64,000 nucleotides of DNA from Alcanivoracaceae bacterium (GTDB lineage Bacteria; Pseudomonadota; Gammaproteobacteria; Pseudomonadales; Alcanivoracaceae), in the NCBI GenBank assembly GCA_029210325.1, contig JARGPU010000002.1, forward strand, positions 62,001-126,000, written 5' to 3'. This document shows, piece by piece, positions 1-64,000 of this stretch. The stretch's first letter is position 1. Every line of letters starts with the position of its first letter. The translations under genes and the position numbers were made by a program. The notes below the pieces were generated by a model. The model did not search any database and was not told the origin of the DNA. It saw only the letters and a list, made by a program, of their open reading frames with translations.

Positions 1-1063
1 GTGCGTAACCTGTACGATCCATGGCTTGAGCAAAGATGGTGTGAGCGTCATCCTTTGGTTGCACCAGAACGTCGTAGGTTTCCCCCGGCCCGAACCGGAA
101 CTCATCAACGGCTACGGGTTCGACGTTGACGCCATCGGCCTGAACAACGGTTAGCTCAAGACCCGGTATGCGGACATCGTAAAAGGTATTGGCGGCACCG
201 TTGATGAAGCGCAAGCGGATGCGCTCACCGGGCCGAAACAGCCCCGTCCAGTTGCCTGCGGGAGTAGTGCCGTTCATTAAATAGGTGAGTACGTCCGCTG
301 ACAAGTCGGCCAGGTCCGTGGGGCTCATCCGCATTTCATTCCACATCTTGCGCTTATCAATGGCTGCTTTCAGTCCAATGCGTGAGGCATCCTGAAAGAA
401 ATCCACTGCGGTAGGCTGGTTGTAGTTGTAGTAATCACCCTGCATTTTGAGCTTCGCCAGTACGCGCATTGGGTCTTCATCAGTCCAGTCAGACAACTGC
501 ACTACATAATCGCGGTCTGCACGAATAGGGTCGTCTTGAGCGGGATCGATAATGATCGCGCCGTAGACCCCGGTCGCCTCCTGCATTCCAGAATGCGAGT
601 GGTACCAGTACGTACCGCTTTGCTGCACTTTGAACTGGTAGGTGAAGGTCTCGCCAGGCTGAATGCCTCGAAAGCTGATGCCCGGTACGCCATCCATTTC
701 AAATGGCAGAATGATGCCGTGCCAATGAATAGATGTGGTTTCCTTCAGCCGGTTCGTCACTCGAATGGTGATGGTATCGCCTTCACGCCAGCGTAATGTT
801 GGGGCTGGCAGTGATCCGTTAATGGTCGTGGCTATGCGGGGGTTGCCCGTAAAGTTGACAGCGGACTCACCTATCTCTAAATCGAACTGGGTACCGCTCA
901 GAATATTTGCCGTACCCGTTTTCGTGCCCGCAGCTGATAGCAGGCCTGTAGCGCGCGCCAATGGAGAAAGGGCCAGCAATACACCACCGGCTGCCAGGCC
1001 TTGAACAAAACGGCGTCGAGACAAGCCCGGGTTAAGAATGGGGAGTTCAGTTAAGTGTTTCAC
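1..1063 (-). CDS. copA: Copper-resistance multicopper oxidase CopA, 5' part (runs off left edge)
   Basis: This is the first 354 codons of a periplasmic multicopper oxidase; the 3' end lies outside the window. The start is a GTG preceded by AAGGA about ten bases upstream. The N-terminus carries a twin-arginine signal (SRRRFV, residues 15-20) followed by a hydrophobic stretch and an A-x-A-like cleavage region, so the folded, copper-loaded enzyme is expected to be exported by Tat. Two copper-ligand motifs are visible, HWHG (His113, His115) and YHSHSG (His155, His157), the type 2/type 3 ligands of the first cupredoxin domain. The second cupredoxin domain follows. Members of this family (CopA/PcoA) oxidise or sequester Cu(I) in the periplasm. 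A dyad resembling a cop box lies 118 bp upstream. A general laccase is the alternative, but the Tat signal and the ATGVYGAIIIDP region fit CopA better. Confidence 0.9.
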   Translation of the reverse strand, partial: MKHLTELPILNPGLSRRRFVQGLAAGGVLLALSPLARATGLLSAAGTKTGTANILSGTQFDLEIGESAVNFTGNPRIATTINGSLPAPTLRWREGDTITIRVTNRLKETTSIHWHGIILPFEMDGVPGISFRGIQPGETFTYQFKVQQSGTYWYHSHSGMQEATGVYGAIIIDPAQDDPIRADRDYVVQLSDWTDEDPMRVLAKLKMQGDYYNYNQPTAVDFFQDASRIGLKAAIDKRKMWNEMRMSPTDLADLSADVLTYLMNGTTPAGNWTGLFRPGERIRLRFINGAANTFYDVRIPGLELTVVQADGVNVEPVAVDEFRFGPGETYDVLVQPKDDAHTIFAQAMDRTGYA

Positions 1064-1180
1064 GCAATGAGAATCCTTTATCAGGTAGTTCGATGACTCA
1101 ATGAGATACGCTGGGACTGGACCATCGGCAGCGGTTACTTGACTCTAGTCAAATAGAGCTGTCGCACGCGTGACGCCTGC

Positions 1181-1196
1181 ATTACTTTTCTGTAAT
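1181..1196. promoter_or_regulatory. Candidate copper-response (CopR-type) operator
   Basis: ATTAC-N6-GTAAT is a perfect 5-bp inverted repeat located between copA and the transposase remnant, about 118 bp upstream of the copA start. Cop boxes bound by CopR/CusR-type response regulators have similar ATTAC/GTAAT half sites. The assignment rests on position and dyad symmetry only. Confidence 0.4.
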
Positions 1197-1201
1197 CCCG
1201 G

Positions 1202-1324
1202 CGTCAGGAATACGGGGCGTATTCAAAGCAAATAACCGAAAACTGGATTGAGTTATATAACACTGAACGACCACACGACTCACTGAATGACATGACGCCG
1301 TTAGAGTACCGAAATGCGGCATAA
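1202..1324 (+). pseudogene. IS3-family transposase C-terminal remnant
   Basis: Reading the plus strand so that it ends in the TAA at 1322-1324 gives a peptide with the pattern W-I-x2-YN-x2-RPH-x-SL-x3-TP-x-EYR, ending NAA. This is the conserved C-terminus of IS3-family OrfB (DDE) transposases, just after the catalytic glutamate region. Upstream of about 1202 the frame runs into a stop and no longer matches, so only about 40 residues survive. No terminal inverted repeat or target duplication was recognised. It marks an old insertion between the copper gene and the defence-like remnant. Confidence 0.7.
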
Positions 1325-1336
1325 ATTCTCTACGAG

Positions 1337-1939
1337 ATGACTGAGTTCCTGGAGAGCGCAAACCACTACGCCGATCTTGGCGAGCATCGGCAGCAATTCT
1401 CGGCGTTCCTAACCTATGCAGCATTGGGTCCGACCGAGGAATACGCTGCAGATGAGTTCCGATCCGCGATTGGTGAGCTTCCGCAAGAAGGCCTGGAGGA
1501 ATCCGCGCAGGCGCTTTTCCAAGCGCTTGAAGGTGCAGGCGATCAGCGTGAGGACTACTGGAAAAATCGTGTCCAGCCGTTCTGGAAACAGATCTGGCCA
1601 AAGTCCCGCGACTTGGCCACCCCGCGAATCGCCGAGTCCTTGACCCGGTTGGTCATTGCTGCTCGAGGCGAGTTTCCGGCGGCCTTGGCTGCGGTGCGGG
1701 ACTGGTTGCAACCCATTGAACACCCTGACTACGTCGTTCATCTACTTGCCGAATCTGGCCTGTGCAAACGATTCCCAGCGGAGGCACTGTTGCTGTTGAA
1801 TTCAGTGATTGGCGACCAACAGTGGGCGCCACGGGAGTTGGGGCAATGCTTGGACGACATCGTGCAAGCTGATCCACAGCTTGGGCAAGATGCTCGATAC
1901 CAGCGACTAAGAGAATACTTTCGAAGGCGCGGCGTGTGA
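1337..1939 (+). pseudogene. C-terminal remnant resembling SIR2-associated DUF4020 defence protein
   Basis: An open frame of 200 codons with no recognised N-terminal domain. An in-frame stop at 1322-1324, shared with the transposase tail, lies just upstream, and no convincing ribosome-binding site precedes the ATG. The sequence is helical, with a distinctive ending (FPAEALLLLN, PREL-x2-CLDDI, YQRLREYFRRR) that I recall from the C-terminal DUF4020 region of large SIR2-like NADase defence proteins, which are usually around 1,000 residues long. If so, the SIR2 domain is gone and this is a decayed tail. It could still be a short hypothetical protein. The family call is from memory of the motif and is moderate at best. 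Confidence 0.5.
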
Positions 1940-2631
1940 AAGTGACGGGAGTGGCGTCACACGATCGATGGGGTCTAACAAGTGCACTCGGACGGCAGAA
2001 AGCCCGCACAGAGCGGGCCAAAGGTTGATGGGCAAGCAGGCGGTTCGAGTTCCCGAGTCGATAGGCTCAGTCAGTGATTAAGCTAGAGGTTTATCTGTGT
2101 TGAACTCATTGGCAGTTGTCGAGGAGGTGTTCATCAGGAATTTCGGCCAACGCGGCTCAGGCAGTATCGCCAGCAACCCTGCCTGCGCCAGATACGGTGT
2201 CAACTGAAGCACAGACCTAGCGGCCAATGTAATTGTCTCTACCAGAAACTTAAAAAGTTGGGCCCAGATGGGATCCGTCCGTAGACGTCCGTTCTGGTAA
2301 ATACACACCCATGGAGTTGGAGTGGATTAGTGTAGGTTGTAGTGTAGGTTTTTGCTTTAAAAAATATAATAAAGCTAATTATTTCAATGGTAACGCGCCA
2401 ATGCATCATGGGTGTGTGGTTGCTGATATCTGCGGACAAGACAAGGCTCCGGCCGGGGGCATGCGTGACAACGAAGGGCAGATGATATCGGCTCGCTCCA
2501 GCGCTGCCAACGCGAGCCTGTTGGCAGGTATGCCTTGTGTGGCAGGGGCTCCGATCGGTAAGCCGAGCGGCAGTGCCACATCCGCTGAGGAGTCAGGCCC
2601 GTCATCCCGGCCTCATATTACGTCTAAAGCG
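1940..2631. other. Intergenic region without recognisable gene
   Basis: About 690 bp between the defence-like remnant and the AraC regulator. It contains a GCCCGC-acagA-GCGGGC hairpin near 1999-2015 that could terminate transcription, a short AT-rich tract at about 2345-2390 unlike the surrounding DNA, and a 76-codon minus-strand open frame (2078-2308) with no recognisable similarity. I see no promoter-gene pair that I can support. It looks like decayed accessory DNA. Confidence 0.5.
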
Positions 2632-3651
2632 TCAGCTGGCCTTGTGATGCCGACGGTACTCCCCCGGCGACACGTTCAGCCAGCGCCGAAATGCCCGGGT
2701 GAAACTGGCTGTGTCGGTGTAGCCCAGATGAATCGCCAGCTCATCCAGTGTCATGTCAGAGCCTGCCAATATCTGTTCAGCGGTATGGCGGCGTTCTTCC
2801 TCGATCAACTGGCGGAAGCTGGTGCCTTCCTGTTCCAGCTTACGTCGCAAACTGCGTGGTGATATCGCCAGCGCACTGGCGACTTCCTCCACTGTAGCTA
2901 TCAGGCCCAGACGGCCGAGGATGTGCTGGCGCACCTGGCCGGCCAGACCGCCGACCTGTCGTTGCTGGAGTTGTGTGCGACACTGGTCTTCCAGCATGCG
3001 TACCAGTTTGCCATTGAACGTGGGCAAGGGTTTGTCCGCAGATTCCACCGGGACCATCGTTGCATTTCGTGACTGGCCATAATGCGGCGCTACGCCAATG
3101 GCGGCTTTAACGAAGTCGGCATAGGCCGGCGGGTCGCCCTGGAATTCGGCTCGGGCAATGGTCAACCCGGCAAGACTGAGCTCGCGCACTAGATTGATGC
3201 CGGTCGCCAGATCCCGTTCCAGCAGGAACTGCTGCAAATGGCGGGGGATATCCGAAGGGTCCATGCCGATACCAAAGTACTGACCATCATCAAAGATGAA
3301 CATGCGGCAGTAGGCGGTGCTCAGGGGCAGGTAACGCATGGCAGTTTCTGCAGCGTCCCTGAGTGTCCGGCTGGTACGCAGGGCGAATCCCCAGATGCCG
3401 AAGGTGGCAACGTTGTACTGCTGGCCAAGCCGAAACCCCAGGGCTGGCTCGTCCGGCAGTGCCAGCATGATGTTCTCGATGAGTCGCATTTCCTGCTCGC
3501 GGGGAATCAGAGCATCGCTGTCTTCGAGCAAGGTTTCGTTAATGCCAGTGCCCAGCAGGCAGGTGTCACTGTCCACGCCCAGACTGGCGGCAAAGTTGAC
3601 CATCACTTGGGCAATGGTGGCGGGGTGAAGAAAGCTTCCTGATGCGGGCAT
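2632..3651 (-). CDS. AraC-family transcriptional regulator (arabinose-binding-like N-terminal domain)
   Basis: A 339-residue regulator. Residues about 20-210 form the effector-binding domain found in OruR/ArgR/FadX-like AraC proteins, and residues about 240-335 carry the double helix-turn-helix (VEEVASALAISPRSLRRKL for the first; LDELAIHLGYTDTASFTRAFRRW for the second). The GYTDTASFTRAFRRW signature is diagnostic of AraC/XylS proteins. It is transcribed divergently from the fatty acid desaturase, with 155 bp between the starts, so the desaturase is its likely target. Related regulators with this N-terminal domain often respond to fatty-acid-like or hydrophobic effectors; the effector here is unknown. 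Confidence 0.88.
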   Translation of the reverse strand: MPASGSFLHPATIAQVMVNFAASLGVDSDTCLLGTGINETLLEDSDALIPREQEMRLIENIMLALPDEPALGFRLGQQYNVATFGIWGFALRTSRTLRDAAETAMRYLPLSTAYCRMFIFDDGQYFGIGMDPSDIPRHLQQFLLERDLATGINLVRELSLAGLTIARAEFQGDPPAYADFVKAAIGVAPHYGQSRNATMVPVESADKPLPTFNGKLVRMLEDQCRTQLQQRQVGGLAGQVRQHILGRLGLIATVEEVASALAISPRSLRRKLEQEGTSFRQLIEEERRHTAEQILAGSDMTLDELAIHLGYTDTASFTRAFRRWLNVSPGEYRRHHKAS

Positions 3652-3806
3652 GTGAGCGATTCTAGCCCAGCGGCAGGGCAGGGCATAGCGGGCCCGCCAT
3701 GCCGGTGTCTGGCCAGAAAGGTCGGCATGCTGGCCAGAACTGCCCTGTCACCCAGAGCGCCCGAGCGGCACAGTGAAACCATACCAATGCCAGAAAGGGA
3801 AACGCC

Positions 3807-4706
3807 ATGTCCAACGATCTCCAGGCCCTCAACCGCGAGGCCATTGCGGTGGCCAAGTTACATATGGGCCAGATTTGCTGGCCGACAGTCGCACTGGTGG
3901 CCGTCGTCTGGATCGGTGTTATAGCGACCCTTGGGTTGTTCATCGCTGGCCTGCTGAATGGATGGGTCGCCACTGCACTGATGGCGGCCCTGACCTACAT
4001 GTCCTACACCCCATTGCATGAAGCGGCCCATGGCAACATCCACGGCAAGCATGATGAGTTACGCTGGTTGAACGATCTGTGTGGGTATCTGGTGGCTCCT
4101 TTGATTGCCGTGCCTTACGCATCGCACCGGCTGGAGCATTTTACCCATCACCGTTACACCAACCAGCCGGACAAGGACCCGGATTTTATTATCAGCGCCA
4201 TGGGAAACGGTCTCCGGGGACTGACCATGACACCGATCAAGTTCCTTTGGGTGCAGAACACCTTCTTTGTCGTCAATCACTGGCAGAGTGCGACCGTAAG
4301 GGAGCGCCTGACGTACTGCCTTGAGGTCAGCGTTTCAGTGGGCTGGCGCGTCGCCTTGCTGACGCTCGTTGCGGCCCCCGGGCTGGCTTGGGTGATCCTG
4401 CTTGGCTACTACTTCGGAGGCATGTTCACCGCGTACTGGTTTGCATACCGGCCTCATATCCCCTACCAGAATACGGCGCGCTATCAGAACACCAATAGCC
4501 TGATCGCTCCGCGCTGGCTGAAGCCCTTCGAGTGGTTCTGGCTGGGGCAAAACCTGCACTCCGTACATCATTTGTTCCCGCGGGTGCCGTTCTATCGCTA
4601 CCACGCGGTGCACCGGGATATCGAGCCGATTCTGCGCGCCCACGGCACTCCGATCTGCGGCATGTTCGACCGTCAGCCGGTGGCTCAGGGGCATGGCCGG
4701 GTGTAG
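3807..4706 (+). CDS. Membrane fatty acid desaturase / beta-carotene hydroxylase-like di-iron protein
   Basis: A 299-residue integral membrane protein with the three histidine clusters of the FA_desaturase superfamily: HEAAH (71-75), HRLEHFTHH (107-115) and HSVHH (251-255). These ligate the di-iron centre that uses O2 to desaturate or hydroxylate acyl chains or isoprenoids. Hydrophobic segments lie near 24-50, 53-67, 95-105 and 178-212. A purine-rich AAAGGGA precedes the ATG. The short length and box spacing also fit carotenoid hydroxylase/ketolase-like members, so the substrate is open. It stands alone beside a divergent AraC regulator, which suggests regulated membrane-lipid modification. 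Confidence 0.82.
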   Translation: MSNDLQALNREAIAVAKLHMGQICWPTVALVAVVWIGVIATLGLFIAGLLNGWVATALMAALTYMSYTPLHEAAHGNIHGKHDELRWLNDLCGYLVAPLIAVPYASHRLEHFTHHRYTNQPDKDPDFIISAMGNGLRGLTMTPIKFLWVQNTFFVVNHWQSATVRERLTYCLEVSVSVGWRVALLTLVAAPGLAWVILLGYYFGGMFTAYWFAYRPHIPYQNTARYQNTNSLIAPRWLKPFEWFWLGQNLHSVHHLFPRVPFYRYHAVHRDIEPILRAHGTPICGMFDRQPVAQGHGRV

Positions 4707-4888
4707 CGCCGGCTGTTCCCGAAAACAGCTGTACACAGCAGCCGCAGCTTGCCATTCGGTGATGTATGCGGGCTTGACGTGATGCACGCCATTTGCGGTG
4801 CATTGGGTCATTCAGACCACTGCACCGACGCCCTAGAATGCTGATCACAAAGAGCATCCGCCGTCGCGGCGGTACGTTGGAGAGTGGC

Positions 4889-6091
4889 ATGGACCTGCAA
4901 ATAGCCGAATCGGAAAAGTTCTTTCGTGATGAGGTGCGAACCTTCCTCGCGGAGAATCTCACGGACGATATTCGTCGTGCTGGCAAGCTCGTAACGTCGG
5001 TGTTTTCACCGGTTGAGGAGGCGATGGCCTGGCAGAAAATCCTGCACAAGCAGGGTTGGGCGGCACCGCATTGGCCGGAGGCTTTTGGTGGTACCGGCTG
5101 GAGTGTTAGTCAGCGCGCTATTTTTGCTGAGGAACTGGTGCGTGCGGAAACGCCACCGCTGGTGCCGATGGGGTTGCTAATGTGTGGCCCGTGTCTGATT
5201 GGCTACGGCACGGAGCAGCAGAAAGCCGAATACCTGCCCAAGATTCTCAGTGGTGAGCACTTCTGGTGTCAGGGTTACTCCGAGCCCGGCTCCGGTTCTG
5301 ACTTGGCGTCGCTGAAAACCTTTGCCGAAAAAGACGGTGATGACTACATCATCAACGGCACCAAGATCTGGACCACCTATGCTCATCATGCCAATCGTAT
5401 GTTTGCTCTGGTGCGCACGAAAAAGGATGGCAAGCCGCAGCAGGGTATTACTTTCCTTTTGTTGGATATGAAGTCAGCTGGCATCACGGTGGAGCCTATT
5501 GTTGGTCTGGATGAAGTGCCGGAACAGTGCCAGGTGTGGTTCGATAATGTGCGTGTGCCACAGGCGAATCGCGTTGGTCAGGAAAACGATGGTTGGACTG
5601 TGGCGAAGTATCTGCTGATGTTTGAGCGTGGCGGGCAGGCCTATGCTCCGGGCCTGAACGTGTTGCTGGAAAAGATCCGCGTCATGGCCGGTAAGCAGCA
5701 AGGTACACATGGCACTCTCAAGGATGATCCTGTTTGGCAGTACAAGATGGCTGCGCTGGAAGCTGACATCCTGGCGCTGGAGTTTACTGAGATGCGCATC
5801 AAGTCAGCGCTTTCTTCCGGTAAGGATCCCGGTGCGCTGGCATCCATGACCAAGATCCTCGGCACCGAGCTGCTGCAAAAAGCTACTGAGTTGCGTATTG
5901 AGACCCTCGGGGCTCAAGCGCTGATCTGGCAGCCCCAGGCGCTGGTGCCTGGGGCGGAGCAGCCGCCCTTAGGGCCCGAGTACGCCATGACCGGCATGCC
6001 GCACTATCTGAATTCGCGCGCCTGTTCCATCTACGGCGGTTCCAACGAAGTGCAGCGCGGCATTATCGCCAAAGCCGTACTGGGTCTTTAA
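4889..6091 (+). CDS. Acyl-CoA dehydrogenase, subunit of a probable two-gene enzyme
   Basis: 400 residues. I chose the ATG at 4889 (MDLQIAESEKFF), preceded by GGAGAG, over an upstream in-frame start at 4793, because acyl-CoA dehydrogenases begin here and the extension looks non-coding. Order: N-terminal helical domain (1-125), FAD/substrate-contacting beta domain with the W-C-Q-G-YSEPGSGSDLASL motif, then the C-terminal helical domain ending IYGGSNEVQRGIIAKAVLGL. It resembles PimC/large-subunit types, which act on bulky, dicarboxyl or side-chain acyl-CoAs. The next gene starts 12 bp downstream and encodes a smaller acyl-CoA dehydrogenase, so the pair probably forms a heteromer. The true substrate cannot be read from the sequence. 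Confidence 0.88.
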   Translation: MDLQIAESEKFFRDEVRTFLAENLTDDIRRAGKLVTSVFSPVEEAMAWQKILHKQGWAAPHWPEAFGGTGWSVSQRAIFAEELVRAETPPLVPMGLLMCGPCLIGYGTEQQKAEYLPKILSGEHFWCQGYSEPGSGSDLASLKTFAEKDGDDYIINGTKIWTTYAHHANRMFALVRTKKDGKPQQGITFLLLDMKSAGITVEPIVGLDEVPEQCQVWFDNVRVPQANRVGQENDGWTVAKYLLMFERGGQAYAPGLNVLLEKIRVMAGKQQGTHGTLKDDPVWQYKMAALEADILALEFTEMRIKSALSSGKDPGALASMTKILGTELLQKATELRIETLGAQALIWQPQALVPGAEQPPLGPEYAMTGMPHYLNSRACSIYGGSNEVQRGIIAKAVLGL

Positions 6092-6103
6092 GGGAGCACG
6101 GAT

Positions 6104-7231
6104 ATGAACTTTCAGATGAATGATGAGCAACAGATGCTGGCGGATTCTGCGCGAAGTTTTGTCCGCGCTAACAGTAATGTGGAAAAGCATCGCCAGAACA
6201 AGCAGTTGGTGGAACTGGATTCCGCGACTTGGCAGCAGTTTGCCGAGCTCGGCTGGTTGGCGGTGCCGTTTGAGGAAAAACATGGTGGCCTCGGGCTGGG
6301 GGTCACCGAAACCATGGTGTTGCTGGAAAGTTTGGGTGAGGGCCTGATCATGGTGCCCTATATCGCGACGGTGGTGATGGGCGGTGGCTTCCTGCGGCAT
6401 GCGCATGAACTAGTGCAGGATGAAAAAATCCCCGCATTGATTGAAGGCAAACTACAGCTGGCTTTTGCAGCGGAAGAATACGAGCGTGTATTCAGTCTGG
6501 AGAATATCGCCATGGCTGGCGAAGTACAGGACAACGGTATTGTGCTTAATGGCAGCAAAGCGTGCGTGCTTAATGGAGACCATGCCGACCTGTTGGTAGT
6601 GCTGGTACGTACTGATGGAGCGGTGGGCGATCGCCACGGCTTGTCGCTGGTGTTGGTTGAGGCGAATGCCGAAGGCATTGAACGTTTGCCCCATCGCACT
6701 GTGGATGGCCGACAGGGTGCCGAGGTGCGTTTCTCCAATGTGCGGGTACCCCATGAGGCTCTCATCGGAGAGCTGAATCTAGCGGCAGACATAGCCGAGG
6801 GCGTGTTGCAGGAAGCCCTGCTGGCGATTTCTGCAGAGTGCGTGGGCTGTCTGTCCGTGCTGCTGGAGCAGACGGTGGAATACAGCAAAACCCGCCAACA
6901 GTTTGGTGTGCCAATTGGAAAATTCCAGACGCTACAACATCGCATGACTGACATGTTTATTGCCATGGAGCAAACCCGCTCCCTGTTGCTGGCGGCTACA
7001 CTGAAGACCACGGCAGGCCATAAGGATGCGCCGCGTGCGGTGCATGCCATGAAAGCGCAGTTGGGCCGGGCCGGGCGCAAGATTGTGCAGGAGGCGATAC
7101 AGATCCACGGCGGCATGGGTATGACCGATGAAATGGCAGTGGGGCACTATGCCAAGCGGGTCACCGCGGCGGACGGCATGTTCGGTAACGCGGATCGTCA
7201 CCTGATGGCCATGGCAGCAGCGGTGTCCTGA
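6104..7231 (+). CDS. Acyl-CoA dehydrogenase, small-subunit type
   Basis: A 375-residue acyl-CoA dehydrogenase, lying 12 bp after the larger paralogue and certainly cotranscribed with it. The N-terminal domain (MNFQMNDEQQMLADSARSF) and the C-terminal GRKIVQEAIQIHGGMGMTDE segment are typical, but the middle lacks the canonical beta-domain W-x-TEPxAGSD motif, as in the PimD/FadE small subunits of heterotetrameric enzymes. This supports a two-subunit alpha/beta enzyme rather than two independent dehydrogenases. The C-terminal residues AVGHYAKRVTAADGMFGNADRHL complete the fold. The likely role is in degradation of an unusual acyl-CoA (dicarboxylic, steroid side chain or similar); this is inference from the pair architecture. 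Confidence 0.85.
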   Translation: MNFQMNDEQQMLADSARSFVRANSNVEKHRQNKQLVELDSATWQQFAELGWLAVPFEEKHGGLGLGVTETMVLLESLGEGLIMVPYIATVVMGGGFLRHAHELVQDEKIPALIEGKLQLAFAAEEYERVFSLENIAMAGEVQDNGIVLNGSKACVLNGDHADLLVVLVRTDGAVGDRHGLSLVLVEANAEGIERLPHRTVDGRQGAEVRFSNVRVPHEALIGELNLAADIAEGVLQEALLAISAECVGCLSVLLEQTVEYSKTRQQFGVPIGKFQTLQHRMTDMFIAMEQTRSLLLAATLKTTAGHKDAPRAVHAMKAQLGRAGRKIVQEAIQIHGGMGMTDEMAVGHYAKRVTAADGMFGNADRHLMAMAAAVS

Positions 7232-7282
7232 TCAAGATTGCGTCCATTGCGCGTGGGGCATGTCCCCTGTATGCACGGCGAT

Positions 7283-8434
7283 CTATGCATGGACTTGATT
7301 TCTACCAGCCCGTTTTGCTTCATAGAGAGCCGTGTCTGCCTGCTGAAGCAGTGTCTCGAATGTTGCCCCCTGTGGCAGGGCATGGGTTGATGCGACGCCG
7401 AAGCTGGAGGTGACTGAAAGCATCTTGCCGTCATGCTCTATTGAAGCCTGCTCAATCGACAGGCGTATGCGCTCGGCGATGGAGGTTGCTTCGTCCAGGC
7501 TGCATTGTGGCAACAGCACAACAAACTCCTCGCCGCCATAGCGTGCGGTGATGTCCGATGAACGAGCCAGTAACGTCAGCTTTTCGGCAACCTGCCTGAG
7601 CACATGATCCCCGGTGGCATGGCCATAGGTGTCATTGATGGATTTGAAGTGATCTATGTCCAGCATAATGCAGGACAGGTGTTGATCCGCCATGCGTAGA
7701 GAGCGAGTGAATTCGCTGGTGCCAGTGGAGAAAAGATAGCTGCGGTTGAACAGGCCAGTCAGTGAGTCGGTAATGGAGTCCAGTTTCAGGTGATGTTCGC
7801 GCTGGGCCCAGCGCTCTGTGGCCAGTAGCGCAAACAGATAAAAGCTGGAAGTCATGACCGCAAACAGGGAAATAAATATTGACCAAGCCCAGTGAGGATT
7901 GTTGAGGCCGTCATACAGGGGCTGATTAATCATCGGTGCGTAGGGCAGCAAACGAAATACCTCAATCACTGCTAGTAAGATCAGGCTAAGCAGCATGATG
8001 AAGAATAACACTTTGATGTTGCGGATATTCGCCATAGGCATGGCAATGGCCAGCCCGATGTACTGAAGTAACAGAGCGACCGTGAAGTGTGTGCCCGACA
8101 GCCAGCCGGCGACAATGATCGGCACAATAAAACAGACGATCAAAAAAAACTCCATGCGGTCTGACTGGAGCTGCGATTTCCTGATGTGAATGCCATAGGC
8201 GATGGCCACGCTTACCAGCACGATATCGGCTAAAAACATGCCCAGAACAAAATGCGCATAGGAAGGGGTGAGCAGCTCCGGGACTATATATAAGCCCGTC
8301 GTTATGACAACGCTAAGGCATATCGGCGTGACAAGGATTATCGCCCCGAGAAATATCATCCGGTCGACGTGAGGCATATCAACGAGGCGATAAAGCCAGT
8401 TGGGTACTCCTGAGGTGCCTAACTTTTGTTGCAT
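7283..8434 (-). CDS. Membrane-anchored diguanylate cyclase (GGDEF)
   Basis: 383 residues. The N-terminal half has about six hydrophobic segments (roughly 26-50, 60-80, 95-112, 117-133, 142-160 and 183-204), forming a membrane sensory module. The C-terminal half is a GGDEF domain with the active-site loop RYGGEEF (GGEEF at 300-304) and an inhibitory I-site RxxD at 291-294 (RSSD), five residues before it. It should therefore make cyclic di-GMP and be product-inhibited. It lies downstream of and convergent with the acyl-CoA dehydrogenase pair. The signal sensed is unknown. Other c-di-GMP parts in the window are the GGDEF-EAL protein at 26814 and the PilZ protein at 38436. Confidence 0.92.
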   Translation of the reverse strand: MQQKLGTSGVPNWLYRLVDMPHVDRMIFLGAIILVTPICLSVVITTGLYIVPELLTPSYAHFVLGMFLADIVLVSVAIAYGIHIRKSQLQSDRMEFFLIVCFIVPIIVAGWLSGTHFTVALLLQYIGLAIAMPMANIRNIKVLFFIMLLSLILLAVIEVFRLLPYAPMINQPLYDGLNNPHWAWSIFISLFAVMTSSFYLFALLATERWAQREHHLKLDSITDSLTGLFNRSYLFSTGTSEFTRSLRMADQHLSCIMLDIDHFKSINDTYGHATGDHVLRQVAEKLTLLARSSDITARYGGEEFVVLLPQCSLDEATSIAERIRLSIEQASIEHDGKMLSVTSSFGVASTHALPQGATFETLLQQADTALYEAKRAGRNQVHA

Positions 8435-8580
8435 GACGTTGCTGTCATCAATGGCAGTGATGCCTAATCATAGTATCCAACGAGTTTGACTACTACTGAC
8501 AAGCCGGTGAGATTGCGGGGCAAACGATTTATAGCGGGGAGAGTGGCCAGTAACGCATTGCTAGCCTTGTATGTCGAAGG

Positions 8581-8620
8581 CTGACCGGCGGGCACTGAGT
8601 CGTCAGTGCCCGCCGGTCAG
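8581..8620. terminator. Long perfect hairpin downstream of the beta-propeller gene
   Basis: An 18-bp perfect inverted repeat (CTGACCGGCGGGCACTGA) with a 4-nt loop, 25 bp beyond the stop codon of the minus-strand gene at 8645. It has no U tract on either strand, so it may be a weak intrinsic terminator or a 3'-end stabilising hairpin for that transcript. Confidence 0.6.
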
Positions 8621-8644
8621 CTCGATTTCATGTGACGTTATTGA

Positions 8645-10270
8645 TCATTTACCGTCCATAGCCATGACGCCAAAGGTGGTGCCGCTAATAATGCTGCCAT
8701 TAACACCGATCTGAGTGCCGGCATAGAAGCTGTTAAACAGTGGGTTCCAGCCAAGCAGCTTGGTGAAGCGTCGATTGCCCGTGGTCCAGTCCAGTCCTTC
8801 AATCGTCCAGGAGCCCATATAGGCACCGATGCAGTAGAAGGTATTGACCGACGCACTCATGGTAGGAATACCATTGGGGCAGCTGGTGTTCATATTCACC
8901 CATGCTTTCTCCAGAGTGCGGGTTGCCGGGTTCCACTGGAACTTTTGCACGCCCCATGGCTGGAACTCAGGGAACTGACTGAGGGTAACCCACAGTGCGT
9001 TATTGATGTTGGCAACAGCCGGGTTGTCCAACAGCCCCCCAAGAATCGGGTAGTTTGCAGGGTCTGGCTCAATGGTGTTTTGGTAATCATTGCTGACCAC
9101 CACGGCGCCGTAGCCGCGTACCAGAACCGACTGCTCGCTAACGGTTCTCTCGCGTAGTGCGTCACCAAAATCTACCGGGACTTGGGCGGCGATGCGGCGG
9201 CTCTTGGTGCCAGGCAGTTGCTCCCAGCTGTTGGGGATCTCGTCACGCCAGAACAGGACAAGATGGCTAAGATCCTGGCCGTCGGTAATCACCACAAAGC
9301 GGTCGGCATCATCCGGGTTGCCCATTAGCGAAGGGGTTGAACCTGATCCTTTGCCCAGTCGTCCCGCGCTTTGCCCCTCGCCAGCTTCATAGTCGGCGCG
9401 CCAGGCACCGTCATATTCGTTCATGCTGAGGTTGTAGCCGGTCCACTGCACGCGGTACATGGCCCGTTCGGTGACCACATAAATGCCGCCTTTTTCATCC
9501 GCCGCAATTGAGTTGGACACTTCTTCTCCGGCATCGGCTTGGCCCAACTTTACGCTCCAGAATTGGGAGAAGTCGCGATTCAGCACAGCCACGGTGCCGC
9601 GTTTGGTGGCCAGAGCGAGGCGGCCGTCCCAAAGGATGTTCATGCCGACGATTGGATCTGTCTTCGCGTCTCCGCGCAGGCTGCTCGCTGGTAATGTGAA
9701 TGAGCTGCGCAGCTTGATACCTGAGTCGATATTGCCGCGCTCCTTATCCTGATAGGCCAGTACGGTTATGCCGTCTACGGTAAAGAAGGTGTTGTCCTTG
9801 TCGATCAGTGTGTAGGCGCCAGAGGTAGCATTGCTTAAATTGTCCAGGCTGGCTCCAGAGGGCTTGCTGATGGAGTCCACCATTCTGTTGTCACGCAGTT
9901 TATAGACGACGCCAAACGCTGAGCCCCAGCTGACTCTGGGCTTGCCCCACTGTCTGTCCAGATAGCTTCCCATGATTCTCTCGAGAAAGCGGGACAGCCG
10001 GTAAGGACGTGGGTAGGGGGAGGAGGTCGCCAGAGTTATATTGGTGATGCCGGTGCTGACATAGTCCGGGCTTGCTACTTGTGACGCGCTAATTGGCCCA
10101 TCCAGAGGGCTAGAGGCCTGCGCATACGGGGTACGATGACTGATCGGCCACGGGCTGTCAGCCAGAAACGGGTTAACCGGAGGCTCATGACCATCCACGG
10201 CCAGGGCAGGCGAAGCAAGTGCCATAAGAATGGCCGGGCCTGCTAATCGTTTGACGATGCTTGTCAGCAT
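8645..10270 (-). CDS. Secreted hypothetical protein with beta-propeller-like repeats
   Basis: 541 residues with a clear Sec signal peptide (KRLAGPAILMALASPALA, cleavage near residue 24). The mature part has repeated blade-like segments with G-x-I/L-x3 patterns and D/N-G turns (for example the stretches around TFFTVDGITVLAYQD, DGRLALATKRGTVAVL and KGGIYVVTERAMYRV), suggesting a beta-propeller related to PQQ/SGL folds. I recognise no catalytic motif. It is transcribed divergently from the AraC-like regulator at 10394, its probable controller. An exported binding or hydrolytic protein is plausible, but the function is not known to me. Confidence 0.7.
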   Translation of the reverse strand: MLTSIVKRLAGPAILMALASPALAVDGHEPPVNPFLADSPWPISHRTPYAQASSPLDGPISASQVASPDYVSTGITNITLATSSPYPRPYRLSRFLERIMGSYLDRQWGKPRVSWGSAFGVVYKLRDNRMVDSISKPSGASLDNLSNATSGAYTLIDKDNTFFTVDGITVLAYQDKERGNIDSGIKLRSSFTLPASSLRGDAKTDPIVGMNILWDGRLALATKRGTVAVLNRDFSQFWSVKLGQADAGEEVSNSIAADEKGGIYVVTERAMYRVQWTGYNLSMNEYDGAWRADYEAGEGQSAGRLGKGSGSTPSLMGNPDDADRFVVITDGQDLSHLVLFWRDEIPNSWEQLPGTKSRRIAAQVPVDFGDALRERTVSEQSVLVRGYGAVVVSNDYQNTIEPDPANYPILGGLLDNPAVANINNALWVTLSQFPEFQPWGVQKFQWNPATRTLEKAWVNMNTSCPNGIPTMSASVNTFYCIGAYMGSWTIEGLDWTTGNRRFTKLLGWNPLFNSFYAGTQIGVNGSIISGTTFGVMAMDGK

Positions 10271-10393
10271 TTTTTTGTTCTCCTGATGCTGTTGGGTTCT
10301 AAGTCAGGCACGCTCTATGAACCAGATGTGCGATGGCAAGAATAGGCGTCGGTTGAGTGTGGTGTTTTGCCATTTACGTCAGAGATTGATCCG

Positions 10394-11452
10394 ATGACGA
10401 CAATACAACTCGGGGCTAATGCGAAGGCATTAGGCGAGAATACGACCATGGCTACTTGGGCTGGAGCGATCGCTCGGGCGCTCAGGGTATATGGTGTTAA
10501 TGACCATGATTTGTTTCAACGAGCCGGCATTGATTACAGCCTCGTTAATCACCCGGCCCAGCGTATTCCGGTAGCTGACATGACCCGTCTCTGGGAGATG
10601 GCTGTAACGGAAAGTGGCGACCCGGCTTTTGGCTTGGCGGTGGCAGAGAAGGTCAATATGACCACTTTTCATACGCTAGGCGTTGCGGCAATGGCCAGTG
10701 AGACGGTTTGGCAAGCCGGTGAAATGGTGACCCGGTTTGCCTCCATGGTCAGCGACGGCATTGATATGCGGTTGCATCAGGATGGTCAGGAAGTAGGCTT
10801 GATTCTTGGCATGCGCCCTGGCTATCCCCGTTTTGCCGATGCCTGCGTTGAAGCGGTGCTTGGTGCGATTCTCCTGACCGCCTGGCAGTTGATGCCTGAC
10901 GCACAGCCGTCGCGGGTGACCTTCCAGCATCGCTGTGCCGCGGATTTGACCGCTTACGAAAAGTTTTTCCGCTGCCCGGTTAGATTTGCCTCGGACAGCG
11001 ATGGTCTGTATGGAGAAACGTCGGGGCTATCGTCCAGCACATTCCCGACCAGTAGTCCGCAAGTGGCGCAAGCAAGCGCAGCCATATGCGAAGAGTATCT
11101 GGTATCACGCCAGCAGGGAGAAATGGGCGGTAAAGTGAAACAACTGCTTGCCCGCAGCCTGCATCAAGGGGCAGTTATGCCGCTACAGGAAGTGGCTCGT
11201 GATCTGGCCATGAGCGAGCGCAAGTTGCAGCGCCTGCTACGTGATGAGGGTGTGCAGTTTCGAGACCTGCTCGATGAGGTGCGCGCCCACGCTGCCCGTC
11301 AATTACTTGGCGACAATTCCCTATCGGTAGGGCGTGTCGCAGAGCAGCTTGGGTTTGATTCTCTCAGTGCATTTTCAAGGGCATTCCGGCGCTGGTATGG
11401 GACCACACCACGGGCGTTACGTGGTGCAGCAAAGGATGGCAGCACGGATTAA
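10394..11452 (+). CDS. AraC-family transcriptional regulator
   Basis: 352 residues from the ATG at 10394. A TTG at 10367 is in frame but less likely, and an ATG 54 bp further in is also possible. The N-terminal region (MATWAGAIARALRVYG onward) is the arabinose-binding-like effector domain seen in OruR-type regulators, and the C-terminus has the AraC double helix-turn-helix with SVGRVAEQLGFDSLSAFSRAFRRWYG. It is paralogous in layout to the regulator at 2632 and lies divergent to the secreted beta-propeller-like gene (about 120 bp between starts), which it probably controls. The downstream dabA gene is convergent. Confidence 0.87.
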   Translation: MTTIQLGANAKALGENTTMATWAGAIARALRVYGVNDHDLFQRAGIDYSLVNHPAQRIPVADMTRLWEMAVTESGDPAFGLAVAEKVNMTTFHTLGVAAMASETVWQAGEMVTRFASMVSDGIDMRLHQDGQEVGLILGMRPGYPRFADACVEAVLGAILLTAWQLMPDAQPSRVTFQHRCAADLTAYEKFFRCPVRFASDSDGLYGETSGLSSSTFPTSSPQVAQASAAICEEYLVSRQQGEMGGKVKQLLARSLHQGAVMPLQEVARDLAMSERKLQRLLRDEGVQFRDLLDEVRAHAARQLLGDNSLSVGRVAEQLGFDSLSAFSRAFRRWYGTTPRALRGAAKDGSTD

Positions 11453-11481
11453 GTTATCGATACTAAGATGTCGTTTTTTCT

Positions 11482-13881
11482 TCAAATCAGGGCCGCCAGT
11501 TTACTCGCGCCTGCATCTACTGGAGCTGCAGACCAGCAGTTTCGATAAAGTTTGCTAATGCTGTCCGTCTCATCGCCAAGCCTGAACAGGTATAGCCAAT
11601 CATTATCGACCAGTTGGCGTACCGTTTCGTGACGCTGATATACCTCCATGATTGCCGCCTCGGGAGCAGCGATAAATACGCTCAGTCGCAAGGGCTGATG
11701 CATCCACTGCTTGCCGTCGTGCAGTGACTGTAGTGGCAAACCGATACGCAGATCGCCGCCGTTGCCTTCGAACACTCCGAGATTTCCACCCACCACGTTG
11801 TGTAGAACCTTGTTGCCGCTACCGAACTTGTTTGGCGATGTGACCGAAGCGTTGTACTGCATATTGATCCAGTTGGTCACCACCATGGGGGCGGTCATGA
11901 TCAGCTCCAGCAGTGAAAAGCTGGTATCGTCTTGCCAGTTGTAGTCATGCAAAAAAGAGCGCCCACTCAGGTTCAGGTGTCGGGTGCGTTGCCGTGGTGC
12001 GACGATAAAACTGTGATTGCCTGCGAGGCCCCACTCTGGTCGAACCTGAGACCAGTCCTGGCTGCGTTTGAGTAGGCTCTTTTGAATTGGCGCGGAAGCG
12101 GCCAGGCCCAGCGCCGGCCCACGTTCCCGGCGCGCCTGTTCGCTCGCCTTATTTAGCCATTGACTCAGGGGCTCATTCATATCGTCGCTTTGCTGGGTGA
12201 AGCAATGGATTTCATCCGTGGTGGTGTTGTGCAGTGCTGCGACGAATCGGGTGTCAGGTTGAATCCGGATGTTGTGTTGTAGCAGAGCCTCGCGCACTTG
12301 CGGGTCGTTAAGTAGCTGAGCCAGCACTCTGACGTTGATTTCTCCGGTCTGCCCGCCACAGGCTCCACAATCCAGTCCCGCTGCCTGGGGATTATTACAG
12401 CTGGTACTGCCGTGGCCGACCAGAAGTACCCGGGGTGCCAGTTCAGTGGCCAAGCCCATGGCGCCAAGGATGCCGGCGGCAAGGCTGGCCTTGCTTTGAA
12501 GATCAAGTGCCTGACCGTTTTGCCGCAGGGTAAAGTGGGCATCCGGTGCCACATGGTTGACCGGGTGTGTGGGCGTATCCGGGAAAAGGCTCTGGCGCAG
12601 TAGTTTGAACAGGTAAAGCAGCCCGCCGCTTTCTACCGCCGTGAACGTGGTCGGGGCGCTGCCGGTGAAACGATACCACTGGCTGCGCTGACCTGCTTTT
12701 TTGAGCCTTCCATCATCGTTGTCTTCGGCTACCTCAATAGTGGGCGCAAGAAGGCCTGGAAGCTGAGGCCGTAGCATGGCGCCGCCGCCGGGCCGATAGG
12801 CCAGCGGCAGACCGAAAAAGCCGGCGAATCCGATGGTTTGGATCCCGCTATGCTGGGCTTCCAATGCCCGGCGCATTACTTCCGAACGCACATCAATGCA
12901 GAACGCGGCTTGCACAACCGGGCGTCCAGCATCTGCTGCCGGTGCGGGGGTCTGCAGTTGCTCTATTAACTGTGACTGGGTGGCGATTTCCGCTGCGCGC
13001 TGCCAGACCAGTAGTGTCTGCTGCTGGGTACTGTGGTGGGCGAGCAGCGTCGGCAGGGTTTGCCATTGCTCGTGCCAACGCGCCTGCCAGTGGTCATTCT
13101 GGTGCAGCTGCCAGAGAATCCAGTCCCAGGCCAGACGTGCGGCTAGCAATCCCATCAGCGCGTCGTTCTCTTCGCCCGCCAGAGAGGCCTGCCAGTTCAG
13201 CCATGCCAGGCTTGAGGCCCAGCCGTTGATATCGAGCAGCAGCGCGACACCATAGTCGCTGATTTGAGCCGCATCTGGCGCCAGATCTGCCATGGCTTGG
13301 GCTACCAGATCTTCCACCCGGTTGGGCAGCGAGGCAAAGGCATCGGTGAGGCCGGGTTCATCCATCAGGATTGCCAGACCACGGTCGGCCCGTGTGACAT
13401 CCAGCCAGGCTTGATAGAAATGTTCGGCGCCCAGCTGTTGCCCATGGCTTTGTTGCAACAGATCACCGCAGAACTGACTTAGCTGATGAACGATTTCCTC
13501 GTGCCAGCTCATTGCCGAAGTCGGCCTTTCCGCGTCAACAAGATCGCTTATGTTGTACCAGTGGCGTGTCGCTGGCGGGACGGGGGCATCCAGCAGTTGC
13601 TGCGTACTCAGGTCCAGGCCGAGCTCTCTGGTCGCTTGTGTCAGGTGGTGTGCCTGCACGGGTTTTTGCCACAAGGCGCGGTAGTAGTCTGCCGGCATCA
13701 GGCAGTGAACGTGACCCAGCGCGGCGAGCCGGGCGCTGGCCTCGGCATAAGAATGGTCGCGCCAGTTCCAGCACGGATTAACGGCGATCAGTTGCTCCAG
13801 AGGCCAGTTCGGTGCAATCCGCGCGCAGGCCTGACGGAGTGCATCCATGGGGGCAATGGCAGTATCAGGCGAGACGCTCAT
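11482..13881 (-). CDS. dabA: DabA, inorganic-carbon (HCO3-/CO2) accumulation protein
   Basis: 799 residues from the ATG at 13881, which has GGAG nine bases upstream (a start eight codons earlier is in frame but lacks a site). DabA is the cytoplasmic-side partner of DabB; the pair uses the membrane ion gradient to trap CO2 as bicarbonate. The beta-carbonic-anhydrase-like zinc site is intact: Cys328 and Asp330 (FCIDVRSE), His490 (LLVGHGS) and Cys505 (DCGACGG), the same arrangement as characterised DabA. The N-terminal APNWPLEQLIAVNPCWNW and C-terminal VVGGNLGVFEGNGGDLRIGLP regions are also typical of this former DUF2309 family. It overlaps the end of dabB by 17 bp. Confidence 0.93.
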   Translation of the reverse strand: MSVSPDTAIAPMDALRQACARIAPNWPLEQLIAVNPCWNWRDHSYAEASARLAALGHVHCLMPADYYRALWQKPVQAHHLTQATRELGLDLSTQQLLDAPVPPATRHWYNISDLVDAERPTSAMSWHEEIVHQLSQFCGDLLQQSHGQQLGAEHFYQAWLDVTRADRGLAILMDEPGLTDAFASLPNRVEDLVAQAMADLAPDAAQISDYGVALLLDINGWASSLAWLNWQASLAGEENDALMGLLAARLAWDWILWQLHQNDHWQARWHEQWQTLPTLLAHHSTQQQTLLVWQRAAEIATQSQLIEQLQTPAPAADAGRPVVQAAFCIDVRSEVMRRALEAQHSGIQTIGFAGFFGLPLAYRPGGGAMLRPQLPGLLAPTIEVAEDNDDGRLKKAGQRSQWYRFTGSAPTTFTAVESGGLLYLFKLLRQSLFPDTPTHPVNHVAPDAHFTLRQNGQALDLQSKASLAAGILGAMGLATELAPRVLLVGHGSTSCNNPQAAGLDCGACGGQTGEINVRVLAQLLNDPQVREALLQHNIRIQPDTRFVAALHNTTTDEIHCFTQQSDDMNEPLSQWLNKASEQARRERGPALGLAASAPIQKSLLKRSQDWSQVRPEWGLAGNHSFIVAPRQRTRHLNLSGRSFLHDYNWQDDTSFSLLELIMTAPMVVTNWINMQYNASVTSPNKFGSGNKVLHNVVGGNLGVFEGNGGDLRIGLPLQSLHDGKQWMHQPLRLSVFIAAPEAAIMEVYQRHETVRQLVDNDWLYLFRLGDETDSISKLYRNCWSAAPVDAGASKLAALI

Positions 13882-15406
13882 TTTCTTTACTCCGTGACGA
13901 ATCAAGATGGCCGGGTTTGCGAGCGGTGTTAACAGGTAGCTTTACGGGCCACAGCTTCAGAGTGGTTCGGGTAACCCACTCATCCAGGTAGAGGCCTGCG
14001 AATAGCCACTGACGCCAGCGATATGACATGGCCGTGCGTTGCATGATTAGCAGGCCGTAGCCTGCCAGCAGCAGCACAAACATGCCCATGGTCCAGACCG
14101 CAGCGGGCCATCCGGCGTCCGCACTGTCGAGTAGCAGGCTGGCAAACAGGGTTTTCTGGGCGAGGTAGGCAAGCAGCAAGGCGCCGGCAATGAGCGTATT
14201 GCGCAGCAATGCCTGAGCGCCGGCTCGTGCCGGTAGCCACAGGCTCAGGGCAATAATTACCAGCAGCCAGGCACTCCATTCTGCGGGCGAAAGCGCCCCC
14301 GGCAGCAGCAACAGCAGGGCTATGGTCAGAGCGCTGCTGATTACCAGATTGCGCAGCCACAGAGTCAGACGTTCTGTGGCCTTGCCGGCAAGTTTGCGGT
14401 CGAGGTGGTTAAGTACCGCATTGCCGCTGCCCAGAAAAGCATTGGCTTTGTAGCAGGAGTGGGCGACTAGATGCAGTAGTGCCAGCTCATGCAGGCCAAG
14501 GGCGCACTCCACCAGCATCAAGCCCATCTGGGCGCTGGTCGACCAGGCCAGTCGTACCTTGATACTGATGCGGGTCATCATAATCAGTGCCGCCAACACC
14601 GCTGTCAGGCCGGCAACAATCAGTAGCAGCCAACGGGCGGGTGATGAGGCGCTGATCAAGGGGGCCATCAGGATCATCAGGTAGCCGCCGAGATTGATGA
14701 TTCCGGCATGGAGCAGGGCAGAAACCGGTGTCGGCGCTTCGACTACTTGCATTAGCCAGCCATGTACGGGGAGCTGCGCGCACTTGATCAGGGCCGCCAC
14801 GGCCAACAGTACCGCGGCGGTCTGCTGCTGCCATGCCAGCGGCTCGGTGCCCGGGTAGTTGGAGAGTATTTCGCTGATCAGGAAAGTGTCATGGTATTGC
14901 CATAGCAGCAGCGCAGCGGCCAGCAAACAGGTTTCCGCCAACCGGGCAAAGATGAACTTCTTGTGTGCTGCCAGCACGGCGCGAAAGCGGTCCGGGTAGC
15001 TCACCAGCAACTGGTGCAAACTGATACTGATGGTGCTCCATGCCAGCACTAGCAACAGCAGATGGTTGGTTACCACCACCAGGCTGACGCTAGCCAGGCA
15101 GATCTGTAGCCAGCTGCGGTAGTGTGCCTCCGCCGCGTCACCGGCCAGATAGGCCACGGAATAGCGCACCACAATGAAGCCGATCAGGCTCACCAGTAAG
15201 CTCATTACCAGATTCAGAGGGGTCGCAGCTAACCACGATAGAGGCGACAGGGGTTGTAACACCGCCAGCAACGCTGCTCCTGCGGACGCCAATAAAGCCA
15301 GTAGTGCGCAGGTGGCGGACGCTGGCCAGCCATATCGGCGGCCGCTGATGGCGCCGAGTAGATAGAACAGGACCGGCAGCAGCAAAATGAGTGTGCTGGA
15401 TATCAT
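13865..15406 (-). CDS. dabB: DabB, NuoL/MrpA-like proton-channel subunit of the DAB system
   Basis: 513 residues, almost entirely hydrophobic, with about 13-14 membrane spans and the proton-pumping antiporter (Proton_antipo_M) core. Conserved features include a lysine in KFIFARLAETCLL, the KCAQLPVHGWLMQVVEAPTPVSALLHAG segment and HLVAHSCYKANAFLGSG, all hallmarks of NuoL-type subunits. A short NuoL homologue directly upstream of and overlapping dabA identifies it as DabB rather than a complex I or Mrp subunit. Together they form an ion-driven CO2/bicarbonate accumulation complex. The operon is divergent from the LysR-type regulator at 15512. Confidence 0.92.
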   Translation of the reverse strand: MISSTLILLLPVLFYLLGAISGRRYGWPASATCALLALLASAGAALLAVLQPLSPLSWLAATPLNLVMSLLVSLIGFIVVRYSVAYLAGDAAEAHYRSWLQICLASVSLVVVTNHLLLLVLAWSTISISLHQLLVSYPDRFRAVLAAHKKFIFARLAETCLLAAALLLWQYHDTFLISEILSNYPGTEPLAWQQQTAAVLLAVAALIKCAQLPVHGWLMQVVEAPTPVSALLHAGIINLGGYLMILMAPLISASSPARWLLLIVAGLTAVLAALIMMTRISIKVRLAWSTSAQMGLMLVECALGLHELALLHLVAHSCYKANAFLGSGNAVLNHLDRKLAGKATERLTLWLRNLVISSALTIALLLLLPGALSPAEWSAWLLVIIALSLWLPARAGAQALLRNTLIAGALLLAYLAQKTLFASLLLDSADAGWPAAVWTMGMFVLLLAGYGLLIMQRTAMSYRWRQWLFAGLYLDEWVTRTTLKLWPVKLPVNTARKPGHLDSSRSKENERLA

Positions 15407-15482
15407 GACTAACTCCGTGATCGAACGGCGCTACATTAGAGCTCATGGCTAATTTAGTAAAATAGATATAGATTGATGTATC

Positions 15483-15508
15483 GTTCTATAAAAAAGAACT
15501 AGGGTTCT
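15483..15508. promoter_or_regulatory. Operator-like repeats between dabB and its LysR regulator
   Basis: Three alternating 5-mers, GTTCT (15483-15487), AGAAC (15495-15499) and GTTCT (15504-15508), form two overlapping inverted repeats in the 105-bp divergent region. The last one overlaps the leader just before the regulator start. Such placement fits autoregulation and control of dabBA, but no binding consensus is known to me. Confidence 0.4.
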
Positions 15509-15511
15509 TCC

Positions 15512-16396
15512 ATGAGTCGTCTCAACTATCACCATCTGCATTACTTCTGGCGCGTGGCCACGGTGGGCAACCTGACCCGGGTGGCTCAGGAGCTGCACGT
15601 ATCGCAGTCGGCCCTGTCTTCACAGATACGGCAGCTGGAGGAGTCCATGGGTCAGCCTCTGTTTGATCGCAACGGGCGCAATCTGCGTCTGACAGAGTGG
15701 GGCCAGCGGGTGCTGACGTATGCACAGGACATTTTTAGCAAAGGGGAAGAATTGGCCTCTTTAGTGCAGCGTGGCACAGCACCGGAGGTTCAGGTCATCC
15801 GGGTTGGAGTGCTGTCGACGATGTCGCGGAACTTTGTTGATGCTTTTCTGACTCCCTTATTGCCAGACCCCAGCGTGCGTTTGGTGTTGCAGTCACAAGG
15901 CATTGCCGAGCTGTTGGACAGCCTCGCCAGCCACACCCTTGATGTGGTGCTGTCGAATATCAACGTCACGGTAAACCCGAAGCGCATATGGCAGAGTCAG
16001 GTGCTTGCCCGTCAGCCAGTCTCGGTGGTGGGGCCGGCGGGCAAAAAGCCGCGTGGTCGCTTTCCCAAGGGCTATGAAAGCATGCGCTGGATTTTGCCCC
16101 GTCCGCCGTCAGAAATCCGTGCCGGCTTTGATGCCTTCTGCAGTAGTCATCAGTTCGAGCCGGATATTCAGGCGGAGGTGGATGATATGGCCATGCTGCG
16201 TTTGTTGGCCCGGGATAGTGGTGCGCTGGCAATTCTGCCCCGTGTAGTAGTACGTGATGAGATCAGGCGTCTGGAGCTAAGCGAATACATGGCCCTGCCT
16301 ACGGTGACGGAAAACTTCTATGCGATCACCGTGCAACGCAGCTATCAGCCGCCCGCATTGCGGGAGTTGTTAAAGCAGCGCCAATCGTTCCTGTAG
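15512..16396 (+). CDS. LysR-family transcriptional regulator (NhaR/CbbR-like), divergent to dabBA
   Basis: 294 residues. The N-terminal winged helix-turn-helix (LNYHHLHYFWRVATVGNLTRVAQELHVS, residues about 4-60) is followed by a periplasmic-binding-protein-like effector domain. The LNYHHLxYFW start is characteristic of NhaR-like LysR regulators. Such regulators commonly sit next to dabAB-type gene pairs and are thought to adjust them to carbon or ion conditions. The gene is divergent from dabB across 105 bp containing operator-like repeats. The effector is not predictable from sequence. Confidence 0.88.
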   Translation: MSRLNYHHLHYFWRVATVGNLTRVAQELHVSQSALSSQIRQLEESMGQPLFDRNGRNLRLTEWGQRVLTYAQDIFSKGEELASLVQRGTAPEVQVIRVGVLSTMSRNFVDAFLTPLLPDPSVRLVLQSQGIAELLDSLASHTLDVVLSNINVTVNPKRIWQSQVLARQPVSVVGPAGKKPRGRFPKGYESMRWILPRPPSEIRAGFDAFCSSHQFEPDIQAEVDDMAMLRLLARDSGALAILPRVVVRDEIRRLELSEYMALPTVTENFYAITVQRSYQPPALRELLKQRQSFL

Positions 16397-16498
16397 AGCC
16401 GCAGTTTGTAAGCAATGTGGGTGCCGGCACTTGTTAGGGTATCTGAGGTCCCTGACCCCTGCTAATCTGCGCCCTGTCTTTCACTCCACGAGGTTGCC

Positions 16499-17077
16499 AT
16501 GTTGATGTTAGTCATTGGTCTGATTCTGTTTCTCGGCATGCATTCCGCCAACATGCTGGCTCCGGGTTTGCGTGCTGGCGCCGTAGCTCGCATCGGTGTA
16601 CTGCCCTGGAAGGGGTTCTACGCATTAGTGGCCATCGCCGGCTTAGTGCTTGTCGTGCTTGGTTATGGCGAAGCACGCATGCAACCGACCTGGTTGTGGA
16701 CTAGCCCGGTCTGGACTCGTCACCTTGCTGCGCTGCTTATGCTGCCGGTGATGATTCTGCTGGTTGCGACCTATGTTCCGGGTACGCGTATCAAGGCACG
16801 CATTGGCCATCCGATGTTACTTGCCACAAAAATCTGGGCGTTGGCACACCTTTTTGCCAATGGTGCCGTGCATGAAGTGATTCTGTTTGGCAGCTTCCTG
16901 GTCTGGGCGGTGTTCGGCTTTATCGTTTATCGCAAGCGTGACCGCGCTAGTGGTAAGCAATATCCGGTGGCCAGTGTCGGCCGCGATATTCTTGCCGTGG
17001 TGATCGGCGTTGTGTTCTGGGCCCTGTTCAGCTTTCACCTGCACCGCATGCTGTTTGGGGTGGGGCCATTTGGCTGA
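16499..17077 (+). CDS. NnrU-family integral membrane protein
   Basis: 192 residues with about five to six transmembrane helices. The start (ILFLGMHSANMLAPGLR) and the ATKIWALAHLFANGAVHEVILFGSFLVW segment match the NnrU family, first seen in denitrification clusters and related to proteins that may bind haem through conserved histidines (His15, and those in WALAHL and the final FHLHRMLFG). No denitrification genes are nearby, so this is a stand-alone homologue of unknown role. It is followed by pncC with an 86-bp gap. Confidence 0.8.
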   Translation: MLMLVIGLILFLGMHSANMLAPGLRAGAVARIGVLPWKGFYALVAIAGLVLVVLGYGEARMQPTWLWTSPVWTRHLAALLMLPVMILLVATYVPGTRIKARIGHPMLLATKIWALAHLFANGAVHEVILFGSFLVWAVFGFIVYRKRDRASGKQYPVASVGRDILAVVIGVVFWALFSFHLHRMLFGVGPFG

Positions 17078-17163
17078 GGGTCTACAACTTTCAGCTTCAG
17101 GCATCCATCATAAGACACCCATAATATCCAGATTGGGTATCTCAGCCTTGGCAAGGGAGCTCC

Positions 17164-17652
17164 ATGGAAAACCAGATTTACGTTCTCGCTGAGCGAGCCG
17201 GGCGCCTGCTGGCGCGCCACAAAATTTTGTTAGTGACTGCCGAATCCTGTACAGGAGGCTGGATCGCGGAGGCGATCACGGCGGTGGCGGGCAGTTCCGC
17301 CTGGTTTGAGCGCGGTTTCGTTAGTTATTCGAATCAGGCCAAGCAGGACATGCTCGGGGTTTCCCCAGACCTGATCAATCGTTGCGGTGCAGTCAGTGAA
17401 GAGGTGGTGCTGGAAATGGCCCGTGGTGCCATACAGCGCTCCAAGGGGCATATCTCCGTGGCGGTGTCGGGGGTTGCCGGGCCGGATGGTGGCACGGCGG
17501 ACAAGCCAGTCGGTACTGTCTGGATAGCCTGGGGGCAAAAGCTGGGCCATGCGGAAGCGGAGTCGTTTCTGTTCAGCGGTGACCGACAGGCGGTGCGGGA
17601 GCAGACTGTCGTCCGCGGTCTGCAGGGGCTGATAGCGCGAATGGGCGGATAG
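17164..17652 (+). CDS. pncC: Nicotinamide-nucleotide amidohydrolase (CinA C-terminal domain protein)
   Basis: 162 residues, the length of stand-alone CinA C-terminal proteins. It deamidates nicotinamide mononucleotide to nicotinate mononucleotide in the NAD salvage cycle. Diagnostic motifs are TAESCTGG, GFVSYSNQAK (with the catalytic-site serine and tyrosine) and SGVAGPDGGTADKPVGTVW. An AGGGAG site precedes the ATG. It lies directly upstream of recA, the arrangement common in gammaproteobacteria, and separated from it by the LexA-box promoter. Confidence 0.92.
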   Translation: MENQIYVLAERAGRLLARHKILLVTAESCTGGWIAEAITAVAGSSAWFERGFVSYSNQAKQDMLGVSPDLINRCGAVSEEVVLEMARGAIQRSKGHISVAVSGVAGPDGGTADKPVGTVWIAWGQKLGHAEAESFLFSGDRQAVREQTVVRGLQGLIARMGG

Positions 17653-17684
17653 CCCTTGCCATCTTGCCGCGGATTTGGATAATA

Positions 17685-17723
17685 CTGTCCATATTGACAG
17701 TAGTCATGGCTGTCAGCCATTAT
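17685..17723 (+). promoter_or_regulatory. recA promoter with LexA (SOS) box
   Basis: CTGT-N8-ACAG occupies 17685-17700, a full match to the LexA half sites. It overlaps a TTGACA -35 element at 17694-17699, and CATTAT follows at 17718-17723 (18-bp spacing) as a candidate -10. LexA bound here would block polymerase, so recA should be SOS-induced. Confidence 0.85.
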
Positions 17724-17772
17724 TCATCCGCATCATTCATCGGAATACTGCGACCAGCAGAAGGACTCCACC

Positions 17773-18807
17773 ATGGATCAGAACAAAGGCAAGGCCCTGA
17801 CCGCCGCATTGGCACAGATTGAACGTCAGTTCGGCAAGGGTTCCGTCATGCGCATGGGCGACCAGAAGCGTGAGCGCATCCCGGCTATCTCCACCGGCTC
17901 ATTGGGTCTGGATGTGGCTTTGGGTATTGGCGGCCTGCCCAAGGGCCGGATTGTCGAGATCTATGGTCCGGAGTCCTCGGGCAAAACCACTCTAACCTTG
18001 TCGGTTATTGCTCAGGCTCAGAAGCAGGGCGCCAACTGTGCCTTCGTTGACGCGGAGCATGCACTGGACCCGGATTATGCTGAGAAGCTGGGCGTAAAAC
18101 TGGACGATCTGATCGTTTCACAGCCGGATACTGGCGAGCAGGCACTGGAAATTACCGACATGCTGGTGCGCTCCGGTGCGGTTGACGTGATCATTGTCGA
18201 CTCGGTGGCGGCGTTGGTGCCGAAGGCTGAAATCGAAGGCGAGATGGGCGACTCCCATGTTGGTCTGCAGGCCCGGCTGATGAGTCAGGCATTGCGCAAA
18301 ATCACCGGTTCGGTGAAAAACGCTAACTGTCTGGTCATCTTTATCAACCAGATCCGTATGAAGATCGGCGTCATGTTCGGCAACCCGGAAACGACTACCG
18401 GTGGTAACGCCCTGAAGTTCTACGCTTCGGTACGTTTGGATATCCGTCGTATCGGTGCGGTCAAGCAGGGCGATGAGGTCACGGGTAACGAAACTCGGGT
18501 CAAGGTTGTTAAAAACAAGGTGGCGCCTCCGTTCCGGCAGGCAGAGTTCCAGATTCTGTACGGCCATGGCATCAATGTGCTGGGCGAGATCGTCGATATG
18601 GGGGTGCAGCTTGGCCTCATCGACAAGTCCGGTGCCTGGTATGCCTACAAAGGCGACAAGATCGGTCAAGGTAAGGCCAATGCCTGTGATTACCTCAAGG
18701 AAAATCAGTCTGTTCGCGATGAAATCGAGACAGCTATTCGGACCCAGTTGTTGGCCGTTCCGGTTGCAGCCGGGGCTCCGGAGGAAGTCGTAGAGGCAGA
18801 TGACTGA
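17773..18807 (+). CDS. recA: Recombinase RecA
   Basis: 344 residues. RecA forms filaments on single-stranded DNA, catalyses strand exchange and triggers LexA cleavage. The ATP-binding Walker A is GPESSGKT (65-72), Walker B is in the [14 protein letters not shown] region, and the DNA-contact loops (the [21 protein letters not shown] and [22 protein letters not shown] segments) are intact. A strong AGAAGGA site precedes the ATG. The stop overlaps the recX start by 8 bp, so the inhibitor is translationally linked. Confidence 0.99.
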
Positions 18808-19264
18808 GCTTCAGTCCAACCTGCGCCGCGCCGCCCTTGATTGGTTAGGGCGGCGCGACTACTCCCGCACTGAGCTCACCCGCAAACTGAAGCGCAAGTT
18901 CGGCGAGGAGGCAGAGGCCGACTTTGCCGAACTGTTCAGTTGGCTCGAAGAGCACCGTTTTCTCGATGAATCCCGCTATCTCGACATACTTATCCGTTCT
19001 GCCATAGAGCGGGGTCATGGCCTGTTGCGTTTACGCCAGGATCTCAGGCAACGGGGTATTACTCCGGCGCTGATCGATCAGGCTCTTGCTAGTCTGGAGG
19101 TCGATTGGTTCGAGTTGGCCCGCAACCTGCGAGCCCGACGTTTCGGCCTGAAACCGGTTGCCGACCAGAAGGAAAAAGCCCGCCAACTTCGCTACCTGCA
19201 ATACCGAGGCTTCACTGGCGAGCAGTGTTTTTACGCAATTGATGCGCCTGAGGAGGATATCTGA
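18800..19264 (+). CDS. recX: Regulatory protein RecX
   Basis: 154 residues, mostly helical with three repeats of a three-helix motif; the patterns [36 protein letters not shown] and [16 protein letters not shown] are characteristic. RecX binds in the groove of the RecA filament and limits its growth and coprotease activity. It overlaps recA by 8 bp and shares the SOS promoter. Length and position are normal. Confidence 0.95.
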
Positions 19265-19351
19265 AGGCCTGATGCCTTCGAACTGGCAGGCAAAACCCCC
19301 GGGCAGGTATACTCCCGCCTTTCAATTCGCCAGCCCGGACCCCCTGATCCC

Positions 19352-21979
19352 ATGAAAAGTGCTGACATCCGCCAGGCCTTTCTCGACTACTTCGCCAAAC
19401 ACGGCCACACCGTCGTTGCCAGCAGCTCGCTGGTTCCCCATGACGACCCGACCTTGCTGTTTACCAATGCGGGCATGAACCAGTTCAAGGATCTGTTCCT
19501 TGGCCGGGAGAAGCGTGACTATGTTCGTGCAGCCAGTAGCCAGCGTTGTGTCCGCGCTGGTGGCAAGCATAACGATCTGGAAAATGTTGGCTATACAGCT
19601 CGCCACCACACCTTTTTCGAGATGCTCGGTAACTTCAGTTTTGGTGACTATTTTAAGCAGGATGCCATTCGCTTTGCCTGGGAGTTTCTGACCGCGCCTG
19701 AGTGGATGAATATCCCAAAAGAAAAGCTCATGGTTACGGTTTACGCCAGTGATGATGAAGCTTTTAATATCTGGGCTAACGATATGGGCGTGCCCCATGA
19801 GCGCATTGTGCGTATCGGTGACAACAAGGGCGCACCCTATGCGTCAGATAATTTCTGGACCATGGGCGACACCGGTCCCTGTGGTCCATGCACAGAAATT
19901 TTCTACGATCACGGTGAGGAAATATGGGGTGGCCCGCCGGGCTCGCCAGAGGAAGACGGCGATCGCTTTATCGAAATCTGGAATCTGGTGTTTATGCAGT
20001 TTGATCGCCAGCCCGATGGAGAGATGAAGCCGTTGCCCAAGCCCAGCGTAGATACCGGCATGGGCCTTGAGCGGATTGCTGCGGTGATGCAGCACGTTCA
20101 CTCGAATTATGAAATTGATCTTTTTCAGGCGTTGCTCAAAGCAGCGGCGCAGGCCACTGGCTGCAAGGATATGGAAGAAAAATCCTTGCGCGTTATTGCT
20201 GACCATATCCGTTCTGCCTGCTTCCTGATCTGCGACGGTGTGATCCCGTCCAATGAAGGTCGCGGCTATGTGCTGCGCCGCATTATCCGTCGTGCCTTGC
20301 GTCATGGACATAAACTCGGTCAAGACAAACCGTTCTTCTACACTCTGAGTAAAGCTCTTGTGGCAGAGATGGGTGATGCTTACCCGGAGCTAGCGGATGC
20401 TCAGGCGCGTATTGAAAAAGCGTTGTTCGCAGAAGAAGAGCAGTTCGCACGGACATTGGCGGACGGCATGAAAGTTTTTGAGGCTGCGGTAGCTAATCTG
20501 CCTGGTAAAGTGATTCCCGGTGATGTGGTCTTTGCGCTTTACGATACCCATGGCTTTCCGGTGGACTTGACTAACGACGTCGCACGGGAGCGTGACCTTA
20601 CCCTGGATATGCAAGGGTTCGAAGCTTGCATGGAGCAGCAGCGCAGCCGTTCCCGTGGGGCAGATGCATTTGCCAACACCTACAATGATCGTCTGCAAGT
20701 TGACGCGGTCAGTGATTTCTCGGGTTACGACCGTCTTGCTGATATGGCGGAAGTAGTTGCCCTGTATCGTAACGGCGAGGCAGTGCAGGCATTGAATGCT
20801 GGTGAAGACGGCATGGTAGTGCTGGCTAAAACACCGTTTTATGCTGAGTCAGGTGGTCAGGTGGGTGATACTGGTGTGCTCACCAATGATGGCAGTCGAT
20901 TTGTGGTTGCCGACACCCGTAAGCGCCAGCAGGCCCATTTGCATATCGGCGTGCTAGAGCAGGGTGGTATCAAGCTGGGTGATCGTCTGGCAGCACATGT
21001 GGATGAACAGCGTCGCCACGCCATTATGCGTAATCATTCTGCCACTCACTTGATGCATGCAGCACTGCGTCAGGTGCTTGGTGAGCATGTCAGCCAGAAG
21101 GGCTCACTGGTTAATGCAGAGTATCTGCGTTTTGACTTTTCCCATGGTGCGGCGGTAACTGCCGAGCAGATTGCGGAAATCGAAATGATTGTTAATCGGC
21201 AGATTCTTGCTAATGCCGCCGTATCGACGGATTTGATGGATATTGATTCTGCCCGTAAGGCGGGAGCCATGGCCCTGTTCGGTGAGAAGTATGACGATCA
21301 GGTGCGCGTGCTAACCATGGGGGCAAGTGGTTTTTCCAAGGAATTGTGTGGCGGCACTCATGTGGTACGCACTGGCGATATCGGTTTGTTCCGGATCATT
21401 TCCGAAGGTGCCAGTAGTGCCGGCGTTCGGCGTATCGAGGCGGTGGCTGGTGAACGCGCGCTGGCGGAAGTGCAGCGTCTGTCACAACTGGTTAGTAACA
21501 GCGCTGCTTTACTGAAAGCTGCTCCTGATCAGTTGCCGCAGCGTCTTGAGCAGCTGGTTAGTCGTAGCCGTGAGTTGGAAAAGGAAGTCGATCGCCTCAA
21601 GCAGAAACTTGCCTCTGGCACCGGAAATGACCTCAGCGCTCAGGTGCAGGAGGTCAACGGCGTGAAGTTACTGGCCGCCCAACTCGATGGTGCTGACGGC
21701 AAAGCCCTGCGCACCGCCATGGATAAGCTCAAGGACAAACTGGGCTCCGCAGTCATCCTGCTGGCCGCGCCGGAAGGTGACAAGATCAGTATTGTCGCTG
21801 GTGTCACCAAGGATTTGACTGACCGCTTTAATGCAGGGGAGCTGGTTCGCCATGTCTCCGAGCAGCTGGGCGGCAAGGGCGGTGGTAGGGCAGATATGGC
21901 GCAGGGTGGCGGCACGGATCTGGCGGCCTTGCCCAAGGCGCTGGCGGATATCCCGGGCTGGATCGCCTCCAGATCGTAG
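19352..21979 (+). CDS. alaS: Alanine--tRNA ligase
   Basis: 875 residues, full length. The N-terminal class II aminoacylation domain has motif 1/2 sequences ([34 protein letters not shown]) and the DTGMGLERI motif 3. The editing domain has the zinc-binding HSATHLMH and CGGTHV motifs that remove Ser/Gly mischarged on tRNA-Ala. The C-terminal C-Ala domain ends with [15 protein letters not shown]. The gene order recA-recX-alaS-lysC-csrA is the typical one for Pseudomonas-like bacteria. Confidence 0.99.
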
Positions 21980-22052
21980 TCGTTGCTCCTACAAACTCGG
22001 CGCCACTGATGTTAGAGTGGCGCCGCATTTTTCTGACCCCAAGTGGAACTTT

Positions 22053-23279
22053 ATGGCGCTGATAGTGCAGAAATACGGCGGCACCTCGGTCGGTACCGTC
22101 GAACGTATTCAGGCAGTGGCCGAAAAAATCAAACGGTTCGTCGAGGATGGCAACCAGATCGTGGTGGTTGTGTCTGCTATGAGTGGCGAGACAAACCGCC
22201 TGATCGGTATGGCCAGACAGATTCATGATGAGCCCACTCCTCGCGAGATGGATGTGCTGGTATCCACCGGCGAGCAGGTGACCATTGCCCTGTTGTCCAT
22301 GGCGCTGCACAAGCTTGGCCTCGACGCGCGCAGCTATACCGGCTCGCAGGTGTCGATCACGACAGATAGCTCCTTTATGAAGGCGCGTATCGAGCATATT
22401 GACGACAAGTCCGTGCGCGCTGATCTGAATCAGGGCAGGGTAGTTGTGGTAGCCGGTTTTCAGGGTGTTGACCCGCAAGGCAACATTACCACGCTGGGTC
22501 GGGGTGGCTCGGATACCACAGCGGTGGCTCTGGCTGCGGCGCTGAACGCTGACGAATGCCAGATCTATACTGACGTGGATGGCGTTTACACCACCGACCC
22601 GCGGGTAGTGGATAGCGCTCGTCGTCTTGACCGCATTACTTTTGAAGAAATGCTTGAGATGGCCAGTCAGGGTTCGAAAGTCCTGCAAATCCGCTCGGTA
22701 GAATTTGCCGGCAAGTACAATGTACCGCTGCGCGTGCTGCACAGTTTTCAGGAGGGTCCAGGGACCCTGATCACCGTCGACGAAGAGGTTGATATGGAGA
22801 AGCCGGTTATTTCCGGAATCGCGTTTACCCGTGACGAGGCCAAACTGACTCTGCGTGGGGTGCCCGATACCCCGGGAATCGCTTACAAAATCCTCGGCCC
22901 TATTGGTGAAGCCAATATTGAGATCGACATGATCGTTCAGAACATCGGGGCCGACGGTGCTACCGACTTCACCTTCACGGTGCATCGCAACGATATGGCT
23001 CGGGCGAAGAAGATTCTTGAGCAGGTTGCCTCAGACTTGGCCGCCCGTGAGGTTTTGGCGGACGACAAGATCGCCAAGGTTGCCCTGGTCGGCGTTGGTA
23101 TGCGCTCCCATGCGGGCGTGGCCAGTCGTATGTTTCAGACGCTGGCGGCGGAAGGGGTCAACATCGAAATGATCTCCACGTCGGAGATTAAGGTTTCCGT
23201 AATAATTGCCGAGAAGTATCTGGAATTAGCCGTGCGGGCGCTGCATTCGGCATTCGAGTTGGATAAGCCGTCGGTCTGA
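22053..23279 (+). CDS. lysC: Aspartate kinase, monofunctional with two ACT domains
   Basis: 408 residues from the ATG at 22053 ([14 protein letters not shown]). An open frame extends upstream into alaS, but the family start is clearly here. It phosphorylates aspartate, the first step to lysine, methionine and threonine. The kinase domain (1-245) has KYGGTSVG, the [18 protein letters not shown] segment and [11 protein letters not shown]. Two ACT domains follow (about 265-405), which normally bind lysine and/or threonine for feedback inhibition. This is the Pseudomonas-type enzyme located between alaS and csrA. Confidence 0.98.
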
Positions 23280-23429
23280 CGCTCGGCAGACACTACGAAT
23301 AAATTCTGCCATAATCCGGGGCCCCATTTGCTCGGACGGGTTGCTTTCCCGTACCAAGGACTCACGGAGAACCGGGCCTTGCAGGTGGGGATTGCGCTCG
23401 ATTGACTACGGACCCCGGAGGGACCAACC

Positions 23430-23618
23430 ATGCTGATTCTGACCCGCCGTGTTGGCGAAACCCTGATGGTCGGTGATGAAGTTACCGTCACCGTATTGGG
23501 AGTAAAAGGTAACCAGGTACGCTTGGGGGTTAACGCCCCCAAGGAAGTCGCGGTACATCGCGAAGAGATTTATCTGCGTATTCAGAACGAAAAAGCAGCA
23601 GATGGTGAACAGAGCTGA
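23430..23618 (+). CDS. csrA: Carbon storage regulator CsrA/RsmA
   Basis: 62 residues with the canonical [12 protein letters not shown] start, the [20 protein letters not shown] core and the [10 protein letters not shown] end; this is the RNA-binding beta dimer that recognises GGA in hairpin loops near ribosome-binding sites. Its own leader carries GGAGGGA just before the start, which may allow autoregulation, as known in E. coli. It lies between lysC and tRNA-Ser, the conserved place in this group. A strong intrinsic terminator follows at 23660. Confidence 0.98.
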
Positions 23619-23659
23619 TATCAACGCTGGGAATTTTTTTTCCAGATGGGTATTATGCC

Positions 23660-23687
23660 GGCGGCAGCTTAGGCTGCCGCCTTTTCT
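23660..23687 (+). terminator. Intrinsic terminator after csrA
   Basis: GGCGGCAGC, loop TTAG, GCTGCCGCC, then TTTTCTT: a 9-bp GC-rich perfect stem with a U tract, 42 bp after the csrA stop. Confidence 0.93.
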
Positions 23688-23732
23688 TAGGGCGATACAG
23701 GTAAGACTGCCAAGAGAAGCAAGCAAGTTTCC

Positions 23733-23823
23733 GGTGAGATGGCCGAGTGGCTGAAGGCGCTCCCCTGCTAAGGGAGTATACGTTAATAGCGTATCGAGGG
23801 TTCGAATCCCTCTCTCACCGCCA
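23733..23823 (+). tRNA. tRNA-Ser(GCT)
   Basis: A 91-base class II tRNA. The acceptor stem pairs GGTGAGA with TCTCACC, the anticodon loop CTGCTAA holds anticodon GCT, there is a long variable arm (TACGTTAATAGCGTA), the T arm has GGTTCGAATCC, and CCA is encoded. It reads AGC/AGU codons. Its 3' end is copied in inverted orientation just downstream (see the inverted repeat). Confidence 0.98.
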
Positions 23824-23875
23824 GACATAAAAAGCCTCGCAATGCGGGGCTTTTTTTATGTCTGGCGGTGAGAGA
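23811..23875. repeat. Inverted repeat joining the tRNA-Ser 3' end and its terminator
   Basis: Bases 23811-23833 (tRNA 3' strand, CCA and trailer) are repeated as the reverse complement at 23853-23875, flanking a GCC..GGC hairpin with an A tract before and a T tract after. The core (about 23829-23857) is a normal bidirectional terminator (AAAAAGCC-tcgcaatgcgg-GGCTTTTTTT); the extra outer arms that include the mature tRNA end are unusual. Confidence 0.9.
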
Positions 23876-23954
23876 TATCTTGAAGTGAATCCTCCCTCGT
23901 TTGGCCTGACGCGCAAAGCGCGCTCGGCTCCGTCAGTAGCGTGGCCGGGGTATT

Positions 23955-23984
23955 GCAAATCATTCCCATTACCATTATTATTCC
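23955..23984. promoter_or_regulatory. Fur-box-like sequence upstream of bfd
   Basis: On the minus strand this reads as consecutive NATNAT-like hexamers (AATAAT, AATGGT, AATGGG, AATGAT), resembling the Fur consensus built from GATAAT repeats. It lies about 30-60 bp before bfd, a gene repressed by Fur-iron in Pseudomonas and E. coli. Confidence 0.65.
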
Positions 23985-24011
23985 CCTGTCATCAAACCGG
24001 GGGGACTTCCC

Positions 24012-24242
24012 ATGTTTGTTTGCCTGTGCAGCGGAGTTACCGACCATCAGATACGCATAGCGGCTGCGTCCGGCTGCGACACGCTGAAACAGCTGCGTGA
24101 CCAGATGGCGGTCGGGGCGCAATGTGGCACATGCCTGGTCCATGCCGCCGCCGTGCTGCGTGAGCAGCGATCCGCCAGCCACACAGCGGCAACACGAGCC
24201 GTACTTGCCACCCCGGTTCATTACTGGCCACAACCAGCCTGA
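24012..24242 (+). CDS. bfd: Bacterioferritin-associated ferredoxin
   Basis: 76 residues. The [2Fe-2S] ligands are Cys4, Cys6, Cys38 and Cys41 (MFVCLCSGVTD and AQCGTC), the unusual Bfd spacing. Bfd binds bacterioferritin and donates electrons to its haem to release stored iron. The first ~60 residues match the family; the last 15 form a poorly conserved tail. bfr follows 59 bp downstream and a Fur-like site lies upstream, so iron starvation should induce it. Confidence 0.95.
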   Translation: MFVCLCSGVTDHQIRIAAASGCDTLKQLRDQMAVGAQCGTCLVHAAAVLREQRSASHTAATRAVLATPVHYWPQPA

Positions 24243-24301
24243 ATTGAGCCTGCGCCCGCTAAGCTACACAATGTATTCTGGATTATTCAGGGAGATAGCC
24301 C

Positions 24302-24778
24302 ATGCGCGGCGAAAAGAAAGTCATCGAATATTTGAACAAGGCACTGGCCAATGAGCTGGTGGCCATTAACCAGTACTTCCTGCATGCGCGCATGTACAAA
24401 GACTGGGGTCTGAAAAAGCTGGCCGACAAGGAGTATGAAGAGTCCATCGACGAGATGAAGCACGCGGATCAGCTGGTCGAAAGAATTCTCTTTCTGGAAG
24501 GCCTGCCCAATCTGCAGGATCTTGGCAAGCTGCTGATCGGGGAAAATGCCCGAGAAATGCTTGAGTGCGATCTGAAACTGGAACATCAGGCGATCCCGTT
24601 ACTGCGCGAGGCTATCGCCTGGTGCGAGCAGGTCAAGGACTATGTGTCCAGGGATCTGCTGCAGGATATTTTGGGCTCAGAAGAAGAGCATGTGGACTGG
24701 CTGGAAACCCAGCTTGGCCTGATTGATTTGGTGGGAATCGAAAGCTATTTGCAAAAACAGATGGAAACCGCTGACTGA
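24302..24778 (+). CDS. bfr: Bacterioferritin
   Basis: 158 residues, the four-helix ferritin-like fold that assembles as a haem-containing 24-mer storing iron. The ferroxidase ligands are visible as Glu18, Glu51 and His54, then the glutamate in the [11 protein letters not shown] helix and the EEEHVDW pair. Met52 is the axial haem ligand, which separates it from haem-free ferritins. The start [12 protein letters not shown] is slightly divergent from the more common MKGDxxVI. It sits behind bfd in a bfd-bfr pair. Confidence 0.97.
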
Positions 24779-24804
24779 TCGCTCATTTTTAGCGCGGCTG
24801 CGGC

Positions 24805-24833
24805 TTGACTCAGTGAGGGGCTTTCGAAATAAT
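24805..24833 (+). promoter_or_regulatory. Promoter of tRNA-Arg
   Basis: TTGACT at 24805-24810 and AATAAT at 24828-24833 with a 17-bp spacer, followed by a GC-rich discriminator (GCGCGCC) typical of stringently controlled stable RNA genes. It starts about 40 bp upstream of the tRNA. Confidence 0.8.
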
Positions 24834-24873
24834 GCGCGCCTCTTGCGATGGCCTTGGCCACTCGATGAGAAAC

Positions 24874-24950
24874 GCACCCGTAGCTCAGCTGGATAGAGCA
24901 CCAGGCTACGAACTTGGGGGTCGGAGGTTCGAATCCTTCCGGGTGCGCCA
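24874..24950 (+). tRNA. tRNA-Arg(ACG)
   Basis: 77 bases with acceptor GCACCCG/CGGGTGC, D arm GCTCAGCTGGATAGAGC, anticodon loop CTACGAA (anticodon ACG, normally edited to ICG), T arm GGTTCGAATCC and encoded CCA. It reads CGU/CGC/CGA. Confidence 0.98.
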
Positions 24951-24955
24951 TATGT

Positions 24956-24985
24956 AAAAAGGGTCCCTGATGGGGCCCTTTTTTA
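24956..24985 (+). terminator. Intrinsic terminator after tRNA-Arg
   Basis: AAAAAGGGTCCC, loop, GGGGCCCTTTTTT: a GC stem flanked by A and T tracts, starting 6 bp after the tRNA. Confidence 0.92.
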
Positions 24986-25127
24986 TATGGCCCTTCCTCC
25001 TGATAAATAACCACCGGCTATCAGTGCTCTCCCAATATAGCTAATTAGTCTGGCTCGAAGATTCTCATTCCCTCGTTTACGGGCGCAGAATCAAAGTCTG
25101 GATCATGGCTGAACAGGGAGTACGGCA

Positions 25128-25649
25128 ATGAAGCGCTTCTACTATATGACCCGCTCACTCTCCAGTGTGCTTGGCATCAGCCGGGACCTGCAGGAGGTTG
25201 GCATAGGCGAGGGCCGAATTCACGTGATGGGGCGCAACAGCGGCGTTCTGGAGCAGGCTCGAGTGCACACTACGACCATGTTCGAGGAGACCGATATCCT
25301 CCATTTCGGCTTCTTGGGCGCGATTTATGGTCTGCTCGCAGGGCTGTTTATCGGCTTGATGTTGGTCGCCATCGATCCATGGGGCGTTGGTTTGGAGAGT
25401 AGTGCGATTATTGCTGCAACTGCCTTTGGTGCCTGTTTTGGCGCATGGCTTGGCGGGATACGAGGCATTTCAACCGGCAACCACCATATCCAGCCTTACC
25501 TGCACGGTGTTCAGACAGAGGGAAACTACCTTGTCATGATTGATGCGGATGACGCCCGCCAGGTGAGTACTATCGAAAAGGTCATGCAGAGCCGTCATCA
25601 GGAGGCCCGGCAAGCGGGCCAGGAGGATCATTACAGTCCTTTCTTCTAG
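25128..25649 (+). CDS. Hypothetical membrane protein with two glycine-rich spans
   Basis: 173 residues, not recognised with certainty. Residues 1-55 are a soluble N-terminal part that looks like the start of DUF1269-type proteins (short alpha/beta unit, GIGEGRIHVMG). Two predicted membrane helices follow (about 57-82 and 91-113), both rich in small residues and forming glycine-zipper patterns (GAIYGLLAGLFIG; AATAFGACFGAWLGG). The last 50 residues (HGVQTEGNYLVMIDADDARQVSTIEKVM) look like a second alpha/beta half. It stands alone between tRNA-Arg and the convergent GAPDH gene. A possible general stress or ion-related membrane protein; function unknown. Confidence 0.65.
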   Translation: MKRFYYMTRSLSSVLGISRDLQEVGIGEGRIHVMGRNSGVLEQARVHTTTMFEETDILHFGFLGAIYGLLAGLFIGLMLVAIDPWGVGLESSAIIAATAFGACFGAWLGGIRGISTGNHHIQPYLHGVQTEGNYLVMIDADDARQVSTIEKVMQSRHQEARQAGQEDHYSPFF

Positions 25650-25708
25650 GCGACTCTGCACCCGCTGCCGACGGTCAGTGCCGGGCAGCGGGCCCTGCCA
25701 TCCCGGAT

Positions 25709-26704
25709 TCAGGCCATTTTCATTAGCAGCTCAACCATCCTTGAGGTGAATCCCCACTCGTTGTCATACCAGCTCATAAGCTTGGCTTGTCGACCCATCA
25801 CCCGGGTCTGGGCCAGATCGACAATGCTGGATAGCGGATTATGGTTGAAGTCCCACGACACCAGTGGCTCTTCATTGACCCCGAGAATACCTTTTAGAGG
25901 TCCGTCGGCCGCCTCACGCATGGCCTGATTGATCGCTTCCACAGTAACCTCCTGATTTAGCAGGCAATGCAGATCTACCATCGACACATTGATAGTCGGT
26001 ACGCGGATAGCCATGCCGTCGAGTTTGCCTTTCAGGTGCGGCAATACCAGACCAACTGCTTTGGCTGCTCCGGTCTTGGTAGGGATCATCGACATGGTGG
26101 CCGAGCGCGCCCGGTAATAGTCGTTGTGGGCCTTGTCGATCAGGTTCTGGTCGTTGGTGTAGGAGTGGATGGTGGTCATCTGGCCCTGCTCCATGCCAAA
26201 GGCGTCATCCAGTACCTTGACCAGCGGCGCCAGGCAGTTGGTGGTGCAGCTGGCATTGGAAACCACCAGATCGCCTTCCAGCAGAGAGCTGTCGTTGACG
26301 CCGCAGACCACGGTACGGTCCGCATCTTCCACTGGGAAGCTGGCCAGCACCTTGCGGGCTCCGGCATCCAAATGGCCCTGCAGGGCGGCGCGGGTTTTGA
26401 ACTTTCCGGAGCACTCCACCGCGATATCAACGCCAAGCTGCAGCCATGGCAGTTTGGCCGGATCTCTCTCCTTGCACATCTGCACGGTCCAATCGCCGAT
26501 ATGCATCTGCTCGCCATCCAGCTTAACGGGCACGGAAAAGTGGCCGTGGGTAGTGTCGTGGCGGGTCAGGTGGGCGAGCACGCCAAAGTCGGTGAGGTCA
26601 TTAATGGCCACCACACAAATCTGCTCTTGCAGGCCCTGCTCATGAATGGCGCGAACCAGGCAGCGGCCGATGCGGCCATAGCCGTTGATGGCGATACGGA
26701 TCAT
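25709..26704 (-). CDS. gap: Type I glyceraldehyde-3-phosphate dehydrogenase (Epd-like subgroup)
   Basis: 331 residues from the ATG at 26704; an in-frame ATG five codons upstream would place the AGGGGG ribosome-binding site inside the gene. NAD-binding INGYGRIGR at the start, catalytic ASCTTNC (Cys in SNASCTTNCLAP) and the C-terminal SWYDNEWGFTSRM are intact. The enzyme interconverts glyceraldehyde-3-phosphate and 1,3-bisphosphoglycerate. Features such as AINDLTDFGVLAHLTRHDTTHG and SYTNDQNLIDKAHNDYYRARSA recall erythrose-4-phosphate dehydrogenase (Epd), so either substrate is possible. It is divergent from the GGDEF-EAL gene. Confidence 0.9.
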   Translation of the reverse strand: MIRIAINGYGRIGRCLVRAIHEQGLQEQICVVAINDLTDFGVLAHLTRHDTTHGHFSVPVKLDGEQMHIGDWTVQMCKERDPAKLPWLQLGVDIAVECSGKFKTRAALQGHLDAGARKVLASFPVEDADRTVVCGVNDSSLLEGDLVVSNASCTTNCLAPLVKVLDDAFGMEQGQMTTIHSYTNDQNLIDKAHNDYYRARSATMSMIPTKTGAAKAVGLVLPHLKGKLDGMAIRVPTINVSMVDLHCLLNQEVTVEAINQAMREAADGPLKGILGVNEEPLVSWDFNHNPLSSIVDLAQTRVMGRQAKLMSWYDNEWGFTSRMVELLMKMA

Positions 26705-26813
26705 ATTTGCCCCCTGCAATGAATGACTGTACTTCCCAGTGTACCCCCGTAATGCGGGTCGCGTCGCAGGCGGCTAAGACTGTACTATTAGAGGCATAAC
26801 AATAATCAGGTAA

Positions 26814-29177
26814 ATGATGTATCCCTCCGATCTGCTCCATGATGTGATTCGCTATGGGCTGGCGGTCAGCGCGTTGCTGCTGGCGCTGGTCTGCTATGGC
26901 TATGGTCGGGGCGGAGCAGGGCGAGGCTACCTGTGGCTATCTGCCGCCTTCATGCTTGATGGCCTGCGTCATCTGTTGATGATTTTCCTGCCGCCATCCA
27001 TGCCACTGACACTTTATGTGCAATTTGACCTGCTGGCGCGGGCCTTCCTGCTATTTAGCGGTGTTCGCTTGCTGGGGGGCGGAGTGTTGCCCGCTACATT
27101 GCGCTGGTTATTGCCAGTGGTGCTTGGTTGGTTGGTGTGGAGTCATGTTTTTCAGCAGGGAGAATCCTCGTGGCGTGATCTGCCCGGCACCATTCTGCTG
27201 TGCTCGGCCTATGTTCTATTGGCGATGTTTTTCTGGCGGGAGCGCGATCGCAATCAGCCGGTAGGATTCTTTCTGGCCGCCACCGGTGCTTTGCTGCTTG
27301 CCGTGCTTTGTCTGGCGCAGCCGTTGGCTGTGCAGAGTTACTGGGGGGTGTGGCACTTCTCCTCGTTCCAGATGCTGTATTTGACGATCAGCGGCGGCCT
27401 GATTATGGCGCTGTACCAAAGCGAACGTTTGCGCGCTGATTTTGCCAGCGAAGGTCAACACAAGGCGTTGTTGCGTGTGTTGCGCAGTCGCCGCCGGGTG
27501 GTGCAACTGCGTGAGTGGACTGATGTCCTGCTACACCAGATTTCTGATGGTGTGGTAGTCACTGATATGAACGGCATAATCACCGGATTTAATCGCGGTG
27601 CCGAGAAAATTTTTGGCCGCCGGGCGGCAGAGCTGCTGGGTCAGCCTGTCACTGAATTGATGCCAGAGCATATTCGGCCCACGGATATCAGTCTTACCGA
27701 GATGCTGCGCGATTTTCATCATCGCTTTCGTGAGCCGACTGAGGGTATCGGTCGGTTTCAAGATGGCACCACTCTTGAACTTGAGATGGTGGTGTCGCCG
27801 ATGGCACTCAGTGATGCAGAACAGATGGTGGCGATTATCCGAGACGTTACCGAGCGCAAGCGGCAGCGCGAGCAGTTGCACTTTATGGCTCGCCATGACG
27901 CCCTGACTGGTCTGCCCAATCGGCGCTGTTTTTCCGAGCTGGTCAGTTCCCGCTTGGCTAATGGCCAGACTGGCATGCTGGCGTTTGTCGATCTGGACGA
28001 CTTTAAGCTGGTTAATGACACCCTGGGGCACAAGGCTGGTGACACAGCACTGGTGGCTATTGCCAGAAGGCTGGTAAGTCTGGCGGGGGAGGATGCCGTG
28101 GTGGCGCGGCAAAGCGGTGATGAGTTTGTGCTGTTTATGCCGGGCATGACTGAAACAGCGCATATTCGCGACTGGGCTGAGGGGCTGGTGGCACGGGTGC
28201 GTAGTCCAGTCAGTTTTGATCAGATCGAATTTGGCTTGTCGTGTAGTGTTGGAGTGGCCCCCTGTATCGATAGCAGCGTTGATGTGGAGACGTTGGTACG
28301 CGAGGCGGATCTGGCTATGTATCAAGCCAAGCGTAGCGGCAAAAACCGTTTTAGTTTTTTCCACCAATCCATGCTGGCGGAATTTAATCGGGTTGCCGAG
28401 TTGGCGGCGCGCTTGAAGCGTATGAACATGGATGAGGAGTTGTCGCTGGTGTTCCAGCCACGCATGGAGCTTGATGGTCGTCAGCTGACCGGTGCAGAGG
28501 TATTGCTGCGCTGGCGTACGCCAGAGGGCGAACAGATTCCCCCGGATCAGTTTATTCCAGTGGCCGAAGAAACCGGACAGATTCTGCGACTGGGCTATTG
28601 GGTACTGGAAAACGCCTGCCGCCACTTGGCTGGCTGGGGGCATCTTCGTGATTCAATGGTGTTGTCCATCAATCTGTCTGCGAGGCAGTTGTTTGATGAG
28701 AATCTGGTCGATCGTATTGAAGCGGTGCGTACCAGTTATGGTTTAGCCCCGGCTCAGCTCGAGTTCGAAATTACCGAGAGCCTGGCGATGCAGGATATTG
28801 ATTATGCACTGCGGGTGCTGGGTAGACTGCGGGCGCGGGGTTATGGGTTGTCGTTGGATGACTTTGGTACCGGCTATTCGTCGTTGTCGCACATGCAGCA
28901 GTTGCCGGTGGATACCATCAAAATTGATCGGTCGTTTGTTCAGAACCTGGTGTCTGATCGTCAGCAACGAGTGCTGGTAGCGGGGATTATTGAGTTAACT
29001 GGGCATCTGGGTATGCGGGTGTTGGCCGAGGGGGTCGAGACGCTAGAGCAGCTGGAAATTCTTGATTCGCTGGGTTGTGATGAGGCACAGGGCTACTTGA
29101 TCGGTCGGCCCATGTCAGCGCAGGACTTTTGTCAGCGAGCCCTGTCTGATTGGGAGGAGCTGGTCCGAGCTTTTTGA
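26814..29177 (+). CDS. Membrane PAS-GGDEF-EAL cyclic-di-GMP signalling protein
   Basis: 787 residues. Residues 1-205 contain about seven hydrophobic segments of a membrane sensor domain; a PAS domain follows (about 235-350, ending VTERKR), then GGDEF (355-515) and EAL (530-780). The GGDEF loop is SGDEF (434-438), a variant that is often weakly active or inactive. The EAL signature is EVL (562-564; AEVLLRW), a known functional variant, and the LDDFGTGYSSLS and KIDRSFV motifs needed for phosphodiesterase catalysis are present. The best guess is a c-di-GMP phosphodiesterase with a possibly regulatory GGDEF. It is immediately upstream of the SRP RNA gene. Confidence 0.93.
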   Translation: MMYPSDLLHDVIRYGLAVSALLLALVCYGYGRGGAGRGYLWLSAAFMLDGLRHLLMIFLPPSMPLTLYVQFDLLARAFLLFSGVRLLGGGVLPATLRWLLPVVLGWLVWSHVFQQGESSWRDLPGTILLCSAYVLLAMFFWRERDRNQPVGFFLAATGALLLAVLCLAQPLAVQSYWGVWHFSSFQMLYLTISGGLIMALYQSERLRADFASEGQHKALLRVLRSRRRVVQLREWTDVLLHQISDGVVVTDMNGIITGFNRGAEKIFGRRAAELLGQPVTELMPEHIRPTDISLTEMLRDFHHRFREPTEGIGRFQDGTTLELEMVVSPMALSDAEQMVAIIRDVTERKRQREQLHFMARHDALTGLPNRRCFSELVSSRLANGQTGMLAFVDLDDFKLVNDTLGHKAGDTALVAIARRLVSLAGEDAVVARQSGDEFVLFMPGMTETAHIRDWAEGLVARVRSPVSFDQIEFGLSCSVGVAPCIDSSVDVETLVREADLAMYQAKRSGKNRFSFFHQSMLAEFNRVAELAARLKRMNMDEELSLVFQPRMELDGRQLTGAEVLLRWRTPEGEQIPPDQFIPVAEETGQILRLGYWVLENACRHLAGWGHLRDSMVLSINLSARQLFDENLVDRIEAVRTSYGLAPAQLEFEITESLAMQDIDYALRVLGRLRARGYGLSLDDFGTGYSSLSHMQQLPVDTIKIDRSFVQNLVSDRQQRVLVAGIIELTGHLGMRVLAEGVETLEQLEILDSLGCDEAQGYLIGRPMSAQDFCQRALSDWEELVRAF

Positions 29178-29185
29178 TCGGTGTC

Positions 29186-29214
29186 TTGCAATGGCGGCAT
29201 CGTTTCGCGACAAT
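29186..29214 (+). promoter_or_regulatory. Promoter of the SRP RNA gene
   Basis: TTGCAA at 29186-29191 and GACAAT at 29209-29214 with an exact 17-bp spacer, followed by a GC-rich discriminator (GCGGCC). Transcription would begin near 29221, giving a short 5' leader to the RNA. Confidence 0.8.
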
Positions 29215-29241
29215 GCGGCCCTCTCCGAAAGGGAGCTCTAT

Positions 29242-29350
29242 GGCAGCCCTGTCGGTCCCCCCGCAATGACCAACTGTGAACTCCGCCAGGTCCGGAAGGA
29301 AGCAACGGTAGCAGTGACGTCGTGTGCCGGGGTGTGGCTGGCAGGGCTGT
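29242..29350 (+). ncRNA. ffs: 4.5S signal recognition particle RNA
   Basis: The apical SRP motif is intact: CAGGTCCGGAAGGAAGCA with the GGAA tetraloop, followed by ACGGTAGCAG. The ends pair (GGCAGCCCTG with CAGGGCTGTC), giving the long hairpin of the small bacterial SRP RNA. It binds Ffh for cotranslational membrane targeting. dnaX follows, a conserved neighbour. Confidence 0.95.
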
Positions 29351-29413
29351 CTCCATTTCTGCGCTGCGGAATTCTGGTACGATACGGCCTTTCATGCTTG
29401 CTTTGGGGCGGCG

Positions 29414-31141
29414 ATGAGTTATCAGGTTCTGGCGCGTAAGTATCGGCCGCGCACATTCCATGAGTTAGTTGGGCAGGAGCATGTCTCTCGGGCGCTGATC
29501 AATGCCCTTGACCATGACCGTCTTCATCATGCCTATCTGTTTACCGGCACCCGCGGGGTGGGTAAAACCACCATTGCGCGGATTCTGTCCCGTTGTCTGA
29601 ATTGTGAGCAGGGAGTTAGCTCCCAGCCTTGCGGTGTCTGTGACACCTGCGTGGAGATTAATGAGGGTCGGTTTGTTGACTTGATCGAAGTCGATGCGGC
29701 CAGCCGCACCAAAGTGGAAGATACCCGCGAGCTCCTGGATAACGTCCAGTACGCGCCTACCCGCGGCCGCTATAAGGTGTACCTGATTGATGAAGTGCAC
29801 ATGCTGTCGGCACATTCTTTCAATGCCTTGTTGAAAACTCTGGAAGAGCCGCCGCCGCATGTGAAGTTTCTGCTTGCCACCACGGATCCGCAAAAGCTGC
29901 CGGTGACCATCCTGTCGCGCTGTCTGCAGTTCAACCTCAAGGCGCTGGCGGCGGATCGTATTGCAACCCATCTGCAGGATTTGTTGCAGCGCGAGATGAT
30001 CGGGTTTGAAGAGCCAGCTTTGGCGCTAATCGGTCAGGCCGCCCGCGGCTCGATGCGCGATGCGCTGAGTCTGACAGATCAGGCCATTGCCTTCAGTGGC
30101 AACCCTCTTACCGAAACAGCAGTAAGGTCCATGCTTGGCAGCGTTGACCGTGCTCATGTGCTGGCACTGCTGGAGTCGCTTGCTGAGGGCGGTGCGGATC
30201 AGGTGCTAGCGGCGCTCGATCAGGTGGCGGAGCAGGCACCCGATGAGCTTGCCTTGCTGGATGAACTTATCAGTGGTCTGCATGCCCTTGCTGTCTCCCA
30301 GGCAGTGCCTGGACGGCAGGTTGACGAACGCATCACGGCGCTGGCTTCTCGCTTTACTGCCGAGCAAGTTCAGCTTGCTTATGACATTGCCTTGCGTGGT
30401 CGCCGGGATCTTGCCGATGCCCCCAATCCTCGTGCCGGTTTGGAGATGGTGCTGCTGCGTATGGTGCTGTTCCGTCCTGATGGTGTGGTGCCCGCAGGAG
30501 GCGGCGGCGGGACAAAAAAGCCGGTTGAGTCGGGTCGCTCTGAATTGCGGGCGGTACCGGCTCAACCAGTGCCGCAAGCGCAGCCACAGCAGGCCGCGAA
30601 GCCCCGGCAGGAAGTGCCACCCGACAAGCCCGTCACAGTGCAGCCCAATGCCATTCAGGCTGCTGAGTTGTCAGCAGTGGCTACTTCGCAGCCTGTTGCA
30701 GCCACAGCGCCCGTATCTGCCCCTGCAACGCGGCCGGTTGAAACTGACGGTGCCGCCTGGTGGGCCAAACTGGTGGCTGGTTTGCCCATTGAAGGCATGC
30801 TGCGCAGCCTCGCTGAGCATGCTGCTCTAGGTGAGCGAGATGGCCTCAACTGGACCTTGGTGCTAGAGCCGGGACATCAGACATTGGCCACCGCTGAGCG
30901 GTTGGAACAACTGTCAGCGGTCATTACTCAAAGCCTTGGCAATCGAGTACGGCTGCAGGCCGACTGGCAGGACAGTGTCAGCCAGACACCGGCTCAGCAA
31001 ATCGCCGCAGCGCGTCAGGCAAAGCTGGTTAAAACCCGGCAGTTGATCAGTCAGGATCCGGTGGTGGTTGCTCTGGTCCGTGAGTTCGACGGCCAGCTTG
31101 ATGTGGACTCGATCCAGCCGGACGACCCGGCAGCTATTTGA
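29414..31141 (+). CDS. dnaX: DNA polymerase III subunits tau and (by frameshift) gamma
   Basis: The 0-frame product is tau, 575 residues from the ATG at 29414 ([12 protein letters not shown]); an upstream extension to 29324 overlaps the SRP RNA and is rejected. The clamp-loader ATPase has Walker A GTRGVGKT (45-52), zinc cysteines 64, 73, 76 and 79, and DEVHML (Walker B). A Pro/Ala/Gln-rich linker follows at about 360-470, then the tau-specific C-terminus that binds polymerase alpha and DnaB. An E. coli-like frameshift cassette sits at codon 367 (see the regulatory feature), predicting a gamma form of about 370 residues ending K-A-G. ybaB and recR follow as in the usual dnaX-ybaB-recR operon. 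Confidence 0.97.
30496..30564 (+). promoter_or_regulatory. Programmed -1 ribosomal frameshift site in dnaX
   Basis: Three elements are aligned. AGGAGG at 30496-30501 is an internal Shine-Dalgarno-like stimulator nine bases before the slippery heptamer A-AAA-AAG (30511-30517), which is correctly phased (ACA AAA AAG in frame 0). An 11-bp stem follows, 30520-30530 with 30554-30564 (one G-U pair), with a 23-nt loop. After slippage the -1 frame reads GCC GGT TGA, stopping at 30523-30525. Confidence 0.9.
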
Positions 31142-31155
31142 TCTGGAGATATTCC

Positions 31156-31476
31156 ATGGACTTCGATATGAACAACCTTCTGCAGCAGGCTCAGGCCATG
31201 CAGGAAAAAATGAAACAGATGCAGGATGACATTGCCAAGGCGGAAGTCAGCGGTGAGGCCGGCGCAGGTCTGGTAAAGGTCACTATGAATGGCCGTCATG
31301 ATGTGCGTCGGGTGGAAATCGATCCGTCGCTAATGAGCGAAGACAAGGAAATGCTGGAAGACCTTCTGGCTGCAGCGGTGAACGATGCGGTGCGCAAGGT
31401 TGAACGTCAGCAGCAGGAAAAAATGGCCGGTATGACAGCCGGCATGCCGCTGCCTCCCGGCTTTAAGTTGTTCTGA
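31156..31476 (+). CDS. ybaB: Nucleoid-associated protein YbaB/EbfC
   Basis: 106 residues from the ATG at 31156 ([23 protein letters not shown]), preceded by GGAG; an earlier in-frame ATG at 31138 lies across the dnaX stop and is unlikely. The long N-terminal helix and the beta hairpin with [16 protein letters not shown] are characteristic. YbaB/EbfC dimers bind and bend DNA. It sits between dnaX and recR, the conserved position, and may assist RecR-dependent repair. Confidence 0.95.
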
Positions 31477-31490
31477 CCGGGGTTTGACGG

Positions 31491-32081
31491 ATGAAGCACA
31501 GCCCGCTGGTTCAGCGACTGATTGAAGGTTTTACCGTGCTGCCCGGTGTTGGGCCGCGCTCCGCCCAGCGCATGACTTACTGGCTGCTGGAGCGTAACCG
31601 TGAGGGCGGTAGCCGTCTTGCGCTGGCTTTGCAAGCGGCTATGCAGGGGGTCAAGCATTGCGCCCGTTGCAGAAACTTTGCTGAAGACGAGTTATGCCCG
31701 GTGTGCGCTGACCCGCGTCGCGATCAGGCTCAGGTATGTATCGTTGAGTCGCCGGCGGATGTGTTGGCGATTGAGCAGTCGGGCGAATACCGTGGCCGTT
31801 ACTTTGTCTTGATCGGGCACCTGTCGCCGATTGATGGTATTGGCCCGGAAGAGATCGGCCTGAACTTGCTGGAGCGCCAGCTTACCGAGGTCAGCGAGCT
31901 GATTCTGGCCACCGGCACCACCGTCGAGGGTGAGGCCACTTCTCACTATATTCAGGAAATGGTGCACGGTACCTCGATCAGTGTCAGCCGTATTGCCCAA
32001 GGGGTGCCCATGGGAGGGGACCTCGAATACGTCGACGGCGCCACTCTGGCTCAGGCGATGAAGTCACGACGTAAGTTGTAG
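31491..32081 (+). CDS. recR: Recombination mediator RecR
   Basis: 196 residues. The helix-hairpin-helix ([18 protein letters not shown]), a C4 zinc finger ([16 protein letters not shown]), the Toprim domain ([26 protein letters not shown]) and the C-terminal Walker-B-like region are present. With RecO it loads RecA onto SSB-coated gaps. It starts 14 bp after ybaB and ends the dnaX-ybaB-recR operon. Confidence 0.97.
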
Positions 32082-32109
32082 CAGCGGCTTCAATCGCAAA
32101 ACCTCTGCT

Positions 32110-32145
32110 CCTAAACCTAAACCTAAACCTAAACCTAAACCTAAA
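32110..32145. repeat. Hexanucleotide microsatellite (CCTAAA)6
   Basis: Six perfect tandem copies of CCTAAA in the intergenic region after recR, immediately before the 109-bp palindromic repeat. It resembles a telomere-like repeat by sequence only; here it is probably a slippage-prone simple repeat. Confidence 0.97.
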
Positions 32146-32154
32146 GCCCCACCG

Positions 32155-32263
32155 TCACCACCGTGCCCGGGCGCAACCGCCGCCATAATCCTCCGGGGTG
32201 CCCGCTACGCTGAGTCACCCTGCGGATTATGGTGGCGTTCACGCCTAAGGGTGATACCGAGCC
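32155..32263 (+). repeat. 109-bp interspersed palindromic repeat, copy 1
   Basis: Nearly identical (about three mismatches by eye) to the reverse complement of 51251-51359. It contains facing CCGCCATAATCC and GGATTATGGTGGCG segments and so can form a long imperfect hairpin. The first 37 bp recur exactly at 47634-47670. It is a mobile or REP/BIME-like intergenic element, not a gene. Confidence 0.9.
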
Positions 32264-32323
32264 AATGCTGGTCAGGGGTGAAGCGGAAAAGCCGGGGAAA
32301 AAGCAGGATGCTAGGTTCTGGCG

Positions 32324-32417
32324 CCTGTTCGGGGTTTGCGGGACTGTGTGAGGCAGGGATGCCGAACTCAAGCCCCCAGGGATGGGTTCACGGCGTGTCC
32401 CGCAAACCCCGAACAGG
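32324..32417. repeat. 21-bp perfect inverted repeat with 52-nt loop
   Basis: The arm at 32324-32344 (beginning CCTGTTCGGGGTTTGC) is the exact reverse complement of 32397-32417. The loop includes GAACTCAAGCCCCCAGGGATGGG, a string I recall from dispersed intergenic elements of gammaproteobacteria. It lies between recR and the acyl-CoA dehydrogenase. Confidence 0.85.
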
Positions 32418-32510
32418 TGACTGAACCGGTGAGGGTCACTACCTACCCCGAGATTTTCCAACTGAACCTGCTCCCACAACAGCTCCGACCACATAACATC
32501 AGGGGTTGTT

Positions 32511-32530
32511 TACCAAGCAAGCGCTTGGTA
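32511..32530. promoter_or_regulatory. Candidate TetR-type operator before acyl-CoA dehydrogenase
   Basis: TACCAAGC-AAGC-GCTTGGTA, an 8-bp perfect dyad 31 bp upstream of the dehydrogenase start. ACCAAGC/GCTTGGT half sites are typical of TetR-family regulators of acyl-CoA catabolism. No TetR gene lies in the window. Confidence 0.6.
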
Positions 32531-32560
32531 CCGTCGCAGAATCTGTATACGGAGACCTCC

Positions 32561-33706
32561 ATGAGCACCGCACTCGATTACTTTAATGATACCCATCAGA
32601 TGCTCCGCGACAGCGTTCGCCGCTTTGTCGAGCGCGATATCCTGCCCCATATCGATGACTGGGAGGAGGCCGGAACCTTTCCCCGTGAGCTCTACAAGAA
32701 GGCTGCACAGGCGGGTATTTCCGGCATCGGTTACCCGGAACAGTACGGCGGTAGTGGTGAAGATGTTTTCATGAAGATCGTCGCCTCAGAAGAGCTGATG
32801 CGCTCCACATCCGGCGGCCTGGTGGCCAGTCTTGGCTCCGTCGATATCGGATTGCCGCCAGTGGTCAAATGGGGCAGCGAAGAGCTGAAAGCTCGGGTGG
32901 TGCCGCAAGTGCTTAACGGCGACAAGATTGCTTGTCTGGCGATTACTGAACCGGGCGGCGGCTCCGATGTAGCCAACCTTCGCACCCGCGCGGTCAAGGA
33001 TGGCGACCACTACATCGTTAACGGCAGCAAAACATTTATCACCAGCGGCGTGCGTGCCGACTACTACACCGTTGCCGTACGCACCGGCGACCCTGGTTTT
33101 GGCGGCGTTAGTCTGTTGTTGGTTGAAAAAGGCATGCCCGGATTCACCGTGGGTCGCACCCTGAAAAAGACAGGCTGGTGGGCGAGCGATACCGCCGAGC
33201 TTTTCTTTGAAGATTGCCGGGTGCCTGCGGCCAACCTGATTGGCCCGGAGAACGGCGGTTTTTTCTGCATCATGACAAATTTTCAGGCTGAGAGATTAAT
33301 GCTCTGTGTGATGGCCAACATGACCTCACAGATCGCTCTGGAGGAGTGTCTGCGCTACGTTAAGGAGCGCGAGGCGTTTGGTCGCAAATTGGCCCAGTTT
33401 CAAGTGACTCGCCACAAACTCGCAGAGATGGCCACGCAACTAGAGGCCAGTCGCGAATTTACCTATCGGGTTGCGGCGAAAATGGCAGCGGGGCAGAACT
33501 GTATCAAGGAGGTGTCGATGGCGAAGAACTTCGCCACCACGGTATCTGATCGGGTGACTTACGATGCGGTGCAAATCTTTGGTGGCAGTGGCTTTATGCG
33601 TGGCACCGTGGTGGAACGGCTATATCGTGATAATCGCATTCTCGCCATTGGCGGCGGCACTTACGAAATCATGAATGAGGTGATCGCCAAGCAGATGGGA
33701 CTGTAA
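32561..33706 (+). CDS. Acyl-CoA dehydrogenase
   Basis: 381 residues from the ATG at 32561, with GGAG seven bases before it; the open frame runs further upstream through repeats and is not coding there. All domains are present: N-terminal helices, the FAD-binding beta domain (CLAITEPGGGSDVANL, then FITSGVRADYYTVAVRT), and the C-terminal helices with QIFGGSGFMRGTVVERLYRD and IGGGTYEIM, in which the glutamate is the expected catalytic base. It is a single-gene homotetrameric type resembling AtuD/long-chain enzymes; the substrate is uncertain. Control by a TetR repressor is suggested by the dyad at 32511. Confidence 0.92.
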   Translation: MSTALDYFNDTHQMLRDSVRRFVERDILPHIDDWEEAGTFPRELYKKAAQAGISGIGYPEQYGGSGEDVFMKIVASEELMRSTSGGLVASLGSVDIGLPPVVKWGSEELKARVVPQVLNGDKIACLAITEPGGGSDVANLRTRAVKDGDHYIVNGSKTFITSGVRADYYTVAVRTGDPGFGGVSLLLVEKGMPGFTVGRTLKKTGWWASDTAELFFEDCRVPAANLIGPENGGFFCIMTNFQAERLMLCVMANMTSQIALEECLRYVKEREAFGRKLAQFQVTRHKLAEMATQLEASREFTYRVAAKMAAGQNCIKEVSMAKNFATTVSDRVTYDAVQIFGGSGFMRGTVVERLYRDNRILAIGGGTYEIMNEVIAKQMGL

Positions 33707-33710
33707 CTGA

Positions 33711-33751
33711 CTGGAGCCGCGAATGGTTGGTAAAACCATTGGCGGCTCCAG
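33711..33751. terminator. Bidirectional hairpin between convergent genes
   Basis: CTGGAGCCGC ... GCGGCTCCAG enclosing a second stem AATGGTT/AACCATT. It sits between the stop codons of the acyl-CoA dehydrogenase and the convergent solute-binding protein gene. The U tract is poor, so termination efficiency is uncertain. Confidence 0.65.
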
Positions 33752-33770
33752 TAGCTCCTATAGCAAAGCC

Positions 33771-34784
33771 TTACTCTACCGGATTGACGCACTCGGCACG
33801 GCTGCTTTCCAGTTTGCAGCGGATGCGACGTTGCAAGGTGAGCATTTCACCGCTGTAGTATCCCAGATCGCGCATCTGCACACGGGCTTCCTGCATCATG
33901 ATTTCGTAGCCGGCCTTGTCGGCATCCGGAATTTCCACCCACCACTTCGGGTCCACGCTTTTCTCTTCCTTAGCCAGGCCTTCCAGAACGGCATCCAGAT
34001 TCTTGAAGAAATACTCGCGTGACGTCTGCATCATTTCCGCAGGGAAGCGATCGGTACGGGCGATTAGCTGCATGGTGATCTGTGCCAGAGGGTAGTTGAT
34101 GATCCCACCATCTGGCGTCATGCCCTTGTACAGCTCCAGCGGGGTATAGGCCACCAGCGGTGCAGCGACTACATCCACCACGCCGTTGTTAAACTTGCCC
34201 GAAAAATTGCTGACATCGGAAGCTACCGGGGTTGCACCGATCTGCGATACCAGAATTGATTGAGTTTTGTCGTATTCCAGTACCGCGATTTTCTTGCCAG
34301 CCGCTTTGGCAAGGGTGTTGATCTCGCGGTCATTAACAAAAAGGTAGGCAGCACCGGCTGGGGCAATGCCCATTAGCCCATAAGAGCTGGTAGTTACTTT
34401 TTCTGCTGAAGACGGGTGAGCCATTACCTGCAGCAGAATACGCATGTGGTCCATGGTCGGAATACCGCCGATGGAGTCCAGCGTGCCGGAATATTGGTTG
34501 AAGTCGCGGCCACGGATACCAGTAATCAAAGCCGCATCGCACTTGCCAGCCTTGAGGTCTTCGGCGGCGATCGCTTCGTTGGTAAACGGCACTAGCTCCG
34601 CTTCCAGACCCCACGCCATCGCTGCGGTGCTCCAGTCACGCATGGCTCCCATTACCGGACCAACATTGCCGATAATATCGAAAACGCAGATTTTGCGTTT
34701 GATCGGCTCAGCGCTAGCCGGACTGGAAGTCAGCAGGGCAAGAGGCAAGATGGCGGAGATAAGTGCAATAGCGGATTTCTTCAT
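33771..34784 (-). CDS. Periplasmic putative solute-binding protein, AdeT1/2-like family (paralogue 1 of 4)
   Basis: 337 residues with a Sec signal peptide (KKSAIALISAILPLALL, A-x-A near residue 24). The mature protein begins almost at once with the family core KRKICVFDIIGNVGP, then AAEDLKAGKCDAALITGIRGRDFNQYSGTLDSIGG, AGAAYLFVNDREINTLAKAAGKKIAVLEYD, the LELYKGMTPDGGIINYPLAQITMQLI segment and the terminal RIRCKL-x5-RAECVNPVE. The layout resembles TRAP/TAXI-type binding proteins. Three paralogues lie within 13 kb and a TRAP permease 4 kb away. This copy has no partner gene of its own. Substrate unknown; the AdeT1/2 name comes from Acinetobacter proteins once linked to efflux, which is doubtful here. 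Confidence 0.85.
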   Translation of the reverse strand: MKKSAIALISAILPLALLTSSPASAEPIKRKICVFDIIGNVGPVMGAMRDWSTAAMAWGLEAELVPFTNEAIAAEDLKAGKCDAALITGIRGRDFNQYSGTLDSIGGIPTMDHMRILLQVMAHPSSAEKVTTSSYGLMGIAPAGAAYLFVNDREINTLAKAAGKKIAVLEYDKTQSILVSQIGATPVASDVSNFSGKFNNGVVDVVAAPLVAYTPLELYKGMTPDGGIINYPLAQITMQLIARTDRFPAEMMQTSREYFFKNLDAVLEGLAKEEKSVDPKWWVEIPDADKAGYEIMMQEARVQMRDLGYYSGEMLTLQRRIRCKLESSRAECVNPVE

Positions 34785-34910
34785 AGTCAGCTTCCTGTTG
34801 TTATTCTGGCGCAGAGAATACCGTCAGAGCCCTTGGGAGGCGAGGGCATAATTGACCTTGGGGTCTGTTTCTGTGACCACCCGGGTCAGTAACCAGTTCC
34901 CTGAAACGCA

Positions 34911-34932
34911 ACGGGGCCTGTGCAGGCCCCGC
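34911..34932 (-). terminator. Terminator of gpmA
   Basis: GCGGGGCCT-gc-AGGCCCCGT-type hairpin, followed on the minus strand by TGCGTTT, about 30 bp after the gpmA stop. Confidence 0.75.
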
Positions 34933-34962
34933 ATTCAGCGCATTACAAAGTACTTTGTTGTT

Positions 34963-35712
34963 TCAGGCTTTACCCTGACTGGCAACTGCTGCAGCGGCTT
35001 TGGCAGCTTCCTCTGCGTCACCCAGATAGTAACTGCGCAATGGCTTGAGAGTATCATCCAGCTCGTACACTAGCGGAATGCCGGTGGGGATATTGAGCTT
35101 GAGGATGTCTTGCTCAGATATCTGATCCAGATGCTTCACCAGAGCTCGCAGACTATTGCCATGAGCAACGATCAGAACCTGTTTGCCGGCCTTGATCTGC
35201 GGCTCGATTTCGCTCTGGTAGTAAGGCACAAAGCGAGCCACGGTTTCCTTCAGGCTCTCGGTCAACGGGATCTCTTCTTCCTTCAGATTGTCCCGGTAGA
35301 CACGTTGGTTGCCTGCGTAGCGCTCGTCGCTCTTCTCCATTGCCGGCGGCGGGATGTCATAGCTGCGGCGCCAGATCAGTACCTGCTCCTCACCAAACTC
35401 CTGTGCGGTTTCGGCCTTGTTCAGACCCTGCAGGGCACCATAGTGGCGCTCGTTCAGGCGCCAGTTGCGAATGACTGGAATCCACATCTGATCCATGCCG
35501 TCGAGGATGGTCCACAGGGTGCGGATAGCGCGTTTCAGTACCGAGGTATAGGCCACCTCAAACTCGAAGCCAGCCTCTTTGAGCAGTTCTCCGGCACGGC
35601 GTGCTTCACCAACACCCTGTTCGGTCAGGTCAACGTCTTTCCAGCCGGTAAAGCGGTTTTCCTTATTCCAGGCGCTCTGGCCGTGACGGACCAGTACCAG
35701 TTTGATTGTCAT
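34963..35712 (-). CDS. gpmA: 2,3-bisphosphoglycerate-dependent phosphoglycerate mutase
   Basis: 249 residues. Catalytic His10 lies in [24 protein letters not shown] provides the second acid-base residue and the substrate loop; [12 protein letters not shown] contains the second catalytic histidine. The enzyme interconverts 3- and 2-phosphoglycerate using a phosphohistidine intermediate. A 20-residue Ala-rich tail ([16 protein letters not shown]) follows the normal end. It is divergent from rnd with 135 bp between the starts. Confidence 0.97.
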
Positions 35713-35847
35713 GGGGTGTCCTTGGGCGATGTCGACAGGGGCGCAAGGTTAGCAGAGAATCCCGGCTTCGTCAGGGGGGTCCGAGTCGGCGCAGCGCCAC
35801 CGGATATGCGTATAATGCGCCCCTGACTGAGTAAAGCGGGTATTCCC

Positions 35848-36924
35848 TTGAGCAAGTTTCACTGGATTGCGGACGACACGGCGCTGACGCAGCTGGGTAG
35901 CCAGCAGCAGGCTGGCGAGCGGTTGTTTATTGACACCGAATTTATGCGTGAGCGCACCTTCTGGCCGCGTCTGGCATTGCTGCAGGTGAATGACGGCCGT
36001 GGCTGTCACTTGATCGACCCGACCACCACCAGCGCCGAGCCAATGCATGACCTGTTGGCCTTGCGGCCGTTGGTTATGCACGCCTGCTCGGAGGACCTCG
36101 AAGCGCTGCGTATTGGCTGTAATGTTAAGCCCGCCGAGGTGATTGATACCCAGATCGGTGCAGCGCTGTGTGGCCATGATATGCAGACCAGCTATCAAAA
36201 GCTGGTGGAAACCCTGCTCGGTGTTAGCCTGCCGAAAACGGCCACCCGTACGGACTGGCTGCAGCGTCCGCTTAGCGCCGAGCAGCTTGAATATGCTGCC
36301 CATGATGTGGAGTACTTGCCCGGTATCTATCAGATTCTTTATGACCGTCTTGAGGCCCAGGGGCGCTTGGGGTGGTGGCGAGAGGAATGTGATCGTCTGG
36401 TGGCCGACTGCCAGCGCAGTACTGATCCAGATGATCTGTGGCGTCAGGTCAAAGGGGCGGCCTCGCTGGATGGCGAAGGACGTCGACGTCTGCGTCAATT
36501 GGCGATCTGGCGTGATGCCAGCGCTCGGCAGCGTGATATCCCGCGCAGCTTTATCCTTAAGGATGCGGAAATGCTTATGCTGGCCAGTCGCGGTGCCAGC
36601 CATCGTGGCCAGCTGGCAGAAACCGGCATGCACCCGTCGGCGTTGCGCCGTTTTGCTGATGCTTTGTTGGAAGTGCTGGCGCGGGCAGAGCAGGGAGAGA
36701 TACCGGAGCCACTACCCGGCATGCCGGAGCCGCACATCCGTGAGCGGATCAAGCGGCTGCGGGCCTATTTCAACAAGCTGGCAGAAGCTCACCAGCTGGC
36801 CCCAGAGGTGCTGGCACGGCGCCGCTGGGTCGAAGCTCTGGCTCGTGATCCAGAATGTCTGCCCGAACCTTTTGGGGGCTGGCGTGCTGGCCTGATCGGC
36901 AGCAGCCTGGGAGAGTTGATGTGA
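35848..36924 (+). CDS. rnd: Ribonuclease D
   Basis: 358 residues with an apparent TTG start (MSKFHWIADD); no better ATG is nearby and the family begins here. The DEDD exonuclease core is present: FIDTEFMRERTF (Asp, Glu), the MHACSEDLEAL segment (Asp) and the AEQLEYAAHDVEYL region (Tyr-x3-Asp). One or two HRDC domains follow. RNase D trims tRNA 3' ends. The stop overlaps the GTG start of ycgL by 4 bp (GTGA), so rnd-ycgL-ycgN form an operon. Confidence 0.96.
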   Translation: MSKFHWIADDTALTQLGSQQQAGERLFIDTEFMRERTFWPRLALLQVNDGRGCHLIDPTTTSAEPMHDLLALRPLVMHACSEDLEALRIGCNVKPAEVIDTQIGAALCGHDMQTSYQKLVETLLGVSLPKTATRTDWLQRPLSAEQLEYAAHDVEYLPGIYQILYDRLEAQGRLGWWREECDRLVADCQRSTDPDDLWRQVKGAASLDGEGRRRLRQLAIWRDASARQRDIPRSFILKDAEMLMLASRGASHRGQLAETGMHPSALRRFADALLEVLARAEQGEIPEPLPGMPEPHIRERIKRLRAYFNKLAEAHQLAPEVLARRRWVEALARDPECLPEPFGGWRAGLIGSSLGELM

Positions 36925-37214
36925 TTGATGATCATCGCTTGCTATGCAGTGTTTTTCGCAGCCCGAAACGGGAGGGCATGTATCTGTACGTGCGCCGTGA
37001 TCAGGACTTGCGTGAACTGCCGGAAGCTCTGATGAAAGTGTTCGGCATCCCTGCTCACAGCATGGACCTGCTACTAAGTGCAGAAAAAAAACTGGCCCGC
37101 GTCGAGGCCGCAAAAGTTATCGCCCAGATTCGTGAGCAGGGTTTCTTTTTGCAGATGCCGCCACAGGACAATGAAGAGCCGCTACCGCTGGCGCGGAAGA
37201 ACCGTGATGCGTGA
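36921..37214 (+). CDS. ycgL: YcgL domain protein
   Basis: 97 residues from the GTG at 36921, which overlaps the rnd stop. The YcgL fold motifs CSVFRSPKREGMYLYV, LPEALMKVFG and GFFLQMPP are all present. The family is small and alpha/beta, of unknown biochemical role, and almost always coupled to rnd in Pseudomonas-like genomes. It overlaps ycgN by 8 bp. Confidence 0.93.
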   Translation: MIDDHRLLCSVFRSPKREGMYLYVRRDQDLRELPEALMKVFGIPAHSMDLLLSAEKKLARVEAAKVIAQIREQGFFLQMPPQDNEEPLPLARKNRDA

Positions 37215-37650
37215 GCGTTTCTGGGAAAACATTCCTCTGGCGGAAATGTCCGCTCAGGAATGGGAGTCCCTGTGCGATGGCTGTGGTCGTTGTTGTGTGA
37301 TCAAGCTCGAAGACGAAGACACTGCGGAACTACACTATACCGATGTGGCCTGTCGTTATCTGGACTGCGAGCGCTGCCGCTGCACCGATTATGAGGGCCG
37401 TAGTGTTAAGGTGCCGGATTGTCTCCGGATTACACCGGCGTTTTTGGCGGAGCGTTCCCGCTGGCTGCCGGAAACCTGTGCCTATCGGCAACTGCATGAG
37501 GGCAGGCCGCTGGAGCCCTGGCATCCGCTGATCAGTGGCGAAGGTGATACTGTTATTGCAGCAGGTATTTCAATGCGCGGAGAGTTGATTTCAGAAGCGC
37601 TGGTCGACCCCGACGATTATGAAAACCACTTGATTAACTGGGTGAGGTAA
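37207..37650 (+). CDS. ycgN: YcgN/UPF0260 family cysteine-rich protein
   Basis: 147 residues from the ATG at 37207. The cysteine pattern CDGCGRCC near residue 23, then CRYLDCERCRC, C in PDCLRI and C in PETCAYR, is that of the UPF0260 (CxxCxxCC zinc/iron-sulphur-like) family. It probably binds a metal or Fe-S cluster; the activity is unknown. It is the third gene of the rnd-ycgL-ycgN operon. Confidence 0.93.
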   Translation: MRERFWENIPLAEMSAQEWESLCDGCGRCCVIKLEDEDTAELHYTDVACRYLDCERCRCTDYEGRSVKVPDCLRITPAFLAERSRWLPETCAYRQLHEGRPLEPWHPLISGEGDTVIAAGISMRGELISEALVDPDDYENHLINWVR

Positions 37651-37652
37651 AC

Positions 37653-37997
37653 GTGGCATCTCAGGGTTTTATGGTGGCTTGGAGTTGGTATCTGGTGGCG
37701 TTGCTGGTGGTCGCCTGGGTGTTGTGGCGCGGCAGTCGTTTTCTTCCTTTGGTATGGCGAACGCTAATCACCATTTTGCCTGTGCTGGTAGCCTTGGTGC
37801 CGGCCCCGGTATCACTATTGCACGAATCGCTGGCACCGGCCTGGATCGTCGCCTTGTTCGACGGTCTGGTGCAGGACGAAGGCTCGTTCTGGCGGGCCGG
37901 AAAATGGGTGGTGCTGGCTGCATCGGTCAGTCTGCTCCCCGTTTTGCTGGCGGCGCGGATTCAGCGAAAGCAGCCCAGTGAGGCAGAGCCGCAGTGA
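37653..37997 (+). CDS. Hypothetical small membrane protein
   Basis: 114 residues with a GTG start preceded by GAGG. Three hydrophobic segments (about 8-24, 32-50 and 85-101) mark an integral membrane protein. The WAW-x3-RGSRFLPLVWRT region has basic residues typical of a cytoplasmic loop. It follows ycgN by 2 bp and overlaps the HIT gene by 4 bp, so it is a genuine operon member. MFS/MCE-like hits are not evident; function unknown. Confidence 0.8.
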   Translation: MASQGFMVAWSWYLVALLVVAWVLWRGSRFLPLVWRTLITILPVLVALVPAPVSLLHESLAPAWIVALFDGLVQDEGSFWRAGKWVVLAASVSLLPVLLAARIQRKQPSEAEPQ

Positions 37998-38443
37998 GCG
38001 ACTGTCTGTTCTGCCACATCATTGACGGCAGTGAGCCTGCCAGTGTCATCTATCAGGATGAGCTGGCGATGGTGATTCTTGATTTGTTTCCGGTTAGTTG
38101 TGGCCATGCTCTGGTGATTGCCCGGCAGCATGCAGCTCAGCTTTGTGGACTCGATGAGGGGGTGTCGGCACACCTGTTGATGCTTGCCGAAAAAGTAATG
38201 GCAGCGCAGAAAAAGCTGGATAGCTCAATCGCCGCGCATAACCTGTTGGTAAATGACGGCAAGGTTGCCAACCAGCATGTGCCGCATGTACATCTACACG
38301 TTATTCCGCGCCGTCACGGCGACAATGCCAAGACAGTACTGAGTTGGACAACCCGGTTTATGCAACGCTTTAACCTGCAGTCTCGCCGCGAACGGCTAAA
38401 CCGCCTTGCTGCCGCATTGCGCGAGCAGCTTGAGGTCAGTTAA
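37994..38443 (+). CDS. HIT family nucleotide-binding protein
   Basis: 149 residues from the GTG at 37994. The CLFCHIIDG start and the histidine triad HVHLHVIPR define a HIT-family (HINT/Fhit-like) nucleotide hydrolase or AMP-lysine hydrolase. The C-terminus (RFNLQSRRERLNRLAAALRE) is helical and basic. It ends the rnd-ycgL-ycgN operon and overlaps the convergent PilZ gene by 8 bp. Confidence 0.93.
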   Translation: MSDCLFCHIIDGSEPASVIYQDELAMVILDLFPVSCGHALVIARQHAAQLCGLDEGVSAHLLMLAEKVMAAQKKLDSSIAAHNLLVNDGKVANQHVPHVHLHVIPRRHGDNAKTVLSWTTRFMQRFNLQSRRERLNRLAAALREQLEVS

Positions 38444-38777
38444 ACAGGTCTTCCCAGCCGCGCAGGTTCTCGCTGCTTGGCAAGATTTCTATGCCCGCCA
38501 CCAGTCCTTCCTTGCTATCACGCAGCCAGTTGACCCGGCCATCAAGGTGATAAGTGCCGAGATCGTCAAGCAAGGCGATCCAGATATCCACCAGCTGGCC
38601 CTCGGCCAACGGTTCTTCAAGTCGAACTTGCAGGCCAGACGCGGACATATCCACGGTTGAGCAGTACAGCGCGTCCAGCTGCAGCGTTGCCAGCGGATCA
38701 TTTACAGGACGTACCGCCAGTGTCTCCTCGCGCATTAAACGGGGGTGCCGGCGTTTGTCTTTATGCTCATCACTCAT
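38436..38777 (-). CDS. PilZ domain protein (cyclic-di-GMP binding)
   Basis: 113 residues. The two c-di-GMP contact motifs are intact: RxxxR at 9-13 (RRHPR) and D/NxSxxG at 43-48 (DMSASG), followed by the beta-barrel strands (GLQVRLEEPLAEGQLVDIWIALL, VNWLRDSKEG). It is a stand-alone PilZ protein. It starts 4 bp after the stop of the 49-residue membrane protein, which itself starts 15 bp after the TRAP permease, so c-di-GMP may modulate this transporter unit. It overlaps the convergent HIT gene by 8 bp. Confidence 0.9.
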   Translation of the reverse strand: MSDEHKDKRRHPRLMREETLAVRPVNDPLATLQLDALYCSTVDMSASGLQVRLEEPLAEGQLVDIWIALLDDLGTYHLDGRVNWLRDSKEGLVAGIEILPSSENLRGWEDLFN

Positions 38778-38781
38778 CGAC

Positions 38782-38931
38782 TTATCCGTAGATCATCCGG
38801 TCAACGACAGCGGCGGATGCGGCGATCACAAACACCACTACTGCCAGAAAAGCGACAAACTTCAGGAACGGCTTGAGCGTTGGCAGCGGCTCCGTGGGGC
38901 GCTGCGGCTTTTTACCTGAAGTGTCGCTCAT
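38782..38931 (-). CDS. Small single-span membrane protein (49 residues)
   Basis: Found by reading the gap between the permease and the PilZ gene. ATG at 38931, preceded by GGAGACAAAG (GGAG seven bases upstream), stop TAA at 38782. The N-terminus is hydrophilic and basic (MSDTSGKKPQRPTEPLPTLK); the hydrophobic span FVAFLAVVVFVIAASAAVV occupies about residues 24-42; the tail is short (DRMIYG). It is compatible with an accessory subunit of the TRAP permease, whose stop is 15 bp upstream. No family recognised. Confidence 0.8.
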   Translation of the reverse strand: MSDTSGKKPQRPTEPLPTLKPFLKFVAFLAVVVFVIAASAAVVDRMIYG

Positions 38932-38946
38932 CTTTGTCTCCATCGC

Positions 38947-41247
38947 TTACAGGCCACCACCGTAGGTGGCCTTCTGGAACATCCAGCCATGCAGGTCTTC
39001 AGACAGAAGTGGCGCATAAGACACAATTAGCAGGGCGGACAACATGATAATGATCGGTAGCGCGTATTTCTCGTGACGGCGCAGGAAGCTGGCCTGCCCG
39101 GGCGCGATCTTGGCACTCTCAACTTCATCATCACCGACCACTTGCCTCGCCAACAGATGGTTCAGCGCCACCGGCGGAGTCAGATAGCCAAGCTCGAAGG
39201 CAACCAGAGTAATCATCCAGAAGTGCAGCGGATCAATACCATTGGCAAATGCCACCTGAGCGATGGTCGCGTTCACCAGAATCACAGCGCCGTAGGGGTC
39301 CATGATCATGCCGATGATTACCATGGTGACAACCAGAATAGTGGTCGCGATCCAGATATTGGCAAAGGTTTCCGGCAGCATTTCCATCAGGCCGGAGCGC
39401 TCAATAATCCCGCCGGTGCTTACAGACAGGGCCATCAACATCAGCAGGGCACCGATATGACCGGTGGTTTCATTGGTAGCCAGACGCAGGGAGCTCTCCA
39501 TGCCCTTGCCAATTTCGCCATCATTGGCGTGGACCACCTTCTCGGTCAGCGGCTTGGTATTAAACAGGTAGTTGCTTGCCAGAATGCCGAGGATCAGCAG
39601 GTTGCGTACCACCAGTCCGGCCACATCAGCTTCTTCAACCGCACCATTGAAGATGCGCATGAACGAGATGCCGATCAGTGCAAGTAGCGCAAGAGAAGCA
39701 ATGTGAACAACGTGCTTGCTTAGTTTTTCGTAAAGCAGCACACCAATCAGCATCAGCGGCAGAATGATCGGGGCCGAGAATTCATCGGTCCGGCGATCCA
39801 GAACATCACGGAAGAATACAGCCACTACAATGATCATCAGCGCGTAGGGAGCCAGTGGAGCAAGCGCCCGGATGCTCTTTGGTACTGCTTCAGAGAACGG
39901 CGCGATACGTGACGGCTGAGTGCGGAAGAGCTGGGACACAAGGAAGAACAGCACAATGCTGAGCACGTAAACCTTGAAGCCGGAATCGAACAGCTCGTTG
40001 GTGGTTACGCTGCGGTTCAGAGCAGCGATGATCACTACAAGCAGACAGGGGCGTAGTACCACACCCATGGAGCCAGACATGGCGGTCGCAGCCAGAGCCA
40101 GCTGCTTGCGGGCACCGGCGCGAATCAGTTCCTGATAGATCACTGCGCCGGCGGCGATAATAAAGATACCGGAAGCGCCAGTGAAGGCGGTGGGGAAGGC
40201 GGCCAGCGCCAGCACAACAAAACACATTAGCTCCGGAGACATATTCCAGGGACGCAGCACATCAAAGGCCAGCTGAGCCATGCGGGTTTGCTTCAGCATC
40301 ATGCCGATCCAGATATACAGGGCCAGGTTCAGGAACATGGTGGAAAGTTCCATCATCATGCCCAGATACACGCTTATGCCGTGGTAATAGCCCTGTGACA
40401 TGAACTGAGCGCCGGCTGATAGGCACATAAAGCTGTACAGCGGAATAGTCAGGAAGGCATGGCCCCAGCCGCCTCCTTGCTCCAGATCCTTGGGTGGCTT
40501 GATCAACTGATACAGGTTGATCACTGACAGCAGGGAGAAACCCATGATCCAGAATACGTGCAGATAGAAGTCATGAACCTGCACTCCCTGATCCATACTT
40601 ATCTGCTCTTGACCACGGTAAACGGTGGCAGACATCAGCAACATCAGGTTGGCTAGCAGCTGTGCAGAAGTGCCAACGTAGTGATCCTTGGCAGTGCGCA
40701 CCGGGCGCAGAGAAATGTGATGACGCTGCAGGGTGGTGGTGGCCGCACAGATCAGCAGCAGCACGCACAGCAGCAGGCGTTTGTAGTTGCCAAGGCTAGT
40801 GACAATGGCGGCTACGCCCGTTTCCAGGTTGCGGAATGCAATCACCCCAGGGGTAACGCGCTCCTGAACTCGCTGAAACGACTCCCAGCGCTCGCGGCAG
40901 ATTTCACGTGAGCTTTCCAGGGACTGCCGGATGGCACCTTCATCGACTTCGCTGCCGAAAATACCGGCCAGTGGGTCATCAGCCATGGCAGCAGTCTGCT
41001 CGCGAACGGCACGCGACACTTCAGATTCGATATCCGGGTCACGATTACAGGTCGGCTCACTTACCAGGCCGGCACTGCGTAGTTCGAAATAACCCTGCCA
41101 AGAGGTCTCACCAATTTTCAGTAGCTGGGAGTGGATAATCTCGCCAGATGCCAGAAAGATGGTCAGCAGCAGAATGACAATGGTGGGGAGTGATGACAGC
41201 CACTCACCCGCAGAGCGGTTGGCCACGGTAATAGTGCTTTTATGCAT
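38947..41247 (-). CDS. TRAP-type transporter permease, fused small and large (DctQM-like)
   Basis: 766 residues from the ATG at 41247 (MHKSTITVANRSAG); an in-frame start 27 codons earlier lacks a site. A first membrane helix (about 17-35) is followed by a roughly 100-residue soluble segment with two cysteines (TCNRD, EICRERW), probably periplasmic, then at least three DctQ-like spans, then the DctM-like large domain with about 12 helices. Large-subunit signatures are GSMGVVLRPCLLVVIIAAL, the MDPYGAVILVNATIAQVA segment and FELGYLTPPVALNHLLA. It should import a solute, driven by ions, from the adjacent binding protein. Ends with a GGG-rich tail. Confidence 0.88.
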   Translation of the reverse strand: MHKSTITVANRSAGEWLSSLPTIVILLLTIFLASGEIIHSQLLKIGETSWQGYFELRSAGLVSEPTCNRDPDIESEVSRAVREQTAAMADDPLAGIFGSEVDEGAIRQSLESSREICRERWESFQRVQERVTPGVIAFRNLETGVAAIVTSLGNYKRLLLCVLLLICAATTTLQRHHISLRPVRTAKDHYVGTSAQLLANLMLLMSATVYRGQEQISMDQGVQVHDFYLHVFWIMGFSLLSVINLYQLIKPPKDLEQGGGWGHAFLTIPLYSFMCLSAGAQFMSQGYYHGISVYLGMMMELSTMFLNLALYIWIGMMLKQTRMAQLAFDVLRPWNMSPELMCFVVLALAAFPTAFTGASGIFIIAAGAVIYQELIRAGARKQLALAATAMSGSMGVVLRPCLLVVIIAALNRSVTTNELFDSGFKVYVLSIVLFFLVSQLFRTQPSRIAPFSEAVPKSIRALAPLAPYALMIIVVAVFFRDVLDRRTDEFSAPIILPLMLIGVLLYEKLSKHVVHIASLALLALIGISFMRIFNGAVEEADVAGLVVRNLLILGILASNYLFNTKPLTEKVVHANDGEIGKGMESSLRLATNETTGHIGALLMLMALSVSTGGIIERSGLMEMLPETFANIWIATTILVVTMVIIGMIMDPYGAVILVNATIAQVAFANGIDPLHFWMITLVAFELGYLTPPVALNHLLARQVVGDDEVESAKIAPGQASFLRRHEKYALPIIIMLSALLIVSYAPLLSEDLHGWMFQKATYGGGL

Positions 41248-41442
41248 GGTCGTCCCGGTTGTTGTTATGGGGCCGGATATCGGCGGTGGATTGACGCGAC
41301 TTCCGGACGTCCGGCATGTACGCGACACAGTGAATCGGATTCTATGCCACGCGGCTTTGCTTGCCTACCGCGAAAACTGGCTGAAAAGGACAAATATGGT
41401 TAAAAAACAGGCAGTCAGGCATTGGCCTGAAGATTCAAACAG

Positions 41443-41465
41443 AAACGGGGCCAAAGGCCCCGTTT
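41443..41465 (-). terminator. Hairpin between the binding-protein gene and the TRAP permease
   Basis: AAACGGGGCC-TTT-GGCCCCGTTT on the minus strand, a 10-bp perfect stem 29 bp after the stop of the solute-binding gene, followed by CTGTTTG. It would act as a partial terminator or mRNA-stabilising hairpin, raising binding-protein output over permease. Confidence 0.8.
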
Positions 41466-41494
41466 CGTCTTGATTGTATATTGCTTGCCGGCAC

Positions 41495-42508
41495 TTACTC
41501 TTGCCGGTTTACACATTCGGCCCGTGAAGCATCCAGTTTGCAACGAATACCGATTAGCAGGCGCATCATGTCGGCGTCATAAATACCTTCATCACGCAGG
41601 GCGATACGGGATTCGCGCATCATTTCGTCGTAACGGACACGATCAGCTTCCGGGATACGGATCCACCACTTCTGATCCACTTCCTTCTCGGCGTTTTCGA
41701 CAATGCGCATGGCCTTATCGAACTGGCTGGCCACATATTGTCGTGACTTCTGGCCAAAGCCCTCAGGGAACAGTTCGTGGCGAGTCAGGATCTGCAGGGT
41801 CAGCTGGCCCAGTACGTAGTCAACAATACCGCCATTCGGCTGCATGCCCTTGTACAGTTCCAGAGCCGAGTAGGCCATCATCGGAGCGAAGCAGATATCC
41901 ACATTGCCATTGTTGAAACGGCCAGCAAAGTTGGTGATGTCGGACAGCACCGGTGACATGCCAACCCGTGAGGCCATCTTTGCCTGCGCCGTGTCGTACT
42001 CCATTACCGAAATGGACTTGCCTGCCAACTTGTTAACATTGTTGATGGAGCGGTCCTTAACGAACAGGTAAGCCGCTCCCATAGGTGCAATGCCGACCAC
42101 TTCGAACGGGCCGTTAACCAGCTTCTCGTTGATCTTGGGGTGGCCACTGGCAAGGATCTTGATTACTTCCTGAACATGCCGATAGGTGGGCAGGGTGGCG
42201 ATTGAGTCGAGGCTGCCGGTGTAGCTGTTCAGAGAGCGTGCCCGGATGCCTGTGATGGCGGCCGCATCGCACTGGCCCGCCTTCAGGTCTTCCATGGCGA
42301 CCTTCTCTTCGGTGTGAACCTTGAGATCGAAATCCACGCCCCAGGCCAGCGCCGCAGTGCGGTAGTCGCGCATCATGTTAAAGGTATCGCCGGACTGGCC
42401 AACGATATCGAAGATGCACAGGGTGCGCTTTTCCATGGCGCTGGCGGGCAGCGAAGCCAAGCCGAGCACAGCGGCGGCGGCAAGGGCTACAAGTTTGTGG
42501 TGACGCAT
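41495..42508 (-). CDS. Periplasmic putative solute-binding protein, AdeT1/2-like family (paralogue 2 of 4)
   Basis: 337 residues with a Sec signal peptide (KLVALAAAAVLGLASLPASA). Family core is intact: KRTLCIFDIVGQSGDTFN, AMEDLKAGQCDAAAITGIRARSLNSYTGSLDSIA, GAAYLFVKDRSINNVNKLAGKSISVMEYD, ALELYKGMQPNGGIVDYVLGQLTLQIL and the terminal GIRCKLDASRAECVNRQE. It is the most divergent of the four (ends NRQE rather than NPVE). It lies 33 bp after the TatT-like lipoprotein and 247 bp before the permease start, so it is the most likely dedicated receptor for this transporter. Confidence 0.88.
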   Translation of the reverse strand: MRHHKLVALAAAAVLGLASLPASAMEKRTLCIFDIVGQSGDTFNMMRDYRTAALAWGVDFDLKVHTEEKVAMEDLKAGQCDAAAITGIRARSLNSYTGSLDSIATLPTYRHVQEVIKILASGHPKINEKLVNGPFEVVGIAPMGAAYLFVKDRSINNVNKLAGKSISVMEYDTAQAKMASRVGMSPVLSDITNFAGRFNNGNVDICFAPMMAYSALELYKGMQPNGGIVDYVLGQLTLQILTRHELFPEGFGQKSRQYVASQFDKAMRIVENAEKEVDQKWWIRIPEADRVRYDEMMRESRIALRDEGIYDADMMRLLIGIRCKLDASRAECVNRQE

Positions 42509-42541
42509 AATTCAGTTCTCTCTATTGCAGGACGCCAATAA

Positions 42542-43570
42542 TTAAAGAAGGTCGTCGATATTGATGGAAGACTGGTTTTTAGCTGCATCGTCCCAGAACG
42601 TGCCCAAGCCTCCCAGCGGAGTGCGGCGGCCAGTGGCTTCAGTCCACAGGCGATCAGAGATCGAGCTGACCATGGTCGCAGCCATGGTGTCGATCATGCG
42701 GTATTCCGCGTTGACCTTGTCGCTTTTGGCGAAGTCACGGATGGCCTTGCGCAGGTGCTCATCGTCACCTTTGCTGTAGGCGGCCATGGCATACATGGCG
42801 CTGCCCAGACGGACACCATTACGGAAGCCAGCATCAGCGGCCTTTTGTAGCTCTTCCCATGGCTGGGCGTTGGCCGGGGCCAGCATCGGCAGGATGCTCC
42901 AGACAGACGCACGAATACCACGCGGAGCGCCCCACCATTCGTCATTGTTCAGACAGGTCACGCCGCGCTCAACCTTGGCAGCGATATCCCGCGGTACACC
43001 TACAGAGCCATCGGCAATGCCGTCGTTCATCAGCGCCTGCAGACCACCCACCATGCCGATCATCCATACCAGCTGGTCAAACTCCTTCTTCAGTTTCGGG
43101 CACTCGCCGTCCTTCGGGTGCTTGAAGGCGGCCATCAGGCGGTTATATGACTCCAGCTGACGCTTGGCCGATATGGCGGCGTAACGTTTCTGCAGAATGC
43201 GGGCATCCTGTGCTTCCGCCACGTTGCCTTGCTTAACGGCACGCAAGTAGCGCATTTCCTGCTCCAGCGACAGCTCTTCAGTACAGCTGGCAGCGGTGAC
43301 ATACATCAGCACGGCAAGTTTGTCCGGATTTGAGCCCACCCGTTCAAATGACATAAGTAGGGGGGTTTGAGCTTCGCCAGCGGCGCAGGCAATACGGGTG
43401 TCGTCGTCCGACATCATGTGCGGCAGCATTTCTGAGCGGCCGAAGCCCATCAGAATATCACCCGTGGACTTGTAGACGATTCCACAGCCTTGCAGAACGA
43501 GCAGGGCGGCTCCCAGCAACACAGCGCGGGTAGCTGCCATCGGGGAGGGCATAAAGGCAGTCGGGGTCAT
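42542..43570 (-). CDS. TatT-like lipoprotein (TRAP transporter T-component, TPR fold)
   Basis: 342 residues. Signal peptide with lipobox LQGC, so Cys29 would be lipidated and the protein anchored in the outer (or inner) membrane facing the periplasm. The rest is all-helical with TPR-like repeats (regions around ESYNRLMAAFKH, VWMIGMVGGLQALMNDG, EELQKAADAGFRNGVRLGSAMYAMAAYS and LRKAIRDFAKSDKVNAEYRM). This matches the TatT family, trimeric lipoproteins that bind TRAP solute-binding proteins in TPAT systems (Treponema Tp0956/Tp0957). It starts the minus-strand unit TatT-SBP-permease-small protein-PilZ and is divergent from the kinase gene. Confidence 0.8.
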   Translation of the reverse strand: MTPTAFMPSPMAATRAVLLGAALLVLQGCGIVYKSTGDILMGFGRSEMLPHMMSDDDTRIACAAGEAQTPLLMSFERVGSNPDKLAVLMYVTAASCTEELSLEQEMRYLRAVKQGNVAEAQDARILQKRYAAISAKRQLESYNRLMAAFKHPKDGECPKLKKEFDQLVWMIGMVGGLQALMNDGIADGSVGVPRDIAAKVERGVTCLNNDEWWGAPRGIRASVWSILPMLAPANAQPWEELQKAADAGFRNGVRLGSAMYAMAAYSKGDDEHLRKAIRDFAKSDKVNAEYRMIDTMAATMVSSISDRLWTEATGRRTPLGGLGTFWDDAAKNQSSINIDDLL

Positions 43571-43778
43571 CGGGACTTCTCCGGGTTATTGTTATTCGTG
43601 GTTCTGGCGAGATTAGGGTCGCCTAAACTACCCAATGGCCCGCGCCGGTACAAGCCGGCGGTTACAAAACGCAACGTGGCTGTTACGGTGGTAGCGATAT
43701 GCGACGGTTGTCCGATAGCGTGCCGGTTACGTATCAGTAACAATTGCGCCCCTATAGTGTGCAACCTGCGAGGACAAG

Positions 43779-45134
43779 ATGAGCAAGACCAACGGGCAAC
43801 GTGAAACCCAGACCATGCTGGAAGAGGGCCGTACCGGTTTTGGCCTGGCGCTGACGGCGGCCCGTGGTGGACTGCGCATGCTGCAGACTGTGTCGGTGCT
43901 GGCCCGTACCGGCGGTGGTTGGCTGTTCGGCGAGCGACCGCCATTGCCACGCCTGCTGCGAGAGACCTGCGAATCCCTTGGCACCACCTATATCAAGCTG
44001 GGTCAGTTTGTCGCCAGCTCACCGTCGCTGTTCCCGGATGAATATGTAGAAGAGTTCCAGAAGTGCCTGGATCGCACCCCGGGGCTGCCGTTTCACTACA
44101 TCCGCCGTACTGTGGAAAGCGAGCTCGGCAAGCCACTGGAAACCCTCTACGCCTGGGTGGATCCCAAGCCGCTGGCCTCTGCGTCTATTGCTCAGGTGCA
44201 CGCAGCACGGCTGCACAATGGCGACGAAGTGGTTATCAAGGTGCAGCGGCCCAATGTGGAAAACGTGCTGTTGACCGACTTCAACTTCATCTATTTCGGC
44301 GCCCGTATGCTTGAGCGTCTGGCGCCAGGTTTGTCCCATTCCGCCGTTTCCGGGGTTATTGAGGAGCTCCAGGCATCCATGCTGGAGGAGTGTAACTTCG
44401 AGCTGGAAGCCGAGCACTTGACCAAGTTTAACGAGTTTCTTCATGCCACCGGCAACACCCAGGCGGTCGCGCCGCGACCTTACCCGGAGCTGTCCAGCCG
44501 TCGGGTGCTGACCATGGAGCGCTTCTTCGGTGTGCCGCTGACCGATATCGAGGTGCTGCGCAAATACACCCCGGATCCGGCCCAGGCTCTGATCGGCGCG
44601 CTTAATACCTGGTTCTCCAGCCTGATGCTGTGTGACTTTTTCCACGCTGATGTGCACGCCGGCAATCTGATGTTGCTGGAAGATGGCCGGGTAGGTTTTA
44701 TCGATTTCGGCATCGTCGGCAAGGTGCGCAAAACCACCTGGGAGGCCATGGCCAAGCTGTTCGATGGTATTGGTCGAGGAGACAACCGGGTGATTGCTGA
44801 GGCCATGGCGGTGGTCGGCATGACCCGCGAAGCGGTTGATATCGATGCGCTCACCACTGATATCGAGAAACTTCAGGACCGGCTGATGAACGTCGACCCG
44901 GCCACTCTGGTGCAGGGCGACCGCAATGACCGCGAAGTGAATCGCCTGCTGATGGATCTTATTCGTATTGGCGAAGAGCACGGCATTCGCTTTCCGCGGG
45001 AGTTCGCCTTGCTGTTGAAGCAGTTCCTGTACTTTGACCGTTACGTTCAGGCGCTGGCGCCAGAGATGGATCTTTTCTCCGACTCCCGCGTCGATATGTG
45101 GGGCGGGCTCGACGAGATAAACCTGCTCCACTAA
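43779..45134 (+). CDS. UbiB/ABC1-family (AarF-like) atypical kinase
   Basis: 451 residues. The ABC1-family motifs are visible: KxGQ at 73-76 (IKLGQF), the alanine-rich nucleotide loop region ASASIAQVHAA, the VVIKVQRPNV lysine strand, HADVHAGNL and IDFGIVG. These proteins bind ATP and are linked to ubiquinone or lipid biosynthesis and transport. It is divergent from the TatT-like gene (208 bp between starts) and followed by a terminator. It is not the ubiE-ubiJ-ubiB locus copy, so a role other than canonical ubiquinone synthesis is possible. Confidence 0.9.
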   Translation: MSKTNGQRETQTMLEEGRTGFGLALTAARGGLRMLQTVSVLARTGGGWLFGERPPLPRLLRETCESLGTTYIKLGQFVASSPSLFPDEYVEEFQKCLDRTPGLPFHYIRRTVESELGKPLETLYAWVDPKPLASASIAQVHAARLHNGDEVVIKVQRPNVENVLLTDFNFIYFGARMLERLAPGLSHSAVSGVIEELQASMLEECNFELEAEHLTKFNEFLHATGNTQAVAPRPYPELSSRRVLTMERFFGVPLTDIEVLRKYTPDPAQALIGALNTWFSSLMLCDFFHADVHAGNLMLLEDGRVGFIDFGIVGKVRKTTWEAMAKLFDGIGRGDNRVIAEAMAVVGMTREAVDIDALTTDIEKLQDRLMNVDPATLVQGDRNDREVNRLLMDLIRIGEEHGIRFPREFALLLKQFLYFDRYVQALAPEMDLFSDSRVDMWGGLDEINLLH

Positions 45135-45154
45135 CCCGGTAGGAAACCCGGCAG

Positions 45155-45176
45155 GAGCGGCTTTAGCCGCTCTTTA
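45155..45176 (+). terminator. Terminator after the UbiB-like kinase
   Basis: GAGCGGC-ttta-GCCGCTC followed by TTTATT, about 20 bp after the stop. The GGAGCGGCTTTAGCCGC core also resembles REP-like sequences found elsewhere in the window. Confidence 0.8.
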
Positions 45177-46277
45177 TTACTCGACTGGATTGACGCACTC
45201 TGATCGCGCCGCATCAAACTTGCAGCGCACCTTGCGCTGCAGGGTCAGCATGTCTGGATCGTAATATTCTCGATCGCGCAAATGCAGGCGCGCCTGTTGC
45301 ATCATGATTTCGTATTCACGCTGATCCCGCTCCGGGACATCAATCCACCAGTGGGCCGGAACCTTGGCGGTTTCTTCGCCAAGTCTTTCCATTATCAGAC
45401 CATAATTCTGCAAAAAAACCTCGCGCACTAACTGGGCTAGCTCGTTGGGAAATTTGTCCGTACGGCCAATAATCTGCATGGTCATCTGCGCCAGCGGGAA
45501 GCGCACGATGCCACCATTAGGGGACATGCCCTTGTATAGCTCCAATACTTCGTAGGCCACCAGCGGGGCCGGTAATACGTCAACTACACCATTGTTAAAC
45601 TTGTTTGGTGCGGAAACGATGTCAGAAAGAATCGGAGTGGCACCAATCTGCGATACCATTTCTGCCTGTACCTTGTCGTAATCAAGTACCGCGACCTTTT
45701 TGCCGGCAGCCTTGGCGAGGCTGCTGATCGAGCGGTCATTAACAAAAACATAGATCGCACCGGCAGGAGCAATCCCTAGTACCACATATTCGCCGCTGAC
45801 CATCTTGTCCGCATTGCGCGGAGAATTCACTGCTTGCAGCAGCACGTGCATGTGCTCTTCATCCGGTACTGCCCCTACCGCATCAATGGTGCCGCTATAG
45901 CGATGGAACAAACGGCCCCGCAGGCCAGTCATCAGGGCTGCATCACAGATGCCGCTTTTCAGGTCCTCGGCGATCACCGTTTCATTGGTGTAGGGCACCA
46001 TCTCCACATCGACGCCGTACTGCATTATCTGGCCACGTTGATCCTGCGCTGCCGCATAAATGGGGCCGGAGCGTCCGGCAATATCCCAGATGCAGATCTT
46101 ACGCTTGATCAGTTTGTCTTTTGGGTAATCATAAAGCTGACGAATCGCGGCAATGCGCTGATCAAGGCTCAGGGACTGATCATAGGCGCTGGCGCGTAGC
46201 TGCTCATCAGTCGGCGCGGCATGTGTAGCAGCAGCTAGAATAAAAATTGGCAGTAGCGCGGTCAGTCTTTTTAGCAT
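45177..46277 (-). CDS. Periplasmic putative solute-binding protein, AdeT1/2-like family (paralogue 3 of 4)
   Basis: 366 residues with a signal peptide (KRLTALLPIFILAAATHAA). Compared with paralogues 1 and 2 it has about 33 extra residues between the signal and the core (DEQLRASAYDQSLSLDQRIAAIR helix). The core has KRKICIWDIAGRSGP, AEDLKSGICDAALMTGLRGR, VFVNDRSISSLAKAAGKKVAVLDYD, LELYKGMSPNGGIVRFPLAQMTMQII and the terminal KVRCKFDAARSECVNPVE. It is second in a pair with paralogue 4, 34 bp downstream of it, with no permease beside the pair. Confidence 0.86.
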   Translation of the reverse strand: MLKRLTALLPIFILAAATHAAPTDEQLRASAYDQSLSLDQRIAAIRQLYDYPKDKLIKRKICIWDIAGRSGPIYAAAQDQRGQIMQYGVDVEMVPYTNETVIAEDLKSGICDAALMTGLRGRLFHRYSGTIDAVGAVPDEEHMHVLLQAVNSPRNADKMVSGEYVVLGIAPAGAIYVFVNDRSISSLAKAAGKKVAVLDYDKVQAEMVSQIGATPILSDIVSAPNKFNNGVVDVLPAPLVAYEVLELYKGMSPNGGIVRFPLAQMTMQIIGRTDKFPNELAQLVREVFLQNYGLIMERLGEETAKVPAHWWIDVPERDQREYEIMMQQARLHLRDREYYDPDMLTLQRKVRCKFDAARSECVNPVE

Positions 46278-46311
46278 GATTACTTTCCTTGGTAGTTCGA
46301 TTTAGCTCTGG

Positions 46312-47502
46312 TTATTCCACCGGATTGACGCACTCACCGCGCTCGGGCGAATACTTGCAGCGGATGCGCCGTTGCAGGGTTAGCATTTCTGCATCGTAAT
46401 AGTCCATATCGCGCAGGCTTATACGAGCCTGCTGCATCATGTTGCTGTATTCCTGCATGTCGCTTTCGGGAATGGGAATCCACCACTTTTCCGGGATCTT
46501 AACTTCTTCCCGCGAGATCATTTCAATCACTCGCGGGTACTGCTCAAAGGAAGCCTCGCGAATCAACTGGGCGGCCTCATTGGGGAACTTATCCAGGCGA
46601 CCAATCAGCTGCATGGTGATCTGCGCTAGCGGGTAGTTGATGATGCCGCCATTGGGTGTCATGCCCTTGTAGAGCTCCAGTATTTCGTAGGCCAGTAGCG
46701 GCGCTGGCAGAATGTCCACTACGCCATTGTTGAACATGCCCGGCGCTCGGGTGATATCGGTACTCACCGGTGTGGCGCCAACGCCGGCAATCATCTTTGC
46801 CTGCATCGGGTCATATTCAAGTACGGCAACTTTTTTGCCCGCGGCTTTTGACAATGTGTTGATCGAGCGGTCGTTTACGAATACATAGGCAGCGCCGGCG
46901 GGGAATACGCCGAGCACCACATATTCACCTTGCACCATTTTATTGGCGGTACGCGGATTGGTGATTACCTGAAACAGGGTGTGCAGGTGGTCGCGATCCG
47001 GTAGTGCGCCGATGGCATCAATAGAGCCGGTGTATTTATTAAACTGACGGGCGCGCAGGCCGCTCATCAATGCGGCGTCGCAACGGCCAGCCTTGAATTC
47101 TTCGACCATCACGGTTTCATTGGTGTAGGGCACCATCTCCAGCTCAACGCCAAACTCCAGCGCCTGAGCACGGGCCTCCATGGCGGCACCGAATATGGGC
47201 CCAGCCCGACCGACAATATCCCAGATGCAGATGACGCGGCGCAGGCGCTGGCCTTCGGGCAGCTTGTCGATGCCGGATAGTTTGGCAATGGCCTTCAGTC
47301 TGTCGTTCACCGGCATATCGGCGTTCAGGCTGATCTCGGTCATCATCCGAACCAGCTCGGGAGTCAGCTCGATGCCGGGTAACAGGCGTTGGAACTCGGC
47401 CAGCTGCTCTGGGGTGAGCGATGAGGCGGGCTGCTTTTCCGCAGTGGCGACAGTGGGGATCAGCAGGGTAAAGGCCAGCAATAGCGCGGATAGGTGTTTC
47501 AT
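46312..47502 (-). CDS. Periplasmic putative solute-binding protein, AdeT1/2-like family (paralogue 4 of 4)
   Basis: 396 residues, the longest of the four, with a signal peptide (KHLSALLLAFTLLIPTVATA) and an N-terminal helical extension of about 65 residues (LTPEQLAEFQRLLPGIEL, NADMPVNDRLKAIAKLSGI). The core has RRVICIWDIVGRAGP, EEFKAGRCDAALMSGLRARQFNKYTGSIDAIGA, VFVNDRSINTLSKAAGKKVAVLEYD and ends RIRCKYSPERGECVNPVE. It is most like paralogue 3, so the two look like a tandem duplication. Substrate unknown; the extension may interact with TatT or a membrane partner. Confidence 0.86.
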   Translation of the reverse strand: MKHLSALLLAFTLLIPTVATAEKQPASSLTPEQLAEFQRLLPGIELTPELVRMMTEISLNADMPVNDRLKAIAKLSGIDKLPEGQRLRRVICIWDIVGRAGPIFGAAMEARAQALEFGVELEMVPYTNETVMVEEFKAGRCDAALMSGLRARQFNKYTGSIDAIGALPDRDHLHTLFQVITNPRTANKMVQGEYVVLGVFPAGAAYVFVNDRSINTLSKAAGKKVAVLEYDPMQAKMIAGVGATPVSTDITRAPGMFNNGVVDILPAPLLAYEILELYKGMTPNGGIINYPLAQITMQLIGRLDKFPNEAAQLIREASFEQYPRVIEMISREEVKIPEKWWIPIPESDMQEYSNMMQQARISLRDMDYYDAEMLTLQRRIRCKYSPERGECVNPVE

Positions 47503-47633
47503 TATTGTTCTCTCCGGTCGATCGGGCTATGCCCGACACACTAGGTGAACAGAGCATACAGGCGATAGACCGGTGAGTCGCGGAGCCTTGGCACTATGGT
47601 CGGCTGGTTAGCCTCTGGGCTGAAAACCCACCT

Positions 47634-47670
47634 TCACCACCGTGCCCGGGCGCAACCGCCGCCATAATCC
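47634..47670 (+). repeat. 109-bp interspersed repeat, 37-bp partial copy
   Basis: Identical to the first 37 bp of the copy at 32155 (TCACCACCGTGCCC ... CCATAATCC). It ends four bases before the end of yciK, so the rest was lost or never present. Confidence 0.9.
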
Positions 47671-47674
47671 GATA

Positions 47675-48439
47675 CTAGATTTGGGCGTTGAGGGATTGGC
47701 CTGTGATGCCTTTTGCTGCCGGGCCGAGCAGGTACAGGTATGGGGCCAGAATATCCTCAGGGCGCTTCAGCTTGCTGGCGTCTTCCGCCGGGTAGGCCAT
47801 GGCGCGCATTTTGGTGGCTGTGGCGCCCGGGTTGATGCAGTTGACCCGGATCGGTGCCACGTTCTCCAGTTCGTCGGCCAGTACCTGCATCAGCCCTTCG
47901 GTGGCAAACTTGCTCACCGCGTAGGCGCCCCAGAAAGCTCGGCCTTTACGGCCGACACTGGAAGTGGTGAACAGTACTGAGGCATCGGAGGAGTCTTTTA
48001 GCAGGGGCAGCAAGGCGCGGGTGAGGAAGAACGGCGCATTGATGTTGACCTGCATGACCGACTCCCAGGTGCCGTAGCTGTACTGATCCAGCGGAGTGAT
48101 TTCGCCGAGAATCGAGGCGTTGTGCAAAATGCCATCCAGTCGGCCGAAGGCGTTGCCAAGCATGCCGGCCAGTTCCTCGTAGTCGGCGGGGCGAGCAACC
48201 TCCAGATTCACCGGAGCCAATGCTGGCTCAGGTGCTCCCATGGCGACAATTTCATCATACACGGCCTCCAGCTTTTCCTGAGTGCGGCCGAGTAGAATCA
48301 CAGTGGCACCGTGTTTGGCCAGCGCCAACGCGGCGGCGCGGCCGATGCCATCACCGGCCCCGGTGACCATGATGATGCGGTCGTTGAATGCATTATCGGG
48401 GCATTGGTAGCTAGTGGCCGCTTGCTGAATGTCGGTCAT
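47675..48439 (-). CDS. yciK: YciK family short-chain dehydrogenase/reductase
   Basis: 254 residues. The NAD(P)-binding TGAGDGIG, the NASILG motif and the catalytic Tyr/Lys (YAVSKFATEG) preceded by the serine in FTTSSVGRKG are all in place. YciK is a conserved SDR of unsettled substrate, cotranscribed with mupP and ubiG. It starts 14 bp after mupP. Ends AKGITGQSLNAQI, normal for the family. Confidence 0.93.
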   Translation of the reverse strand: MTDIQQAATSYQCPDNAFNDRIIMVTGAGDGIGRAAALALAKHGATVILLGRTQEKLEAVYDEIVAMGAPEPALAPVNLEVARPADYEELAGMLGNAFGRLDGILHNASILGEITPLDQYSYGTWESVMQVNINAPFFLTRALLPLLKDSSDASVLFTTSSVGRKGRAFWGAYAVSKFATEGLMQVLADELENVAPIRVNCINPGATATKMRAMAYPAEDASKLKRPEDILAPYLYLLGPAAKGITGQSLNAQI

Positions 48440-48453
48440 GGTTCTTCCGGGAA

Positions 48454-49107
48454 TTAAAGATTTAGTAATTGAGCAAGCTCAGCGGTGTCCGCCGCATACA
48501 TATCTGCTCGCCATGTTTGCGGGTCTTCGCCTTCGCCGATATAGCCAAACAGTACGCCAATGGTTTTCATGCCGGCATTGCGGCCTGCGGCGATATCGCG
48601 GTCGTGGTCGCCCACATAAATGCAGCGCTGCGGTTCCACGCCCACCATTGCTGCGGCCTTTAGCAACCCTTCCGGGTGTGGCTTGCGTTTGGCCACATTA
48701 TCCGGGCAGATCACGGGGCCAACCCGGTCGGCCAGTTTCAGGCCAGCCAGCAAAGGTGTGGTGAAGCGTTCCGGCTTGTTAGTGACAATGCCCCACGGGA
48801 TATGGCTGGCTTCAAGTTTATCCAGCACTTTATCCATGCCAGCAAACAGTTGGCTGCCCACCGTCAGGTGATCCACATAGCGGTTCAGAAACTCGTTTAG
48901 CACTGCATCGAATGCTGCTTCCCCTGGGTTGCCGCCGAAGCCGGCATGCACCACGGCACGGGCACCATTGGATACCTGAGCGCGAATTTTTTCATAGCCA
49001 AGGGCAGGCTTGCCAGCTTCGGCCAGCATGGTATTCAACACGGTATGAAAGTCTGGCGCGGTATCGACCAGCGTGCCGTCCAGATCAAAGAAAACTGCGT
49101 CTGCCAT
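48454..49107 (-). CDS. mupP: HAD-family phosphatase MupP (N-acetylmuramic acid 6-phosphate phosphatase)
   Basis: 217 residues from the ATG at 49107; the open frame runs further upstream into ubiG. HAD motifs: DLDGTLVDTAPDF (motif I), the VTNKP (motif II), KPHPEGLLKA (motif III) and GDHDRDIAAGRNAGM (motif IV). Similar to phosphoglycolate phosphatase Gph, but in Pseudomonas the ubiG-mupP-yciK order identifies it as MupP, which makes MurNAc for the recycling pathway that bypasses de novo peptidoglycan precursors. It overlaps the ubiG stop by 1 bp (TAATG). Confidence 0.85.
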   Translation of the reverse strand: MADAVFFDLDGTLVDTAPDFHTVLNTMLAEAGKPALGYEKIRAQVSNGARAVVHAGFGGNPGEAAFDAVLNEFLNRYVDHLTVGSQLFAGMDKVLDKLEASHIPWGIVTNKPERFTTPLLAGLKLADRVGPVICPDNVAKRKPHPEGLLKAAAMVGVEPQRCIYVGDHDRDIAAGRNAGMKTIGVLFGYIGEGEDPQTWRADMYAADTAELAQLLNL

Positions 49108-49820
49108 TACGCTTCTGCCTTGATGCAGTGCACCAGATAGTTCACCGACACATCCCGGTTCAGGCTGGCGTTGGCTGTGAACGGGTTGTACTGCATACCG
49201 CAGGTGTCTTTTAGCTGCAGGCCGGCGTCGCGGGCCCATCCGGCCAGCTCCGACGGCTTGATCAGTTTGGCGTATTCATGGGTGCCGCGCGGCAGCAGGC
49301 GCAGGATGTATTCGGCCCCGACAATGGCCAGAGCAAATGCTTTCGGGTTGCGATTGATGGTCGAGAAAAATACCTGGCCACCGGGTTTGACCAGCTTGGC
49401 ACAGGCAGCAATAACTGCCCCTGGGTCCGGCACGTGCTCGAGCATTTCCAGGCAGGTCACAGCGTCGTACTGGCCGGCGCGCTCGATGGCAACTTCTTCC
49501 GCTGTGATGTTCAGGTACTCCACCTCAATGCCATCTTTCTGCGCATGCAAGCGTGCCACCGCCAGCGGCGCTTCGCCCAGATCAATGCCGGTGACGGTGG
49601 CGCCCAGCCGAGCCATGCCTTCTGACACCAAGCCACCGCCGCAGCCGATATCGATGACTTTTTTACCTTTCAGGCTGACTCGCTCGTCGATGTAATTCAG
49701 GCGCAGCGGGTTGATGTCATGCAGCGGACGGAACTCGGACTTCGGGTCCCACCAGCGCTCTGCCAGCGCTTCAAACTTGGCAATTTCAGCAGCATCGACG
49801 TTGCGGGCGCTCTGGTTCAT
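49107..49820 (-). CDS. ubiG: Ubiquinone biosynthesis O-methyltransferase UbiG
   Basis: 237 residues. SAM-binding motif I is [19 protein letters not shown], with [13 protein letters not shown] and the [11 protein letters not shown] post-motifs; the N-terminal [29 protein letters not shown] is the UbiG signature. It performs both O-methylations of ubiquinone synthesis. It overlaps the deaminase gene by 4 bp upstream and mupP by 1 bp downstream, so the minus-strand set deaminase-ubiG-mupP-yciK is one operon. Confidence 0.97.
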
Positions 49821-51136
49821 GCGGATTCTCCACGGATACGGTCGCCCCAGGCGCGCGCGTCGCGCAATACCCGGGCCTCATTCAGGGTGGTGAGGGCGCG
49901 ATCTTCCATCAACGCCCGGCCGGCCACAAAGGTGTGACTGATCTGCGCGCGGCTGGCGGAATAAACAATCTGTGCCACGGGGTCATACAGCGGCTGGGTT
50001 TCCACCGCGCCCAAGTCAAAGGCAATGATGTCAGCTTGCTTGCCAATAACCAGTGAACCCGTCTGGCTATCGATGCCCAGCGCGCGGGCACCGGCCAGGG
50101 TGGCCATTTCCAGCGCGGCAGCGGCGGGCAGGGCGGCAGCGTCCTGAGCCACGGCTTTGGCCAGCAGTGCAGCGGTCTTCATTTCGCCCTGCATATCCAG
50201 ATCGTTGTTGCTGGCGGCGCCGTCAGTGCCCAGCGCCACATTGATGCCGGCATTGCGCAATCTCTCCACCGGGCAGAATCCGCTGGCCAGCTTCAGGTTG
50301 GACTCGGGGCAGTGCACTACCGACGTGCCGGTCTGTGCGAGAAGGGAGATCTCGTCATCGGTCAGCTGGGTCATGTGCACCGCTAGCAGGCGCGGGCCAA
50401 GCAGTCCCAGGCCATGCAGCCGGTCCAGCGGCCGGGCGCCGCCATCGGCGGTGGCCATCATGATCTCGCCGGCGGTTTCATGGATATGCATCATGATCGG
50501 CAGATCCAGCTCTTCGGCGTAGGTGAGCAGCTTCTGCAATGGCCCGTCTGAAACCGTATAGGGTGCGTGGGGGCCAAAGCCGATCTGGATCAGTGGCTCA
50601 TGGCGCCAGTTGTCGTGCGCTGCCAGCGCCAGTCGCAGATAGTCATCCGGGCCCTGTGCCATAGGGGTGGGGAAGTCCAGCAGGGGCGAGAAAAGCACCG
50701 CCCGCAGGCCGGCTTCCTTGGCTGCCCGGGCGATGGCCTCGGGAAAGAAGTACATGTCGGCAAAGCAGGTGGTGCCGCTGCGAATCATTTCGGCGCAGGC
50801 GAAGCGGCTGCCGTCGTGGACGAACTCATCGCTGATCCATTTACCTTCGGCGGGCCAGATGTGCTGTTCCAGCCAGGTCATCAGTGGCAGGTCATCGGCC
50901 AGTCCGCGGAACAGGTTCATGGCGCTGTGGGTATGGGCGTTAATAAAGCCGGGGGTCAGGGCATGCTGGCCCAGGTGCAGCACTTTGCCTGCCCGCCAGC
51001 GGCCTTCTACCTGATCAGAGGGCAGAATATCGGCGATCAGGCCATCGCGGACCACGATGGCATGGTTATTCAGGGTGCCGGTGCCTTCTACCGGAATAAT
51101 CCAGCGGGCATGGATGATCAGGTCAGCGGCGGTCAT
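49817..51136 (-). CDS. mtaD: TRZ/ATZ-family deaminase (5'-methylthioadenosine/S-adenosylhomocysteine deaminase, MtaD-like)
   Basis: 439 residues of the amidohydrolase superfamily. Metal ligands are seen in [14 protein letters not shown] (His-x-His), [21 protein letters not shown] and [13 protein letters not shown]; the middle has FADMYFF. The family deaminates MTA and SAH to inosine forms. In Pseudomonas the neighbour is mtnA next to ubiG; an MTA-type deaminase is consistent with methylthio salvage. It lies upstream of ubiG with a 4-bp overlap and about 300 bp from the divergent gyrA. Confidence 0.88.
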
Positions 51137-51250
51137 GGTGACTCCGGTTGGGGCAGTGGAGGGCGCAGTATATGTAGGAGAGGCTTCAGTCGCGAGGTTT
51201 TAACGGGTGTTTGCTAGTGAACCTGTCCGGGTTCGACCCTGACCCTCGTC

Positions 51251-51359
51251 GGCTCGGTGTCTCCCTTAGGCGTGAACGCCACCATAATCCGCAGGGTGAC
51301 TCAGCGTAGCGGGCACCCCGGAGGATTATGGCGGCGGTTACGCCCGGGCACGGTGGTGA
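51251..51359 (-). repeat. 109-bp interspersed palindromic repeat, copy 3 (inverted)
   Basis: Reverse complement of 32155-32263 with about three mismatches, in the divergent region between the deaminase and gyrA. A REP-like motif (TGTAGGAGAGGCTTCAGTCGCG at 51175, interrupted) lies just outside. It fills most of the 298-bp gap, leaving gyrA's promoter downstream of it. Confidence 0.9.
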
Positions 51360-51369
51360 GCGTGGTGCA

Positions 51370-51380
51370 GTGTGGTATGA
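51370..51380 (+). promoter_or_regulatory. Probable extended -10 element of the gyrA promoter
   Basis: GGTATGAT at 51371-51378 (TATGAT preceded by TGG) sits about 57 bp before the gyrA start, next to the repeat. No good -35 was recognised, so an extended -10 promoter is likely. Confidence 0.45.
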
Positions 51381-51434
51381 TTCTGCGCTTTCCGGCCGGC
51401 CTGGCCGACGCTGTTCAGGGGATATAAAAGAGCA

Positions 51435-54116
51435 ATGACGGATCTCGCTAAAGAAGTCACCCCGGTCAATATCGAAGACGAGCTAAAGCAGTCCTACCTC
51501 GACTACGCCATGAGCGTTATCGTCGGGCGGGCCCTGCCAGATGTGCGCGACGGCCTCAAGCCGGTGCATCGCCGCGTTCTGTTCGCCATGCACGAGCTCG
51601 GTAATGACTGGAACAAGGCCTACAAGAAGTCCGCCCGCGTGGTTGGTGACGTAATCGGTAAGTACCACCCCCATGGTGATTCCGCCGTCTACGACACCAT
51701 TGTTCGTATGGCCCAGCCATTCTCCCTGCGCCACATGCTGGTCGATGGTCAGGGTAACTTTGGTTCCATCGATGGCGATAGCGCTGCCGCCATGCGATAC
51801 ACCGAAGTGCGCATGTCCAAGATCGCCCATGAATTGCTGGCCGATCTGGAAAAAGAAACCGTCGATTACGTGCCCAACTACGACGGCACCGAGATGATTC
51901 CGGCGGTGATGCCTACCCGGGTGCCTAACCTTCTGGTCAATGGCTCCTCGGGTATTGCCGTGGGTATGGCCACCAATATTCCGCCACACAATCTGGCTGA
52001 AGTGGTTGATGCCTGTCTGGCGCTGATAGACGACAGCGAGCTCACCGTTGACGACTTGATGGAGTACGTCAAAGGCCCGGATTTCCCCACATGGGGCATT
52101 ATCAACGGTCGTGCCGGTATCGTTCAGGCTTACCGTACCGGTCGTGGTCGCATTTACATGCGCGCCCGAGCGCATATTGAAGACACCGATAAGTCTGGCA
52201 AGCAGGCCATCATCGTCACCGAGATTCCCTATCAGGTGAACAAGGCTCGCTTGATCGAAAAGATCGCCGAGCTGGTCAAGGACAAAAAACTCGAAGGCAT
52301 CACTGAGCTGCGTGACGAATCCGATAAGGACGGCATGCGCATCGTGATCGAGTTGCGGCGTGGTGAAAACACCGACGTGGTGCTGAACAATCTGTACTCG
52401 CAAACGCAGATGGAGAGCGTGTTCGGTATCAACATGGTGGCGCTGGTGGATGGCCAGCCGCGCACCCTGAATCTGAAGGAAATGATCGAGGCGTTTGTTC
52501 GTCATCGCCGCGAAGTGGTTACCCGCCGCACGGTGTTCGAGCTGCGTAAGGCGAGAGAAAAGGGCCACATACTGGAAGGTTTGGCTGTGGCGCTGGCCAA
52601 TATCGATCCGGTGATTGAGCTAATCAAGCAATCGCCCAGCGGCGCCGAGGCAAAAGAGCGTTTGATCGCCACAGCATGGGCGCCCGGTAATGTGATTCAA
52701 ATGCTTGAGCGTGCCGGTGGTGAAGATGCATGCCGCCCGGATGGACTTGATCCGTCCCTCGGTCTGCGCAATGGAAAATATTATCTATCCACGGAACAGG
52801 CTCAGGCCATTCTTGATCTGCGCCTGCAGAAACTGACCGGCATGGAGCAGGAAAAGCTGGTTCTTGATTATCAGGACCTGCTCGACAAGATTGCCGAGCT
52901 CGGTCTGATTCTGGCTGATCCGCAGCGTCTGCTGCAGGTGATTCGCGACGAGCTGGCTGCGGTTCGCGAGGAATATGCGGACGAGCGTCGTACCGAGATC
53001 CAGACCTCCCGCGCTGATTTCAGCATGGAAGACTTGATCGCCGAAGAAACCGTGGTGGTGACTTTCTCCCACGGTGGTTACGCCAAAATGCAGCCGATCG
53101 ACACCTACCGTGCGCAAAAACGCGGTGGCCGTGGCAAGGCAGCAACTGCAGTAAAAGATGAAGATTATGTCGAGCATCTGCTGGTGGCCGGCACCCATGA
53201 CACCCTGCTGTGCTTCACCAATATCGGCAAGGTGTTCTGGCTGCGCGTTTATGAGCTACCCCAGGGTGGCCGTAACTCACGTGGCAAACCGATCGTCAAT
53301 TTAATTCCGGCTTTGCAGGCGGGCGAGCGCATTACCGCCATTCTGCGCATGGATCCGGAAATGATGCGCCAGCAATCCGCTGTCGATGACGAAGATGAAA
53401 GCGAAGCTGATGTTGTTGATGTGGTAGAGGAAGACGGTGCAGACGAGGTCGTTGCCGACACCGTGCCAGGGCCGTTCATCTTTATGGCCACCTCCAACGG
53501 TATGGTTAAACGCACTCAGCTGGCCAAGTTTGCCCGGCCGCGCAGCAACGGCCTGATCGCCGTGCGCCTGCAGGAAGGTCAGAGCCTGGTTAACGTTGCG
53601 GTTACCCAGGGTGACGAAGACGTCATGCTGGTAGCTGGCAACGGCAAGGTGGTGCGCTTCCGTCAGGCCGCTGTGCGGGTCATGGGCCGTACCGCCCGTG
53701 GCGTGCGCGGTATGAAGATTGCTGCAGGTGAAGAAATCATTGCCATGATTATTCCTCAGGAGGGTGGCCAGCTGCTGACCTCCTCCGAAAAAGGCTACGG
53801 TAAGCGTACCGGCGTCGACGAGTTCCCAACCAAAGGCCGCGGCACTCAGGGTGTTATCGGCATGGTGGTCAACGACCGTAATGGCGTACTGATCGGCGCT
53901 ACCCAGGTGTTTGGCGGTGAAGACATCATGCTGATCTCTAATCAGGGCACACTGGTGCGTACCCGGGTCGATGAAGTCAGCTTGCTTAGCCGTAATACTC
54001 AGGGTGTCACCTTGATCAAACTGGGCAAGGAAGAACACCTCGTCGGCGTCGAGCGCATTCCGGAACTGGAAGGCGTGGAAGAAGAAATCGACGAAGACGA
54101 CGAAGCAGAATCCTGA
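51435..54116 (+). CDS. gyrA: DNA gyrase subunit A
   Basis: 893 residues. The active-site Arg-Tyr is R121/Y122 ([11 protein letters not shown]). The quinolone-resistance-determining region has the wild-type Ser83 and Asp87 (GDSAVYD), so no classic resistance mutation. The GyrA box is RGGRGK in [11 protein letters not shown], and the C-terminal pinwheel domain follows. An acidic insertion (around residues 648-680, rich in DED and VVEED) interrupts the C-terminal domain near DPEMMRQQS; a further acidic tail ends the protein. Introduces negative supercoils with GyrB (not in the window). Confidence 0.98.
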
Positions 54117-54209
54117 TCCAGGAGCGGCTATAGGGGCGACTGAAGTTGCCCCTGTAGCTGTTCCTGCGGGGTGCTACCAATAACCTCTATCCCGGAGCTG
54201 ACTTACTCC

Positions 54210-55286
54210 ATGACTCGCGCCTTCAACTTTTGTGCAGGACCGGCTGCATTGCCGGAAGAAGTTCTTCAACAGGCCCGCGATGAACTGCTCGACTGGCAAG
54301 GCACCGGCATGTCGATCATGGAGATGAGTCACCGCTCCAAAGAATACGTCGCCATTGCCGATGCTGCCGAGCAGGATTTGCGCGAGCTGCTTGGCATTAG
54401 TAACGATTACGCCGTGCTGTTTCTGCAGGGTGGGGCCAGCCAGCAGTTCTCAATGATCCCCATGAATCTGCTTAACAGCGGTGAAACCGCAGACTACGTC
54501 AACACCGGACAGTGGTCGATCAAGGCCATTGCTGAAGCAAAACGTTTTGGCAATATCAATGTCGTGGCCAGCGCCGAAGACAAGAACTTCTCCTATGTCC
54601 CGGCACAAAGTAGCTGGAATGAATCAAAAGACGCGGTCTACCTGCACTACACACCGAACGAAACTATCGGCGGTGTGGAGTTCCCGTTTATTCCGCAAAC
54701 CGACAAGCCGCTAGTGGCTGATTATTCCTCTTCGATTCTGTCGCGACCGCTGGATGTAAATCGCTATGGCCTCATCTACGCCGGCGCCCAGAAAAACATC
54801 GGTCCTGCGGGTATTGTTGTAGTGATCATCCGGCGTGATCTGATCGGTCGTGTTACAGGTTTGCCAGCGATGCTGGATTACAAGATTCATGCTGACAATG
54901 GCTCCATGTACAACACGCCGCCGACCTATTCCTGGTATCTGGCAGGTCTGGTATTTAAGTGGCTCAAGCGCCAGGGTGGCCTCGCCGTCATGGCTGAGAT
55001 TAACGACCGTAAGGCGCAAAAGCTGTACGGTTATATCGACGCTAGCGAATTTTATAGCAACCCGGTGAACCCGGCAGATCGCAGTTGCATGAACGTACCC
55101 TTCGTGCTCGCCGATTCGCTGCTGGACAAGCAGTTTCTGCAACAGGCAGACGCTGCGGGGCTGCTCAATCTGGCCGGCCACCGCTCTGTTGGTGGTATGC
55201 GCGCCAGTATTTATAACGCAGTGCCAGAAACAGCAGTGGATGCACTGATTGAATTCATGCAGGACTTTGCAAAGCGGAACGGCTGA
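54210..55286 (+). CDS. serC: Phosphoserine aminotransferase
   Basis: 358 residues from the ATG at 54210 (MTRAFNFCAGPAALPEEVL); an upstream GTG at 54171 is in frame but not the family start. The PLP-binding lysine lies in LIYAGAQKNIGPAG, with the QGGASQQFSMIPMNL loop and the GGMRASIYNA C-terminal motif. It makes phosphoserine (and the pyridoxine precursor) from 3-phosphohydroxypyruvate. It is the first gene of the serC-pheA-hisC-tyrA/aroA-cmk-rpsA series and overlaps pheA by 1 bp. Confidence 0.97.
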   Translation: MTRAFNFCAGPAALPEEVLQQARDELLDWQGTGMSIMEMSHRSKEYVAIADAAEQDLRELLGISNDYAVLFLQGGASQQFSMIPMNLLNSGETADYVNTGQWSIKAIAEAKRFGNINVVASAEDKNFSYVPAQSSWNESKDAVYLHYTPNETIGGVEFPFIPQTDKPLVADYSSSILSRPLDVNRYGLIYAGAQKNIGPAGIVVVIIRRDLIGRVTGLPAMLDYKIHADNGSMYNTPPTYSWYLAGLVFKWLKRQGGLAVMAEINDRKAQKLYGYIDASEFYSNPVNPADRSCMNVPFVLADSLLDKQFLQQADAAGLLNLAGHRSVGGMRASIYNAVPETAVDALIEFMQDFAKRNG

Positions 55287-56377
55287 TGAGCAAGCAACCG
55301 ACACTGGAACAACTGCGGGCGCAAATCGATGCGCTGGATGAAAAGCTACAGGGCCTGATCAATGAGCGTGCCTCTCTGGCGCAGTCCGTGGCGTCAGTGA
55401 AGCGGGCGGAAGAGGGCGGCGAACCGATTTTTTATCGCCCTGAGCGCGAAGCTCAAGTGCTGCGCATGGTTAAGGAGCGCAATCAGGGGCCGCTTGACGG
55501 TGAAGTGATTGCCCGTTTGTTCCGTGAGGTCATGAGTGCTTGTCTGGCGCTGGAACAGCCCATGAAAGTGGCGTTCCTCGGCCCGGAAGGTACTTTCACC
55601 CATCAGGCAGTGCTGAAGCATTTCGGCAATGGCGTAACAGCAGTGCCGATGAACGCTATTGATGAAGTATTCCGTGAAGTGGATGCCGGTGCGGCAAATT
55701 ACGGTATCGTCCCGGTGGAAAACTCCACAGAAGGGGTGGTTACCCATACGCTGGATACGTTTATGGAATCCGGCCTGAAGATCTGCGGCGAAGTAGAGCT
55801 GCGTATTCACCATCATCTGATGATCGGCCCGGCTACCCGCCGCGATAGCATCAGCCGCATCTACTCACACCAGCAGACTCTGGCCCAGTGCCGGAAATGG
55901 CTCGACAGCCACATGCCTAATGCGGAGCGCATTGCCGTTGCTTCCAATGCTCAGGCGGCAAAACGTTTGAAAGACGAATGGAATGCCGCTGCGATTGCCG
56001 GCGAAATGGCTGCCGAGCTGTACGGCATGGAAGTGATCCATCGCAACGTGGAAGATCGGCCAGATAACACCACTCGCTTTATTATTATCGGCAAGCAGGA
56101 CACGCCAACTTCTGGTAAAGATAAAACCAGTATTATGGCCAGTGGCAAGAATCGTCCCGGTCTGCTGTATAGCGTACTGGAGCCGTTCAAGCGTCATGGT
56201 GTCAATCTGACACGGCTGGAATCGCGGCCGTCCCGTGCAGAAAAATGGAATTACGTTTTCTTTATTGATTTTGAAGGTCATCGCGACGACCCGGGTGTGC
56301 AGAATTTGCTGGCGGAGCTGGAAGCGGACTCGCTGAATATCCGTTTTCTCGGCTCCTATCCGAAAGCGGTCCTCTGA
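55286..56377 (+). CDS. pheA: P-protein: chorismate mutase / prephenate dehydratase
   Basis: 363 residues. Domain order: AroQ chorismate mutase (1-90; LEQLRAQIDALDEKLQGLINERASLA), prephenate dehydratase (95-275; FLGPEGTFTHQA, VPVENSTEGVV, and the TTRF motif), then an ACT regulatory domain (about 285-360; NRPGLLYSVLEPFKRHGVNLTRLESRPS) that normally binds phenylalanine for feedback. It starts at the serC stop (TGATG). Confidence 0.97.
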   Translation: MSKQPTLEQLRAQIDALDEKLQGLINERASLAQSVASVKRAEEGGEPIFYRPEREAQVLRMVKERNQGPLDGEVIARLFREVMSACLALEQPMKVAFLGPEGTFTHQAVLKHFGNGVTAVPMNAIDEVFREVDAGAANYGIVPVENSTEGVVTHTLDTFMESGLKICGEVELRIHHHLMIGPATRRDSISRIYSHQQTLAQCRKWLDSHMPNAERIAVASNAQAAKRLKDEWNAAAIAGEMAAELYGMEVIHRNVEDRPDNTTRFIIIGKQDTPTSGKDKTSIMASGKNRPGLLYSVLEPFKRHGVNLTRLESRPSRAEKWNYVFFIDFEGHRDDPGVQNLLAELEADSLNIRFLGSYPKAVL

Positions 56378-56392
56378 TCAGGAGACAGCACC

Positions 56393-57496
56393 ATGAGCTG
56401 CGATTTCATTGCCTTGGCAACCCCCGGCGTGCAAACGCTCAAGCCCTATGCGGTTGGCAAACCGACTGAAGAGCTGGAGCGTGAACTGGGCATCAAGAAC
56501 ATCGTCAAGCTGGCCAGCAATGAAAATCCGCTGGGGCCGGGCAAGTTGGCCTTGCATGCGGCTCGTCAGGCACTGGAGAGCCTGCACCTGTATCCGGATG
56601 GTGCCGGCTTTTATCTCAAGGATGCGCTGCGCGAAAAGTTCGGTCTGCGCCCTGAACAACTCACCCTGGGCAACGGCTCCAATGATTTACTTGAGCTGAT
56701 TGGTCGTGGTTTTCTCAATCGCGGCGATGAGGTGATTTTTTCTCAGCATGCCTTTGCCGTCTATATGCTGGTCACACTGGGCTGTTCCGCCAAACCTGTG
56801 GAAGTTCCGGCCCGGCTGTTTGGTCACGATCTCGCCGCCATGGCAGATGCCATTACCGAGCGGACCAGGATTATTTTTATCGCCAACCCGAATAACCCCA
56901 CCGGCACCTGGTTTCATCGTCAGGCGTTGGAAAGCTTTATGCAGCGTGTGCCTGAAGAAGTGTTGGTGGTGTTGGATGAGGCTTATGTCGAGTACGTCGA
57001 GGAAGAGGGCTACCCGAACGGCTTTGAGTTTGTTGATCGCTATCGCAACCTGATCGTTACTCGTACCTTCTCGAAGATGTATGGTTTGGCCGGTTTGCGT
57101 GTTGGCTACGCCGTGGCCAACCCGGAAATTACTAACGTGCTGAATCGTGTGCGCCAGCCGTTTAACGTCAATGCACCGGCGCTTGCCGCCGCAGCCGCTG
57201 CGCTGAACGATGACAATTACATCGAAGACAGCAAAAGCGAAAACACCTCGGGCCTGGTGCAAATTGTCGAAGGCCTGCAGGCACTTAATCTGCACGCCAT
57301 CCCTTCAGTGGCTAATTTTATTGCCTTCGATTGTGGTCGACCGGCGCAACCGATTTATGAAGCGCTGCTGCACGAAGGTGTGATCGTTCGGCCCATTGGT
57401 GGCTACGGCATGCCAAACCATTTGCGCGTCTCCATCGGCCTCGGTGAACAGAACAACCGCTTCCTCAAGGCCCTGGAGAAGGTGCTTAATGTTTAA
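56393..57496 (+). CDS. hisC: Histidinol-phosphate / aromatic aminotransferase HisC
   Basis: 367 residues, a fold-type I PLP enzyme. KLASNENPLGPG at the start, the NPNNPTG substrate loop, the DEAYVEYV segment, the PLP lysine in TRTFSKMYGLAGLRVGY and RVSIGLGEQNNRFL near the end are characteristic. In this aromatic supraoperon the HisC paralogue probably serves tyrosine/phenylalanine transamination as well as histidine. AGGAGAC precedes the ATG; the tyrA/aroA start overlaps its end by 8 bp. Confidence 0.95.
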   Translation: MSCDFIALATPGVQTLKPYAVGKPTEELERELGIKNIVKLASNENPLGPGKLALHAARQALESLHLYPDGAGFYLKDALREKFGLRPEQLTLGNGSNDLLELIGRGFLNRGDEVIFSQHAFAVYMLVTLGCSAKPVEVPARLFGHDLAAMADAITERTRIIFIANPNNPTGTWFHRQALESFMQRVPEEVLVVLDEAYVEYVEEEGYPNGFEFVDRYRNLIVTRTFSKMYGLAGLRVGYAVANPEITNVLNRVRQPFNVNAPALAAAAAALNDDNYIEDSKSENTSGLVQIVEGLQALNLHAIPSVANFIAFDCGRPAQPIYEALLHEGVIVRPIGGYGMPNHLRVSIGLGEQNNRFLKALEKVLNV

Positions 57497-59765
57497 CCGC
57501 GTAGCCATTATTGGTCTTGGTCTGATTGGCGGATCTCTGGCTGCGGCCATCCGCGCCCATGGTCTGGCCACAACTATTGTTGCTGGTGCTCGTTCTGAGA
57601 GGACGCTGGAGCGCGGCAAGCTACTCGGTCTGATTGATGATGGCAGCACCGATTTCGCCGCAGCAGTTAAGGGTGCTGATCTGGTGTTTTTGGCGGTGCC
57701 GGTATCCAGCATGGCCGACAGCATGGCGAAAATGGCGCCGGGCTTGAGTGATACGGTCATTATTACGGATGGTGGCAGCGTCAAAGGCAAGGTGATCGAC
57801 GCCGCTGTTAATAGTATCCCTGAGCACATTAGCCGCTTTGTGCCCGGCCACCCGATTGCTGGCAAGGAAAAAAGCGGTGTTGATGCTGCGGACGCGCGGC
57901 TATATCAGAATCACCGGGTTATTCTCACGCCGACGGCACAGACTGATGTTCAGGCCACGGAGAAAGTGCGTGCCCTGTGGGCCGCTGTGGGTGCCGAAGT
58001 ACTGACCATGGCGCCGGACGAACACGACCGGGTGCTGGCAGAAACCAGTCACTTGCCACACCTGCTGGCGTTTTCTCTGGTCGATACCCTGGCCCGGCAG
58101 GGCGACTCGCTAGATATCTTCCGCTATGCTGCCGGCGGTTTTCGTGACTTCACCCGGATCGCCTCTAGCGACCCGCTGATGTGGCACGACATTTTTAAAG
58201 AAAATCGAGAATCGGTCCTGCGGGCCGTGGATCTGTTTCAGCAGGGGTTGGCGAGCTTTCGTCAGGCGGTAGAGCAGGGTGACAGTGACGACCTGCTGGC
58301 CATCATGACCAGAGCTAACAGTGCCCGGGCCCACTTCCTGGCCCTTTCGGCGCGCACCTCTTATACCGCGGCCCTGCAACTCAACGACGATAGAACTAAC
58401 GCTACAGCGAGTGACAACACTGCCATGAGTAACACTGCTTCCGCCGGCCATGGTCGCCGGGTCGAGTTCCACCTACAGCCCGGCGGTGCCCTGAATGGTT
58501 CCCTGCGGGTCCCGGGCGATAAGTCCATCTCGCATCGCTCGATCATGCTCGGGGCGCTGGCCGACGGCATCACCGAAATAGAAGGCTTTCTGGAAGGCGA
58601 AGACGCACTCGCTACTCTGCAGGCGTTTCGTGATATGGGCGTGGTCATTGAAGGGCCCAGCGCCGGCCGCGTACGCGTCCATGGCGTTGGTCTGCATGGC
58701 CTCAAGGCGCCCAGCGGCACTCTTTATATGGGCAACTCTGGCACTTCCATGCGTCTGCTGATGGGTTTGCTGTGTGGCCAGCCATTCAATACCGAGCTGA
58801 CCGGAGACGCCTCGCTTAGCAAACGCCCCATGGAGCGTGTTGCCAAACCACTGCGGGAAATGAACGCAGCTATCGCTACCACCGGCAAGGGTACGCCGCC
58901 TGTGCATATCAGCGGCAGCCAGCAGCTTAAGGGCATCCATTACGACTTGCCGGTGGCTTCCGCCCAGGTCAAGTCAGCCATTTTATTGGCTGGCTTGTAT
59001 GCCGAAGGCGAAACCTCGGTGACCGAGCCAGCCCCCACCCGCGACCACACCGAGCGCATGCTGGCGGGCTTCGGCTATCCGGTCAGTCGTGACGGCGCCA
59101 CCAGTAAGGTTAGCGGCGGCGGCAAGCTCAGCGCTTGCTCGCTGGAAGTCCCGGCGGATATTTCCTCGGCGGCCTTCTTTTTGGTTGGAGCCTCGATTGC
59201 CGAGGGCTCCGAGCTGCTGTTGCGTCACGTCGGCATCAATCCCACCCGCACCGGTATCATCGATATTCTCAAGCTGATGGGGGCAGATATTACCCTTGAA
59301 AATCAGCGTGATGCGGGCGGTGAGCCGGTTGCGGATATTCGTGTCAAAAGTGCCAAGCTAAAGGGCATTACCATCCCTGAAGAGCTGGTACCACTGGCCA
59401 TCGACGAGTTTCCGGTGCTGTTTATCGCCGCTGCTAATGCGCAGGGGGATACCATCCTGCATGGCGCTGAAGAGCTGCGCGTCAAGGAATCGGACCGTAT
59501 TCAGGTGATGGCAGACGGCCTCACCACGGTGGGTATTGAAAACGAAGTCTATGCGGACGGCATCCGTATCCGCGGCGGCCAGTATGGCGGGGGTGAAGTC
59601 TATGCCCATGGCGACCATCGCATTGCCATGAGCTTTGCCATCGCCTCATTGCGAGCTACGGCACCGATCCTGGTCCACGACTGTGCCAATGTCGCCACCT
59701 CGTTCCCCAGCTTTGCCGAGCTTGCCAGCGCCGCCGGCCTGAATCTGTCTGTGGTGGAAGACTGA
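57489..59765 (+). CDS. tyrA-aroA: Bifunctional prephenate dehydrogenase / EPSP synthase (TyrA-AroA fusion)
   Basis: 758 residues. The N-terminal half (about 1-295) is the NAD-dependent prephenate/cyclohexadienyl dehydrogenase with [31 protein letters not shown] and [12 protein letters not shown] linker rich in Asn/Ser/Thr (about 297-322) leads to the C-terminal EPSP synthase (about 325-758) with [10 protein letters not shown], the [12 protein letters not shown] motif, [15 protein letters not shown] and the DHRIAMSFA segment. It thus joins the shikimate step 5-enolpyruvylshikimate-3-phosphate synthesis with tyrosine formation. The ATG at 57489 overlaps hisC by 8 bp; an earlier in-frame start is inside hisC. 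Confidence 0.96.
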
Positions 59766-60451
59766 TGGCCGCCGCTTCGATGGCAAAGGTCATTACCATT
59801 GACGGCCCGGTATCCTCGGGAAAGGGCACCATCGCCCGTAAGGTAGCCCAGCGGCTTGGCTGGCATCTCCTTGATTCTGGAGCACTTTATCGTTTGTTGG
59901 GGCTGCATGCCCGCAACCTGGGGGTGTCGCTGGAAGTGCCGGAAGGTCTGGTGCCGCTGGCCCGTGAGCTGCCGTGCCGCTTTGTTGAGCAGAACGGCGA
60001 GCTGCTGATCGAGTTGGACGGAGTAGACGTGTCCGACTACCTGCGCACCGAGGAAGTGGGCGAGCTGGCCAGCCGGGTGGCTGTTCATCAGCCGGTCCGT
60101 GATGCGCTGTTGGCCCGTCAGCAGGCCTTTGCCCAGTCCCCTGGTCTGATTGCCGACGGCCGCGACATGGGTACCGTGGTATTTCGTAACGCCCCCCTCA
60201 AAATCTACCTCACCGCCAGCCCCGAGGAGCGTGCCCGTCGGCGCTATAACCAGTTGAAGGAAAAGGGGTTTGATGCTAATCTCGCCGCCCTCGTTGAGGA
60301 CATCCGCAACCGGGATGAGCGGGACATGGGTCGTGATGTGGCACCGTTGAAGCCAGCAGAAGATGCGCTGGTGGTCGACAGTACCGACATGACAATCGAT
60401 GCCGTATTGCACCGGATTCTCAGCGAAGCACAACAACGAAACCTCGTTTGA
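59765..60451 (+). CDS. cmk: Cytidylate kinase
   Basis: 228 residues. Walker [10 protein letters not shown], the substrate-binding RDMGTVVF segment, the LID region ([17 protein letters not shown]) and DSTDMTID are present. It phosphorylates CMP/dCMP for nucleotide synthesis. The ATG overlaps the aroA stop (TGATG); a second in-frame ATG five codons on (MAKVITIDG) is an alternative start. It precedes rpsA, the conserved order in gammaproteobacteria. Confidence 0.97.
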
Positions 60452-60570
60452 TGTGCAAGCGGATCGGTTGACGCGCGGTCGCCAAAGTAAACCAGCAAGG
60501 CCGTCGATCAACTTAACTTAAAGCTGCCCGTATCTGCTGGCTGATATGGTTAACATGTGAGTACAACCCA

Positions 60571-62241
60571 ATGAGCGAATCTTTCGCCGAACTGTTTGAA
60601 GAAAGTCTGAAGTATCTCGACGTTGCCCGTGGTGCGATTATTCGCGGCACCGTGGTAGCCATCGACAGCGATTGGATCACCGTTAATGCCGGACTGAAGT
60701 CCGAAGGTGTGATCGCACGCGAAGAATTTCTTAGTGAGCGTGGTGAGCTGGAAATCAACGTAGGCGACGAAGTTGAAGTTGCCGTTGATGCCATCGACGA
60801 TGGCATGGGCTTCACCCGCCTGTCGCGCGAAAAAGCCAAGCGCGCCGAAATCTGGGGCGAACTCGAAGAAGCCTTCGAGAAGACCGCCATCGTTAAAGGT
60901 ATCATCAGTGGCAAGGTCAAGGGCGGTTTCACCGTCGACGTCGGTCTTATCCGCGCGTTCCTGCCAGGCTCTCTGGTCGATATCCGTCCGGTGCGCGACG
61001 TCGCTCACCTGGAAGGCAAAGAGCTGGACTTCAAAGTTATCAAGCTCGATGCCAAGCGCAACAACGTGGTTGTTTCCCGCCGCGCAGTTATGGAAGCCGA
61101 ACACAGTGCCGAGCGCGATCAGCTGCTCGAGTCGCTGCAGGAAGGCATGGTTGTTAAAGGTATCGTCAAGAACCTCACCGATTACGGTGCGTTTGTTGAT
61201 CTGGGCGGCATCGACGGCCTGCTGCACATCACCGATATGGCCTGGAAGCGCATCAAGCATCCGTCCGAGATCGTTGAAGTTGGTCAGGAAATCGAAGTCA
61301 AGGTACTCAAGTTTGACCGTGACAAGATGCGCGTCTCCCTTGGCCTCAAGCAGCTGGGCGAAGATCCGTGGCACGACATCGTGGCCCGCTACCCACAGGG
61401 TGCCAAGGTCAAGGCCAAGATCACCAACCTTACCGACTACGGCTGCTTTGCCGAAATCGAAGAGGGTGTGGAAGGTCTGGTGCACGTATCCGAAATGGAT
61501 TGGACCAACAAGAACATTCACCCATCCAAAGTCGTTTCCATTGGCGACGAAGTGGATGTGATGATCCTCGACATCGAGCAGGACCGTCGCCGCATTTCCC
61601 TGGGTATCAAGCAGTGCCAGGCGAATCCGTGGGAGTCCTTCGGTACCAAGTACCAGAAAGACGACAAAGTCAGCGGCAAGATCAAGTCGATCACCGATTT
61701 CGGTATCTTCATTGGCCTGGAAGGCGGCATCGATGGTCTGGTGCACCTGTCTGACATCTCCTGGGAAGAGACCGGCGAAGATGCAGTGCGCAAGTTCGCC
61801 AAGGGCGACGAGCTGGAAACTGTCATTCTGTCCATCGACCCGGAGCGTGAGCGCATCTCCCTGGGCGTGAAGCAATTGACAGGCGATCCGTTCGGTCAGT
61901 ATGTTGCTGAGAATGACCGTAACGCTATCGTCAAAGGCACTGTGGCTGCTGTAGACCAGAAGGCTGCTACCATCACTCTGGCTGAAGGTATCGAAGGCAG
62001 CTTGAAGGCCTCTGAAATGTCTCGTGATCGCGTTGACGATCTGTCTGCCGTCCTTAAGGTCGGTGACGAAGTCGAAGCCAAGATCATTGCTGTGGATCGT
62101 AAGAACCGTGCCATCACTCTGTCCGTGAAAGCCAAGGACATGAAGGATGAGGCGGAAGCGGTAGACAGTCTGCGTCAGGACGCTCAGGCACCGAAGACCA
62201 TCGGTGATCTGATCAAGGCACAGATGGGCGGTAACGAGTAA
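60571..62241 (+). CDS. rpsA: 30S ribosomal protein S1
   Basis: 556 residues with six S1 (OB-fold) repeats; repeats 3-6 are marked by the recurring pattern [29 protein letters not shown] (at about 195-215, with variants further on). S1 unwinds mRNA and recruits weak leaders to the ribosome. The start ([18 protein letters not shown]) and end are typical. The 119-bp gap after cmk is likely to hold its own promoter and autoregulatory leader. A long antisense frame on the other strand is a composition shadow. Confidence 0.98.
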
Positions 62242-62247
62242 CAAACT

Positions 62248-62276
62248 CTGCCGTAGGAGCTTTGCTCCTACGGCAG
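62248..62276 (+). terminator. Perfect 13-bp hairpin between rpsA and ihfB
   Basis: CTGCCGTAGGAGC-TTT-GCTCCTACGGCAG with no U tract. It begins 6 bp after the rpsA stop and probably stabilises or attenuates the rpsA-ihfB transcript. The TAGGAGC/GCTCCTA core matches a REP-like motif seen elsewhere in the window. Confidence 0.7.
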
Positions 62277-62295
62277 TACTCACAGGGAACTGGAC

Positions 62296-62613
62296 ATGGC
62301 GCTTACCAAGTCAGAACTGATCGAACGTATCTCCGCTCGTCAGGCTCAATTGTCACCCCGTGATGTTGAACTCGCTGTTAAAACCATGATCGAGGAAATG
62401 GCCAATGCTCTTGCTGAAGGCGGGCGCATTGAGATTCGTGGCTTCGGTAGTTTCTCCCTCCATTTTCGTGCTCCGCGTGTGGGCCGCAACCCGAAAACCG
62501 GGGCGTCGGTCGAGCTGCAGGGCAAATACGTTCCCCACTTCAAACCTGGTAAAGAGCTGCGTGAGCGGGTCAATCAGGCCATGGAAGAATCACAGAGCAC
62601 CGATACTGTCTGA
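62296..62613 (+). CDS. ihfB: Integration host factor subunit beta
   Basis: 105 residues, slightly longer than E. coli IhfB (94) because of a tail rich in Glu/Ser. The HU/IHF fold is clear: [71 protein letters not shown], with the proline-containing DNA-intercalating arm. With IhfA it bends DNA sharply. Follows rpsA with a 54-bp gap, the usual order. Confidence 0.96.
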
Positions 62614-62625
62614 CGGAGGTTCACG

Positions 62626-63786
62626 GTGAACCAGCCTGAGTGGTGGCTCCTGTTTTTTGTTGCCATTGTTATTGGCTACATCATGGGTCGTCGCGATGGA
62701 CGTCGTCGCCGTCGGCGCAGTGAAGAAAACCTCTCTCGAGATTATATTCGCGGTCTCAACTATTTTCTCAATGAACAGCCCGACAAGGCGATCGAGATTT
62801 TCGTCAAAAGTCTGGCGGTCAGTGAACACACCCTTGAAACCCACCTGGCTCTGGCTCGGGTATTCCGTCGCCGCGGCGAGCTGGACCGTGCCACCTTGAT
62901 TCACAGTAATCTGCTTGATCACCCAACCCTGCCGAAGGCAGCCCGTGATGATGTGCAGGTTGAATTGGCGCAGGACTTTCTCTCTGCCGGCGTACTTGAT
63001 CGTGCGGAAGAAATTCTTCAGCAGCTTTTGGAGCGCGGCAGTCGTCATGATGCTCCGGTGATGCGCTTGCTGTTGTCGGTATTTGAGCAGGAGCGCGACT
63101 GGCACAGCGCGATCAATATTGCCGAACGCTTGCTCAATACAGATAAAAGCGCCGCGCCGCTGTTGGCTCAGTATCACTGTGAACTGGCAGAGCGCCTGAT
63201 CGACCAAAAGGAAAGCAATGCGGCCCGCCGCAGTCTGCGCCGCGCCCTGCAGCTGGATAGCCAGTGCGTCCGCGCCAGCCTTTTGCAGGGCAAACTGGAA
63301 CTGGCGGAAAGTCGCTGGGAGGCAGCAGTGCGAGCTCTGCGCCGGGTTCGCCGTCAGGATGCGGCCTGCTTTGATGAGGTGCTGGATGATTTGGAGCGCT
63401 GCTACACAGAGCTGGATCGTCTTGAGCAGTTTACCCAGTATCTTGGTCGGCTGTGCGTTGAAGCGCCAAGTAACGCCATAGTCCTGAAGTTGGCGGAGCG
63501 ACTGCGCAGCCAGTTTGGTGACCAGGCTGCGGCATTGTTTATTTCTGATCACGTTAAAGCTAACCCGACCCTGCAAGGCCTGAAAAAGATTATCGAGATC
63601 CAGGCCCGTTCTGCTGGTAGTCAGGATCCGCTGACGGTGCTCAAGCAACTGGCCGACCAGTTACTACACCAGAAAACTCTTTATCAGTGCCGTGACTGTG
63701 GATATGAAACCCAGCGGCGCCTGTGGCAATGTCCGTCCTGCAAACACTGGGGCACGGCGAAGCCCCATCCTCATCGGGATATCTGA
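62626..63786 (+). CDS. lapB: LapB (YciM) LPS assembly regulator
   Basis: 386 residues with a GTG start after GGAGG. A single N-terminal membrane helix (WWLLFFVAIVIGYIMG, about 6-21) is followed by a basic stretch, about nine TPR repeats and a C-terminal rubredoxin-like zinc ribbon (CRDCGYE ... CPSCKHW). LapB controls LpxC degradation with FtsH and links phospholipid to LPS synthesis; LapA is usually upstream but is absent here, with lapB following ihfB directly. pyrF starts just after its stop. Confidence 0.93.
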   Translation: MNQPEWWLLFFVAIVIGYIMGRRDGRRRRRRSEENLSRDYIRGLNYFLNEQPDKAIEIFVKSLAVSEHTLETHLALARVFRRRGELDRATLIHSNLLDHPTLPKAARDDVQVELAQDFLSAGVLDRAEEILQQLLERGSRHDAPVMRLLLSVFEQERDWHSAINIAERLLNTDKSAAPLLAQYHCELAERLIDQKESNAARRSLRRALQLDSQCVRASLLQGKLELAESRWEAAVRALRRVRRQDAACFDEVLDDLERCYTELDRLEQFTQYLGRLCVEAPSNAIVLKLAERLRSQFGDQAAALFISDHVKANPTLQGLKKIIEIQARSAGSQDPLTVLKQLADQLLHQKTLYQCRDCGYETQRRLWQCPSCKHWGTAKPHPHRDI

Positions 63787-64000
63787 ATGAATCGTTCACC
63801 AATCATTGTGGCACTGGATTATCCGTGCCTTGCTGATGCTGTTGCTCTGGCACAGCAACTTGATCCTGCCTGCGTACGGTTGAAGGTTGGCAAGGAGCTT
63901 TTCACCCGCGAGGGGCCGGCGGTGGTAGAGGCGTTACAACAGCTCGGCTTCGAGCTGTTTCTTGACCTGAAATTTCACGACATTCCCAATACCGTCGCGG
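63787..64000 (+). CDS. pyrF: Orotidine 5'-phosphate decarboxylase, 5' part (runs off right edge)
   Basis: The first 71 codons of PyrF, ended by the window. [18 protein letters not shown] and [14 protein letters not shown], then the catalytic-site [14 protein letters not shown] (Asp-x-Lys-x2-Asp) identify the enzyme that makes UMP from OMP. It starts one base after the lapB TGA (TGAATGA), the conserved lapB-pyrF arrangement. Confidence 0.97.

Follow-up and report, generated by a model that had tools for sequence, protein, structure and literature searches.

A predicted TPAT-type importer with several AdeT-family receptors and a single permease in an Alcanivoracaceae bacterium

A 64-kb stretch of DNA (the window) from an Alcanivoracaceae bacterium, a member of an oil-degrading family, contains genes for four AdeT1_2 proteins (S1 to S4), one fused TRAP permease and one TatT-like lipoprotein (Table 1). 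We consider it probable, at roughly 0.6, that they belong to a TPAT-type importer in which TatT would serve AdeT receptors that share the single permease, with S1, S3 and S4 widening range or capacity. Protein families, predicted folds, synteny, co-occurrence, the loss of an arginine, selection and the presence of one such permease support this explanation. To our knowledge, the movement of hydrophobic compounds across the periplasm of alkane degraders is poorly understood, and the TatT-AdeT-permease set of the Alcanivoracaceae might provide a genetically simple case for periplasmic shuttling and for receptor sharing in TRAP transporters.

Table 1. Features of the locus, with positions in the window
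Feature	Position	Strand	Evidence
S1	33771..34784	-	PF19582, 306.7 bits; orthologue in 14 of 14 fetched family genomes (best BLAST hit); clade II
Predicted fused DctQM-type TRAP permease	38947..41247	-	PF06808; alignment A2; hydropathy; the genome's only strong match
GC-rich hairpin	41442..41466	-	Scan and RNA fold; between S2 and permease gene
S2	41495..42508	-	PF19582, 306.2 bits; grouped with permease-adjacent AdeT of other families, 100/100
TatT-like helical lipoprotein	42542..43570	-	Lipobox LQGC, Cys29; AF2 model; VIA matches
ABC1/UbiB-like atypical kinase	43779..45134	+	PF03109; divergent from tatT
S3	45177..46277	-	PF19582, 281.6 bits; clade II; dN/dS 0.074
S4	46312..47502	-	PF19582, 302.1 bits; AF2 pLDDT 94; Foldseek 4nn3; VIA Z 25.4

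Components of the locus

An earlier note on this DNA had described four paralogous receptors, a fused permease and a TatT-like lipoprotein, and all of these are recovered at the place given there, the permease by PF06808, the lipoprotein by a TatT-like fold and the receptors by PF19582 (AdeT1_2). The four receptors score 282-307 bits, above the curated cut-off of 27, in matches that leave the initial ~110 positions of the 394-position profile uncovered. Of the shared motifs listed in that note, two need correction: the C-terminal motif is RCK-x4-R-x-ECVN and not x5, and S2 reads CDAAAITG. By reading, the receptors carry signal peptides without a lipobox; S1 is without an N-terminal extension, S3 has a short one, and that of S4 comprises ~60 residues and three helices. 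Four Cys residues are invariant among the aligned AdeT1_2 receptors. The genes are under strong purifying selection, and S1 lies outside the operon, about seven other genes being situated between it and the permease gene. The whole genome encodes five receptors, two TatT-like genes and one permease of the TPAT type, the fifth AdeT gene and the second TatT-like gene being located on another contig, beyond the window.

The AF2 model of S4 finds the TRAP receptor 4nn3 as its top match (Foldseek E 3.4e-14), and VIA superimposes it on a TRAP receptor over 289 residues at 3.0 A. We therefore assign the S4 model with high confidence to the TRAP receptors of the DctP fold, in agreement with the nature that the earlier note had attributed to the AdeT proteins. 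S1 to S3 are judged to be TRAP-type receptors as well from the 48-54% identity within the set (S2 to S4 compared with S1). Treponema TatP(T) was absent among the 50 structural matches listed for S4, an absence that carries no weight, and a receptor profile compared with PDB sequences gave a best E of only 0.013.

The DctM model matches residues 383-769 of a single 793-aa permease ORF (E 6.9e-15), the DctQ model found no match in this ORF, and an extra N-terminal membrane region is seen by hydropathy only; the permease is thus predicted to be of the fused TatQM (DctQM) type. Although the ORF is open to GTG 41328, ATG 41247 (766 aa) is preferred as its start because most aligned relatives begin there (alignment A2, 10 rows). 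A loop of ~104 residues containing two invariant Cys follows TM1. The hairpin ahead of the permease gene begins 31 nt past the last sense codon of S2 (RNA fold z -2.64), and comparable hairpins were recognized by reading in 15 of 15 S2-permease spacers of the family, 10 of which exceed all 100 letter shuffles; it may lower the expression of the permease relative to S2, and we count it in favor of the importer reading. A scan for sigma-70-like promoters yielded 7 candidates when 9.2 were expected.

For the lipoprotein, no Pfam or NCBIfam model matched at E 0.01, and a comparison of its sequence with the PDB returned nothing relevant, whereas its lipobox cysteine is shared by all 14 homologues compared. 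Its AF2 model (pLDDT 73) matches TatT weakly in Foldseek (E 0.17). The VIA list is headed by four TatT/TPAT/BstC entries with Z 11.6-13.4, among them the TatT/TPAT entries 3u64 (13.4), 4di3_A (13.3) and 8g52 (12.8) at the top, and a fifth TPAT entry reaches 10.5; the best row outside this group is a designed barrel with Z 10.3, the others not exceeding 9.0. As a Z of ~13 is within or near the caution range of VIA for helical proteins, the assignment rests on rank, by which the modelled lipoprotein beside the receptor is predicted to be of the TatT type.

The ABC1/UbiB-like kinase gene is present at 38 of 38 named loci with TatT, S2 and permease, one of which (L109) is from outside the family, and in 2 of 20 regions outside the family, one of the two being the homologous locus. 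Its vicinity to tatT is perhaps mere synteny.

Distribution and receptor clades

The arrangement of the locus is syntenic across the Alcanivoracaceae, and its recurrence in relatives indicates that the genes are not clustered by chance. Of 244 genomes sampled within the order, 45 have both AdeT and TatT and neither was detected in the remaining 199, which together with the TatT-like fold and the TRAP receptor bears out the membership in the TPAT group that the earlier note had suggested. Outside the family, the permease was found in 37 of 38 AdeT genomes, one of the 38 being without a TatT match, and up to seven AdeT copies occur per genome. A tandem pair of permeases exists in 7 of 14 fetched relatives, and a single permease is therefore not essential to the design. 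The latter two observations and the three AdeT genes in a row in A. baumannii weaken the uniqueness that had been claimed for four receptors with one permease. Among the articles listed (at most 25 per list) in searches of open-licence PMC, we found neither a link between AdeT and TatT nor several receptors for one TRAP permease, and the parts of PMC7284936 consulted contain nothing on either subject. Within this search, the strict co-occurrence of AdeT and TatT, the two receptor clades and the excess of receptors were not found in print.

According to the preferred importer reading, the TatT-like lipoprotein would most likely reside on the periplasmic side of the outer membrane and would pass a hydrophobic or neutral ligand to the soluble AdeT-family receptors. 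After traversing the periplasm, the receptors would dock on the one fused DctQM permease, and this would import the ligand at the expense of an ion gradient. S2 would be the dedicated partner of TatT and permease, while S1, S3 and S4, a separately evolved clade, would share the one permease and probably widen ligand range or periplasmic capacity. A carrier function of TatT has already been proposed for Treponema (PMC5812351).

Sharing of one permease by the four receptors is suggested by the gene counts, which are to this extent in line with the proposal of several receptors feeding a single permease; the tree fits it less well. Among 84 rows, S2 belongs to the clade of all permease-adjacent receptors and is predicted to be the permease partner (TatP position), but S1, S3 and S4 fall outside it in a clade (clade II) without any permease-adjacent member, and may therefore not dock on this permease. 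The label "permease-adjacent" requires 6 changes on the tree as compared to 19-28 in 200 shuffles. Alternatively, then, S1, S3 and S4 might be periplasmic carriers or sensors that TatT loads for other envelope processes, with import performed by S2 and the permease alone. Besides the tree, the extra N-terminal parts of S4 and S3 favor such a role, as does the finding that 55 of 123 AdeT matches in the 38 other genomes lie more than 1.6 kb from both TatT and permease, some of them being fragments or located at contig ends. We nevertheless think this unlikely, since in the fetched family genomes S1, S3 and S4 remain within tens of kb of permease and TatT, and since 42 columns conserved to at least 90% have the identical residue in both receptor groups (assigned by nearest window paralogue), with no column conserved in both groups but switched.

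Putative ligands and the nature of AdeT proteins

Organic acids are the main known substrates of TRAP transporters (PMC10942642, PMC4646407), and the DctP fold and the DctM permease could belong to an ordinary carboxylate transporter with a helical lipoprotein adjoining by happenstance. This is improbable, as AdeT and TatT share one and the same set of 45 genomes and the equivalent of the carboxylate-binding Arg147 is gone in 69 of 69 aligned AdeT receptors, the column (placed with the help of two PDB alignments that are both weak, at E 0.013 and E 0.11, and of which one is to the SiaP R147A mutant) containing A in 54, S in 7, V in 3, P in 3 and G in 2 rows, and R or K in none. Residues were read by alignment column, a regular expression having missed 74 of 204 rows. 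Tp0957, the TatP(T) of Treponema, has Ala at the Arg147 site and a hydrophobic pocket (PMC4646407), and in view of this and of the loss in 69 of 69 receptors, hydrophobic ligands seem most likely for the importer.

No clear enrichment of lipid genes near AdeT emerged when 100 of 123 size-filtered neighbor ORFs (180-1000 aa, from 18 of 20 AdeT regions, some probably not real genes) were compared with 100 of 167 ORFs drawn from the same contigs, in 18 control regions. Three of the 100 neighbors are acyl-CoA thioesterases, all from the loci of one family (f29); the control list of 25 families, to which this comparison is limited, contains none. At one locus (L092), an extra permease adjoins acyl-CoA dehydrogenase-like, AMP-binding, thioesterase and GMC genes, and at another (L113) three AdeT genes adjoin FMO-like, SDR and hydrolase genes; although suggestive, neither was counted as evidence.

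That AdeT proteins act in efflux as membrane-fusion proteins of the RND type, as they are named in PMC7687900 and as 2 of the 3 AdeT genes of CP040042.1 are annotated ("RND transporter"), is hardly credible, given the TRAP-receptor fold of the S4 model, the lack of any membrane-fusion match to S1-S4 among Pfam and NCBIfam models at E 0.01 (only AdeT1_2 and TRAP/periplasmic-binding models matched), the assignment of AdeT1_2 to the periplasmic-binding-protein clan by Pfam workers (PMC11467057), and the report, in the parts of PMC7687900 consulted, that wild-type AdeT1 conferred no resistance in E. coli, although the MIC of erythromycin rose with its Lys280-propionylated form. Surveys such as PMC5622949 count Acinetobacter AdeT among efflux genes; our findings argue that these proteins are TRAP-type receptors and call for their re-annotation.

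A bolder extension of the importer reading is that a single outer-membrane TatT and a single permease work with an interchangeable fleet of soluble AdeT proteins as a periplasmic shuttle dedicated to hydrophobic molecules, with paralogues tuned to individual ligands, that AdeT and TatT form an obligate pair throughout the order, and that Acinetobacter AdeT proteins are parts of the same uptake system. We put it forward tentatively, as doubtful in its entirety.

Comparison with known systems

A TatT-like fold is also present in BstC, a sterol-binding protein from a methanotroph which we take to be Methylococcus. Its structure 7t1s matches the lipoprotein model with a VIA Z of 11.6 (PMC10942540), but BstC is described together with BstB, a phosphonate-type binding protein, whereas receptors of the predicted DctP fold adjoin a TRAP permease here. 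AdeT1 and AdeT2 of Acinetobacter are members of the same protein family (PF19582) and likewise occur in tandem copies, three genes in A. baumannii CP040042.1 and four copies in strain AB5075 (PMC6679007). They have, however, been called RND efflux parts, and the CP040042.1 tandem is without TatT or permease in a 24.9-kb stretch.

TPATs have been reported from 35 other species, the free-living proteobacterial ones being mostly from hydrocarbon degraders (PMC5812351), so that TPATs of such proteobacteria are already in print. The TPAT of Treponema pallidum (TatT Tp0956, TatP(T) Tp0957, TatQM) has the same three-gene core of tatT, receptor and fused permease as the locus described here, and both resemble each other in the TatT-like fold and in a small residue that replaces the carboxylate Arg. 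In contrast, TatT and TatP(T) of Treponema are both lipoproteins (PMC5812351), while the receptors of the Alcanivoracaceae bacterium lack a lipobox by reading, belong to AdeT1_2 with its four invariant Cys residues, and include extra receptors, five being encoded alongside two TatT-like genes and one permease.

Gene content of the locus and its conservation in the Alcanivoracaceae

Four AdeT1_2 (PF19582) receptors, named S1 to S4, are encoded in the window, as an earlier note had claimed, with scores of 282-307 bits versus a cut-off of 27, and they are indeed accompanied by a DctM permease and a lipoprotein. The minus-strand gene order is TatT-like lipoprotein (TatT), S2, and permease, S4 and S3 constitute a second minus-strand pair, and S1 is separated from the rest of the locus by about seven other genes. 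The host genome (3.03 Mb, 99.85% complete) encodes five AdeTs, two TatT-like proteins, and one permease of the type found in TPR-protein-associated TRAP transporter (TPAT) loci, besides one weaker additional DctM-like frame (6e-8 only). The fifth AdeT, an S2-like receptor, adjoins the second TatT-like gene on another contig, next to a gene that we take to be mnmE-like, and no permease was found in the 3.8 kb of this region (L005).

Coordinates of the genes and regions discussed (window positions unless another region is named)
Feature	Position	Strand	Remark
S1	33771-34784	-	AdeT1_2 receptor
Permease	38947-41247	-	fused DctQM-type TRAP permease
S2	41495-42508	-	AdeT1_2 receptor
TatT	42542-43570	-	TatT-like lipoprotein
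ABC1/UbiB-like kinase	43779-45134	+	between TatT and S3, divergent from TatT
S3	45177-46277	-	AdeT1_2 receptor
S4	46312-47502	-	AdeT1_2 receptor
Second TatT-like gene and fifth AdeT	L005 1477-3557
Extra permease, Alcanivorax sp. DG881	L092 1352-12325
A. baumannii AdeT record	L154 1-12939

AdeT (3-8 copies), permease, and TatT each occur in 46 of 46 family genomes. By best BLAST hit, S1, S2, TatT, and permease were all found in the 14 family genomes fetched, the locus carrying a single permease in seven of them and a tandem of two in the other seven. A scan that relied on two short peptide patterns, and therefore picks up close relatives only, gave 43 named permease loci, the nearest from Alcanivorax sp. 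1008 (98%); 39 belong to Alcanivorax, Alloalcanivorax, or other Alcanivoracaceae and four (L074, L104, L107, L109) to MAGs whose names go no further than Pseudomonadales or Gammaproteobacteria. The same gene set, which the earlier note had suggested seeking in relatives, recurs as a TatT-S2-permease core in 38 of the 43 loci, always with the ABC1 kinase next to TatT and divergent from it. S3 and/or S4 are also visible in 32 of these 38, three are truncated at contig ends (L074, L106, L107), and three carry different genes in that place (L103, L108, and L109; L109 does not belong to the family). Five of the 43 loci are additional permeases without a receptor in the stretch examined. Comparison with one close relative (L069) gave dN/dS values of 0.029-0.074 across the four receptors; permease and TatT have values of 0.032 and 0.043, respectively.

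The extra permease of Alcanivorax sp. DG881 lacks a receptor and lies near genes for acyl-CoA dehydrogenase-like, AMP-binding, thioesterase, GMC oxidoreductase, and PF10118 proteins. A 49% relative of the ABC1 kinase is encoded downstream of a TPAT operon in another family (L132).

In the spacer between S2 and the permease, whose ATG lies 112-273 nt past the last sense codon of S2, a GC-rich hairpin occurs 14-40 nt past S2 in 15 of 15 cases (window and 14 relatives; L052 by eye). In 10 of the 15, none of 100 letter-shuffled versions of the spacer yields a hairpin as strong as the best native one, and RNA folding of the window spacer gives z -2.64. We infer that these hairpins can lift the receptor level relative to that of the permease.

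Predicted folds and putative ligand

The TRAP-receptor nature of the AdeTs was borne out for S4 by structure prediction. The S4 model, obtained from a 69-row alignment after removal of the signal peptide (pLDDT 94), matches 4nn3 with Z 25.4 and 3.0 Å over 289 residues (VIA-align), and its best 50 Foldseek rows, from E 3.4e-14, are all TRAP-type receptors by title. Three additional helices, made up of model residues 1-60, lie beyond the matched fold; by sequence this N-terminal extension is shorter in S3, and on reading the orthologues an extension of the S4/S3 type is present in many of them. For the TatT-like protein, modelled from 14 rows (pLDDT 73), the first five VIA rows are 3u64 TatT (Z 13.4), 4di3_A (13.3), 8g52 (12.8), 7t1s BstC (11.6), and 8g53 (10.5); a designed barrel comes next (10.3), and the rows after it score <=9.0. 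3u64 also tops the Foldseek list, albeit at E 0.17. The permease has a charged loop of about 104 residues after TM1, possibly a docking domain, and two cysteines within this loop are invariant in 10 aligned permeases.

According to PMC4646407, Arg147 of SiaP is the arginine by which TRAP receptors hold carboxylates, and Treponema Tp0957 has an alanine at this position together with a hydrophobic pocket. In the column of 69 AdeTs that matches Arg147 through weak profile alignments with 4nn3 (E 0.013) and the SiaP R147A mutant 2xwk (E 0.11), A occurs 54 times, S 7, V 3, P 3, and G 2, and R or K in none. This favours an AdeT ligand other than a carboxylate, probably a hydrophobic one. Four cysteines are invariant in 69 of 69 AdeTs.

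AdeT-TatT pairing and receptor surplus

Among 244 genomes of the Pseudomonadales, AdeT (threshold E 0.001) and the TatT-like protein (E 1e-10) were each detected in 45 and the genome lists are identical, so that 45 genomes possess both and the remaining 199 yielded neither. In a class sample, AdeT occurs in 5 of 274 genomes, two of the five from the order. Of 38 AdeT-bearing genomes from beyond the family, 35 within the order and three in other orders, 37 encode the permease and 37 TatT; no permease was found in genome G213, whose TatT-AdeT pair sits at a contig end, and AdeT genome G487 gave no TatT match. All three genes occur together in 13 of 20 regions around AdeT hits from 15 genomes outside the family.

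A tree of 84 AdeTs, midpoint-rooted for drawing only, contains a 100/100 branch with S2 and the 14 permease-adjacent receptors from other families on one side; its opposite side holds S1, S3, and S4 together with two unlinked receptors from a different family (L126). Position beside a permease requires 6 changes on this tree versus 19-28 in 200 shuffles. Unlinked receptors of genomes G144, G080, and G093 nest in the S2-side clade, suggesting repeated origins of the receptor surplus. The 38 genomes outside the family gave 123 AdeT hits, of which 47 lie within 1.6 kb of both TatT and permease, 15 of TatT only, 6 of permease only, and 55 of neither, the latter an upper figure since some hits are fragmentary or at contig ends; such orphans occur in 24 of the 38 genomes.

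Relation to known systems

There is good support for reading the locus as a TRAP importer of the TPAT type that uses AdeT receptors, probably for hydrophobic ligands, and it is plausible that the extra receptors share one permease. A review (PMC5812351) describes TPATs, notes that hydrocarbon-degrading proteobacteria have them, and presents the proposal of a lipid transfer from TatT to the receptor. AdeT1_2 has been assigned to the periplasmic-binding clan, with TRAP-like features, in a Pfam study (PMC11467057). PMC6679007 lists four AdeTs for A. baumannii AB5075. In A. baumannii CP040042.1, three consecutive AdeT genes match the family profile built here at E 1e-94 to 1e-122; two of them are annotated as RND transporter, and the 24.9 kb covered contain neither TatT nor permease. 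An A. baumannii entry classed as a plasmid (L154) bears dnaA-recF-gyrB along with three AdeT genes; further hits of the same search are 3.7-4.1 Mb in size, so that some PLSDB entries resemble chromosomes. Among the matches listed from the open-licence PMC literature, there was no report of the strict pairing of AdeT with TatT, of the split into two clades, or of the receptor surplus. A Marinobacter adhaerens plasmid carries the gene order TatT-like, AdeT, and TRAP permease, and since this set, TPATs, and AdeT tandems are already on record, the kind of system is known.
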